45,927 nucleotides of DNA from Flavobacteriales bacterium (lineage in GTDB: Bacteria; Bacteroidota; Bacteroidia; Flavobacteriales; BACL11). Below the pieces are notes generated by a model. It saw only the letters and a program-made list of their open reading frames with translations, made no database searches and was not told the origin of the DNA. Made by a program: the position numbers and the translations under genes. The DNA is taken from contig JACNLP010000056.1 of assembly GCA_014381465.1 (NCBI GenBank), forward strand, positions 1 through 45,927, read 5' to 3'. Below, in pieces: positions 1 to 45,927 of this stretch (its first letter is position 1; the number at the start of each line of letters is the position of its first letter).

Positions 1-930
1 GACTACTAAGCTCATAAGAGAGCATATAAGCCAAGCAATTGATGGAAACAAGATAAAGCAGATGCTAGATAAAATAGAGTCTCCTACAGAGTATATTAAT
101 GCTTGTTCATTAATATCAAGGTATTCTAAATTTTCTGTTTTTTTCTGATAGTAATGTATTCTGCTTCCTTCACTATCAATATGCACCTCTTTCCATTTTA
201 ACTTGTTAATGTCAGACCATCTTAATCCAGTAAGACAAGAGAATAGAAAAGCTCTTTTAAGAACTTCATATCTACATTCGGCTTTTTCTATTTGTCTTAC
301 TTCTTCAATTGTGAGATACTCTCTTTCCTTCTCTTTTACTTTTGGTATTTTAACATCTACACTTGAATTATATAGAATAATTTTGTCTTTTACAGCTTGT
401 TTCAACGAAGCTCTAAATTTATTAAAATAAGAAGATACAGATGATGATGACAGGCTTTCACCATTATTTTTTTTTACCTTATTAGTTAAGTAGTCTTTGA
501 ATCCTTCACAGAAATTCTCATCAATCTCTTTAAATAATACTCTTCCTTTAGTATATTGAGTTAGGTGTTTTAAGGTGCTATCCCAATTTCCATAGTTGCC
601 TATTGAGGAAAGTCTGTTTTCTGTAAGTTTATTAAAGTATTGTAAGAAGTCTGAATTTGATTTAGTGTTAGTTAGGAATCCAAATTCATTATTCTTTATT
701 TCTAACTCTCTTTTAGACTTAATGTTTTTAGCAAGTTCAAGGTTCTGTTTGTTCTCTTGTTTTTGTAATGGAGTAGAGGGTTTTATATGTAAGAAAATAC
801 CAAGACTTTCATACTCTCTAATTACAAGAGCTTTTCCCTCATCTGATTTTTGTGTGCCTTTATAGTATTCAAGGTAAAGACTAATTCTTTTACCCCTCTT
901 TTGTTCTCTCTTTCTTAAATGAACTTTCAT
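1..930 (-). CDS. tyrosine recombinase/integrase, 3' part missing at window edge
   Basis: Reading the minus strand from ATG at 928-930 gives 310 open codons to the edge. Residues 1-80 resemble the Bacteroidota arm-DNA-binding domain (basic, ending LAKNIKSKRELEI), residues 90-190 the SAM-like core-binding domain, and the catalytic domain begins near 205. The first catalytic Arg is R237 in TGLRWSDI, and the beta-hairpin Lys is likely K263 or K264 in YQKKTEN. HxxR and the Tyr nucleophile are not in the window. From about residue 281 (below position 90) the translation becomes hydrophobic and no longer looks like this family, so the gene may be broken there. It lies 149 bp downstream of mnmE on the same strand, as expected for an integrative element inserted at the mnmE 3' end. 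Family assignment is firm; whether the gene is intact is unknown. Confidence 0.85.
   Translation of the reverse strand, partial: MKVHLRKREQKRGKRISLYLEYYKGTQKSDEGKALVIREYESLGIFLHIKPSTPLQKQENKQNLELAKNIKSKRELEIKNNEFGFLTNTKSNSDFLQYFNKLTENRLSSIGNYGNWDSTLKHLTQYTKGRVLFKEIDENFCEGFKDYLTNKVKKNNGESLSSSSVSSYFNKFRASLKQAVKDKIILYNSSVDVKIPKVKEKEREYLTIEEVRQIEKAECRYEVLKRAFLFSCLTGLRWSDINKLKWKEVHIDSEGSRIHYYQKKTENLEYLDINEQALIYSVGDSILSSICFILFPSIAWLICSLMSLVV
2..148 (+). other. possible 3' remnant of an unrelated plus-strand gene at the edge
   Basis: Plus-strand codons from position 2 to a TGA at 146-148 read as a hydrophilic, protein-like sequence (LIREHISQAIDGNKIKQM, then LDKIESPTEYIN) up to about position 105. 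After that the frame runs antisense through clearly integrase-coding DNA. The protein-like part coincides with the place where the minus-strand integrase frame degenerates. This suggests a junction near 80-105 joining two different genes. It could be a real rearrangement, a truncated gene or an assembly edge effect. I do not recognise the protein. Confidence 0.3.
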
Positions 931-1000
931 TTGTTGTTAATTTGTTGTTATAATTAAACAAAAGTATAAATAACAACAAAAATATAGTAAATAACAACAA
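931..1000. repeat. four phased TTGTTGTTA / TAACAACAA repeats around the integrase promoter
   Basis: TTGTTGTTA occurs at 931-939 and 942-950, and its complement TAACAACAA at 971-979 and 992-1000. Three copies extend to the 11-mer ATAACAACAAA or its complement. Start-to-start distances are 11, 29 and 21 bp, so each like-oriented pair is spaced by one or two helical turns. The pairs flank the likely -7 box of the integrase (complement of 959-966). The layout fits arm-type binding sites or an autoregulatory operator; this is inference. Confidence 0.6.
959..966 (-). promoter_or_regulatory. -7 box of the integrase promoter
   Basis: The complement reads TACTTTTG, matching the Bacteroidota -7 consensus TAnnTTTG. 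The predicted start is about 24 nt before the ATG at 930. No TTTG -33 box was found at the usual 17-23 nt spacing. Confidence 0.45.
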
Positions 1001-1079
1001 ATATATATTAACAAAAAGAAATAATGATTGAGTATATATCAAGTAAAAGAAAGAATAAGGGTGGTAAGTGAAAACAACA

Positions 1080-1097
1080 TTACTTTCCGATACAGAA
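1080..1097 (-). other. mnmE 3' end, candidate attachment-site core
   Basis: The last 18 bases of mnmE read TTCTGTATCGGAAAGTAA and encode the conserved FCIGK-stop tail. SGI1-type genomic islands are known to integrate into the last 18 bp of trmE/mnmE, with the integrase gene next to that junction. Here an integrase gene lies just downstream. The second copy of the core would be outside the window, so this is a hypothesis. Confidence 0.4.
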
Positions 1098-2438
1098 TTT
1101 CCCAAATATGTTCCCTAAGAGGGTGTCGGTAGTAACTTCCCCAGTTATGCTTCCTAAATGGAAAAGAGACTGACGGATATTGATGGCTAAAAAGTCGCCT
1201 GTTAATCCAGAATTTAACCCTTCAATAATGGTGTTTATTTCGTGAAGCGTAAGTTGTAATTCCTCATAATGCCTAAGGTTGGTTACTATCGTTTCGTTAT
1301 TGGATAACTGTTCCGTATTTACAAATTTCAATAACCTTGCTTTTAGCGTTTCAATCCCTTCATCCTTCTTAGCAGAAATGAAAAGAGCATCTTTAAATTC
1401 ATTTTTAACCTCAGGGTTTAAATCAATTTTATTGATAACAACTAAAAGTTTTTCTTTAGCGGTATCTTTAATTTTATTTAGCTCTACTATTTGACTTTTA
1501 AGGTCAGCATCAGCATCAATTAAAAACAAAACAATATTGGCTATTTCTGCTTTTTCTAAGGATTTTTTAATTCCTAAATTTTCAATAGTATCAGTAGTTT
1601 CTCTTATTCCTGCTGTATCAATAAATCGGAATTTAAACCCTTCAATATTTAGTTCATCTTCAATAGCATCCCGAGTAGTTCCTGCAATTTCGGAAACAAT
1701 TGCTTTATCTTCATTTAGTAGCGTATTCAGTAGGGTGGATTTTCCCACATTTGGTGCGCCTAAAATTGCTACTGGAATTCCATTTTTTATTACATTTCCT
1801 ACTGCAAAGGAATCGACTAATCGTTTGAGTTCAACTTTAATTTCTTGCAATAAAGAATTGAATTTTTCTCTATCAGCAAACTCTACATCTTCTTCTGAAA
1901 AATCTAACTCTAATTCTATTAAACTTGCAAAATGAATAAGCTGTTCCCTTAATATTTTTAAATCATTTGAGAAGCCACCTCTCATTTGATTTATTGCAAT
2001 TTGATGTGCTTTTTTACTCTCAGAAGCGATTAAATCAGCAACCGCTTCTGCTTGTGATAAGTCCATCTTACCATTACTAAATGCACGCAAAGTAAATTCA
2101 CCTGCTTGCGCCATTCTTGCGCCACTTTCTGTAAGTAATTGTAAAATTTGTTGCTGAATATAAACAGAACCATGACAAGAAATTTCAATTATATCTTCTC
2201 CAGTATAGGAATGAGGGTTCTTAAAGATACTTACTAATACTTCATCTATTATTTCTTTTCCATTATTAATAGTGCCAAAATGGATGGTATGCGATTTAAT
2301 ATCTACTATATTTTTTGAAAATACTTTGTTGCAAATAGATATTGACTGTTTCCCTGAAATACGAATAATTGCAATTGCACCAGCACCACTTCCTGTGGCT
2401 ATTGCACAAATGGTATCCTCTCTATTTAAATTTTTCAT
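1080..2438 (-). CDS. mnmE: tRNA uridine-5-carboxymethylaminomethyl(34) synthesis GTPase MnmE
   Basis: MnmE works with MnmG to build the cmnm5 modification on wobble U34 of several tRNAs. The 452-residue protein has the N-terminal folate-binding domain (start NREDTICAIATGSGAGAIAIIRISG-like, shown only in part here: DTICAIATGSGAGA), a helical domain, and an inserted G domain with G1 GAPNVGKS, G2/G3 region GTTRDAIED and DTAGI, and G4 NKID. The C-terminal FCIGK ends in the Cys loop essential for modification. The start at 2436-2438 is chosen because the family begins there and a -7 box lies exactly 4 nt upstream; the longer open frame to 2498 would place 20 unlikely residues in front. It is divergent from sucD and borders a mobile-element integrase at its 3' end. 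Confidence 0.97.
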   Translation of the reverse strand: MKNLNREDTICAIATGSGAGAIAIIRISGKQSISICNKVFSKNIVDIKSHTIHFGTINNGKEIIDEVLVSIFKNPHSYTGEDIIEISCHGSVYIQQQILQLLTESGARMAQAGEFTLRAFSNGKMDLSQAEAVADLIASESKKAHQIAINQMRGGFSNDLKILREQLIHFASLIELELDFSEEDVEFADREKFNSLLQEIKVELKRLVDSFAVGNVIKNGIPVAILGAPNVGKSTLLNTLLNEDKAIVSEIAGTTRDAIEDELNIEGFKFRFIDTAGIRETTDTIENLGIKKSLEKAEIANIVLFLIDADADLKSQIVELNKIKDTAKEKLLVVINKIDLNPEVKNEFKDALFISAKKDEGIETLKARLLKFVNTEQLSNNETIVTNLRHYEELQLTLHEINTIIEGLNSGLTGDFLAINIRQSLFHLGSITGEVTTDTLLGNIFGKFCIGK

Positions 2439-2442
2439 GCTG

Positions 2443-2450
2443 CAAAAGTA
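2443..2450 (-). promoter_or_regulatory. -7 box of mnmE, predicted leaderless start
   Basis: The complement reads TACTTTTG, followed by 4 nt (CAGC) and the ATG. The predicted transcription start falls on the A of the start codon. No clear -33 TTTG is seen at the usual distance. Confidence 0.6.
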
Positions 2451-2460
2451 TTTAAAATCC

Positions 2461-2490
2461 TTTGTAAAATGCTTTAATGTTCTAATTTTG
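2461..2490 (+). promoter_or_regulatory. sucD promoter, -33 TTTG and -7 TAATTTTG
   Basis: TTTG at 2461-2464 and TAATTTTG at 2483-2490 are separated by 18 nt. This is the best match in the window to the Bacteroidota consensus. The predicted leader before the ATG at 2511 is about 16 nt. The promoter is divergent from that of mnmE. Confidence 0.75.
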
Positions 2491-2510
2491 CACACCAAAT
2501 AAAATAAACA

Positions 2511-3389
2511 ATGAGCGTATTAGTAAATAAAGATTCAAAAGTTATTATTCAGGGATTCACTGGAACTGAAGGTACATTTCATGCAGGGCAAATGATAGCG
2601 TACGGAACAAATGTAGTAGGTGGTGTTACTCCAGGAAAAGGAGGGCAAACACATCTGGACAGACCAGTATTTAATACTGTAAGTGAGGCTGTTGAAAAAG
2701 CAGCTGCTAATACTTCAATGATATTTGTGCCGCCAGCATTTGCTGCTGATGCGGTAATGGAAGCTGCTCAAGCAGGAATCAAAGTAATTATCTGCATTAC
2801 GGAAGGAATTCCTACTAAAGATATGATTATGGTAAAAGAATATTTATCAGATAAAAATAGTGTTTTGGTAGGGCCAAATTGCCCTGGAGTAATTACACCA
2901 GAGGAAGCAAAATGTGGAATTATGCCAGGTTTTGTATTCCAAAAAGGAAGAATTGGTGTGGTTTCAAAATCAGGTACTTTAACTTATGAAGCTGCTGACC
3001 AAGTAGTAAAAGCAGGAATGGGAATCTCAACTGCAATAGGTATTGGTGGTGATCCGATTATTGGAACAACTACTAAGGATGCTGTAGAGTTATTTATGAA
3101 CGACCCTGAAACAGATGGTATTATTATGATTGGGGAAATTGGTGGGCAATTAGAGGCGGATGCTGCCAAGTGGATTAAAGAAAATGGTACTAAGCCAGTA
3201 GTTGGATTTATTGCTGGGCAAACTGCTCCTGCTGGAAGAACAATGGGGCATGCTGGTGCAATTGTTGGAGGAGCAGATGATACAGCAGCAGCCAAAATGA
3301 GAATCTTAAGAGAATGTGGTATTACTGTTGCTGAATCTCCTGCTGAAATAGGAAAATTAATGGCTGAAAAAATGGGTGTTACTGCTTAA
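2511..3389 (+). CDS. sucD: succinate-CoA ligase alpha subunit
   Basis: SucD and SucC together convert succinyl-CoA, ADP (or GDP) and phosphate to succinate, NTP and CoA in the TCA cycle. The 292-residue length is typical. Near the N-terminus [14 protein letters not shown] is the CoA-binding Rossmann motif. VGPNCPG and SKSGTLTYE are conserved in the family, and GHAGAIVGG near residue 247 contains the His that is phosphorylated during catalysis. No sucC gene is adjacent, so the two subunits are encoded apart in this genome, which is common in Bacteroidota. Own promoter at 2461-2490 and a likely terminator at 3433-3460. Confidence 0.97.
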
Positions 3390-3432
3390 AAGATAGATTG
3401 TAGTACTGACTATTTAGATATTAGACAATAGA

Positions 3433-3460
3433 AATCCTGCCTTTTTGGTGGGATTTTCTA
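3433..3460 (+). terminator. intrinsic terminator after sucD
   Basis: A 9-bp stem (AATCCTGCC with GGTGGGATT, two G-T pairs) closes a TTTTT loop and is followed by TTTCTATCTTT. The tail overlaps the -7 box of fabG. Confidence 0.55.
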
Positions 3461-3466
3461 TCTTTG
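3459..3466 (+). promoter_or_regulatory. -7 box of fabG
   Basis: TATCTTTG matches TAnnTTTG and would give a leader of about 15 nt before the ATG at 3486. No well-spaced -33 TTTG was found. It directly abuts the sucD terminator hairpin. Confidence 0.5.
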
Positions 3467-3485
3467 AATCTTTAAAATATAACTT

Positions 3486-4232
3486 ATGAAATTATTAGAA
3501 GGAAAGACAGTAATTATAACGGGTGCTAGTAGGGGAATAGGAAAAGGAATAGCAGAAGTGTTCGCTCAGCATGGTGCCAATATTGCATTTACTTACCGCT
3601 CCTCAAACGGAAAAGCAAAAGCATTGGAACAAGAGTTAGCGGCAAATGGATGTAAAGCAAAAGGATATAAATCAGATGCATCTGATTTTGAGGCAGCACA
3701 ACAATTAGCTGTAGATGTGTTGGAAGAATTTGGCAGTATTGATGTGCTAGTGAACAATGCAGGAATTACCAAAGATGGCTTGTTGATGCGCATGTCAGAA
3801 GAAGATTTTGATAGGGTAATGGACATCAATATGAAGTCTGTTTTCAACATGACTAAAGCCGTTTTGCGCCCCATGTTAAAGCAAAGAAAAGGTTCTATTA
3901 TTAATATGAGTTCGGTAGTTGGAGTAAAGGGAAATGCTGGTCAAGCCAATTATTCGGCATCCAAAGCAGCCATCAATGGATTTACAAAATCTACTGCATT
4001 AGAATTGGGTTCTAGAAATATCAGATGTAATTCTATTGCACCAGGTTTTATTGAAACAGAAATGACAGAGGCACTTGGCAAGGAGCAGGTGCAAGAATGG
4101 AGAAATTCTATTCCACTAAAAAGAGGAGGAACTACAGAAGATATTGCCAATGCTACATTGTTTTTGGCATCTGATATGTCGGCTTATGTTACCGGACAAG
4201 TGCTGCATGTCTGTGGCGGGATGCTTACCTAA
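3486..4232 (+). CDS. fabG: 3-oxoacyl-ACP reductase, SDR family
   Basis: FabG catalyses the NADPH-dependent first reduction of each fatty-acid elongation cycle. The 248-residue protein has the classical SDR layout: cofactor motif TGASRGIGKG near residue 12, NNAGIT near 90, the catalytic serine in NMSSVVG, and Y156/K160 in NYSASKAA. The C-terminal part (GGTTEDIANATLFLASD, VTGQVLHVCGG) is the usual FabG signature. Only 4 bp separate it from the following VWA-like gene, so the two are probably co-transcribed, although a functional link is not obvious. A second FabG-like paralogue elsewhere cannot be excluded. Confidence 0.92.
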   Translation: MKLLEGKTVIITGASRGIGKGIAEVFAQHGANIAFTYRSSNGKAKALEQELAANGCKAKGYKSDASDFEAAQQLAVDVLEEFGSIDVLVNNAGITKDGLLMRMSEEDFDRVMDINMKSVFNMTKAVLRPMLKQRKGSIINMSSVVGVKGNAGQANYSASKAAINGFTKSTALELGSRNIRCNSIAPGFIETEMTEALGKEQVQEWRNSIPLKRGGTTEDIANATLFLASDMSAYVTGQVLHVCGGMLT

Positions 4233-4236
4233 ATAG

Positions 4237-6279
4237 ATGTTCGGTATAAGTACACATTTACCTTTTGGCTATATCGTTTTTGCCCTTATTATTGGTTTTT
4301 CTTTTGCGGTTTTTTTATACCAAAAAGAGGATAAGATTGATAACATTTGGCTAAAAAGAATTCTTTTTTTATTCAGATTTTCAGTTGTTTTTTTTCTTAG
4401 TTTTTTACTTCTAAGTCCGCTAATAAATTTCCTACAAAAACAAAATGAAAAACCAATTCTAATTCTAGTACAAGATGCTTCTACTTCTGTAAAGGATTAT
4501 AATATTTTTGAACAGCTATCAGAATTAGAAAAGAATACGGCTAAGGATTTTGATGTTTTTCCTTTTCATTTTGATGGAGAACTCAAGAATGGATTGACAA
4601 ATGAAATAAGGGGATCACAAACTAATTTTTCCAATTTGTTTGATGAGCTAGAAAGTAGGTTTTTAAATAGAAATGTAGCGGCTGTTGTAATGGCTACTGA
4701 CGGTCTTTATAATGTTGGAGAAAACCCAATATATAAAGCAAATGCAATAAATTTTCCTATTTACTCAATTGCTTTGGGTGATACCATTCAGCAAAAGGAT
4801 TTACTTATTAAAAGCGTAGAATACAATGAAATAGCTTTTTTAGGAAATGATTTTCCTATTGATGTTTTAATAGAGTCTTTTAATTGTAAAAGTAAAGTGG
4901 TGGAATTCAAATTATATGATGGGAAATCACTTTTGCACAGCCAAAGCATTAATATAAATAAAGATGAGTTTTACTTAAAAATTCCACTAACAGTATTTGC
5001 CAAACAAAAGGGTTTACAAAAATACAGTTTGCAATTAAGCAGTTTAGAAAATGAAAAAAATAAAGCAAATAATCGGTATGAAATTTTTGTTGATGTGCTC
5101 GATTCCAAATATAATATCCTTTTACTTTCTGATAATTCTCATCCTGACATAGCAGCTTTTAAAAGCGTATTAGAGAAAAATAAGCATTACAGTACCAAGA
5201 TGCAAAAATTAGAAACCTTGAGCCAAAATATTGAGAAATATAATTTAGTAGTACTTTTTGGAATTCCAAATAATTCTTATTCTAAGAAACTAACAGAGAT
5301 TATAAATTCTGATGTTCCGCTTTTGTTTTTTGTTAACTCTAGTACAAACCTTACTTATTTTAAAAATTTATATAAAGGCTTGGATATAAAAGGAAAGAAT
5401 ACAATGCATGAAGTATTTGCTTCTAAAAATGAAAATTTCTCCCTTTTTACAATTTCTTCTGATTTATCCAGATTCTTTTTACAATCGCCACCTATTTATG
5501 CACACTTTGGAAATTACAAACTACCTTCTGTGGCAAAGGTATTGTTAAAACAAAAAATAGGAAAAATAACAACCGAAAAGCCAATTTTGTTTTTTGAAAA
5601 TTCTACAAATAAAAAAGTAGGAGTTTTTGTTGGAGAAGGTTTTTGGAAGTGGAAATTGATAGAGTTTTCTGAGCAAAAAAACAATAAAGCATTTGATGAA
5701 CTTTTTTCTAAAATCACTCAGTACCTACTCTTACAAGATGATAAATCACATTTCAGAATAAAATATAAACACAAAATAAATGCAAACTCACCTATTGTTT
5801 TTAGAGCAGAATTCTACAATAAAAGCTATGAATCCATTACAAAAAATGATGTTTCACTCACAATAAAAGATGAAAATGGGAAGGAGTTTCCTTTTACTTT
5901 TTCTAAATTAAATAAATCCTATCATCTTAATGTGGGTATTTTTCCTGTGGGAGATTATACATTTATTGCAAAAGTGGAAGGTGCAACTCAAATAAAAAAA
6001 GGAACTTTTAGTATTACTCCTTTCCAAGCTGAAATGCTAGATACTAGGGCAAATCATCAATTACTTTATAATCTATCTTTCCAAAGTGGTGGCAAAATGT
6101 TTTTCCCTAATCAGACGGAAGGTTTGCAAAATGAAATAATTAATTCTAAGCAAAATAAAACAATTATTCACACAAAGAAAAAAGTGCAAGAAATGATAAA
6201 TATTCAATGGATTTTATTTACTTTGCTACTCCTAATTTGTACAGAGTGGTTTATCAGGAAATACAATGGACTTTATTAA
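4237..6279 (+). CDS. membrane-anchored VWA-like protein of unknown function
   Basis: 680 residues. Two hydrophobic segments near the N-terminus (about 10-28 and 42-65) and one at the C-terminus (about 655-672) bracket a large soluble part. A VWA-like fold is suggested by the metal-site motif DASTS (D80, S82, S84) and a later ATDG. A middle portion with beta-rich, CARDB-like character is followed by a segment resembling the glutamine-amidotransferase-like fold (VVLFGIPNN), without a visible catalytic triad. The order of parts resembles the BatA-like protein at the right end of this window, so both probably belong to one broad Bacteroidota family of membrane VWA proteins. It lies between fabG and an SPFH gene, perhaps as a membrane-organisation partner; that is speculation. 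Confidence 0.6.
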   Translation: MFGISTHLPFGYIVFALIIGFSFAVFLYQKEDKIDNIWLKRILFLFRFSVVFFLSFLLLSPLINFLQKQNEKPILILVQDASTSVKDYNIFEQLSELEKNTAKDFDVFPFHFDGELKNGLTNEIRGSQTNFSNLFDELESRFLNRNVAAVVMATDGLYNVGENPIYKANAINFPIYSIALGDTIQQKDLLIKSVEYNEIAFLGNDFPIDVLIESFNCKSKVVEFKLYDGKSLLHSQSININKDEFYLKIPLTVFAKQKGLQKYSLQLSSLENEKNKANNRYEIFVDVLDSKYNILLLSDNSHPDIAAFKSVLEKNKHYSTKMQKLETLSQNIEKYNLVVLFGIPNNSYSKKLTEIINSDVPLLFFVNSSTNLTYFKNLYKGLDIKGKNTMHEVFASKNENFSLFTISSDLSRFFLQSPPIYAHFGNYKLPSVAKVLLKQKIGKITTEKPILFFENSTNKKVGVFVGEGFWKWKLIEFSEQKNNKAFDELFSKITQYLLLQDDKSHFRIKYKHKINANSPIVFRAEFYNKSYESITKNDVSLTIKDENGKEFPFTFSKLNKSYHLNVGIFPVGDYTFIAKVEGATQIKKGTFSITPFQAEMLDTRANHQLLYNLSFQSGGKMFFPNQTEGLQNEIINSKQNKTIIHTKKKVQEMINIQWILFTLLLLICTEWFIRKYNGLY

Positions 6280-6316
6280 AATTATAACAAAAAAAAATAA
6301 CTAAAAACAAACAATT

Positions 6317-7135
6317 ATGGAAAACAGAAAATTACCATCAGCAATAGTAGTAGGAATAGTTGGTTTTGTGCTATTAACACTATTTGGATCAAGCATGTTC
6401 TTAACTATTGACCCAGGAGAAAAAGGAGTATTATTTAAACGCTTTGGCGGAGGATTAGACAAAGAAACTATTTACGGACAAGGTTTTCATGTAATAGCCC
6501 CTTGGAATGATATGCATGTGTATAATGTAAAAATTCAGGAGAATTATGAAGCAATGGAAGTGCTATCAAAAAATGGACTTTCTATTAAGATTGATTTATC
6601 GTTTAGGTATAATGCAATTGATGCTCAGATTGGATTTTTGCATGACAATATTGGAAAATCTTATGTAAATAGTATTGTAAAACCTGAGATTCGTTCGGTA
6701 ACAAGGGAAGTGATTGGCAACTATTTGCCAGAAGAACTTTATTCTACCAAAAGAGAGACCATTGAAGATGAAATATATAATCAAACCAGATCAAGAGTTG
6801 AAAGCAAATACATCAATATAGATGCTATTTTAATTAGAGATGTTACCCTTCCTCTTACCTTACAAACGGCTATTGAGCAAAAATTAAAACAAGAACAAGA
6901 GTCATTAGAATATGAGTTTAAAATAGATAAAGCAAGAAAAGAAGCAGAAAGAAAAGAGATTGAAGCCAAAGGTATTGCAGAGTTCCAGAAAATTGTAAAC
7001 AGAACCATTACACCACAATTGCTTAAATGGAAAGGCGTAGAGGCAACAGAAGACATTGCAAAATCATCTAATGCCAAAGTAATTGTAATTGGAAATGGAG
7101 ATGGCGATTTACCAATAATATTAGGAGGACAATAA
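6317..7135 (+). CDS. SPFH/prohibitin-family membrane protein
   Basis: 272 residues. A single N-terminal membrane segment (about 9-31) is followed by the SPFH domain, recognisable from DPGEKGVLFKRFGG, then FRYNAIDAQIGFLHDN, and RDVTLPLTLQTAIEQK. A charged coiled-coil stretch follows (KLKQEQESLEYEFKIDKARK, then EAERKEIEAKG). Prohibitins form large ring assemblies at the inner membrane and often regulate FtsH-type proteases; ftsH is present in this window but 11 kb away. An AT-rich 37-bp gap separates it from the VWA-like gene, so co-transcription is likely. Confidence 0.9.
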   Translation: MENRKLPSAIVVGIVGFVLLTLFGSSMFLTIDPGEKGVLFKRFGGGLDKETIYGQGFHVIAPWNDMHVYNVKIQENYEAMEVLSKNGLSIKIDLSFRYNAIDAQIGFLHDNIGKSYVNSIVKPEIRSVTREVIGNYLPEELYSTKRETIEDEIYNQTRSRVESKYINIDAILIRDVTLPLTLQTAIEQKLKQEQESLEYEFKIDKARKEAERKEIEAKGIAEFQKIVNRTITPQLLKWKGVEATEDIAKSSNAKVIVIGNGDGDLPIILGGQ

Positions 7136-7191
7136 TAATTTTTGTTAATTTGCGTTAATAATTTACTTAAAAACTCAAAAATAAAAAAACA

Positions 7192-7635
7192 ATGAAGAAA
7201 TTTATCACAATTATGTTAGTAGCTATGGTGCCTTTTTTTACTATGGCTCAAAAAAGAAGTAAGAAGGATAAAAAACCAAGTTCAGAACAAGTAAAAAAAT
7301 CAAAATCAAATTATGAGTTCATGGTAATTAAAGGTGTTGAATTTAAAACAGATCAAGCTAAAATAAATTCAAAATCAGCAGTAAACCCTGATGAGGTTGA
7401 AGAAATGCAAATGAAGAATCTGTTAAAACCCCATGCAAAAATTATGATTTCTTTTGATACTGGAGATTTGAAAAATTCTGATATGCTTAACTTAATGAAA
7501 AAAGCAAGAAGCATGAGAACAATGGCTGCTGCTGTTAAGGAAGCTTCAGAACTTGGCTGGACGTTTAAGAGCGCGAATGTACTTGATAAGGATATAGCAA
7601 CAATACATTATTATTACATGATTAAACCCTTATAA
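7192..7635 (+). CDS. small secreted protein of unknown function
   Basis: 147 residues. An N-terminal signal peptide of about 20 residues ends in a TMAQ-type cleavage site followed by a very basic stretch (KRSKKDKKPSS). The remaining domain of about 105 residues is mixed alpha/beta in appearance, contains GVEFKTDQAKINSKSA and ends HYYYMIKPL. I do not recognise the family. It follows the SPFH gene by 56 bp and is closed by a strong terminator. Probably periplasmic or outer-membrane associated; there is no lipobox and no T9SS sorting domain. Confidence 0.7.
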   Translation: MKKFITIMLVAMVPFFTMAQKRSKKDKKPSSEQVKKSKSNYEFMVIKGVEFKTDQAKINSKSAVNPDEVEEMQMKNLLKPHAKIMISFDTGDLKNSDMLNLMKKARSMRTMAAAVKEASELGWTFKSANVLDKDIATIHYYYMIKPL

Positions 7636-7672
7636 TATACCAGTAAGAAAATAATCTTACTATTTAGGTTAG

Positions 7673-7699
7673 GCCCTACTGAAGAGTAGGGCTTTTTTT
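7673..7699 (+). terminator. intrinsic terminator downstream of the small secreted gene
   Basis: A perfect 8-bp GC-containing stem (GCCCTACT / AGTAGGGC) with a GAAG tetraloop is followed by seven T. It is oriented for plus-strand transcription. The T-run overlaps the stop codon of the convergent uvrB. Confidence 0.9.
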
Positions 7700-9689
7700 A
7701 TTGTTTTTTTTTCAGAGTTTCTTGATATTCAAATAATTTTTCTCTAAGAGTTTTAGCTAATATAAAATCAAATTCTTTAGCTGCAATTTCCATTTTGTTT
7801 TTTGTTTCTTTTATTTGTTTTAATAACTCTTTTCTTGAGATATTTTCAATATCTATTTCTCTATTTTCCTCTAATTCTATTGAGTAAGGGTTGAGCTTGT
7901 TAACCAGTGCATTATCAGTAGTTTTACCAATTTGAGTAGGAGTAATACTATTTGCTTTATTGTAATTTTCTTGTATTTTCCTTTTTCGCTTATTATCGGC
8001 AATTGCCTTTTGCATAGAATTTGTAATTTTATCGGCATACATAATTACCAATCCGTTTAAGTTTCTAGCAGCTCTTCCAGAGGTCTGAATTAATGCTTTT
8101 TCCGAACGCAAAAATCCTTCTTTATCGGCATCCATAATAGCTACTAAGCTTACCTCTGGCAAATCCAATCCTTCTCTTAATAAATTAACTCCTATTAAAA
8201 CATCAAAAACCCCAGATTTTAATCCGTTAAGTATATCTACTCTTTCTAAAGTTGGCACATCAGAATGAATATATCTGCATTTAATATTGAACTTCCCTAA
8301 ATATTTAGTGAATTCTTCTGCCATTCTTTTAGTTAAGGTAGTAACTAAAATTCTTTCTCTTTTTTCGATTCTAATTCGAATTTCTTCTAATAAATCATCA
8401 ATCTGATTATTGCTTGGTCGAACGCTTATTTCTGGATCGATTAAGCCAGTTGGACGAATTAATTGCTCTGTGATTACACCATCACATTTATCTATTTCAT
8501 AATCGGACGGAGTAGCACTTAGATAGATAGTTTGATTACACACTTCTTCAAATTCATTAAATTTTAAAGGACGATTATCTAATGCAGCAGGAAGACGAAA
8601 TCCATGTTCAACCAATGTTTCTTTTCGAGATCTATCCCCGCCAAACATTGCTCTTACTTGCGGCAAGGTTACATGGCTTTCATCAATTATAGTTATAAAA
8701 TCATTAGGAAAATAATCAAGTAAACAAAAAGGTCGGCTCCCCTTTACTCTTCCATCAAAATATCTAGAATAATTTTCAATCCCTGAGCAATAACCCAATT
8801 CTTTAATCATTTCTAAATCAAATTCTGTGCGTTCTTTTATTCGCTTTGCTTCTGTTTTAAGTTCTAAATTTTGAAAATGTTTTATTTGTTCAAACATATC
8901 ATTTTGAATTGTAGAAATTGCTCCTTTTATTTTATCTTTTGAAGCCACAAAAATACTTGCAGGATAAATTTTAATTTGGGAAATACTATCCAATACATGC
9001 CCATCTTCTGGGTTGATGCTCTCTATTTCTTCAATCTCATTCCCAAAAAAATGAATTCTGAAAGCAGTATCAATGTAAGCAGGGAAAATATCTACTGTAT
9101 CCCCTTTTACTCTAAAATTTCCTCTTTCAAATTCCGCTTCTGTTCTTGAATAAAGTGCCGCTACAAATTTTTGTAATAAAGAATTTCTACTTATTAAATC
9201 CCCACAATTTATCTCGATCATTCCAGCATTAAAATCCTCTGGATTTCCAATACCGTAAATACAACTTACAGAAGAAACTACAATAATATCTTTTCTCCCA
9301 GAAAGCAAAGAAGAAGTAGTGTTTATTCGTAATTTTTCTATTTCCTTATTTATAGAAAGATCTTTTTCAATATAAGTTCCAGTGCTTGGTATGTAGGCTT
9401 CAGGTTGATAATAATCGTAATAAGATACAAAATATTCTACAGCATTATTTGGAAAAAATTGCTTGAACTCGCTATAGAGTTGTGCCGCTAAAGTTTTATT
9501 ATGGCTTAGTACTAAGGTTGGGCAGTTTACTTCCTTTATTACATTGGCAATGGTGAATGTTTTCCCTGATCCTGTTACGCCCAAAAGTGTTTGATACTTT
9601 TCCATTTCCATTAGCCCATTTGTTAATTGCTCTATGGCTTGTGGCTGGTCGCCTGTAGGAGAAAAGTTGGAAACTAACTCAAAACTCAT
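7698..9689 (-). CDS. uvrB: excinuclease ABC subunit UvrB
   Basis: UvrB is the damage-verifying helicase-like subunit of nucleotide excision repair. The 663-residue protein is full length: Walker A GVTGSGKT at residues 37-44, the beta-hairpin motif YDYYQPEAYIP near 92-102, helicase motifs including IDESHVT and LLREGLDLPEVSLVAI, and the C-terminal UVR motif that contacts UvrC (about residues 620-655). It starts 3 bp after the stop of the DUF349 gene, so the two are almost certainly one transcription unit. It converges on the terminator at 7673-7699. Confidence 0.98.
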   Translation of the reverse strand: MSFELVSNFSPTGDQPQAIEQLTNGLMEMEKYQTLLGVTGSGKTFTIANVIKEVNCPTLVLSHNKTLAAQLYSEFKQFFPNNAVEYFVSYYDYYQPEAYIPSTGTYIEKDLSINKEIEKLRINTTSSLLSGRKDIIVVSSVSCIYGIGNPEDFNAGMIEINCGDLISRNSLLQKFVAALYSRTEAEFERGNFRVKGDTVDIFPAYIDTAFRIHFFGNEIEEIESINPEDGHVLDSISQIKIYPASIFVASKDKIKGAISTIQNDMFEQIKHFQNLELKTEAKRIKERTEFDLEMIKELGYCSGIENYSRYFDGRVKGSRPFCLLDYFPNDFITIIDESHVTLPQVRAMFGGDRSRKETLVEHGFRLPAALDNRPLKFNEFEEVCNQTIYLSATPSDYEIDKCDGVITEQLIRPTGLIDPEISVRPSNNQIDDLLEEIRIRIEKRERILVTTLTKRMAEEFTKYLGKFNIKCRYIHSDVPTLERVDILNGLKSGVFDVLIGVNLLREGLDLPEVSLVAIMDADKEGFLRSEKALIQTSGRAARNLNGLVIMYADKITNSMQKAIADNKRKRKIQENYNKANSITPTQIGKTTDNALVNKLNPYSIELEENREIDIENISRKELLKQIKETKNKMEIAAKEFDFILAKTLREKLFEYQETLKKKQ

Positions 9690-9692
9690 GAA

Positions 9693-11474
9693 TTAGTGTC
9701 TATTAATTATTTTGAGTTTTTCTTTTAAGTTTTCTACTTCTTTTTGTGCCGATTCAATTTTATCTTCTACTTGTTTTTTTAAGGAATTATTTCGTTTACT
9801 TTTTCCAAAAAAAGAAATATTATTTTCGTATTGTATGATTATTTTCTTTACATCATCAATCTTAGCTCTAATCATTTCTTTTTCCTTGTTCAACTTAATT
9901 TCGTTTCCATTAATTACGGCTATTTTACTTTTAAATTTTTCTGTTTCTATTTGTTTTTTATCCAATTTAATGGCATCATAATGTTTATTTATTATTTTTT
10001 CAAAATCTTGTTCAATACTTTGTTTTTCAAAAGGCACATAGCCACATTTTTTCCACTCTTTGGAAAAGTTGCTTAAAGTTTTAAAATCAGATTTCCCATC
10101 TTCACTGGGAGAAAATTTTTCTATTTCTTTTAGTAAGTTTTGTTTAGCTTTTAGGTTTTGTTCTTTTACATTATCTAAACCTTTATAATGAGTTTTTTTA
10201 GCATCAAAAAACAGCTTGCAAGCGGTCTTAAACCTTTTCCAGATTTTCTCTGAAACTTGCTTTGAAGCAAAGCCAGAGTTTTTCCACTGCTCTTGCAATT
10301 TTATTAATTTGCTCCCTGTTTCTTTCCAATCTGTACTATTTTGAAGTGCTTCTGCTTTTTCAGCAATTGCTAATTTAGTTGCAATAATACTTTTATTTTC
10401 CTCTTTCTTTTTCTTATAGAACTCATTTTTAGAGTTGTAGAAATTGTTTAAGGCAGTTCGTAAATTTTTCCAAGCAATTTTATTATCGGACTTGTTTAGC
10501 CTTCCTATAGACTTCCATTTTGTTTCTAAATCAATACACTTGCTAGTTAGTTTTTGCCATGCTGAATGCGAATTAACTTCTGATTTACTAAGAATTTCTA
10601 TTTCTGAACAAATATTGTTTTTTTGTTCTATTTTTTTTGATTCTTCATCTTTCTTTTGAATGAAATAATCATTTCTTTTTTTGTTAAGCGTTCTGCTAAT
10701 TTTTTGGAATCGCTCCCAAATTTCTTCTTTAATTTCTCTTTGTACTGGACCTATATTTTTCCAGTGTTCATGAAGTTCTTGCAAACTTTCGTGCATTTTA
10801 TTAAGTGAGTTCTCATTTAATAAAGCTTCAGCTTTTTCACAAATTGCTGTTTTTTCTTCCAGATTTCGTTTAAAATCCAAATCTCTTAAATCATTATTTA
10901 GTTTGATGTAATCATAAAAAAGCTCAACATGATGATGGTAGGATTGCCATAAATTATTGTTTTCAATTTGAGGTACATAGCCAGTTGCTTTCCATTGTTT
11001 TTGCAGTATTTTAAAATGCTCAAATGTCTTTTTTATTGATTCATCTTCTTGAGTAAGTTTGTCAATATCTTTAATAATCTGAAGCTTAATTTTTAGATTA
11101 TTCTGCTCCTGTTCTTCTCTTTGTTTTCTGTATTCAAACTTAATTTTTTTGTACTTTCCAAAGGATTGCTTGAATTTTACCTCTAGTGGATGTAATGATT
11201 TTTTTACTTCTTCTTCAGTTGTTCCTTCTTCTGTTTCAGTTTCCTTAACTTCAATTTCAGTTATTTCTTCTTTTTGCTCAGTTTTAAGTTTGGAGTAAAA
11301 TAACGACTTAAGTTCTTCTATTTCTTTTGAAACTGAGTAAGGATTTTCATTCTCTGATAAATTTTCAATCCTAGTAATTATTTCATCCATGCTTAAGGCT
11401 GAATTATTTACTGTTGTAGTTTCTGTTGTTTCTGAAACTTCTTTTGTTACTTCTTGTTCTTTGTTTTTGCTCAC
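9693..11474 (-). CDS. DUF349-repeat protein, five repeats
   Basis: 593 residues, highly charged and mostly helical. A low-complexity acidic/Thr-rich N-terminus (about 1-90) precedes five DUF349 repeats, each marked by a W..xG core: WKATGYVP, WKNIGPV, WKSIGRL, WKNSGFA and WKKCGYVP. The last about 75 residues form a coiled coil. DUF349 proteins are widespread in Bacteroidota with no firmly established function that I can state. Co-transcription with uvrB hints at a DNA- or RNA-related role, by context only. No signal peptide; probably cytoplasmic. Confidence 0.85.
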   Translation of the reverse strand: MSKNKEQEVTKEVSETTETTTVNNSALSMDEIITRIENLSENENPYSVSKEIEELKSLFYSKLKTEQKEEITEIEVKETETEEGTTEEEVKKSLHPLEVKFKQSFGKYKKIKFEYRKQREEQEQNNLKIKLQIIKDIDKLTQEDESIKKTFEHFKILQKQWKATGYVPQIENNNLWQSYHHHVELFYDYIKLNNDLRDLDFKRNLEEKTAICEKAEALLNENSLNKMHESLQELHEHWKNIGPVQREIKEEIWERFQKISRTLNKKRNDYFIQKKDEESKKIEQKNNICSEIEILSKSEVNSHSAWQKLTSKCIDLETKWKSIGRLNKSDNKIAWKNLRTALNNFYNSKNEFYKKKKEENKSIIATKLAIAEKAEALQNSTDWKETGSKLIKLQEQWKNSGFASKQVSEKIWKRFKTACKLFFDAKKTHYKGLDNVKEQNLKAKQNLLKEIEKFSPSEDGKSDFKTLSNFSKEWKKCGYVPFEKQSIEQDFEKIINKHYDAIKLDKKQIETEKFKSKIAVINGNEIKLNKEKEMIRAKIDDVKKIIIQYENNISFFGKSKRNNSLKKQVEDKIESAQKEVENLKEKLKIINRH

Positions 11475-11494
11475 TTTTCTTTATTGTTTGATTG

Positions 11495-11502
11495 CAAATT
11501 TA
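11495..11502 (-). promoter_or_regulatory. -7 box for the DUF349-uvrB unit
   Basis: The complement reads TAAATTTG, matching TAnnTTTG, about 20 nt before the ATG at 11474. A TTTG on the complement at 11528-11531 is 25 nt away, slightly too far for a standard -33 box. Confidence 0.4.
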
Positions 11503-11517
11503 CTAATATTTAACGAT

Positions 11518-12234
11518 TTACAGATTCCAAATGTTCCAAGATTCGTCAGCTTGAATTTGTAGCATTTCTAATCCATTTTTAATAGTGGCTTTATTTGCTT
11601 TTCCAAAAGTTAAAAATAGTGTTTCTTTTGGGTTGTAAACTAAGTCAAATAATAAATGTTGTTTATTTAAAAATTCATAAGGGATTTTTGGATAATCCTT
11701 AGTATTTGGAAAAGTACCTAAAGAAGTTGTGTTTATTATAATGTTATAATAATCAGTTGTTTGTAATAAAATGTCTGAGTAATCAAATGAGCTATTCCTG
11801 CTTACTGTTTTGTGCTCAATATTTAACTTAGTTAGTGCAAACTTTATAGCTTTTGAAGCACCACCACTTCCTAGAATAAGTGCTTTTCTTCTGCCTTTTA
11901 AATGTGGTGAAATACTTTTCCCAAAACCAATATAATCGGTATTATGTCCTATGGTTTTTCCATTAATAAATTGTATTGTATTTACAGCTCCAATTTCTTT
12001 GGCATCTTTGGATAAATCATCTAAAAAAGGAATAATACTTTCTTTATAAGGTATAGTTACATTGAGTCCTGATATTTTTCTCTCTTTGATTAATTTTTTA
12101 AAGTCGTTAATATTATCTAACTCAAAATTTAAATATTCTGTATTAGAAATTCCTTCTTTGTAAAATTTTTCATTAAAATATTGAGATGAAAATGAATGAA
12201 TGAGGCTCTTTCCTATTAAACCAAAGGTTCTCAT
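11518..12234 (-). CDS. aroE: shikimate dehydrogenase
   Basis: AroE reduces 3-dehydroshikimate to shikimate with NADPH. 238 residues, slightly short of the usual 250-280. The N-terminal shikimate-binding part has GLIGKSLIHSFSSQYFN and LNVTIPYKESI (the conserved Lys of NVTxPxK), then DAKEIGAVNTI and HNTDYIGF with its conserved Asp. The nucleotide fold contains LILGSGGASKAI. The C-terminal DLVYNPKET and GLEMLQIQADESWNIW are typical. Its start overlaps the DUF368 stop by 4 bp (ATGA), indicating translational coupling. Confidence 0.95.
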   Translation of the reverse strand: MRTFGLIGKSLIHSFSSQYFNEKFYKEGISNTEYLNFELDNINDFKKLIKERKISGLNVTIPYKESIIPFLDDLSKDAKEIGAVNTIQFINGKTIGHNTDYIGFGKSISPHLKGRRKALILGSGGASKAIKFALTKLNIEHKTVSRNSSFDYSDILLQTTDYYNIIINTTSLGTFPNTKDYPKIPYEFLNKQHLLFDLVYNPKETLFLTFGKANKATIKNGLEMLQIQADESWNIWNL

Positions 12235-13136
12235 TCCACTTTTTTAATTGAAACACTTTCCAAGCTCCAAACTACAGCAACACCAAGTATTATTAAGCCA
12301 AAAGCAAAAAGGGTTTCTTGCTTATTAATATCCGGAAATATCCAATTATAAGAAAGCACTTTTTCTTTTCCACTAATCACTACACTTTCAGCCACTTCTT
12401 TCCATGGCCAAATAATGTTAAGAGAACCCAAAATAAACCCTGTTAAAAGAGCTAAAGTTGCATCTTTATAATGTTTTAGAACCCAAGCTAATGCGTGTGA
12501 AAAGCTAAGTAATCCAAAAGCTGAGCCTATAAAAAATACGGATAAAAGAATGTAATCTAATTCGGCAATTGCTTTTACCATCAATAGTTCATAATTCCCC
12601 ATCAGGATAAGTATAAATGACCCTGATAGTCCAGGAAGCATCATGCCGCAAATACCAATAATGCCACAAATAAAAACGAAAAAAAGGTTGCTGTTTTCAC
12701 TTGCTGGTGTTATAAAGGAAAGTGATATTGCAATAGTTATTCCAACAATTAAGGATATGATTGATGGGGTATTCCATTTTTCAATTCGTTTGCCAACAAA
12801 ATATACTGAAGCTAAAATCAAGCCAAAAAAGAACGCCCAAATCAAAATAGGATGTTCATTGAAAAGGTATTCAAATAAGTTAGCAATACTAAAAACACTT
12901 ACTATACTTCCGCCAAAAACTGCCAACAAAAAATAAAGATTTGTGTGCTGAATGAATCCTTTAACATCAAGGGAGACAAGCAGTTTTAGGGCTCTTAAAT
13001 CAAATGATTTGAGGGAGTTTATTAATTCTTCATAAATTTCAGTAATTAAAGCAATAGTCCCCCCAGAAACTCCAGGAATCACATTAGCAACTCCCATTGC
13101 CATTCCTTTTAAACACAAAATAAAGTAATGTCGCAT
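12231..13136 (-). CDS. DUF368 membrane protein, likely PopT-type undecaprenyl-phosphate transporter
   Basis: 301 residues with about eight or more hydrophobic segments. The conserved DUF368 start GMAMGVANVIPGVSGGTIAL is present near residue 10, and a second related motif, MMLPGLSGSFILILMG, in the middle, showing the internal repeat of the family. DUF368 proteins have been reported as transporters that return undecaprenyl phosphate across the inner membrane for cell-wall and polysaccharide synthesis. The gene is 3 bp downstream of the comA-like gene and overlaps aroE. This gene set recurs in Flavobacteriia, but the shared logic is not obvious. Confidence 0.85.
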   Translation of the reverse strand: MRHYFILCLKGMAMGVANVIPGVSGGTIALITEIYEELINSLKSFDLRALKLLVSLDVKGFIQHTNLYFLLAVFGGSIVSVFSIANLFEYLFNEHPILIWAFFFGLILASVYFVGKRIEKWNTPSIISLIVGITIAISLSFITPASENSNLFFVFICGIIGICGMMLPGLSGSFILILMGNYELLMVKAIAELDYILLSVFFIGSAFGLLSFSHALAWVLKHYKDATLALLTGFILGSLNIIWPWKEVAESVVISGKEKVLSYNWIFPDINKQETLFAFGLIILGVAVVWSLESVSIKKVE

Positions 13137-13139
13137 TTC

Positions 13140-13901
13140 TTATTTTCTTAAGTAATCAAAGAATGTATCACCCCTTAATCCAATTCGTAAAGTTTCTAAT
13201 GGAATTACATCATCAAAAGCGATATTACCGAGATTTACATTTGCACCAAACTTTTTAATAAACCAAACTTGTTGATCTTTTTTTGGAGCTTCCCAAAGAA
13301 TATTTTCAATAGCTATACTATTTACTATCTCATCAATTAGCTCAGATTTTATCCCTCCTTCATCTTCACATATACCAACATTCCCTCCTTCTCTTGCTTC
13401 AGCAATTACCTTCCAACTCCCTGCAGAAAGTTCAGCTTGCATCCATTTTATCCAATTATTACTATTAATTTCTACTGCCGCATCTTTACTTCCTACTTCA
13501 CTAATAACTCTAAAATCTTTTGAAAAATCAGCAATTAATTCACACTTATAATCATGATTCATACTCATTGAACCATCAGAAATTTCAATCATTTCTAATC
13601 CAATAGAGTTCATATATTTTTTATAATCATCAAGTTGATTTCGTATAGCAAAAGCTTCAAAAAGAGTACCTCCTGCATAAACTTTCATACTACTATCCTT
13701 ATAAAGCTTTACTTTATCAGCAATATTTGGAGTGATGATGCTTGTTCCAAAACCTAATTTGATAATGTCAGTATGTGAGTGATTAGTTGTTAAAAAATCT
13801 TTAGCTTGCCTTAAGCTAAGTCCTTTGTCCATCATCATAGTTAAGCCATTTTCTCTAGGATGACTGCTTCTAATTGGTAATTGTGTTAAAACTTCTTTCA
13901 T
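13140..13901 (-). CDS. phosphosulfolactate synthase-like protein (ComA family)
   Basis: ComA adds sulfite to phosphoenolpyruvate to make phosphosulfolactate, the first step of one coenzyme M route. The 253-residue sequence shows the TIM-barrel ComA pattern: TMMMDKGLSLRQAKDFL, DIIKLGFGTS, VYAGGTLFEAF, EISDGSM, and SEVGSKD. The open frame extends upstream to 14006, but the start at 13899-13901 gives the family-like N-terminus and removes a spurious hydrophobic lead. A bacterium of this kind is not expected to make coenzyme M; sulfolactate or sulfonolipid (capnine-type) metabolism is a plausible role, by inference. First gene of a tight unit with DUF368 and aroE. Confidence 0.8.
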   Translation of the reverse strand: MKEVLTQLPIRSSHPRENGLTMMMDKGLSLRQAKDFLTTNHSHTDIIKLGFGTSIITPNIADKVKLYKDSSMKVYAGGTLFEAFAIRNQLDDYKKYMNSIGLEMIEISDGSMSMNHDYKCELIADFSKDFRVISEVGSKDAAVEINSNNWIKWMQAELSAGSWKVIAEAREGGNVGICEDEGGIKSELIDEIVNSIAIENILWEAPKKDQQVWFIKKFGANVNLGNIAFDDVIPLETLRIGLRGDTFFDYLRK

Positions 13902-13919
13902 CTTGTAAAAATTCAGAAA

Positions 13920-13927
13920 CAAAGATA
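13920..13927 (-). promoter_or_regulatory. -7 box of the comA-like gene
   Basis: The complement reads TATCTTTG, giving a leader of about 14 nt before the ATG at 13901. It is divergent from the glmM -7 box about 32 bp away. Confidence 0.5.
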
Positions 13928-13959
13928 GTAAACCTAAGCATAAGAAAAATTTAATTATG

Positions 13960-13967
13960 TAATTTTG
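13960..13967 (+). promoter_or_regulatory. -7 box of glmM
   Basis: TAATTTTG matches TAnnTTTG and predicts a leader of about 16 nt before the ATG at 13988. No -33 TTTG at normal spacing. Confidence 0.5.
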
Positions 13968-13987
13968 TTGCTTTAAAAATTTACAGA

Positions 13988-15367
13988 ATGACACTAATAA
14001 AATCAATTTCGGGAATTAGAGGAACAATTGGTGGTGAAGTTGGAAATGCACTTACTCCTTTAGATATTGTAAAATTTACAGCTTCATTTGCTACCTTTAT
14101 TAGGAAACAAAAATCTAATTCGAACACTATTATTATTGGTAGAGATGCTCGTATTTCAGGTGAAATGGTGAGCAATCTTGTTTCTGGAACTTTAATTGGT
14201 TGTGGTTTTGATGTTTTAGATGTGGGACTTTCTACAACTCCTACTATTGAGGTTGCCGTTCAGTTAGAAAAATCAGCTGGAGGAATGATATTAACGGCTA
14301 GCCATAATCCTAAACAATGGAATGCACTAAAATTACTGAACGGAAAAGGTGAGTTTTTATCCGCAAAAGATGGAGAAGAGATTTTATCATTAGCAGAAAA
14401 TGATGCTTTTACATTTACAGAAGTAGATGATTTAGGAAAATATACTTTTGATGATAGTTTTAATGATAAACATATTGATGAAGTATTAAGATTAAATTTA
14501 GTTGATGTTGATTTGGTGAAATCTGCAGGGTTTAAAGTTGTGTTGGATGCAGTAAATTCAACTGGAGGCTTTATGATTCCAAGATTATTAGAGAAAATGG
14601 GAGTGGAGTGCGTTAAATTATTTTGCGAACCAAACGGACAATTTCCTCATAACCCTGAGCCATTACCAGAAAACTTGACTGAAATATCAAAATTAGTTGT
14701 TGAAGAAAAAGCTGATTTTGGAATTGTAGTTGATCCTGATGTTGATAGATTGGCTATGGTTTGTGAAGATGGAAGTATGTTTGGAGAGGAATATACTTTG
14801 GTTGCAGTTGCTGATTATGTGCTTAGTAAAACTCCAGGAAACACGGTTTCTAATTTATCATCTACTAGAGCTTTAAGAGATGTGACGAATAATCATAATG
14901 GTAGATATGAGGCATCAGCTGTTGGTGAGGTTAATGTGGTTGATAAAATGAAAACGACAGATGCTATAATTGGAGGAGAAGGAAATGGAGGTGTTATTTA
15001 TCCTGAGTTGCATTACGGTAGAGATGCTTTGATTGGAATAGCATTATTTTTAACTCAATTGGCTGAAAGAAAAATATCAGCTAAAGCACTAAGAGATTCT
15101 TACCCTAACTATTTCATTTCAAAAAATAAAATTCAGTTAACTCCAGAAATTGATGTGGACGCAATTTTATCAGCTTTGGAAGAGAAATATAAAAATGAGC
15201 AAATTACTACTATTGACGGATTAAAAATTGATTTTAAGGAAGGCTGGGTTCATCTTAGAAAATCCAATACTGAGCCAATTATCAGAATATATGCTGAGAG
15301 TGAAGGAGAGGAGAAAGCAAATCAGTTTGCAAATAAAATGATTAACGAAATTAAAGGATTAATTTAG
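13988..15367 (+). CDS. glmM: phosphoglucosamine mutase
   Basis: GlmM converts glucosamine-6-phosphate to glucosamine-1-phosphate on the way to UDP-GlcNAc. The 459-residue protein has SGIRGTIG at the N-terminus, the phosphoserine loop TASHNP (S105), the metal-binding loop DPDVDRLA, the sugar-binding GGEGNGGV and the C-terminal phosphate loop RKSNTEPIIRIYAE. Bacteroidota enzymes of this group are annotated as either phosphoglucosamine mutase or phosphomannomutase, and the substrate cannot be fixed from sequence alone. The cysteine desulfurase gene follows after 1 bp. Confidence 0.9.
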   Translation: MTLIKSISGIRGTIGGEVGNALTPLDIVKFTASFATFIRKQKSNSNTIIIGRDARISGEMVSNLVSGTLIGCGFDVLDVGLSTTPTIEVAVQLEKSAGGMILTASHNPKQWNALKLLNGKGEFLSAKDGEEILSLAENDAFTFTEVDDLGKYTFDDSFNDKHIDEVLRLNLVDVDLVKSAGFKVVLDAVNSTGGFMIPRLLEKMGVECVKLFCEPNGQFPHNPEPLPENLTEISKLVVEEKADFGIVVDPDVDRLAMVCEDGSMFGEEYTLVAVADYVLSKTPGNTVSNLSSTRALRDVTNNHNGRYEASAVGEVNVVDKMKTTDAIIGGEGNGGVIYPELHYGRDALIGIALFLTQLAERKISAKALRDSYPNYFISKNKIQLTPEIDVDAILSALEEKYKNEQITTIDGLKIDFKEGWVHLRKSNTEPIIRIYAESEGEEKANQFANKMINEIKGLI

Positions 15368-15368
15368 A

Positions 15369-16496
15369 ATGAAAGTATATTTAGATAATGCAGCAACTAC
15401 TCCAATGGCTCCAGAGATAATTGAGTTAATGAGTGAAATGATGAAAACCCATTTTGCCAATCCTTCATCAGTACATTCATTTGGTAGAGAATCAAAGATA
15501 ATAGTTGAAAAAGCGCGAAAAACAATTGCTGAATTATTACATACTTCTCCTGGAAATATCTTTTTTACTTCAGGAGGAACAGAAGCTGATAATATGGCAA
15601 TAAAATGTGCTATTAACGATCATAAAATTACTCATGCTATAACTTCCAAACTATCTCATCATGCAGTGCTTTATCCGTTAGAGGATTTGGCTGCTGAAGG
15701 AAAAATAAAACTTTCTTACATTGATTTTGATGAAAACGGAACGGTTTCCCTTCCTCATTTAAAAGAATTGCTAGAAGATAATGAAAGGACATTTGTTTCC
15801 ATTATGCATGCTAATAACGAGATAGGAACCATTCAGCCTTTAAAGGAAATAGGAGAAATTTGTAAAGAGCATAATGCTATTTTTCATTCCGATACCGTGC
15901 AAACTATGGCGCATTTCCCTTTTAATCTGCAAGAATTGAATATTGATTTTATGGCAGCTTCTGCTCATAAATTTCACGGACCAAAAGGTGTTGGATTTGT
16001 GTATATATCAGAAAACATTCAGATAAAACCAATGTTAAGAGGTGGTGGGCAAGAGAGAAATATGCGTGCTGGAACTGAAAATATTTGCGGTATTGCTGCA
16101 ATGGCTATGGCTATGGAAATGGCCTATACTAATTTGGAAGAAGAAACAACTTATATAAAAGGGCTAAAAAAATACATGATAGAAAAGCTGAAAACAGAAA
16201 TAAATGATGTGCAGTTTTATGGGAAATGTACAGATTTAGATGATAGTTTATACACTGTTTTGTCTTGCCATTTTCCTGAAACTGATATTGCGGAAATGTT
16301 ACTTTTTAATCTGGATATTTTAGGAGTTGCTTGTAGTGGTGGGTCAGCTTGTGTTTCAGGAGGCAGTAAGGGTTCGCATGTTTTTTCAGCAATTATGCCG
16401 AATTCTAAACGACCAGGAATTCGTTTTTCATTTAGTAAATATAATACTAAAGAGGATATTGACTTTGCAATTGAAAAATTGAAGGAATTGTTTTAG
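15369..16496 (+). CDS. cysteine desulfurase (NifS/IscS family)
   Basis: A PLP enzyme that removes sulfur from cysteine as a persulfide for Fe-S clusters and tRNA thiolation. 375 residues. YLDNAATTPM at the N-terminus, FTSGGTEADN, MHANNEIGTIQP and HSDTVQ are conserved. The PLP lysine is K201 in SAHKFHGPKG, and the persulfide cysteine is C328 in GGSACVSGG, in the longer-loop IscS-like style. ATG lies 1 bp after the glmM stop. Its stop codon overlaps that of psd on the other strand (TTAG). Which scaffold it serves is unclear because no iscU or suf genes are nearby. Confidence 0.95.
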   Translation: MKVYLDNAATTPMAPEIIELMSEMMKTHFANPSSVHSFGRESKIIVEKARKTIAELLHTSPGNIFFTSGGTEADNMAIKCAINDHKITHAITSKLSHHAVLYPLEDLAAEGKIKLSYIDFDENGTVSLPHLKELLEDNERTFVSIMHANNEIGTIQPLKEIGEICKEHNAIFHSDTVQTMAHFPFNLQELNIDFMAASAHKFHGPKGVGFVYISENIQIKPMLRGGGQERNMRAGTENICGIAAMAMAMEMAYTNLEEETTYIKGLKKYMIEKLKTEINDVQFYGKCTDLDDSLYTVLSCHFPETDIAEMLLFNLDILGVACSGGSACVSGGSKGSHVFSAIMPNSKRPGIRFSFSKYNTKEDIDFAIEKLKELF

Positions 16497-17140
16497 TAAG
16501 TAGCAATTACGCTAATTCCACCTTTTACTTTTTGGTTAAGCTCGGTACATACTTTTGTGCCAATGGGCAAAAATACATCCACCCTTGACCCAAACTTAAT
16601 AAAACCAAATTCATTGGCAGATAATACGGTTTCTCCTACTCTTGGATAAGTGATGATTCTTCTAGCAACTGCTCCTGCTATTTGCCTAAATAAGATAGAG
16701 ATTTTTTCGTTTTCAACCACTACTGTACTTCTTTCGTTATCGGTAGATGCTTTTGGGTGCCAAGCAACCAAAAATTTTCCAGGATGGTATTTTGTATAAG
16801 CTACTTTTCCTGAAATAGGGTATAGGTTGTTATGTACATTTAATGGCGACATAAAAATAGAAATCTGTAAACGATTGTCCTTATAATATTCGTTTTCTTC
16901 TGTCTGTTCTATCACCACTACTTTTCCATCACAAGGGGCATACACGCATCCTTCTTTCCTTTGAAAATTTCTTTTTGGTATTCTGAAAAAATATACTGAT
17001 ATTACAAATAAGAATGCTGTAATAAGTAAAGTAAAATACCAAAATATAATTTCAGAATTCCAGAAAGTAATATAATTAAGCATACTAAAAATAAAAATTT
17101 CGTTTCTCAAAGTTTTAAAACCTTCTTTATGCAGTTTCAT
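16493..17140 (-). CDS. psd: phosphatidylserine decarboxylase, short (type II-like) form
   Basis: Makes phosphatidylethanolamine from phosphatidylserine. 215 residues with a hydrophobic pair near residues 20-50, then the conserved APCDGKVV, IFMSPLNVHNN and HPKASTDNERS. Self-cleavage to the pyruvoyl enzyme is expected at the FGS motif (G184-S185) in FIKFGSRVDVF. The short form is usual for Bacteroidota. The start codon abuts the cdsA stop, so the phospholipid steps CdsA and Psd are co-expressed; pssA is not in the window. Confidence 0.95.
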   Translation of the reverse strand: MKLHKEGFKTLRNEIFIFSMLNYITFWNSEIIFWYFTLLITAFLFVISVYFFRIPKRNFQRKEGCVYAPCDGKVVVIEQTEENEYYKDNRLQISIFMSPLNVHNNLYPISGKVAYTKYHPGKFLVAWHPKASTDNERSTVVVENEKISILFRQIAGAVARRIITYPRVGETVLSANEFGFIKFGSRVDVFLPIGTKVCTELNQKVKGGISVIATY

Positions 17141-17743
17141 CTATAATAGGTTTTTTAGTAAGTAAATAGCAGGAATTGTTATCATAAAAGCATCCATTCT
17201 ATCGAGCATACCCCCATGTCCTGGTATAAAGTTTCCAGAATCTTTTACTCCAGCTTCTCTTTTGAAATGAGATTCGATAAAATCGCCAAGAGTTGCTGTA
17301 AAAGGTAAAATTGCACTGATTATTAAAGGATCTCTTAGTGATGAAAAACCAAAATAAGAGTGCGATAAATAAGCTGCAATTAGAGTAAAGATAAATCCTC
17401 CTACAAATCCTTCCCATGATTTTTTAGGAGAAACAGAGGGCATGATTTTATGCTTACCCAGTTTAACTCCAACCAAATAAGCAAAGGTATCAAAAGTCCA
17501 GGTGAGAATAAATATAAATAAAATAATTTCAACTTCTAATAGTAATACTAACATCAGTGTCCAAACATAAAAGAAGTGGAAGGTTATCTTTTTGCCTTTT
17601 CTGAGTTTCCACATTTCATAAGTAGAAATAATAGTAATTAGGGAGAATAGTATAGTTCTTGACAAATCAGAATAAGAAGTTCCAAACCACATAATTGCCA
17701 CATAAATAGCTCCCGAAAATGCTCTTTTAAGAGTTTGGTTCAT
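17141..17743 (-). CDS. cdsA: phosphatidate cytidylyltransferase, compact form
   Basis: CdsA makes CDP-diacylglycerol from phosphatidate and CTP, feeding Psd via PssA. The C-terminal signature is intact: SPKKSWEGFVGG, then TLGDFIESHFKR and KDSGNFIPGHGGMLDRMDAF. At 200 residues it is clearly shorter than the usual 260-280. The shortage is internal: only about 45 residues separate STYEMW from TWTFDTFAYLVG, where I expect several more membrane helices. About six hydrophobic segments remain. It overlaps the DUF2007 gene by 17 bp and abuts psd. Confidence 0.92.
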   Translation of the reverse strand: MNQTLKRAFSGAIYVAIMWFGTSYSDLSRTILFSLITIISTYEMWKLRKGKKITFHFFYVWTLMLVLLLEVEIILFIFILTWTFDTFAYLVGVKLGKHKIMPSVSPKKSWEGFVGGFIFTLIAAYLSHSYFGFSSLRDPLIISAILPFTATLGDFIESHFKREAGVKDSGNFIPGHGGMLDRMDAFMITIPAIYLLKNLL

Positions 17744-17942
17744 CTTCTTGTTTTTTTATTAGCATTTTTGCCTTCATTACATTTTCTGAATCCACATAAA
17801 GCTCAACATCTCCAAAAGCCAAATAAGAGGAATCTTTTTTATTGATTGACATTGCAATGATATTATTTTCTTTAAGGAAGCCTTTTAGTAGTTCAATCTT
17901 AAAAAGATCGGTAGAGGTGTAAATTTTTATCCAATAATCCAC
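17727..17942 (-). CDS. DUF2007-type small protein
   Basis: 71 residues, soluble. The pattern WIKIYTSTDLFKIELLKGFL followed by a beta hairpin and ELYVDSENVMKAKMLI matches the DUF2007 fold (a PII-like putative signal-transducing domain). The start codon immediately follows the ftsH stop, and its end overlaps the cdsA start by 17 bp, so translation is probably coupled along ftsH-DUF2007-cdsA-psd. No function is known to me. Confidence 0.75.
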   Translation of the reverse strand: MDYWIKIYTSTDLFKIELLKGFLKENNIIAMSINKKDSSYLAFGDVELYVDSENVMKAKMLIKKQEDEPNS

Positions 17943-19931
17943 TTAGGATTTTTTGGTTTTAGGCTTCTTAATTTGCTCTTTATCCATTTCATTTAACTTT
18001 TCTTCCTCAAAAGAAGTCCATTTTCTTTTACCAAAAATATTTTCCAAATTTTCTTTGTAAATAACTTCTTTATCAAGTAAAAGTTCAGCCAACTCCATTA
18101 GTTGTTTTTTGTGTTTACCCAATATGGATTTTGCTCTTGTATATGCTTTTTCAATTAGTTTAGAAACTTCTTCATCTATCACTTTTGCAGTGGCTTCACT
18201 ATATGGTTTTGTAAAGGAATAATCTTGCCCAGAAGAATCGTAATAACTTCTGTTTCCTACTTTGTCATTCATACCGTAAACGCTCACCATAGCATAAGCC
18301 ATTTTAGTTACTTTCTCCAAATCGCTTAATGCACCTGTTGAAATTCTATCAAAAAATACATCTTCAGCTGCTCTTCCTCCAAGTGCTGCACAAAGTTCGT
18401 CTTGCAATTGCTCGGTTGTGGTTAGTTGTCTTTCTTCTGGTAAATACCAAGCTGCACCTAATGATTTTCCTCTTGGAACAATGGTAACTTTAATAAGAGG
18501 AGAAGCAAATTCTAGCATCCAACTTACAGTAGCATGTCCTGCCTCATGGTAAGCAATTGTTTTCTTTTCAATAGGAGAAATTATTTTTGATTTTTTTTCT
18601 AAACCACCAATAATTCTATCCACTGCATCCAGAAAATCTTGTTTTTCAATTTTCTTTTTTGCATGTCGAGCAGCAATAAGAGCTGCTTCATTGCATACAT
18701 TTGCAATATCTGCCCCAGAGAAGCCAGGAGTTTGTCTAGCCAAGAAATTTACATCAATATCTTTTGCCAAGACAAGTGGTTTCAAATGCACTTTAAATAT
18801 AGATTTTCTAGCAACTAAATCTGGAATATCAATATAAATCTGTCTATCAAATCTTCCAGGGCGAACAAGGGCTTTATCTAGTACATCTGCCCTGTTAGTT
18901 GCTGCCAATACAATTACCCCAGTATTTGTTCCGAAACCATCCATTTCTGTAAGTAGCTGGTTTAGGGTGTTTTCTCTTTCATCATTACTTCCTGTCATGG
19001 CATTTTTTCCTCTTGCACGCCCAATGGCATCTATCTCATCAATAAAAATAATAGATGGAGCTTTTTCTTTAGCTTGCTTGAAAAGATCACGAACTCTAGA
19101 AGCACCAACACCAACAAACATTTCTACAAAATCAGAACCAGATAAAGAGAAAAAAGGCACTTTCGCTTCCCCCGCAACTGCTTTTGCTAAAAGGGTTTTT
19201 CCCGTTCCAGGAGGACCAATAAGCATAGCACCTCTTGGAATTTTTCCTCCTAAACGAGTATATTTTTTAGGGTTTTTTAAGAAATCAACAATTTCTTCTA
19301 CTTCTTCTTTTGCTTCTTCCAGACCAGCTACATGCTTAAAAGTTACCTCCACTTTTTCTTTATCAAACAGGGTTGCTTTTGATTTTCCTATATTAAAAAT
19401 TTGACCACCTCCACCTACTCCTCCTCCACTCATTCTTTTCATGATAAAAAACCAAATAGCAATAAAAAACACAAGAGGAAGAATCCAACCTAGAATATCT
19501 CCTAAAACATCTTTTTCTGTTTTATAAGTAACACTTATTTTATCGTAATTATCAAAGTCAGCTTGTGCATCATTTAGTTGTTGATTAAAAGTTTCAACAG
19601 ATCCAATTTCAAAATAAAAGTGAGGGCCATTGTTAGTTGCTCCCCCTAATGGTTTTTGCTTCACATCTCTGAAATCTTCTTCTCCTAAATATTCTTTTTT
19701 AATGTAAATTTTTGCAATTTCTTTATTTACAATTACAACTTTTTCTACCTTTTGCTGCTGTAACATATCTCGATTAAACTCTTGCCAAGAAGTTTGTTTT
19801 GTAGTATCAAAATTAAAAAGTTGTAAGCCAAAAAAGAATAATGCAATAGCGGCATATATCCAAATAATATTGAACTTAAAGCCACCCTTTAATGCTTTTT
19901 TTGGTTGATTTTGTTTTTTTTGTTTTGTCAT
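17943..19931 (-). CDS. ftsH: ATP-dependent zinc metalloprotease FtsH
   Basis: A membrane-bound AAA+ protease for protein quality control. 662 residues. First membrane helix about 24-42, a periplasmic domain about 45-140, second helix about 150-165, then a glycine-rich linker. The AAA domain has Walker A GPPGTGKT, Walker [12 protein letters not shown] and the second region of homology ([20 protein letters not shown]). The zinc site is HEAGH near residue 461. The C-terminal tail is Lys-rich. The gene is 10 bp downstream of rsfS, and its stop touches the DUF2007 start. Confidence 0.98.
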
Positions 19932-19941
19932 TTTTTATTTG

Positions 19942-20319
19942 TTAAGCTAATTGTTCAATGCGTTTTATATTGGCATCAGCCCATAGGTTTTCTAATTTAT
20001 AAAAGTCTCTTTTTTCTTTATTAAATATATGCACCACCACATCAAAATAATCCATTAAAATCCACTCTTTATTATTTTCTCCTTCTGTGTGCCATGGCTT
20101 TTCTTTTATTGTTTTTGATACATCTTTCCGTAGATTATCTGCAATAGATAAAATATGTGTATTTGATGTGCCATGGCAAATAATAAAAAAATCGCAAACT
20201 GCCATTTCAATTTCTCTCAAATCTAAACTTACTACCTCTTTCCCTTTGTGCTGCTTTATTGAATCAATGATTGCTTTTACTAAAAGATCACTTTTTCTTC
20301 CTGCTGTTTTTTTACCCAT
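19942..20319 (-). CDS. rsfS: ribosomal silencing factor
   Basis: RsfS (Iojap/DUF143) binds uL14 and blocks subunit joining under starvation. 125 residues from the ATG at 20317-20319, chosen because the family begins just before LLVKAIIDSI; the open frame extends 12 residues upstream into the promoter. Conserved features: DLREIEMAVCDFFIICHG, ILSIADNLRK, and WILMDYFDVVVHIFNKEKR with YKLENLWADA. First gene of the unit with ftsH, DUF2007, cdsA and psd. Confidence 0.95.
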   Translation of the reverse strand: MGKKTAGRKSDLLVKAIIDSIKQHKGKEVVSLDLREIEMAVCDFFIICHGTSNTHILSIADNLRKDVSKTIKEKPWHTEGENNKEWILMDYFDVVVHIFNKEKRDFYKLENLWADANIKRIEQLA

Positions 20320-20328
20320 ATAAAATTT

Positions 20329-20350
20329 TAAATTTGCACTTGCAAAAGTA
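20329..20350. promoter_or_regulatory. back-to-back -7 boxes for birA (+) and rsfS (-)
   Basis: TAAATTTG at 20329-20336 points toward birA; the complement of 20343-20350 reads TACTTTTG and points toward rsfS. Between and within them lies a perfect inverted repeat TTTGCA-CT-TGCAAA (20333-20346). The two -7 boxes are only 6 bp apart, so RNA polymerase can occupy only one at a time. Confidence 0.55.
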
Positions 20351-20382
20351 ATCAATTTAAAGCGGATAAAAAAGCAATTCTA

Positions 20383-21126
20383 ATGGCTTCATTTTTTACA
20401 ACTAAATTTATAAAATTAGAGGAGACCTCTTCCACTAATGATTATACCTACAATTTATTAAAATTAGCTAAGATAAAAGAAGGAACTGTAGTTTCTGCCC
20501 TTTTTCAAAGTGAGGGGAAGGGACAAAGAGGCACGAAATGGGAGAGTGATTATGGTAAAAATATATTGATGAGTATTATGTTATCTCCTGATATAACAAT
20601 AGAAAATCAGTTTGAAATAAATATTTGTATTTCTCTTGCTTTGCATGATTTTGCAAAAAAATATTTTTATGATAAAACAAAAATAAAATGGCCTAATGAT
20701 TTATTGGTTAAAAAAGGAAAATTAGCAGGAATTCTAATTAAAAACATTATAAAAAAAGATAAAGTAAAGGATGTAATTGTTGGAATTGGAATGAATGTAA
20801 ATCAGATTAATTTTACTAACTTTTCTTTAAAAGCAACATCTTTTAAGAGAATTTTGAATCAGGAATGTGATTTACAAAAATTACAAAAAGAACTTTTGGA
20901 TTGTATTGAAAGTAGATATTTGCAATTAAAACGAAATGAATTTACAAAAATGAAAGAAGATTATTTATCGGTTTTGTATGGTTTTGAAAAAGAAAAACAC
21001 TACAAAATAAATAATAGAAAAATAAAAGCTAAAATTGTAGGAATTGATGAAATTGGGAAGCTCTTGCTAAAATTTGAAAATGGAAAAATTAAGAAGTTTT
21101 CTTTAAAAGAAGTGGTTTATTTATAG
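20383..21126 (+). CDS. birA: biotin-[acetyl-CoA-carboxylase] ligase
   Basis: Attaches biotin to the BCCP subunit of biotin carboxylases. 247 residues, class I (no N-terminal DNA-binding domain). Catalytic-domain motifs: EETSSTNDYTYN, EGKGQRGTKWESD (biotinyl-AMP loop, equivalent to GRGRxG), KWPNDLL and KLAGILIKN, then VIVGIGMNVN. The C-terminal SH3-like domain follows. Strongly A/T biased. It converges on the SRPBCC gene with a 6-bp overlap. Confidence 0.95.
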   Translation: MASFFTTKFIKLEETSSTNDYTYNLLKLAKIKEGTVVSALFQSEGKGQRGTKWESDYGKNILMSIMLSPDITIENQFEINICISLALHDFAKKYFYDKTKIKWPNDLLVKKGKLAGILIKNIIKKDKVKDVIVGIGMNVNQINFTNFSLKATSFKRILNQECDLQKLQKELLDCIESRYLQLKRNEFTKMKEDYLSVLYGFEKEKHYKINNRKIKAKIVGIDEIGKLLLKFENGKIKKFSLKEVVYL

Positions 21127-21510
21127 GTTTCTTAAACCCTTTGATGCGGCATTTAAAAAGTTATTGAGAGGTTTTTCTAACATCATCTTCATCATCATAT
21201 TTAACTCTGCATTTATCTCTAATTTAGCTTTTGAGTTGTCGCCATTTTCAGAAATTATACAATCTAATGTAAATGGGATTTGACTATTTTTTGCTACTAG
21301 TGAAATCTTTGAAAAATGAGTTTTTTCCGCTATTTCCAATTTAATTTCTGGCATACCTCCCATTTTGAAAGAGCAACTATCTTCTGTGGATTGAAAATCT
21401 TCTATTTGTGGAGGCAGAATAGACTTTAAATTATTGAGATTACTGAGTTTATTAAACAGCATTTCAGTACTCATATTTACCTCTACTTCTGGGCTTTTAA
21501 AATTTGTCAT
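21121..21510 (-). CDS. SRPBCC-fold protein
   Basis: 129 residues, cytoplasmic. The sequence pattern (FKSPEVEVNMSTEMLFNKL, LPPQIEDF and MMMKMMLEKPLNNFLNAASK) fits a START/Bet v1-like polyketide-cyclase fold common next to pyrE in Bacteroidota. The start at 21508-21510 is chosen because it lies 1 bp beyond the pyrE stop and gives the family-like N-terminus; the longer frame overlaps pyrE. Ligand unknown. Confidence 0.75.
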   Translation of the reverse strand: MTNFKSPEVEVNMSTEMLFNKLSNLNNLKSILPPQIEDFQSTEDSCSFKMGGMPEIKLEIAEKTHFSKISLVAKNSQIPFTLDCIISENGDNSKAKLEINAELNMMMKMMLEKPLNNFLNAASKGLRNL

Positions 21511-21511
21511 T

Positions 21512-22153
21512 TTATTCTCCCCATTTTGAAGGGTATTTTCTCCATTTTTCCAACAATCCCAAATCATTTTTTTTAATATAACCCTGTTTTAGGGCTTCTT
21601 GTAAAAGTGTAGGATAATCGCAAAGGGAAATAAACTTACAGTCTGCTTTTTTGAAATTTTCAGTAGCAGTATCAAATCCATAAGTAAAAATTGAAATCAA
21701 TCCTTTTACATTTAACCCTTCTTTTCTAAGGGCCTCCACAGCTTCCAAACTACTTTTTCCGCTACTAATCAAATCTTCAATTACAATTACCGACTGTCCA
21801 GATGTATATGTCCCTTCAATCATATTTTGTTTTCCATGTTCTTTTTTTGCAGAACGCACATAAATAAAAGGCAAACCCATTTCTTCTGCCACTAATGCTC
21901 CATGGGCAATAGCTCCAGTTGCAACTCCTGCAATAAGATTTGTAAGTCCGTATTGTTTCTGAATAATATTTGCTAACGATTGCCTGATAAAAGTTCTGCT
22001 CTCTGGAAAAGAGAGAATTTTTCGGTTATCACAATAGATTGGAGACTTCCAACCAGAAGCCCAAATAAAAGGATTTTTAGTTTGTAAAATAATTGCGTTT
22101 ATTTGCAATAAAGTTTTAGCAACTTGCTTACTTATTTCAATATCATAAATCAT
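21512..22153 (-). CDS. pyrE: orotate phosphoribosyltransferase
   Basis: Joins orotate and PRPP to form OMP in pyrimidine synthesis. 213 residues. Orotate/PRPP site SGWKSPIYCDNRK, flexible loop RSAKKEHGKQN, and the PRPP motif VIVIEDLISSGKSS are clear. The start at 22151-22153 matches the family and lies exactly 4 nt after a -7 box. It overlaps the start codon of the divergent NUDIX gene (shared CATG). SRPBCC gene downstream after 1 bp. Confidence 0.97.
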   Translation of the reverse strand: MIYDIEISKQVAKTLLQINAIILQTKNPFIWASGWKSPIYCDNRKILSFPESRTFIRQSLANIIQKQYGLTNLIAGVATGAIAHGALVAEEMGLPFIYVRSAKKEHGKQNMIEGTYTSGQSVIVIEDLISSGKSSLEAVEALRKEGLNVKGLISIFTYGFDTATENFKKADCKFISLCDYPTLLQEALKQGYIKKNDLGLLEKWRKYPSKWGE

Positions 22154-22625
22154 GTCGCAAAAATATAAAGTTTTCATTAACAACAAGGTAAAAATTATAA
22201 CAGATAATTGGGAAGAATTTTGCTTGCAATTTACCTTAATAAAAGCAGCTGGCGGATTAGTTTATAATAAAGAAAATGAGCTTCTAATGATTTTTAGAAA
22301 TGGAAAATGGGATTTGCCAAAAGGAAAATTGGAGGATGCAGAAAGTATTGAAAATTGTGCTATTCGTGAAGTACAAGAGGAATGTGGAATAAGTAATTTA
22401 CAAATTATAGAAAAACTAGCAGACACCTATCACATTTATAAGCATAATGGAAAGAAAATATTAAAACGTACCTTTTGGTTTAAAATGAAAACGGATTTCA
22501 ATGGCGAATTAGTACCACAAATAGAGGAGGGGATAATAAAAGTAGTTTGGGCGAAAAAGGATGAAATTCAAGAAAAATTACAAAATTCTTATGGAAATAT
22601 TAAAATACTTTTAGAAGATGAATAA
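22152..22625 (+). CDS. NUDIX hydrolase
   Basis: 157 residues. A short N-terminal part of about 30 residues precedes the NUDIX fold AAGGLVYNKENELLMIFRNG. The NUDIX box GKLEDAESIENCAIREVQEE-CG carries the full GX5EX7REUXEEXGU pattern. WKFKW-type features suggest diadenosine-polyphosphate-like or nucleotide substrates, but specificity cannot be read from sequence. Start overlaps pyrE start on the opposite strand. This divergent pair is familiar in Bacteroidota genomes. Confidence 0.88.
   Translation: MSQKYKVFINNKVKIITDNWEEFCLQFTLIKAAGGLVYNKENELLMIFRNGKWDLPKGKLEDAESIENCAIREVQEECGISNLQIIEKLADTYHIYKHNGKKILKRTFWFKMKTDFNGELVPQIEEGIIKVVWAKKDEIQEKLQNSYGNIKILLEDE
22158..22165 (-). promoter_or_regulatory. 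-7 box of pyrE inside the NUDIX reading frame
   Basis: The complement reads TATTTTTG, followed by CGAC and the pyrE ATG. A CTTG lies 18 nt upstream as a near -33 box. The predicted start is on the A of ATG. The box occupies codons 3-5 of the divergent NUDIX gene. Confidence 0.6.
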
Positions 22626-22645
22626 TCTAAAATTTGTTTTTAGAT
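22625..22645. terminator. weak AT-rich hairpin between convergent NUDIX and solute-binding genes
   Basis: ATCTAAAA and TTTTAGAT form an 8-bp stem around a TTTGT loop, starting at the NUDIX stop codon. It could act in both directions, but the stem is AT-rich and the following T-run (ATTTTTTG) is 6 nt away. Confidence 0.3.
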
Positions 22646-24223
22646 CTATAATTTTTTGATTGATTTTCTTTTTCTAACTCTTTTCAAGTCCAATAAATTC
22701 ATGGCATTGCTATTAAATCCAGAGATATTTGGTTTAGTAAAACGCAAAACTCTATCATAATAAAGAGGCACAATAACAGCTTGCTCAATTATCATTTTAT
22801 CCATTTGCTTGTAGAGTTCAAAGCGACTACTATCAGTTGTTTCCATAGCTGCTTTTTCGTACAAATTATCATATTCGTTATTTCTAAAGTGGGTATAATT
22901 AGGTCCGTTAGGGCAAAAATTTCTGGAATAAAAAAGGGCTAAATAATTTTCTGCATCTGCATAATCGGCAATCCAACTTCCTCTAAAAAAAGCAAGTTTG
23001 GAAGTAGCTACCATCTGCCTGTGAGTAGATGGAGGATTTACTTCTATCATTATTTTCAGATCAATTTCTGATAAGGAGTTTTGAATGTACTCGCACAAAT
23101 CTAGATAAGAAGAAGTAGTGGATAATATAATTTCTTTTTTTTTGTCAAAATTACTTTCAGCAATAAGTTGTTTAGCTTCTTCAGGATTGAAATTATACCC
23201 TTTCAGTTTTTCAGAAAATGAGGGAAGCCCTTTTGGGACAAAACCCTGTAAAGCTGGAGTGCCTATATTGTTTCTCAGATATTTGAGCATTTTCACTCTG
23301 TCAAAACCATAATTGATGGCTTTTCTTATTTCAATTGGTGGAGGGTCTTTCATTAAAAACCCTAGATATTCGGTATTCAAATAGGGTTGAGATTGCAAAA
23401 TAATTTTGTCTTTATATTTTGTTTTTAAAGTTCCATTTCTATTTAGTAATTCATCTTTATAAGATGCATCAATACCAGAAATAAAATCCAGCTTTCCTTT
23501 AAGAAACTCCAAAAAAGCTGCTTGTTTATCTTTTATAAATGTAATAGAAACAGCATCTAAAAAAGGAAGTTGCTTCCCATCTACTTTTTCAAAATAATTT
23601 TGATTTTTTCTAAAAACTAATTTAACACCATCTTTCCAGTATTGAAACTGAAACGGCCCTGTACCTATCGGATGTTCTCTGAAGTTAGAATTTTCTATAA
23701 TTTCTTTAGGAACAACTGAGCAATATTGCATGGAAAGCAATCCTAAAAAAGGAGGGAAAGGTTTTTTTAGCTTAATCTCAAAAGTAGTATCATTTATGGC
23801 TTTGTAGTTTTTCACATTAGCAAGAACCCATGCACCAGGAGCTGCTAATTCTTTACTTCTTAAACGATTAAAGCTATAAGAAAAATCAGTTGCTACTACT
23901 GTTCTGTTACCCTTAAAAAGTTTGTGATTGTGAAAAAAGACATTATTTCGCAAATGAAAAGTATAAAGCAATCCATTTTCTGAAATTTCCCAATTTTTGG
24001 CGATTGAAGGTGTAACTTCTAGCTTTTCATTGAGCTGCACCAAACCGCTAAAAAGTTGATTGCATGCCCAAATTGTAGCTTGATCTTTTGCAAAAGCAGG
24101 GTCAAGTGTAGCAATCCCAGAAGATTGATTGTAGCGAAATATTGACAGGTTTTCATCCTGCAATGGCGTACCACAAGAGAGTAGAAAAATAAAGAATAAA
24201 AAAAAGCCAGACCTAATATTCAT
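22646..24223 (-). CDS. peptide/oligopeptide ABC transporter solute-binding lipoprotein (SBP_bac_5)
   Basis: 525 residues. A lipoprotein signal peptide ends in LLSC (Cys about residue 17), so the mature protein is lipid-anchored. The body fits family 5 solute-binding proteins: LDPAFAKDQATIWACNQLFSGL, ITPSIAKNWEISENGLLYTF (here VTPSIAKNWE), FHLRNNVFFH, and YAD.ENYLALF toward the C-terminus. No permease or ATPase genes are adjacent, so its partners are elsewhere or it acts alone. The start region contains a hairpin described separately. Confidence 0.9.
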   Translation of the reverse strand: MNIRSGFFLFFIFLLSCGTPLQDENLSIFRYNQSSGIATLDPAFAKDQATIWACNQLFSGLVQLNEKLEVTPSIAKNWEISENGLLYTFHLRNNVFFHNHKLFKGNRTVVATDFSYSFNRLRSKELAAPGAWVLANVKNYKAINDTTFEIKLKKPFPPFLGLLSMQYCSVVPKEIIENSNFREHPIGTGPFQFQYWKDGVKLVFRKNQNYFEKVDGKQLPFLDAVSITFIKDKQAAFLEFLKGKLDFISGIDASYKDELLNRNGTLKTKYKDKIILQSQPYLNTEYLGFLMKDPPPIEIRKAINYGFDRVKMLKYLRNNIGTPALQGFVPKGLPSFSEKLKGYNFNPEEAKQLIAESNFDKKKEIILSTTSSYLDLCEYIQNSLSEIDLKIMIEVNPPSTHRQMVATSKLAFFRGSWIADYADAENYLALFYSRNFCPNGPNYTHFRNNEYDNLYEKAAMETTDSSRFELYKQMDKMIIEQAVIVPLYYDRVLRFTKPNISGFNSNAMNLLDLKRVRKRKSIKKL

Positions 24224-24244
24224 TTACGAAAATTTAATCTGGCT
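24205..24244 (-). promoter_or_regulatory. inverted repeat enclosing the start codon of the solute-binding gene
   Basis: On the minus strand AGCCAGA (24244-24238) pairs with TCTGGCT (24211-24205); the ATG at 24221-24223 sits in the 26-nt loop and eight T follow the second arm. It could terminate transcription from the upstream PKD gene or limit initiation. Stem only 7 bp, so this is tentative. Confidence 0.3.
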
Positions 24245-24263
24245 AAAATTAAAAAATTATTAC

Positions 24264-27200
24264 TTATCTCATCAAATTTACTTCACCATTATATACCCAA
24301 GGTTTTCCGTTAAAATCTGTAATAGCAATGTGGTACAAATAAACTCCAACAGGAACAACAACATCAAATCGATCTCTTCCATTCCAACCATTTTCTCTTT
24401 TTTCAGATACGAAAACATTTTCTCCCCAACGATTATAAATTATCATCTTGTAGTTAATCATACCTTTCCCGTATGCCATAAATTCATCATCAAGTCCATC
24501 ACCATTTGGTGTAAACGCATTCGGAATAAAGATGGTAAACTCAGGGCGAACGATTATTTCTTTATTGAATTTATCTGAGCAACCATCAGAATTAGTAACC
24601 ATAAGCGAAACGATATATGCACCTGTATCAGAAAAAGTAATTGTTGGATTTTGCTCAGTAGTTGTTTCTCCATTTCCAAAATCCCACATCCAAATATTTG
24701 CATCTATGGATTTATCATCAAAAGATACTGAAGGATTTATAATGGAAGGAATTTGTGTACTTGCAATAAATTCAGCAATAGGATTATTGAAAACACTTAT
24801 TATATTTGGATAAGTTTTAGAAATATTACATCCCAAATTGGAAGTTACATCAAGTGATACTGAGTAAGTTCCTGCATTATTGTAAGTATGAATCACCTCT
24901 TGTTTATCAGATGTAGTTCCATCTCCAAGATTCCAGTTCCAAGCAGTTATGTAGCCGCCATCAACTAATGTAAGATCAATAAACTTTATCTCTTCACCCA
25001 CACAAGATTGCTCATTTGTATAAATATCAACAACAGGAAGTGGTGAAATAGTGATATTATTAGAAGTTGAATTTTCACATAATTTATCACTAATAAGAGT
25101 CAAGTTTACCAAATAATTTCCTGTATTTTGATATTGATAAGAAGGGTTATTGTAATTTGCAGTACCGATTCCATCTCCAAAATCCCAATTCCAAGCAATA
25201 ATATTTCCAGATACAATATTAGAATTATCGTAGAATGCAGTGTTATCTCCTTCACAAATATAATTTGTAGTAAAAGATGGGTTTGGAAGCGGGTACACAA
25301 TTGCTTGATGCGTAATTTCTTCCTCACAACCCTTATCAGATGTTACAATTAAATGCACATCAAAACTACCATCTGTAAGATAAATATGATCTGTTTCATT
25401 ATCACCAACAAAAGTAGTTCCATCTCCAAAAGTCCAGTACCAATTTGTAATGCTTCCCATGTTAATGTTTGAAGTAGATTGAAATAAACTAAAATCATTC
25501 AAACAAGCTTCTGTTATGGTAAAGTCCGCAATTGGCAACTCATTTACTATTACATTTTTACTTATTTGATTTTCACATCCATAATCGGACAAAACATTAA
25601 GCGTAACCAAAAAAGTTCCGTTAGTTGCATACTGATATTTTGGGTTTTTCTGTGTAGATATACCTGTTCCATCACCAAAATTCCATATCCATTGTATTAG
25701 ATCTCCACTAATTGAAGTTGAAATATCATTAAAAGAAGTAAGCTCTTCAAAACAAACTTCATCTGATGTAAAATCAGCAAAAGGAGTAGAATAAATATCA
25801 ACTGTTTTGTAAATTCTTGTTGCACAACTATTATCTAAATTAGTTACTTGCAAACCCAATAAGTAGTTTCCTGCAGTTAGGTATTGATGAGTAGGATTTT
25901 GAGCAATTGACATATTTCCATCCCCCAAATCCCATGACCATAACAAATTATTTGTGCTTAAACCAGAAGTTGCTATAAGTTGTAGTACTTCATCCTCACA
26001 CTGATTTGAAAAACTGATAGAAGGTATAGGAATCTCTTGATTGACTACCACTCTTACTGTATCAGTATTTTGGCATTTTCCATCATAAACTGTTGCTGTA
26101 AAAATAGTAGTTGAATTTGGTGTAGCCATAGGGTTTAAAATAGTAGCATTGGATAGAAATGTTGCTGGCGACCATAGAATACTGCCAGAATCAGCAATAG
26201 CTAAAAGAGCAATGCTATCATTTTTACAGATAGAAACAGTATTTCCAGCATCAATATTTATAGTATTTATCACTATTGAATCTTGCGATTGAACATTAAA
26301 TTGACAAGCAAAACTATTTTCTAAAACTAAAGAAGGAAAATATATTCCTGGACTTAAATATAAATGAGAGGCATTACTATCTGCTGAAAAAGTACCATCT
26401 CCAAAATCCCAAAAATAAGAAGCAGTATTTATTGTGTTTGATATGAAAATAGCAGTATCATCATAACAAATATCATTATCTAAAATAGTGAAAGTACCCA
26501 TTGGTCCTGATATATTTATTAAACCATTTTGCACAAAAGTATCTTTACATCCAAAGCTGTTTTCTACCATGAGTTTTACATCAAATACTCCTGAGTTTGC
26601 ATACAAATGAGAAGGAGTATTAAGGTTAGAAGTACTGCCATCTCCAAATTCCCAAGTAAAAATAGTAGCATCTGCACTTGATAAGTTATTAAAACCACTA
26701 ATTAAAGGAGGGCAATTAGAACTTACAGTATTTGTAGTAAAATCAGCAATTGGCTCTTGTACTGTAATATGGCTATTTTTCATAAGTGTTTTTGCACAAC
26801 CAAAAGAATCAACAACCATTAAAGAAATGTCATAAATTCCATTCTGATTATAGGAATGAGTAGAATTTAAAGTGGTTGAAGTAGTTCCATCACCGAAATC
26901 CCAAATATATGACAAACCCAAACCTGAAGATTGATTTGTAAAATTAACTAGCTCATTAAAACAAGATGTAGTTTTACTTACTGAAAAATCGGAAACAGGA
27001 TATACAAACTGAATGTATTCTATTTTTTTCATTGAATCTCTACATCCATCAGTTGATTCGGCAAAAAGAGTAACATCATATAAGCCAGGATTATAATAAA
27101 TGTATTGTGGTTGGCTAAGAGTTGATGTTCCTCCATCACCAAATTGCCAAGAAACTGTAGATAAAGGATTACTTAAATCATTAAATTCAACAAGCATAGA

Positions 27201-29615
27201 ATCACAACCTAAAGTATTTGCTATTTCAAAATCGGCATCCACTCCTTTAATAGAGTACATATTATTGTGCACAAAGGTATCTTTACATCCATGAATATCA
27301 GTAATAACCATGCTTACATCAAATGTTCCTACAGAATCAAATTCATGATCCACCCTGCTGTAACCAATGTACCCGTCTTCCCAAAACACCTTATACCATG
27401 ACCAATCTTGAGATAAATTTTCAAGATAAACTCTATGTGGCTTACATCCTGTTGAATCTTCTAAAGTATTCGTTCCATTTACTGAGTAAGTAAAATTAGC
27501 AATTGGCTCAGTAATTAATATTGGCAACACATAATTATCTGTGCACCCAGTTGCAGTATTTGAAGCTGAAAGAACAACATTATAATTTCCTCTAGAAGGA
27601 AAAACATGAGTAGGATTTAATAAAGTAGATGTTGTTCCGTCACCAAAATCCCAATTTACAAAATCGGCACCAATGGACAGGTTAGTAAAATCAACCGATA
27701 AAGAGTTAAGACAATTGTAAGTTTCTGTGAAAAATGCAGTCGGCTCAATTACTTGAATATAGTTATTAATAACAAAAGTATCTGCACAGCCAAAAGTAGA
27801 AGTAACAAGAGAAACATCATAAGTTCCTACTAAATTATAAGTATATGTAGGATTTTGTATCAATGAAGTTGAGCCATCTCCAAAATCCCAATACCAAGAA
27901 TCAATAAGGGTAGAAGTGGTAGATAAATCAGAAAAATCAACTGCAGTTCCAGAACAAATAATTAAAGGATTTGCAACAAAATTAGCTTGTGGAGGGTCGG
28001 CTACTTGAATATAGTTATTAATAGTTCTTGTATCGCTACAACCCAAATTATCGGTAACCTGCAAACGCACATCATAAAATCCGCTATTTGTATAAAGATG
28101 ATTTGGATTTTGTAGAGTAGAAGTGTTTCCATCACCAAAACTCCAAACCCAATTAGTTATAGTTTGATTTGAAATACTTGAATCCAAAAAAGTAGTATTA
28201 AAAGGATTACATCCTCCTAAAGATGATGTATTAAAATTAGCGATTGGCTTATCAATATTAATATAGTTAGGACTAACTAAAGTATTGCTACAGAAATTAT
28301 TATCAGTTACAGTAAGTGTAATAGAATACGCTCCTAAAGAAGTAAATATTTCTGTAGGGTTTTGAAGATTGGAAGTGTTCCCATTTCCGAAATCCCAAAT
28401 CCAATTTATTGCATCAATTGTAATATCAGCAAAATCAACTACAAAAGGGGTATCACAACTGAAATTGGTATTGGAATTAAATATAATATTTGGTTTTGTA
28501 AAAACTTCAATTGCTCCTAAAATTGTTGTATCTGATATACAATTGCTTCCTATTGAAGTTTTAAGAAGCACATCATAACTCCCAGCAATAGAATAAACAT
28601 GAGAAGGGTTTTGTAAAGTAGAAGTAGTTCCATCTCCAAAATCCCAAAACCATGTATTTACTCCAATTGTAGAAATGTCAGTAAATTGCACATTTAAATC
28701 AGCACAGCCGGAATTAGTATTATAAGTAAAATCGGTAGTATTAACTGCTCCAATCTCAATATAATTTGTCATTATTAATGAATCGTAACAAAAACCATTA
28801 TTTACAACTAAGCTAACTGTAAAAATTCCATTACTATAATTATGTGTAGGGTTTTGTAAAGTAGAAGTTGTTCCATCACCAAAATCCCAAAAATAAGTAA
28901 GATTATTTCCAACTGATAGATTATCAAAATTTACTATATCAGAAGTATTACACGAAAGAACTTTATCGGCAATAAAATTAGCTTCAGGACGAGAAAATGT
29001 TTCAATGTAATCAGGGATAATAATTAAATCCTGACAAGAATTAGCATCTATAACTAATAAGGAAACGGTATAAGTTCCTTCAGAAGAATAAGTATAACTA
29101 GGATTCTGCAAGCTACTATTTCCTCCATCTCCAAAATCCCAAAAATGATTAACGATTGGAGTTGAACTTGTTGAGAGATCAATAAAATCAGTATTTAGAG
29201 GTATACATCCAGTATTTGCAGAGGCAATATCAATGTTTGCAATAGGATTTTCAAAAACTACAATATAAGCAAATTCTGATTTTGAATCGCTTGTTATACC
29301 ATCAGAAACCGTAAGCCGAACATTATATGTTCCAGGCAGAGAGTATATTGCTACAGGATTTTTTAAAGTAGAAGTATTACCATTCCCTAAATCCCAAAGC
29401 CAAGAATTAGGACTTCCTGTTGATAAATCTTGAAATTCTACAATAATTGAACCACAAGCTGTTGTAGAATCTACAGTAGTAAAATCAGCCGTAACCTGTG
29501 AGGATGCACTAGTTGAAATCAATATGGCTAAAAGGATTAGGAAATAGTAAGTAATCTTACTTTTATGTAACTTGAATCTAGAAATTTGAATAAGGCGGAG
29601 TAAAATTAAAGTCAT
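24264..29615 (-). CDS. giant PKD-repeat surface protein with T9SS type B sorting domain
   Basis: 1783 residues. A signal peptide at about 20-40 ends near SASSQ. I count 19 PKD modules between about residues 40 and 1690, 18 with a W.FGDG/LGNG core and one degenerate (FWEDGYIGYS, about the ninth). An Ig-like stretch (SICKNDSIALL to TVYDGKCQNTDTV) interrupts the series after module 13. The C-terminal about 90 residues are a gliding-motility-type sorting domain: FIPNAFTPNGDGLDDEF, IYNRWGENVF, VGVYLYHI. Such proteins are exported by T9SS and act as adhesins or gliding-related surface filaments. Most modules end in a conserved Cys. No PorP/SprF partner gene lies beside it. The true start may be internal, near the signal peptide. 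Confidence 0.92.
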   Translation of the reverse strand: MTLILLRLIQISRFKLHKSKITYYFLILLAILISTSASSQVTADFTTVDSTTACGSIIVEFQDLSTGSPNSWLWDLGNGNTSTLKNPVAIYSLPGTYNVRLTVSDGITSDSKSEFAYIVVFENPIANIDIASANTGCIPLNTDFIDLSTSSTPIVNHFWDFGDGGNSSLQNPSYTYSSEGTYTVSLLVIDANSCQDLIIIPDYIETFSRPEANFIADKVLSCNTSDIVNFDNLSVGNNLTYFWDFGDGTTSTLQNPTHNYSNGIFTVSLVVNNGFCYDSLIMTNYIEIGAVNTTDFTYNTNSGCADLNVQFTDISTIGVNTWFWDFGDGTTSTLQNPSHVYSIAGSYDVLLKTSIGSNCISDTTILGAIEVFTKPNIIFNSNTNFSCDTPFVVDFADITIDAINWIWDFGNGNTSNLQNPTEIFTSLGAYSITLTVTDNNFCSNTLVSPNYINIDKPIANFNTSSLGGCNPFNTTFLDSSISNQTITNWVWSFGDGNTSTLQNPNHLYTNSGFYDVRLQVTDNLGCSDTRTINNYIQVADPPQANFVANPLIICSGTAVDFSDLSTTSTLIDSWYWDFGDGSTSLIQNPTYTYNLVGTYDVSLVTSTFGCADTFVINNYIQVIEPTAFFTETYNCLNSLSVDFTNLSIGADFVNWDFGDGTTSTLLNPTHVFPSRGNYNVVLSASNTATGCTDNYVLPILITEPIANFTYSVNGTNTLEDSTGCKPHRVYLENLSQDWSWYKVFWEDGYIGYSRVDHEFDSVGTFDVSMVITDIHGCKDTFVHNNMYSIKGVDADFEIANTLGCDSMLVEFNDLSNPLSTVSWQFGDGGTSTLSQPQYIYYNPGLYDVTLFAESTDGCRDSMKKIEYIQFVYPVSDFSVSKTTSCFNELVNFTNQSSGLGLSYIWDFGDGTTSTTLNSTHSYNQNGIYDISLMVVDSFGCAKTLMKNSHITVQEPIADFTTNTVSSNCPPLISGFNNLSSADATIFTWEFGDGSTSNLNTPSHLYANSGVFDVKLMVENSFGCKDTFVQNGLINISGPMGTFTILDNDICYDDTAIFISNTINTASYFWDFGDGTFSADSNASHLYLSPGIYFPSLVLENSFACQFNVQSQDSIVINTINIDAGNTVSICKNDSIALLAIADSGSILWSPATFLSNATILNPMATPNSTTIFTATVYDGKCQNTDTVRVVVNQEIPIPSISFSNQCEDEVLQLIATSGLSTNNLLWSWDLGDGNMSIAQNPTHQYLTAGNYLLGLQVTNLDNSCATRIYKTVDIYSTPFADFTSDEVCFEELTSFNDISTSISGDLIQWIWNFGDGTGISTQKNPKYQYATNGTFLVTLNVLSDYGCENQISKNVIVNELPIADFTITEACLNDFSLFQSTSNINMGSITNWYWTFGDGTTFVGDNETDHIYLTDGSFDVHLIVTSDKGCEEEITHQAIVYPLPNPSFTTNYICEGDNTAFYDNSNIVSGNIIAWNWDFGDGIGTANYNNPSYQYQNTGNYLVNLTLISDKLCENSTSNNITISPLPVVDIYTNEQSCVGEEIKFIDLTLVDGGYITAWNWNLGDGTTSDKQEVIHTYNNAGTYSVSLDVTSNLGCNISKTYPNIISVFNNPIAEFIASTQIPSIINPSVSFDDKSIDANIWMWDFGNGETTTEQNPTITFSDTGAYIVSLMVTNSDGCSDKFNKEIIVRPEFTIFIPNAFTPNGDGLDDEFMAYGKGMINYKMIIYNRWGENVFVSEKRENGWNGRDRFDVVVPVGVYLYHIAITDFNGKPWVYNGEVNLMR

Positions 29616-29701
29616 AGCTCAATGGTTTTAGTTACTATACTTATTTAAAACGACTAATTAAAAACAAAGGTTACAAAAAAGGAAAATGACAATGGATTTT
29701 C

Positions 29702-29709
29702 TACTTTTG
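29702..29709 (+). promoter_or_regulatory. -7 box of mtaB, predicted leaderless start
   Basis: TACTTTTG followed by CAAA and ATG at 29714, spacing 4 nt. Confidence 0.6.
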
Positions 29710-29713
29710 CAAA

Positions 29714-31033
29714 ATGTCAGAAACAAAATTAGTTTCCTTTTATACTCTTGGTTGTAAGCTCAATTTTTCAGAAACTTCTACTATTAGCAGGCAACTTTTT
29801 GATGTTGGTTTTACCAAAACGGACTTTAATAAAAAAGCTGATTTGTATGTGATAAATACTTGCTCGGTAACAGAAAATGCCAATAAAGAATGTAGAAGAA
29901 TAATACGGAAAGCAAAGCGAATAGCTCCTAATTCTACAGTGGTAATTATAGGTTGTTATGCCCAGTTAAAACCAAAAGTTATTGCAGAAATGGAGGGCGT
30001 AGATCTGGTTTTGGGTGCAAATGAAAAATTTAATTTACCAAAATTAGTAACTAATTTTAAAGCAAAACAAAGCCAAAAAATTCATGGGTGTGAAATAGAT
30101 AAGTTGGATTATCACGCTTGCTATTCTCTAACTGATAGAAGTCGTTCTTTCCTAAAAATTCAAGATGGATGTGACTATCCGTGTACTTATTGCACTATTC
30201 CACTTGCAAGAGGAAAAAGTAGATGTGATAGCATAGAAAACATTGTTAAAAATGCAATGGAAATTGCGAAACAGGGCATTAAAGAAATTGTGCTAACAGG
30301 AGTGAATATTGGTGAATTTAAGGATAAAAATACTGGGAGAAATTTTTCAACACTTCTAAAAGAATTAGAAAAAGTAAAAGGAATTGAACGATATAGAATT
30401 TCATCTATTGAACCCAACCTGATTACAGATGAAATAATCAATTTTGTGAAGAAATCCAAAAAGTTTATGCCTCATTTTCATATCCCATTGCAATCGGGTT
30501 CGGATATTATTCTGGGTAAAATGAAAAGAAGATACAATACAACTCTTTATAGAAATAAAATTCAAGCCATTAAGAAAGCAATTCTAAATGTATGTATTGG
30601 AGCAGATGTAATTGTTGGATTTCCAGGAGAAACAGAGGAAGAATTTAATAAAACACTTCATTTTATTAAAGATTTACAACTTTCTTATTTGCATGTTTTT
30701 TCTTATTCTGAAAGAGAAAATACAGAGGCCGTAAATTTAAGTGAGGTTGTAAGCAAACCAAAAAGAGCTGAAAGAAGCAAACAGCTAAGAATTTTATCTG
30801 ACAAACTGCAAAGAAATTTTAATCAAAAATATTTAAACTCTGTGCAAACTGCTCTTTTTGAAAGAGAGAATAAAAATGGCTTCTTATTTGGTTTTACTGA
30901 TAATTACATTAAAGTTAAAATTCCATTTTCTAAAGAATTTGTACAACAAAAACTAAAAATAAAATTACTTTCGTTTGATAAAAATAAAAATGTGGAATCA
31001 GAAGTTTTAATTCCAATAATCAATAACCAATAA
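29714..31033 (+). CDS. mtaB: tRNA (t6A37) methylthiotransferase MtaB
   Basis: A radical-SAM enzyme that converts t6A37 to ms2t6A37 in ANN-decoding tRNAs. 439 residues. N-terminal UPF0004 domain with cluster cysteines C14, C50 and C81 (TLGCKLN, INTCSVT, IGCYAQ). Radical-SAM cluster C153, C157, C160 in DGCDYPCTYC. GVNIGEF, IPLQSGSD and DVIVGFPGETEEEF follow, then a C-terminal TRAM-like region (about 375-439). MtaB rather than MiaB is preferred for the CKLN motif and length. lgt follows after 7 bp. Confidence 0.93.
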   Translation: MSETKLVSFYTLGCKLNFSETSTISRQLFDVGFTKTDFNKKADLYVINTCSVTENANKECRRIIRKAKRIAPNSTVVIIGCYAQLKPKVIAEMEGVDLVLGANEKFNLPKLVTNFKAKQSQKIHGCEIDKLDYHACYSLTDRSRSFLKIQDGCDYPCTYCTIPLARGKSRCDSIENIVKNAMEIAKQGIKEIVLTGVNIGEFKDKNTGRNFSTLLKELEKVKGIERYRISSIEPNLITDEIINFVKKSKKFMPHFHIPLQSGSDIILGKMKRRYNTTLYRNKIQAIKKAILNVCIGADVIVGFPGETEEEFNKTLHFIKDLQLSYLHVFSYSERENTEAVNLSEVVSKPKRAERSKQLRILSDKLQRNFNQKYLNSVQTALFERENKNGFLFGFTDNYIKVKIPFSKEFVQQKLKIKLLSFDKNKNVESEVLIPIINNQ

Positions 31034-31040
31034 TTAAGAA

Positions 31041-32195
31041 ATGTACCCAACCATCAGCCATCTTATTGATGATTTATTTGGAGTAAACATCCCCTTGCCA
31101 ATTCAGACATTTGGTTTTTTTGTTGCCATTGCTTTTTTAGCAGCAAGCTGGACTTTATCATTAGAATTGAAACGGAAAGAAAAAGAAGGAAAGATACAAA
31201 GCAGTAAAATAAAAACATTAATAGGAAAGGGTTTAAGTGTTTATGATATTTTTTCAGCACTTTTCTTTGGTTTTTTAATAGGATTTAAAGGGTTTGAGGC
31301 AGTTTTTTATTATGGAGATTTAGTAGAAAACCCACAAGATTTTATACTTTCATTAAGAGGGAATTTTGTAGGCGGAATGGTTATTTCAGTTATTTCTTTA
31401 TATTTGAAATGGAAAGAAAATAAAGCTGTAAAATTAGATGTTCCAAAGTGGATAGAAAAAGAGATTCGCCCATTTGAATTAGTAGGGAATATGACAATGA
31501 TAGCAGCTATTTCTGGAATAATTGGAGCTAAGATTTTTCATAATTTGGAAAATTTAGATGAATTTATGACAGATCCTATGGGGCAATTAATGGCTTTTAG
31601 TGGGCTTACATTTTATGGTGGGCTAATTGCAGGAGCTATTGCTGTTATTTGGTATGGAAATAAATATAAAATTAAAGCATTTCTTCTTGCTGATGCTGCT
31701 GCACCAGGACTAATGATTGCTTATGGGATTGGGCGTATTGGCTGTCAGCTTTCTGGTGATGGGGATTGGGGTATAGTAAATCTTGCTACAAAACCTGAAT
31801 GGATGGGGTTATTACCAGATTGGATGTGGAGCTTTACATTTCCTCATAATGTGATAAATGCAGGAGTTCCTATTCAAGGATGTGTAGGGGATTTTTGTAT
31901 GGAATTGGCTAATCCTGTATGGCCTACTGCTTTTTATGAGGTGGTAATGGCAACCCTTATTTTTACACTTTTATGGAGTGTTCGAAAGCGAATAAAAGTT
32001 ACAGGTATTTTATTTTTTATGTATCTTGCTCTAAATGGAGTTGAACGATTTTTTATTGAAAAGATTAGGGTGAACCCTCCTGTTATGAACGGCTTTACCC
32101 AAGCAGAAATTATATCTTTTTGTTTGCTTTTGATAGGTTTATCGGGCATTTTATTACTTTATAGAAATAATAAGAAAATCAGTAATAGCAACTAA
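31041..32195 (+). CDS. lgt: prolipoprotein diacylglyceryl transferase
   Basis: Transfers diacylglycerol to the lipobox Cys of prolipoproteins at the inner membrane. 384 residues with about seven hydrophobic segments. The phosphatidylglycerol-binding signature is [14 protein letters not shown] near residue 235. [13 protein letters not shown] at the N-terminus and [11 protein letters not shown] plus [14 protein letters not shown] in the C-terminal half are typical. Longer than E. coli Lgt because of insertions around residues 45-70 and 130-150, as in other Bacteroidota. A solute-binding lipoprotein in this window is a likely substrate. Confidence 0.95.
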
Positions 32196-32208
32196 TAACT
32201 AGCAACTA
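32186..32208. repeat. short direct repeat TAGCAACTA upstream of truA
   Basis: TAGCAACTA at 32186-32194 and 32200-32208, separated by ATAAC. One of several degenerate word-like repeats in the spacers of this region. Confidence 0.5.
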
Positions 32209-32218
32209 GTAAAATCAC

Positions 32219-32226
32219 TATCTTTG
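32219..32226 (+). promoter_or_regulatory. -7 box of truA, predicted leaderless start
   Basis: TATCTTTG followed by TACA and the ATG at 32231, spacing 4 nt. No -33 TTTG at normal spacing. Confidence 0.55.
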
Positions 32227-32230
32227 TACA

Positions 32231-32971
32231 ATGCGATTTTTCATTGAATTATCTTTTAACGGAAGCAATTATCATGGTTGGCAAATTCAGCCAAATGCCA
32301 ATACCATTCAAGCAGAATTGAACAAGGCTCTCTCTACTATTTTAAATGATGCAATTAATGTAGTTGGGGCTGGCAGAACGGATGCTGGCGTTCACGCAAA
32401 ACAAATGTTTGCTCATTTTGATTTTGAAGGAGAGTTAAAAACAGAAAGCTTACTTACAAAACTCAATGGTTTTCTTCCTAATGATATTGCAATACTGAAT
32501 ATTTTTTCAGCAGATAAAGATGCTCATGCTCGCTTTGATGCCATTAGCAGAACTTATAAATATTACATTAGCAATAAAAAAAATCCTTTTAATAATAATG
32601 TGTATTTTTATTACAAAAAGTTAGATATTGATGCCATGAACTTGGCTTGTAAATACCTATTAGGAAAGCAAGATTTTACTTCTTTTTCCAAGTTGCACAC
32701 ACAAACCCACACCAATGATTGTGAGGTAATGATTGCCGATTGGGAAAAGAAAAATGATTGCTTAGTTTTTACTATAAAAGCTGATCGGTTTTTGCGTAAT
32801 ATGGTTCGTGCTATTGTTGGCACACTACTTGAAGTAGGGGAAGGGAAAATAACAAAAGATAAAGTAAAAGAAATAACAAACAAGAAAGATAGATCTCAAG
32901 CGGGCGTTTCTGTGCCAGCACATGCCCTTTTTCTAACTAATATTGAATATCCTGAAATGATAATGAATTAA
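32231..32971 (+). CDS. truA: tRNA pseudouridine(38-40) synthase
   Basis: Isomerises U38-U40 in the anticodon stem-loop of tRNAs. 246 residues, full length. The catalytic Asp is D51 in GAGRTDAGVHA. YHGWQIQPNANTIQAEL, FDAISRTYKYYI and the C-terminal FLRNMVRAIVGTLLEVG are family signatures. It is the second tRNA-modification gene in the mtaB-lgt-truA run but has its own promoter. Confidence 0.97.
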   Translation: MRFFIELSFNGSNYHGWQIQPNANTIQAELNKALSTILNDAINVVGAGRTDAGVHAKQMFAHFDFEGELKTESLLTKLNGFLPNDIAILNIFSADKDAHARFDAISRTYKYYISNKKNPFNNNVYFYYKKLDIDAMNLACKYLLGKQDFTSFSKLHTQTHTNDCEVMIADWEKKNDCLVFTIKADRFLRNMVRAIVGTLLEVGEGKITKDKVKEITNKKDRSQAGVSVPAHALFLTNIEYPEMIMN

Positions 32972-32984
32972 TTTGATGATGTAA

Positions 32985-33016
32985 TAATGTAACGATTAAA
33001 TAATGTAGCAATTAAA
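32985..33016. repeat. 16-bp imperfect tandem repeat
   Basis: TAATGTAACGATTAAA is followed directly by TAATGTAGCAATTAAA (14 of 16 identical), in the 158-bp gap between truA and the ABC exporter gene. Confidence 0.75.
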
Positions 33017-33022
33017 AAATAG

Positions 33023-33051
33023 TTGTCATTCCGAACCTTATGTGAGGAATC
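33023..33051. repeat. REP-like short inverted element
   Basis: The sequence starts TTGTCATTCCGAACC and ends GAGGAATCTC, with ATTCC and GGAAT as inverted arms. It resembles dispersed GTCATTCCG...GGAATC intergenic elements seen in many bacterial genomes. Only one copy lies in this window, so its repeated nature is not shown here. Confidence 0.45.
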
Positions 33052-33129
33052 TCGTTTTTGACCTATTTTTTAAAAGAACTAATGAAAATTAAACCCACAA
33101 ATTAAAAACTACTAACCACAAACCAATTA

Positions 33130-34881
33130 ATGTCCAAAACCGGAGAAATATTAGATTTCCAATTGCTTAAAAGAGTGTTGAAATTTTCTGAGCCCTACAA
33201 ATCACGGATGTGGCTTACAGCAATTTTTGCAATTCTTTTAGCTTTTTTAGCTCCTTTACGCCCACTGCTTATTAACTATGCTTTGGATGAGTATGTGCTT
33301 TTTCCTAATCTGGAAATGCTATTTCAGCTTACCCTTTTAATGATTGTTATCTTGATAATTGAGGCAATTGTACAGTTTTATTATATCTATTATGCCGCTT
33401 GGATTGGGCAACATGTAATTCAGGATTTGAGAGGAAAAATATATAAGCACATTATTAGTTTAAAACTCAGTTTTTTTGACAAAACACCAATAGGAACAGT
33501 GGTTACTCGTACAATTTCTGATATTGAAACAATTGCTGCTATTTTTTCAGAGGGCTTATTTATTATTGCTGAACTTTTAAAAATTGTAGCGGTACTTGCC
33601 GTTATGTTTTACACGGATGTGAAGCTTACTATTGTTTCTTTGGGGTCTATTCCTTTACTACTTATTGCTACCACTTGGTTTAAGCGATCGATTAAGTCCG
33701 CCTTTCAGCAAGTCCGTACTCAAGTTTCCGTTATGAATGCTTTTATTCAAGAGCATATTGTAGGTATGAATATTGTTCAGATTTTTGCTAGAGAAAAAGC
33801 AGAATATCAAAAATTCAAAAAGATTAACAAAGCACATCAAGATGCACATATTCGTTCTATTTTGTATTATTCCATTTTCTTTCCTGTGGTTGAGATACTT
33901 TCGGCATCTTCCATTGGTTTAATTATCTGGTGGGGAGGAAGTGCTATTTTGTCTGGACAAGATGTAACTTTTGGAGAATTAGTTGCTTTTATTCTGTACA
34001 TTCACATGCTTTTTCGTCCAATTCGTCAATTGGCTGATAGATTCAATATTCTACAAATGGGTATTGTTGGTTCAGAAAGGGTTTTCAAAATTCTGGACAC
34101 CAATCAAAAAATTCAAGATAATGGCGACAAGGTCTTAGAAAATGCAAAAGGAGGTATTAGTTTTAAGGATGTCTTTTTTGCCTACAACAAAGAGCAATGG
34201 GTACTTAAAGGTATTAATTTTGAAATTGAGGCGGGGAAAACTCTTGCGCTTGTTGGCGAAACGGGTGCTGGCAAAACCTCTGTTACTAATGTGCTCAATC
34301 GTTTTTATGATATACAAAAAGGAAGTGTAAAAATTGATGGAAAATCTATTCAGGAAATCAAACTTAGCTCATTGCGTGAGCAAATCGCTTTTGTGCAGCA
34401 GGAGGTATTTTTGTTTTCTGATTCCATTTTTAATAACATCACACTTTATGATGAACACATAAGTATTGATGTAGTGGAGAGTGCGGCAAAACAAATAGGT
34501 ATTCACGATTTTATTAAATCACTTCCTGGCGGATATAGTTATTCAGTTGGAGAAAGAGGAGTAACTTTATCTACAGGACAAAGGCAGCTTATTGCTTTTT
34601 TACGGGTGTATGTTCGTAATCCTAAAATCTTAATTTTAGATGAGGCAACTTCTTCAATTGACACAGAAACAGAACAGTTATTGCAAAATGCTTTAGAAAA
34701 ATTAGCTATTAATCGTACTCTCATTATTATAGCCCACCGCCTTTCCACTATTGCGAATGCGGATAAAATCCTCCTATTCAAAGACGGGAAAATTCTAGAG
34801 CAGGGCTCGCATATTGATTTAATGCAGCAAGAAGGAATTTATGAAAAAATGTATAGTACCCAGCAATTTTCTAAAAACTGA
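33130..34881 (+). CDS. ABC exporter, MsbA/LmrA-type half-transporter
   Basis: 583 residues, permease and ATPase fused. Six membrane helices lie in residues 20-310 with the SFFDKTPIGTVVTRTISDIE coupling region. The ATPase domain carries Walker A GETGAGKTS (G377 onward), Q-loop FVQQEVFLF, signature LSTGQRQLIAF, Walker B ILILDEATSSID and H-loop IAHRLS. The signature reads LSTGQ instead of LSGGQ, as in several YknU/V- and MdlB-like exporters. It probably works as a homodimer exporting lipids or hydrophobic compounds; substrate unknown. Confidence 0.93.
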   Translation: MSKTGEILDFQLLKRVLKFSEPYKSRMWLTAIFAILLAFLAPLRPLLINYALDEYVLFPNLEMLFQLTLLMIVILIIEAIVQFYYIYYAAWIGQHVIQDLRGKIYKHIISLKLSFFDKTPIGTVVTRTISDIETIAAIFSEGLFIIAELLKIVAVLAVMFYTDVKLTIVSLGSIPLLLIATTWFKRSIKSAFQQVRTQVSVMNAFIQEHIVGMNIVQIFAREKAEYQKFKKINKAHQDAHIRSILYYSIFFPVVEILSASSIGLIIWWGGSAILSGQDVTFGELVAFILYIHMLFRPIRQLADRFNILQMGIVGSERVFKILDTNQKIQDNGDKVLENAKGGISFKDVFFAYNKEQWVLKGINFEIEAGKTLALVGETGAGKTSVTNVLNRFYDIQKGSVKIDGKSIQEIKLSSLREQIAFVQQEVFLFSDSIFNNITLYDEHISIDVVESAAKQIGIHDFIKSLPGGYSYSVGERGVTLSTGQRQLIAFLRVYVRNPKILILDEATSSIDTETEQLLQNALEKLAINRTLIIIAHRLSTIANADKILLFKDGKILEQGSHIDLMQQEGIYEKMYSTQQFSKN

Positions 34882-34938
34882 ATGCCTAAGAAAAAATATT
34901 TAGATTTATTTTTTATAGTATTTTATTTGCTTTATTGT

Positions 34939-34946
34939 TAATTTTG
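34939..34946 (+). promoter_or_regulatory. -7 box of the T9SS cargo operon, predicted leaderless GTG start
   Basis: TAATTTTG followed by TAGT and a GTG at 34951, spacing 4 nt. It supports the GTG as the real start, which also gives a proper signal peptide. Confidence 0.5.
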
Positions 34947-34950
34947 TAGT

Positions 34951-37017
34951 GTGAAACAAAAACTACCATATATATTAATTCTTTTTCTTTTTATTCTTTA
35001 CCAGAATTCTTGGGCACAAATTACAATTGATAAAGCTGCTCCTTACGATTCTCCAGCTTGGCTTGTAGATAATATTTTATTGGGCGGTGGAGTGGTAGCG
35101 TCTAATCATTCTTATCAAGGAGATAGTGTCCAAATTGGATTTTTCAATGCTATTAATACTAATCTTGGGTTGGATAGCGGTATTGTAATGGCTACTGGCG
35201 ATATTGATTTGTTAGATCCATTTTTTACTGGTTTTGGGGCTGCTCTCCCAAATACGGTTACTGATCCAGATTTGCTTACGGTTGCCAATTCTGTTCCGCC
35301 ACTTATTGGGCAAACTTTTGTGGTATCTTCTATCAATGATGTAGCAAGGCTAGAATTTGATTTTATTCCAACTTCTGATACGGTAAAGTTTAGATATGTT
35401 TTTGGCTCGCAAGAATATTTTGGTTTTGAAAATTCCCAATACAATGATGTATTTGGATTCTTTCTTTCTGGTCCTGGAATAGCAGGGCCTTATTCAAATG
35501 GAGCAATAAATTTAGCAGTTGTTCCTGGTTCTAATCCGCCACTTCCAATTACAATTTCATCTATACATAATGGAGGTGCGGGTGGAATTTTTACCCCCAC
35601 TAATGACCAATATTTTGTAGATAATTCTGCTCTTGCTTTTATTAATGATGCAGATGGATACACCACTGTATTTACTGCTACAGCAATTGTGCAATGCGGA
35701 CAACCTTACCATATTAAATTAGCTATTGCTGATGGATCTGATCAAGGCTTGAGTTCTTATGTGTGGCTAGAGGCAGGAAGTTTTTCTTCCCCTGTTTTAG
35801 ATGTTGTTGATAATTTTGGTATAGACTCAACTTTTATGGAAATCCCTTGTGATTCTACAATTCTGCTAACTGCTGATGGAGGAGCAGGAGCTACTTATCA
35901 ATGGTTTGATGATAGTGGAAATATGTTAGGAACCGATTCTAGTTTGTATGTTGGTGCTGGTAGCTATGTGGTAGCTGCTACTGCTATAGGTTGTGCAGTT
36001 TTTTCTGATACATTTACTGTTTTTTCCAAACCGCCACCTACTTTTGAATTAGGAGCAAATTATAATATTCCTTGCAATACGACTACTTTAATTGATCCGG
36101 TTATTACAGGAGGAACAGGAAATTACACATATACTTGGAACAATGGAAGTGTTGATTCTTCTCTTTTGGTAGGACAGGGTTATTATCATTTAACTATTAA
36201 TGATGGAACGGGCTGTTTGGTAATGGATTCTATTACTATTACGGAAGATACACCTCCAACAGCAACAATTTCTGGAGGAGGAAGTGTTTGTGATGATGGT
36301 ACAATGGTAAATATATCCTTTGATTATGTTGGTTTATTATCTTGGAATTTAACTTATACTGATGGTACTAATTCCTTTACTCAGAATACAATTGGGAGTT
36401 TAAATTATAACTTTAATACTTTACAAGCAGGAAGTTATACTATTACACAAATCACAGATGTGAATGGTTGTGTAGCAAATGTTTCAGGTCTTGCACAAGT
36501 ACAAGTAAATCCTTTGCCAAATGCAATGATTAGTCCAGGAAATACAACTATTTATATTGGGCAAACTATCACTTTAAGCACAGATAATTATAATTTTTAT
36601 AATTGGTATAATGATGAGGATTCTTTAATAGGAAATCTTCAACAAATTGATGTAAGTAAAGAAGATGCTTATTATGTGTGGGTAGAAGATGTAAATGGTT
36701 GCACGGACATTTCAGAATTAGTTTTTATAACATTTCTTCCTAAAACGGAACTTTTTATTCCTACCGCTTTTACACCAAATGGTGATGAGCATAACGATTT
36801 ATTTGTGATAAAAGGTCAATTTATAAAAACCTTTAAAATAGATGTAGCAAATAGGTGGGGCGAAATAGTTTTTACAAGCAATTCCATAGAAAAATATTGG
36901 GATGGTACTTTTGAAGGGGTAAAAGTTATTGAAGGCTCTTATTACTATAACATACAGATGGTAGGAGAGGATAATAAACCATTCGTAAAACAAGGAACAA
37001 TAGATGTAATTTATTAA
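34951..37017 (+). CDS. secreted protein, choice-of-anchor L domain plus T9SS type B sorting domain
   Basis: 688 residues from a GTG start. A signal peptide covers about 1-24 (ending SWAQ). Residues about 35-285 form a choice-of-anchor L domain (VRLEFDF-like ARLEFDFIPTSDTVKFRYVF, GSQEYFGFENSQYNDVFGFF). The middle has Ig/SprB-like modules, including ITGGTGNYTYTWNNG. The last about 90 residues are a type B sorting domain: FIPTAFTPNGDEHNDLF, VANRWGEIVFTS, GSYYYNIQM. Exported by T9SS to the surface or medium. First gene of a three-gene unit; the next starts 15 bp downstream. Confidence 0.92.
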   Translation: MKQKLPYILILFLFILYQNSWAQITIDKAAPYDSPAWLVDNILLGGGVVASNHSYQGDSVQIGFFNAINTNLGLDSGIVMATGDIDLLDPFFTGFGAALPNTVTDPDLLTVANSVPPLIGQTFVVSSINDVARLEFDFIPTSDTVKFRYVFGSQEYFGFENSQYNDVFGFFLSGPGIAGPYSNGAINLAVVPGSNPPLPITISSIHNGGAGGIFTPTNDQYFVDNSALAFINDADGYTTVFTATAIVQCGQPYHIKLAIADGSDQGLSSYVWLEAGSFSSPVLDVVDNFGIDSTFMEIPCDSTILLTADGGAGATYQWFDDSGNMLGTDSSLYVGAGSYVVAATAIGCAVFSDTFTVFSKPPPTFELGANYNIPCNTTTLIDPVITGGTGNYTYTWNNGSVDSSLLVGQGYYHLTINDGTGCLVMDSITITEDTPPTATISGGGSVCDDGTMVNISFDYVGLLSWNLTYTDGTNSFTQNTIGSLNYNFNTLQAGSYTITQITDVNGCVANVSGLAQVQVNPLPNAMISPGNTTIYIGQTITLSTDNYNFYNWYNDEDSLIGNLQQIDVSKEDAYYVWVEDVNGCTDISELVFITFLPKTELFIPTAFTPNGDEHNDLFVIKGQFIKTFKIDVANRWGEIVFTSNSIEKYWDGTFEGVKVIEGSYYYNIQMVGEDNKPFVKQGTIDVIY

Positions 37018-37032
37018 TTTAAAAACTAAATC

Positions 37033-38457
37033 ATGATAAAAAAAACACTTTTATATTTCGTAGCTATCTTGTTTGTTTGTAATGTTTCTAGTGCACAAAC
37101 CTTAAATTGGAGCACTACACAAAGTATTAGTAGTGGAAGCCAAAGTGGTTATGGCAGACCAAGAATTGTACTTACGGAAAATAATGCACCTTTAATTATG
37201 TGGACAAAAACAAGCACACCAAAAAGCATAAAAGCTTCAAAATGGAATGGAAGTTCATTTTCCGCTCCTTACGATATTGTTCCGCCTAGCTTAGAACCAA
37301 CAGGTTTTATAGGTCCTGAAATTGCCAGTAAAGGAGATACGGTTTATGTTATTTTTCTCTCAGCTCGTTCTGTAAATAATTTTGTTTATCTTATTTCTTC
37401 CTTTGATGGAGGACTTACTTTTTCTGATACCGTTAGGGTTTCAGATAATTCAAACACCAATAAATTTGGTATGCCAAATGTTGCCGTAAATACGGATGGT
37501 AATCCAATTGTTTCCTATATGGAATCTTCCTTAACTTGGACTGATTGGAAGCAAATGGTAAAAGTTTCTTCTGATTTTGGGAATACATTTAGTGCCGCTT
37601 TTGATGTAAGTGCATTGGCCCCTGATGAACCATGTGATTGTTGTAAATCTTCTTTGGTGGCAAATGGCAATGATGTTTTTTTACTTTTTAGAAATAATGA
37701 AAATAATGTACGAAACTCCTATGTTGCAAAATCATCTGATGGTGGTTTTACTTTTACTTCAGCCTCTGGAATTGATGATGACATCTGGATAATAAATGCT
37801 TGTCCATCATCTTCTCCTCAAGGAATGATGTCAGGAGATTCCTTAATTATTGCTAGAAGAAATGGTGCAAATAACAGAAATGAAATATTAGTTTCGGTAG
37901 TAAATTTTAACGATTTGCAATATGCCTATAATAACAGAATTGACCCGATTTCTTTCGGTTTGCAAGATTACCCTGAAGTTGCTGGAAATGGAGATACTAT
38001 TGGAATTGTATGGCAAGACAATAGAAACTCATATATGGATTGTTTTTTTAGTTTTTCTACCACAGGTGCTTCTTCTATTAGTGGCTCAGTTATTATGAAC
38101 GATACCAATAACATTGGTTCGCAAATTGATCCAGATATTACTTTTGCAAGTGGTAGATTTCATTTTGTATATACTAATGCTGGAACTCATGAAGTTTTTT
38201 ATCGAACAGCAGATTTTTCAAACACTTCATCAGTTTATGAATTAGAGAAAAAACAACTTTCTATTTTCCCAAACCCTGTAAATGATAAAATGATAATTAC
38301 AAGCGATATAACTGGAGAAATAATCATTAAAAATATAGAAGGAAAAGATGTGATTTCTTTAGAAAACAGAGGTAAAGATATTGATGTTTCTTTTTTACCT
38401 TCTGGAATTTATACTATTGAAACTAATGGTTTAAGTACAAAATTTATCAAACAATAA
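37033..38457 (+). CDS. secreted sialidase-like beta-propeller protein with T9SS type A sorting domain
   Basis: 474 residues. Signal peptide about 1-21 (ending SSAQ). Repeats resembling Asp-box/BNR blades are visible: SSFDGGLTFSD, VSSDFGNTFS and KSSDGGFTFTS. A cysteine cluster EPCDCCKSS sits between blades, a feature seen in other sialidase-like propellers. The C-terminal about 75 residues are a type A (Por_Secre_tail) domain: LSIFPNPVNDKMIIT ... FLPSGIYTIETNGLSTKFIK. No catalytic sialidase residues could be confirmed, so enzymatic activity is uncertain. The next gene starts on the base after its stop codon. Confidence 0.88.
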   Translation: MIKKTLLYFVAILFVCNVSSAQTLNWSTTQSISSGSQSGYGRPRIVLTENNAPLIMWTKTSTPKSIKASKWNGSSFSAPYDIVPPSLEPTGFIGPEIASKGDTVYVIFLSARSVNNFVYLISSFDGGLTFSDTVRVSDNSNTNKFGMPNVAVNTDGNPIVSYMESSLTWTDWKQMVKVSSDFGNTFSAAFDVSALAPDEPCDCCKSSLVANGNDVFLLFRNNENNVRNSYVAKSSDGGFTFTSASGIDDDIWIINACPSSSPQGMMSGDSLIIARRNGANNRNEILVSVVNFNDLQYAYNNRIDPISFGLQDYPEVAGNGDTIGIVWQDNRNSYMDCFFSFSTTGASSISGSVIMNDTNNIGSQIDPDITFASGRFHFVYTNAGTHEVFYRTADFSNTSSVYELEKKQLSIFPNPVNDKMIITSDITGEIIIKNIEGKDVISLENRGKDIDVSFLPSGIYTIETNGLSTKFIKQ

Positions 38458-41208
38458 ATGAGAAAATTAGTTCTTACCTTTCTAAATCTTTTATTAATCT
38501 TTTTTCTTTCAGCTCAAACAACTGATTGGGTAAAATCATTTGGAGGAATAAATTCAGATAAAGGAATAAGTATTGGAACTGATTCTTTAGGATTTATTTA
38601 TGTAAGTGGGTTTTACAATAGTGAAGCAACATTTGATGTTATTAAGTTGTCTAATGGAGGTACAGGAACAAATAAGGAGAATTTTATAATGAAAATGGAT
38701 TCTCTTGGTAATGTATTATGGACTATACCTGGAGGTGATCAAACTGGAGGATGTTGTGATGATAGAGCTTTAGGCATGCATGTTACTCCAGCTGGAGATG
38801 TTTTTATTACGGGTACTTTTTGGTCATCTTATAATCTAGGTGTTCCTGGAGCTCCAAATACTATAAGTGTTACTCAAAATACTTGGAATACAGCATTAAA
38901 CAATCATGATAATTCTTTGTTGGCTAAAATTGATAAAAATGGAGTTCCTCAATGGGCAATTGGGTTTGGTGCTGATAATACATCAGGAGGGTGTTCTTGG
39001 CCAATTTATGATGCAGATGATCATTCTTATGATGTAAAAGTAGATGATGATGGTTTTATTTATGTAACAGGATTCTTCTCAGGATATGATGCAGATTTTG
39101 ATAATTTATCAATCTCAAATCCTAATTGGGGAACAACTTGTACTCCTATGGGTTATATAGGCAAGTTGGATCAAAACGGTAACTGGCTTTGGGTTGATAA
39201 ATTTGATGGAATAAAAGATGCAAGAGGTTCAAGAGATAATAGATTGGCTATAGATAAATACTCCAACATTTATGTTGTAGGGGGCTTTGAAAATACAGGA
39301 AATTATGGTCCTTATTCTATTACATCTAATGGAGAGTGGGATGGCTTTATTTTTAAAATGGATAAAGATGGAAACTGGCTTTGGGCTAAAAATGTAGGAA
39401 GTAATAAAACCGATAGAATAAATAGTATTGCTATTGATGTTTGTGATGATGTGTATGTTACTGGAGAATACAGAAATCCTATGGTATTTGCAGGAGCAAA
39501 TGCTTCAAATGGAACAGATACTTTGAGTCATAAACAAAAAAGAGATGTTTTTGTAGCTAAGATGAATAATCAAGGAGATTGGAAATGGGCAAAAAGAGCA
39601 AGGAGTTCTGGTACAGATAAACCTTATCAAATGTCGGTAGATGCTAACAAACAAGTTTTTGTTTGCGGAACTTCAAGAGGAGAGATGACCTTTTCAAACG
39701 CATTAGTGGTGAATGCACAAATTCCAGGAGATACTACTGCCTCAGCATGGGTGGCTCAATTAGATGGAAGTACAAACACAGGAGATTGGGTTTGGGCAAA
39801 AATGGCAGGAACAGATACAGATGATGATGACAGAACAAATGACATTTGTGTGGATGGATTTGGTAATGCTTATGCAGTTGGTTTTTTTGAAGATTTAGCC
39901 AATTTTGATGGTACCATTTTGGATGCTACTGGTAGAAAGAAAGATATTTTTGTATGGAAAATGAGCATGACCCCTGGTAGTTTTACGGTCAATAATATTT
40001 ACGATACCATTTATATGGACAGTATAGTTTACAACCCTTTGGATTCAGGTTATTTAACCATTAGTAATTTTTCAATAAATGGTTGCGATACTTTTTTTAC
40101 AGACACAATTATTCATAAACGATATGCAGTAAGAGTTATGTATGATGTAAATCCTGCTGGAACAGCCACTATTGATATTAACGGAAATACCATTTCTGCT
40201 TTCCCCTTTACGGAAGAATATTTTTATGGAGATACGGTTAATCTTTCTGCTAATATAAATGCGGGTTGGTATTTTAGTTCTTGGAGTTCTTTAAATAATA
40301 CCTTAAATACCACTGTAACAAATCCCACTAATTTTATTGCCAATGATGATGACACTATTGTTTTGATTATTAATGCTATTCCACCAGTTTCTGCTTATAT
40401 TTATGGTAGTGATACCCTTTGTGCTAACGAAAATAGAGAAGCACAAATTACCATTGATTTTGTAGGAGTTGCTCCTTTTACTTTTGTGTATGCTATTGAT
40501 GGGGTAAATCAGCCGTCAATCACTACTAATACAAACCCTTATATTATTAGCTCCAATACGGAAGGAATCTATTCCATTACTAATATGTCGGATGCCATGG
40601 GTGTTGGTTCAATAACGGGTTCTGCTATTGTGGTGGTTCATAATTCGCCAATTGCCACTTTTTCTATTGTTCCAGATATGGTTACTATAAATTATCCAAC
40701 TGCTCATTTTGTAGATAAAACAAATGGAAATATTGTGGAATGGCTATGGAATTTTGATGATAATACTGTGGATAGTATGGTTTCAAAAGTATATCATACT
40801 TTCCCTGATTCTGTTGGAGTTTATCAAATTACAATGATAGTAACTGATGAGAATGGATGCTCGGATACTACCTTTAATCAGCTATGGGTAGAAAATGAAT
40901 TTTGGATTTATTTACCTAATAGTTTTACGCCTGATTTGGATGGGATAAACGATAAATTCTGCCTTAGTTATAATGGAGTGAGAATAGAAACTTTTCAGAT
41001 TAATATTTATGACAGGTATAGTGGGCTTGTTTTTTCTTCCAATAATATTGATGATATGCTTTGTGAATTAGATGTAAAAGCATGGGATGGAACTCATAAA
41101 GATTCTGGTAAGGAATTGCCAATGGGGACTTATATTTATGATCTGTACTTCCAAGACTTTCAGGGTTGGAAACATCAAGAGCAAGGTTTTATTTATTTGG
41201 TGAGGTAG
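38458..41208 (+). CDS. secreted SBBP-type beta-propeller protein with PKD and T9SS type B sorting domain
   Basis: 916 residues. Signal peptide about 1-20 (ending LSAQ). Residues about 20-505 hold repeated propeller blades of the SBBP type, with units such as GFIYVSGFYN, GDVFITGTFW, GFIYVTGFF and FVAKMNNQGDWKWAKRA. Then come a tubulin-like-free beta region with an InlB-like module (YDVNPAGTATI, SWSSLNNTLNTT), a PKD module (VEWLWNFDDNTVDS) at about 755-810, and a type B sorting domain (YLPNSFTPDLDGINDKF ... GTYIYDLYFQDFQGWKH). It follows the sialidase-like gene without any gap, so the pair is translationally linked. Confidence 0.9.
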   Translation: MRKLVLTFLNLLLIFFLSAQTTDWVKSFGGINSDKGISIGTDSLGFIYVSGFYNSEATFDVIKLSNGGTGTNKENFIMKMDSLGNVLWTIPGGDQTGGCCDDRALGMHVTPAGDVFITGTFWSSYNLGVPGAPNTISVTQNTWNTALNNHDNSLLAKIDKNGVPQWAIGFGADNTSGGCSWPIYDADDHSYDVKVDDDGFIYVTGFFSGYDADFDNLSISNPNWGTTCTPMGYIGKLDQNGNWLWVDKFDGIKDARGSRDNRLAIDKYSNIYVVGGFENTGNYGPYSITSNGEWDGFIFKMDKDGNWLWAKNVGSNKTDRINSIAIDVCDDVYVTGEYRNPMVFAGANASNGTDTLSHKQKRDVFVAKMNNQGDWKWAKRARSSGTDKPYQMSVDANKQVFVCGTSRGEMTFSNALVVNAQIPGDTTASAWVAQLDGSTNTGDWVWAKMAGTDTDDDDRTNDICVDGFGNAYAVGFFEDLANFDGTILDATGRKKDIFVWKMSMTPGSFTVNNIYDTIYMDSIVYNPLDSGYLTISNFSINGCDTFFTDTIIHKRYAVRVMYDVNPAGTATIDINGNTISAFPFTEEYFYGDTVNLSANINAGWYFSSWSSLNNTLNTTVTNPTNFIANDDDTIVLIINAIPPVSAYIYGSDTLCANENREAQITIDFVGVAPFTFVYAIDGVNQPSITTNTNPYIISSNTEGIYSITNMSDAMGVGSITGSAIVVVHNSPIATFSIVPDMVTINYPTAHFVDKTNGNIVEWLWNFDDNTVDSMVSKVYHTFPDSVGVYQITMIVTDENGCSDTTFNQLWVENEFWIYLPNSFTPDLDGINDKFCLSYNGVRIETFQINIYDRYSGLVFSSNNIDDMLCELDVKAWDGTHKDSGKELPMGTYIYDLYFQDFQGWKHQEQGFIYLVR

Positions 41209-41373
41209 TTATTTCTTTATTGGTAAAGTGGGTTTCAGCAAGGGAATTTCTAATTATTAAATAATAGATGTTAGTATTGAAATGATATGAAAGAATAAAG
41301 AACAAGGAATAAAATATTTTGATGGTGTTAAAAATTTCCAGCTTTATCTTTAGAAGAAAACCCAACCAACAAG

Positions 41374-41411
41374 ATCTCAAATCTAAGTATTAAAATCTCA
41401 AATCTAAATAC
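41374..41411. repeat. 17-bp direct repeat upstream of dapF
   Basis: ATCTCAAATCTAAGTAT (41374-41390) and ATCTCAAATCTAAATAC (41395-41411) match at 15 of 17 positions, 21 bp apart, ending at the dapF -7 box. The rest of the 215-bp gap (41209-41423) shows no gene. Confidence 0.7.
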
Positions 41412-41419
41412 TATCTTTA
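41412..41419 (+). promoter_or_regulatory. -7 box of dapF, predicted leaderless start
   Basis: TATCTTTA (one mismatch to TAnnTTTG) followed by CCCC and the ATG at 41424, spacing 4 nt. Confidence 0.45.
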
Positions 41420-41423
41420 CCCC

Positions 41424-42197
41424 ATGATTATAGAATTTTACAAATACCAAGGAACAGGGAATGATTTTATCATGATTGATGATAGAGAAAATAATTTTGA
41501 TATTGCCGATAACAATTTGATTGCAGCACTTTGCGAGAGAAGAATGGGAATTGGTGCTGATGGTTTAATCCTATTGCTTGAGCATGACATAGTCGATTTC
41601 GAAATGATTTATTTTAATGCTGATGGATACCAATCTAGTATGTGTGGAAATGGCGGTAGGTGTATTATTGCTTTTGCAAAGATGTTAGAAATTATTAAAA
41701 ATGAAACTACTTTTATGGCTATTGATGGAGAACATAAAGGACAATTTTTAGGAGATACAATTGCATTGAAGATGAAAGATGTTACTGAAATTCAAGGAGT
41801 TGATGATGGCTTAGTTTTAGATACAGGTTCTCCTCATTATATCGAAATGGTAGATGATTTAAACTGTATAAATGTGGAAAAAGAAGGTAGAAAAATTAGA
41901 AATTCTTCACCCTTTAAAAAAGAAGGAATAAATGTAAATTTTGTACAAGATTCTGCTGAGTTTCAAGTAAGAACTTATGAGAGGGGAGTTGAGGCAGAAA
42001 CGCTAAGTTGTGGAACTGGCGTTGTTGCAACAGCAGTTGCAATGCATTATGCGAATTGTATTGAAGAAAATGAGATAAATGTAAAAACAAAAGGAGGGGA
42101 ATTAACCGTTAGTTTTGAGGAGTTTAATGGTGAGTATAAAAATGTTTGGTTAAGTGGTGAAGCATCTATGGTCTTTGCTGGTGAGTTTGAATGCTAA
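41424..42197 (+). CDS. dapF: diaminopimelate epimerase
   Basis: Interconverts LL- and meso-diaminopimelate for lysine and peptidoglycan. 257 residues. The two catalytic cysteines are C74 in SMCGNGGRC and C196 in LSCGTGVVATA. YQGTGNDFIMID and MGIGADGLILL are the N-terminal signatures, TGSPHYIEMVDD the middle one. The stop region overlaps the start of the GNAT gene by 7 bp, so the two are coupled. Confidence 0.97.
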   Translation: MIIEFYKYQGTGNDFIMIDDRENNFDIADNNLIAALCERRMGIGADGLILLLEHDIVDFEMIYFNADGYQSSMCGNGGRCIIAFAKMLEIIKNETTFMAIDGEHKGQFLGDTIALKMKDVTEIQGVDDGLVLDTGSPHYIEMVDDLNCINVEKEGRKIRNSSPFKKEGINVNFVQDSAEFQVRTYERGVEAETLSCGTGVVATAVAMHYANCIEENEINVKTKGGELTVSFEEFNGEYKNVWLSGEASMVFAGEFEC

Positions 42198-42676
42198 AAG
42201 GAGAAAATATATTGTTAAGACCACTTAAAGCTACTGATTTAGATTTTTTGTTTACTATTGAAAATGATACATCTAATTGGCAATTTGGAAGCGAGAAAAA
42301 ACAATATACCAAAACAGAATTTCTAGAGTATATTGCAAATGCAAATACTAGCATTGAGCTTGCAAAACAATACCGTTTTGTAATTGATAAAAATCAAAAA
42401 CCTATTGGGTTTATTGATCTTTTTGATTACAAAAATAATACAGCTGGTGTAGGGATAATCATAGCCAAGAATTATAGAAAACAAGGCTTTGCAAAAGATG
42501 CTCTTAAAGTGTTGATTGATTATGCTTTCTCAGAAATTAAGATTACTAAATTGCATTGCGAAATTACAAATGATAATTTAGCAAGCATTAAACTGTTTAC
42601 CTCTTGTGGGTTTGAGATGGAAAGAGAGGAAAATGGTTTACGATATTTTATTAGATTTGTGGAAAAGAAAAAATAA
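42191..42676 (+). CDS. GNAT family N-acetyltransferase (RimJ/RimL-like)
   Basis: 161 residues. LRPLKATDLDFLFTIEND at the N-terminus, GFIDLFDYKNNTAGVGIIIA and the acetyl-CoA loop KNYRKQGFAKDALKVLIDYA are typical of the RimJ/RimL subgroup. INDNLASIKLF-like TNDNLASIKLFTSCGFEMER is the C-terminal signature. Substrate unknown. It overlaps dapF and converges on the dihydroorotase-like gene with no gap. Confidence 0.9.
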   Translation: MLKGENILLRPLKATDLDFLFTIENDTSNWQFGSEKKQYTKTEFLEYIANANTSIELAKQYRFVIDKNQKPIGFIDLFDYKNNTAGVGIIIAKNYRKQGFAKDALKVLIDYAFSEIKITKLHCEITNDNLASIKLFTSCGFEMEREENGLRYFIRFVEKKK

Positions 42677-43942
42677 TTAAACCTCCAAAAACTTTCCTTT
42701 ATTACAAATAGCCAAAGCTTTTCCTTTTAGCTTTTCTCCTATAAAAGGCGTATTCACTGATTTGGATTGTATATCCGCTTTTTGAAATTCCCATTCTATG
42801 TCAGGGTTAAAGAGGGTAAGGTTAGCCGTATCTCCTTCTTCTATTTTTGTACTTTCCAATTGCAACAATTTCCTTGGGTTAATGGCAATTTTTTCTATTA
42901 TTTCTGCTAAGCTTAAATGTTTGCTTAAGTGTTTGCCTATAAGTCCAAAAGCAGTTTCCAAGCCAATAATGCCGAATGCTGCATTGTCAAATTCTGTCTT
43001 TTTGTTTTCCTCATCTTCTGGGCTGTGGTCGGTACAAATCACATCTATTGTTCCCTCTTTCAGCCCTTTTATTAGGGCAGTGCAGTCGCTTTGGCTTCTA
43101 AGTGGCGGAAGTACCTTATAACGGGTATCAAAGTGGGTGATTTGCTCATCCGTAAGTATTATGTTATGCAGGGCAACATCTGCCGAAATATTAATGCCTT
43201 GTTTTTTGGCTTTCTTTATTTTGCTTACACTATTTTTGGTGGAGATATACGATAGGTGCAGTTTGCTATCGGTGTACTGGCAAAGTGAAATATCACGGTC
43301 AATCATTATCTCTTCCGCCATAGCAGGGATGCCTTTCAATCCTAATGCTGTGCTTATTGTTCCTTCATGAATTTGTCCGCCATTGGCAATGCTGCTGTCG
43401 TTGGGATAGTTCATTATCAGTCCATCAAAATCCTTAGCGTAAAGCAGAGCCGATTTCAGCACATCATTTTGTTGCACTGAATTTTTATCATCCGTAAAAG
43501 CAGTGGCGCCCGCATTTTTCATATCGTACATTTCTACCATATCTTTTCCTTGCATGGCTTTGGTGAGACTTCCTGCTGCATGCACACTAACTATATTTTC
43601 TTTTCCTTTACTGTGGATGTATTCTACTTGTGCATTATTATCGGTTATCGGATTGTTTTTTGGCATTAAAAGTACTCCCGTAAACCCACCCTTGGCAGCT
43701 GCTCTGCAACCAGAATTAATATCTTCCTTATACTCAAAACCAGGATCCCTAAAATTGGCGTGCATATCCATCCATCCAATTGAAATATGAAGATTTTTTG
43801 CTTCATAAATTTTTACTTTTGCTTCCTTAATTTTTGCAGCCACTTTTTTAATAATTCCATTTTTAATAAGAATATCTCTAATCTTATTGTGGTGTTTTCC
43901 ATTCGGGTCAATTACCCTTGCCGATTTGATAAGTATATTCAT
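42677..43942 (-). CDS. dihydroorotase-like protein, probably catalytically degenerate
   Basis: 421 residues from the ATG at 43940-43942, which overlaps the upstream VWA gene by 4 bp. The sequence follows type I dihydroorotase along its length (GWMDMHANFRDPGFEYKED, GGFTGVLLMPKNNPITDN, KLHLSYIST, DVICTDHSPEDEENKKTEFD). The metal motif DxHxH reads D59-M-H61-A-N63, so the second His is lost. The usual His of the middle ligand region reads MNYPND, and TDHAPH reads TDHSPE. The Arg after the first motif (R65) and the His of KLHLSYIST remain. Similar degenerate paralogues are common in Bacteroidota. It may be a structural partner or have another role; a real PyrC would be elsewhere. Confidence 0.85.
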   Translation of the reverse strand: MNILIKSARVIDPNGKHHNKIRDILIKNGIIKKVAAKIKEAKVKIYEAKNLHISIGWMDMHANFRDPGFEYKEDINSGCRAAAKGGFTGVLLMPKNNPITDNNAQVEYIHSKGKENIVSVHAAGSLTKAMQGKDMVEMYDMKNAGATAFTDDKNSVQQNDVLKSALLYAKDFDGLIMNYPNDSSIANGGQIHEGTISTALGLKGIPAMAEEIMIDRDISLCQYTDSKLHLSYISTKNSVSKIKKAKKQGINISADVALHNIILTDEQITHFDTRYKVLPPLRSQSDCTALIKGLKEGTIDVICTDHSPEDEENKKTEFDNAAFGIIGLETAFGLIGKHLSKHLSLAEIIEKIAINPRKLLQLESTKIEEGDTANLTLFNPDIEWEFQKADIQSKSVNTPFIGEKLKGKALAICNKGKFLEV

Positions 43943-45927
43943 GATTTTAAAAATTTGATAAGCATTATTTCTAACAGCAAAAACAGCAGTGCTAAAATAA
44001 TACAATGTTTCCAATAGCTTTTTCCCAATTGGATTTCTTGCACTATATTGCTGATATTCTGATTTGTACTACTATTTATTTTTATGTTATTAATGTTATT
44101 TTTTTGTAAAATTTCCGCCACATCTTTGCTAGAATAAATATTAGGATCTGATTCCTTATTGCCATAATTAAAGGAGAGAGCAGCAATGGTTTTGCCCCCA
44201 GCAGTCAGTAAATAATTCCCTGCTTCTTTTATTTGCTCTTGCACATATAATTTCCTCTTTCCGCTAACAAATCTTTCAGTTGGAATAATGTCGTAATTAT
44301 CCGATTGCAGATGATAAATATTTTCTTTATTTTCTGAGCTAGGTGCATCAAAATATTGATTTTCCCCAATGCTATAATACAGTTGAGTGGTTTTGAAGCT
44401 CATCAGTGCCATATTGTAAAGCAGTGGAACAAAAAGCGCATGCTTTCCTAAATTGCTGCTTGTATTGTTTAGCGGGGAAGCAAAAAGGTAAATATCCCCA
44501 GCAGAGTAAGTGTAATGACTAATAAAATCATCTCCCATTTCAAGGCTGAGAATGCTTTGCTTATTGGTATTGTTTTTGTTCGATATCTTGTAATGAGATA
44601 ATACTATTGGCAAATTAATTTTTTTCTCCTCTTTTTCGAAAACACCTTCAAATACCTTATGCGAATAAGAGATTTTATTTGCTTTTTGCTTTGTGGTATC
44701 TTTTGCAATATATTCATCCAAATTTAATGCAGAAGAAAACATTTTATAACTATCAAAATTAATGTCATTACTAGGAATAACAGCCAAGCTTCCTCCATCT
44801 TTTGCAAAATCCTTAATACTTTGAAGTAAGCCAGAAGAAATATTTGTTAATCCATCTAAAATTAGCAATTGCTGATTTTTAATTTCTTCATAGTTAATTT
44901 GCCCAATAGAAACCGATTTGTAATCTATTGCATCATCCTTTTCAAAAAGGGATTGTAATGCAAAACTTTGGTTTTGCTCATAAATATGAAGTGCTTTAAT
45001 TTTATCCAATATTTCAAAGGAAAAATAAAAGTTATCGTCAAAGGAAATAGGGTAGTCCTGTAAAGAAATTTTACATTGCTTAAAACCAGAAGAAGCAGGC
45101 GTAAACTTAAAACTTATATTTTGCTTCTGGCCAGGAGAAATACTAAAATTACTAATTGCTTTTTGTAGTTTATTTACATGCAAAAATGCAGGCAAATTGC
45201 TAATTGCCACATCCGATTTATTTACCACTCTCGCTATTATTTCAATGGACTTTCCTTCTTGAATAATAGGGCTACTCATCCAGCAACTATCAATATACAA
45301 ATTGTTTTCAGCTGTTTTGCTAAGCGGAATAATTAGCACATTAAGGCTGCTATCATTTTGGCTTATATTATCAATTCTGAAAGTACTTTTCTGCAAATCG
45401 GTCAGTACATACATCTGCGCATTTTCATTTTGCTTGTTTAAGCTCTGCTGTCGACTAATTATTTCTGCCAAGCTTTTGTAGTGGGCAGTAGTTGTAAGTT
45501 GCTGAAATCTACTGCCTATTTCTGCTTTTGTAAAAGAGCGAGAATGCTTAGCTGAAAAGTCATTTGTTATCAAGAAAAAATTACTTTCTGTATCATATTG
45601 ATTAGCAATTTCCTCCGCTTTGTTTTTGGCAACATCCAATAGCATTCCATTTTCCAAAACCGATTCCATGCTAAATGAATTATCAATATAGAAAAAGATG
45701 TTTTTTACAATTTCGGTTTGTTTCTGTTTTGTAGGAATGTATGGCTTTGCAAATGCCAAAACCAGAAATGTAATGGCAAGTATTCTACTCAGTAGAATAA
45801 GTAAGTTTTTAAGGTGAGAACGAGAGCGTTTTGCTTGTTTTATTTCTTTTAGGAAACGAATGCTACTAAAACGAACTGTTTTATATTTCCTTAGATTAAA
45901 AAGATGAATAATAATGGGGATTGCTAT
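43939..45927 (-). CDS. BatA-like membrane protein with VWA domain, 5' end outside window
   Basis: The frame is open from the right edge (662 codons to the stop). The first residues in the window read IAIPIIIHLFNLRKYKTVRF, then FLKEIKQAKRSRSHLKNLL, the aerotolerance-regulator N-terminal membrane domain, with a second helix ILLSRILAITFLVLAFAK. A VWA-like domain follows with metal motif DNSFS (FFYIDNSFSMES). A CARDB-like region (about 230-330) and a glutamine-amidotransferase-like region (about 330-480) precede a C-terminal membrane helix near the end. Family members are named BatA or simply VWA proteins and are suspected to work with MoxR ATPases at the envelope. Only a few N-terminal residues should be missing. 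Overlaps the dihydroorotase-like gene by 4 bp. Confidence 0.85.
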   Translation of the reverse strand: MAIPIIIHLFNLRKYKTVRFSSIRFLKEIKQAKRSRSHLKNLLILLSRILAITFLVLAFAKPYIPTKQKQTEIVKNIFFYIDNSFSMESVLENGMLLDVAKNKAEEIANQYDTESNFFLITNDFSAKHSRSFTKAEIGSRFQQLTTTAHYKSLAEIISRQQSLNKQNENAQMYVLTDLQKSTFRIDNISQNDSSLNVLIIPLSKTAENNLYIDSCWMSSPIIQEGKSIEIIARVVNKSDVAISNLPAFLHVNKLQKAISNFSISPGQKQNISFKFTPASSGFKQCKISLQDYPISFDDNFYFSFEILDKIKALHIYEQNQSFALQSLFEKDDAIDYKSVSIGQINYEEIKNQQLLILDGLTNISSGLLQSIKDFAKDGGSLAVIPSNDINFDSYKMFSSALNLDEYIAKDTTKQKANKISYSHKVFEGVFEKEEKKINLPIVLSHYKISNKNNTNKQSILSLEMGDDFISHYTYSAGDIYLFASPLNNTSSNLGKHALFVPLLYNMALMSFKTTQLYYSIGENQYFDAPSSENKENIYHLQSDNYDIIPTERFVSGKRKLYVQEQIKEAGNYLLTAGGKTIAALSFNYGNKESDPNIYSSKDVAEILQKNNINNIKINSSTNQNISNIVQEIQLGKSYWKHCIILALLFLLLEIMLIKFLKS

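Follow-up and report, generated by a model that had tools for sequence, protein, structure and literature searches.

A conserved pair of type B cargo genes with a loosely associated propeller gene, and a short C-terminal tail resembling a T9SS sorting signal in Flavobacteriales

Three consecutive genes in the genome of a member of the Flavobacteriales encode large T9SS cargo proteins that end in sorting domains of two different types, which raises the question of whether the mixture of type A and type B signals is itself conserved or whether the locus is built around some other unit. The locus was analyzed within a stretch of 45,927 nucleotides (the window), which represents contig C79 of an assembly of 1.98 Mb (85 contigs, 97% complete; the "own" genome, G000), and was compared across 40 genomes of the order, 25 of which (Flavobacteriales MAGs, the own genome included) belong to one family. 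The interpretation that we consider likely is that the trio is a T9SS cargo operon with a type B core pair, and that a short tail, found at the C-terminus of gene 2 homologues outside the genus, is a miniature T9SS sorting signal.

The trio and its conservation

The initial annotation had described three adjacent ORFs with intergenic gaps of 15 bp (genes 1 and 2) and 0 bp (genes 2 and 3), whose products carry tails of type B, type A and type B; the ORF coordinates bear out the former point and the Pfam and NCBIfam matches confirm the latter (Table 1). Genes 1 and 3 are type B cargo genes judging by the C-terminal matches of their products to CHU_C (E 9e-17 and E 3.5e-15, respectively) and to TIGR04131 (49.3 and 37.5 bits, above the curated cut-off of 35). 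Gene 2 qualifies as encoding type A cargo by its C-terminal matches to Por_Secre_tail (35.3 bits, cut-off 27) and to TIGR04183 (24.4 bits, barely over the cut-off of 23), and it also matches BNR_2 (32.7 bits, cut-off 31.4). The anchor, Ig-like, PKD and propeller modules of the three proteins suggest binding or adhesion. A sequence search of the PDB matched gene 1 to GhpA of Aureispira (E 2e-44) and residues 188-478 of gene 3 to CylK chains (E 5e-17), neither of which decides the function, and retrieved no match for gene 2; the AlphaFold2 model of the latter, built from three sequences, has a mean pLDDT of 43.7. A C[DE]CC motif in gene 2 is retained in 17/17 aligned BNR homologues, the distant copy in G030 included. 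Another type B protein encoded in the window, on the opposite strand, is listed in Table 1.

Table 1. Features of the window that are discussed in the text
Feature	Position	Strand	Evidence or remark
1783-aa protein	24264-29615	-	type B tail, TIGR04131 36.4 bits; PorP/SprF neighbour absent
TAnnTTTG box	29702-29709		4 nt before a start codon
TAnnTTTG box	32219-32226		4 nt before a start codon
tRNA pseudouridine synthase, upstream neighbour	32231-32971	+	domain match and locus comparison
ABC transporter, upstream neighbour	33130-34881	+	domain match and locus comparison
TAATTTTG, candidate -7 promoter box	34939-34946	+	TAnnTTTG box; end lies 4 nt upstream of the gene 1 GTG; sequence argument only
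Gene 1, choice-of-anchor L protein, 688 aa	34951-37017	+	GTG start; NF038133, E 3e-55, aa 39-278
Gene 1, type B sorting domain, aa 603-684	36757-37002	+	PF13585 (CHU_C), TIGR04131
Gene 2, BNR propeller protein, 474 aa	37033-38457	+	BNR_2 match, aa 117-290
Gene 2, type A sorting domain, aa 411-474	38263-38454	+	Por_Secre_tail, TIGR04183
Gene 3, SBBP propeller/PKD protein, 916 aa	38458-41208	+	SBBP, PKD_4
Gene 3, type B sorting domain, aa 819-914	40912-41199	+	CHU_C, TIGR04131
dapF, downstream of the trio	41424 onwards

The exact trio recurs in two of the three other sampled genomes of the genus (G001 and G003); in the third (G002, 73% complete), a match to gene 2 and a full gene 3 are both absent. 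At a greater distance, the anchor-L and SBBP genes stay together, as direct neighbours or separated by gene 2, in 14 genomes of the 25 in the family, and these represent 10 genera (G000, G001, G003, G004, G007, G009, G010, G013, G014, G016, G017, G018, G019 and G024); in the remaining 11 genomes, one partner is missing or the locus is rearranged or broken at contig ends. The genes for the tRNA pseudouridine synthase and the ABC transporter are located upstream in most of the relatives' loci that extend that far. Fifteen family genomes out of 25 have a homologue of gene 2, and so does G030, from another family. The homologue is inserted between genes 1 and 3 only in G000, G001 and G003, all of this genus, and follows gene 3 on its far side in G009 and G012; in G023, where the contig breaks off, it lies beside the last part of a gene 3 homologue. 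In all remaining genomes that have it, the propeller gene is located elsewhere. A scan of the genome contigs with gene 2 retrieved the two congeners only. Because the position of gene 2 varies among genomes, the conserved unit is the type B anchor-L/SBBP pair, and the propeller is a recurrent but loose third member. The mixed-tail trio described in the initial annotation is thus real and is shared with two congeners, but the mixture of types does not stand as a conserved design. Downstream of the locus, two large ORFs are found in G003, G009, G013, G024 and other genomes in place of the arrangement seen in the window, the first of them with an SSAGSGKT motif and helicase/nuclease-like by eye; the differing downstream genes reflect local rearrangement.

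These phyletic patterns bear on two further readings of the trio. The tight gene spacing, the recurrence in two congeners and the proximity of the BNR gene to the SBBP gene in six genomes would all accord with the three proteins forming one complex at the cell surface, its type B members staying anchored and its type A member being set free. Nothing in the sequences supports such a division into anchored and free parts, and the complex seems unlikely given that the BNR gene is unlinked in most of the genomes that have it and encodes a protein with another tail there, and that type A cargo may, according to PMC12618676, equally be surface-attached. That the three cargo genes are unrelated and came by chance, in this genus only, to be neighbours under a common promoter is quite improbable: the exact trio is indeed limited to this genus (3 of 4 sampled genomes), but the co-occurrence of genes 1 and 3 extends across the 10 genera (14/25 genomes) listed above, and gene 2 is again found beside gene 3 in other genera. 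Under the preferred interpretation, the trio would be a small T9SS cargo operon, the core of which is the conserved type B pair of anchor-L and SBBP/PKD proteins, with the BNR propeller gene placed between the two in this genus, and would be expressed as one transcript.

The region upstream of gene 1 contains TAATTTTG, a candidate -7 box by the Bacteroidota consensus TAnnTTTG. It belongs to a block that is nearly identical to the block upstream of a congener gene (locus L065), the ATG start of which is found one base beyond the position of the GTG of gene 1. The window as a whole shows no enrichment for this consensus (92 boxes vs 82 expected), and a sigma-70 scan was uninformative (37 sites vs 41.6 expected). 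Across the own genome, a TAnnTTTG box ends exactly 4 nt before the start of 9 of 233 ORFs, compared with 0-2 for each of the other spacings below 14, in a count that gave precedence to ATG starts, so that the GTG-started gene 1 is outside the nine. The 4-nt spacing, seen for three boxes in the window (Table 1), suggests a class of leaderless messages in this genome, and a leaderless message beginning at gene 1 would fit the position of the box. A single promoter for the trio is plausible; transcription may also continue into the trio from the ABC-transporter gene located 69 bp upstream.

The own genome encodes T9SS machinery including PorU (NF033707, 1393 bits), PorV and PorQ, along with six PorP/SprF places (PF11751). 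Type A cargo travels via PorV and type B cargo via PorP/SprF, which is often encoded next door (PMC12618676, PMC10202324). None of the six PorP/SprF places is on the contig of the window; genes 1 and 3, with no such neighbour, therefore encode orphan type B cargo, and both proteins would need a shuttle in trans, presumably one of the PorP/SprF proteins encoded elsewhere in the genome.

A short C-terminal tail and its distribution

An alignment of 17 homologues of gene 2 from 16 genomes reveals a body that is common up to approximately residue 400 and C-termini that differ. The ends were classed with short and type A profiles derived from the tails of the own genome and G012, where the BNR tail of G012 is itself a row of the short-tail profile. 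A type A tail, with a match to the type A profile only, is found in 3/17 homologues, all from this genus; outside the genus, 10/14 homologues have the short tail (E 2.8e-6 or better; the G018 copy is truncated), and the other four of the 17 (two from G011, one each from G022 and G015) have a degenerate or shortened end (E 8e-4 to 0.17). The type A BNR genes cluster together in a tree built from the bodies (clade support 0.67), whose outgroup, the G030 gene, sits on a long branch and has a short tail. The simplest history would be that an ordinary type A CTD took the place of an earlier short tail once, in this genus.

The short tail consists of about 40 residues (KLlKIvDvLGRE..kNtPLFYIYDDGTVEKKIIIE), and the profile used to search for it has 44 columns and 20 seed tails, nine of them from BNR homologues. 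No model for it was seen in Pfam and NCBIfam scans: when eight short-tailed proteins were compared with PF18962 and TIGR04183, one weak internal match below the cut-off was obtained and none at the tail, and for 35 short-tailed proteins of the own genome, neither model appears among the best 25 of 52 and 25 of 31 matches. These 35 proteins hardly align otherwise and include LRR proteins, PHA depolymerase-like esterases, M43 peptidases, nucleases, an amidase, a cyanophycinase-like protein, choice-of-anchor B proteins and others; within the tail, three columns are invariant and seven nearly so. The distance between the end of the match and the stop codon is at most 3 aa in 39/41 cases in the own genome and in 50/53 in G012, and never exceeds 10. 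A crude signal-peptide test was positive for 35/38 complete short-tailed ORFs in the own genome and 41/52 in G012 (11/52 fail), and for 46/51 and 48/54 type A ORFs, respectively. A single C-terminal tag shared by so many unrelated exported proteins has the appearance of a sorting signal.

All 25 family genomes contain short-tail matches, 8-54 per genome in counts that include a few fragments, with 43 in the own genome (two with an internal stop among them) and 54 in G012. TIGR04183 matches number 61 and 56 in these two genomes once six below the cut-off are dropped from each (67 to 61 and 62 to 56). The places of short-tail and TIGR04183 matches do not overlap in either genome, and 0/248 tagged ORFs match both the short and the type A profiles. 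Outside the family, there are 41 short-tail matches in G030, 7 in G032 and 5 in G038; the other 12 genomes of the order have none, though 8 of these hold 30-109 TIGR04183 matches. A sample of 395 genomes from the phylum (371 of them >90% complete), in which at most 18 candidates per genome were scored, yielded the short tail only in the own genome and in G101. G101, with a single match (C63:60928-61056, E 2e-13), has a genome of 5.2 Mb and belongs to a different family within the class.

The number of PorV-family genes above the cut-off does not track the short tail, with two such genes in G012 (54 tails), two in G030 (41 tails) and three in G026 (no tails), and accordingly no dedicated shuttle was found. 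On contig C73 of the own genome, the PorV-family gene in the vicinity of a short-tailed protein was considered for this role and rejected, as it is PorQ. On the same contig (L172, L173), seven short-tail matches are found, three at 14.2-17.3 kb, three at 0.1-3.5 kb and the seventh near porQ. A third PorV-family gene, on contig C2, scores above the family cut-off and below the cut-offs of PorV, PorQ and PorV2; it is preceded, at a distance of 12 bp, by a gene for a 1396-aa protein without an NCBIfam match (L265:221-5497 for the two genes).

Relationship to the type A signal and tail exchange

Four hits of the two genomes were set aside, and for profile comparison, 83 of the remaining 95 short and 100 of the remaining 115 type A tails were retained after length and end filters. 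The short profile matches the type A profile with a probability of 89% (P 2e-6, columns 14-52 on 30-84; 58% in global mode), a likeness that derives from one profile pair; in the controls, 20 column-shuffled type A profiles reached at most 3.8% and the reversed type A profile 1.3%. The short profile matches the type B profile at 0.2%, and type A matches type B at 89.7%, i.e. the method joins A and B too. With broad patterns, 83/83 short tails have a glycine in motif B, and 83/83 a basic residue among their final ten. Among the tails readable at the respective position, D/N occurs three residues before this glycine in 76/79 short and 90/96 type A tails, and Tyr four residues before it in 26/96 type A tails but in 0 or 1/83 short ones, depending on which of two patterns is used. 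The motif D GxY is absent from the short tails (0/83) and present in 94/100 type A tails (pattern GxY/N/F), and the same holds for PNP (0/83 and 91/100, respectively). A cleavage-like site, T[GSA]I, is located ahead of 28/83 short tails (0/83 in the control stretch) and of 21/100 type A tails (3/100 in the control); the looser [GSAD]I (56/83 short tails vs 27/83 in the control) is less telling. The short tail would thus retain what corresponds to the type A domain's C-terminal half, with the D/N-x-x-G of motif B and the basic motif E, and would be devoid of the N-terminal half and of the motif D GxY. By implication, short-tailed proteins would be exported across the outer membrane through the T9SS, with binding to PorV and cleavage by PorU.

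Reciprocal best matches between bodies of the own genome and G012 yielded 54 pairs, of which 35 have type A tails on both sides, 17 have short tails on both sides and 2 are mixed, one in each direction (30, 14 and 2 among the 46 pairs that pass a 60% coverage filter). Tails are therefore seldom exchanged (the class is kept in 52/54 pairs), and proteins with the two kinds of tail may have different fates or end points. Over all loci, 79 mixed pairs were obtained, many of them related through a single domain or drawn from the same family; these were counted as four families in which tails are mixed over nearly the whole body. The first is the BNR propeller of the window. In the second, a Reg_prop propeller, the own protein has the short tail, and among the other 18 genomes with a match, 15 have type A tails and 3 are tail-less. 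The BD-FAE-like protein carries the short tail in G023 and the type A tail in G012, a member of the same genus, the two being 79% identical over 416 aa; the Cu2_monoox_C protein has the short tail in G003, G004, G018 and G019 and the type A tail in G012 (44-46% identical). Orthology is backed by reciprocal best matches in the BNR and Reg_prop cases only. Most simply, one protein of the own lineage would have switched from short to type A (BNR) and another from type A to short (Reg_prop). The three Reg_prop and four BNR homologues without a full tail indicate that the tail may be dispensable.

A stronger claim would be that the short tail defines a distinct T9SS class with its own receptor or end point (e.g. 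release) and that proteins are re-routed by tail exchange; we offer this as a tentative possibility about which we are doubtful. If it is true, this lineage runs type A, type B and miniature signals in parallel. If the preferred interpretation of a miniature T9SS signal is right, T9SS cargo is undercounted in the lineage, where the own genome has 43 short-tail beside 61 TIGR04183 matches, and the short tail would be among the smallest T9SS signals. The dual-tail families would then provide ready pairs for determining which features a CTD must have to be recognized by a shuttle, cleaved and delivered to its final place, and suggest that the route of a cargo protein can change by tail replacement while the body remains unchanged.

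The constancy of the tail class (52/54 pairs), together with the absence of GxY, would also be expected if the short tail were a signal for another route or anchor, such as outer-membrane insertion or a lipid or peptidoglycan anchor, so that location changes with the tail. We regard this as very unlikely in view of the profile likeness to the C-terminal half of type A, for which the shuffle and reversal controls are negative, the D/N-x-x-G common to both tails, the similar cleavage-like site and the exchange of tails between near-full-length homologues. That the short tail is a decaying, functionless type A CTD kept by chance can hardly be maintained, even with some homologues having a degenerate tail or none, considering its tight conservation across 35 unrelated proteins, its many copies in every family genome and the apparent passage of the own Reg_prop gene from type A to short.

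Comparison with known sorting signals

The preferred interpretation, a miniature T9SS signal, places the short tail next to several known systems. A search of titles and abstracts, with most subscription papers outside its reach, retrieved no account of this tail. The T9SS signal types named in a review are A, B and C, the last represented by ChiA (PMC10202324). The short tail resembles the type A CTD (PF18962/TIGR04183) in the profile of its C-terminal half, the D/N-x-x-G, the C-terminal place and the kind of cargo, and both occur in the same protein families; unlike the type A CTD, it has neither PNP nor GxY and was not matched by these two models in the scans above. The type C CTD is likewise a T9SS signal outside types A and B, but is described as spanning approximately 100 aa in ChiA (PMC10202324).

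Among the two type B proteins of the trio, the closest parallel is with orphan cargo of Flavobacterium johnsoniae, which similarly has a TIGR04131 tail and no adjacent PorP/SprF gene and which may share a shuttle, as in the case of three orphans with one shuttle (PMC12618676); unlike those orphans, the two described here are encoded within one operon.

The short CTDs of Prevotella intermedia, according to Ye et al. (2025, PMC11969387) the only species reported to have both short and long CTDs, are the nearest analogues of the short tail. They were modelled with three strands and bound to PorV in the same way as the long ones, and their cleavage and glycosylation were measured (PMC11969387), whereas the tail described here is known from sequences alone; the small-residue-Ile site ahead of it (T[GSA]I, 28/83 tails) may correspond to the P-T/G-I type cleavage site of P. 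intermedia. The two kinds of tail agree in size and place, with about 40-55 aa from the cleavage or cleavage-like site to the C-terminus of signal-peptide proteins (recognized here by the crude test), in the motif B glycine followed by a basic residue and the basic motif E, and in the coexistence with long type A signals in one genome, 43 short and 61 type A here compared with 48 short and 32 long in P. intermedia (PMC11969387). They differ in that the HMMs for short and long CTDs overlapped in 25 proteins of P. intermedia (PMC11969387) and in 0/248 here, that the motif B Tyr is strongly conserved there and present in 0 or 1/83 tails here, and that the motif D Gly (GxY or GxN), absolutely conserved there, is found in 0/83 here. 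Because this glycine is missing, the short tail is not classified with the short CTDs of P. intermedia; by analogy, it nonetheless probably works like them.
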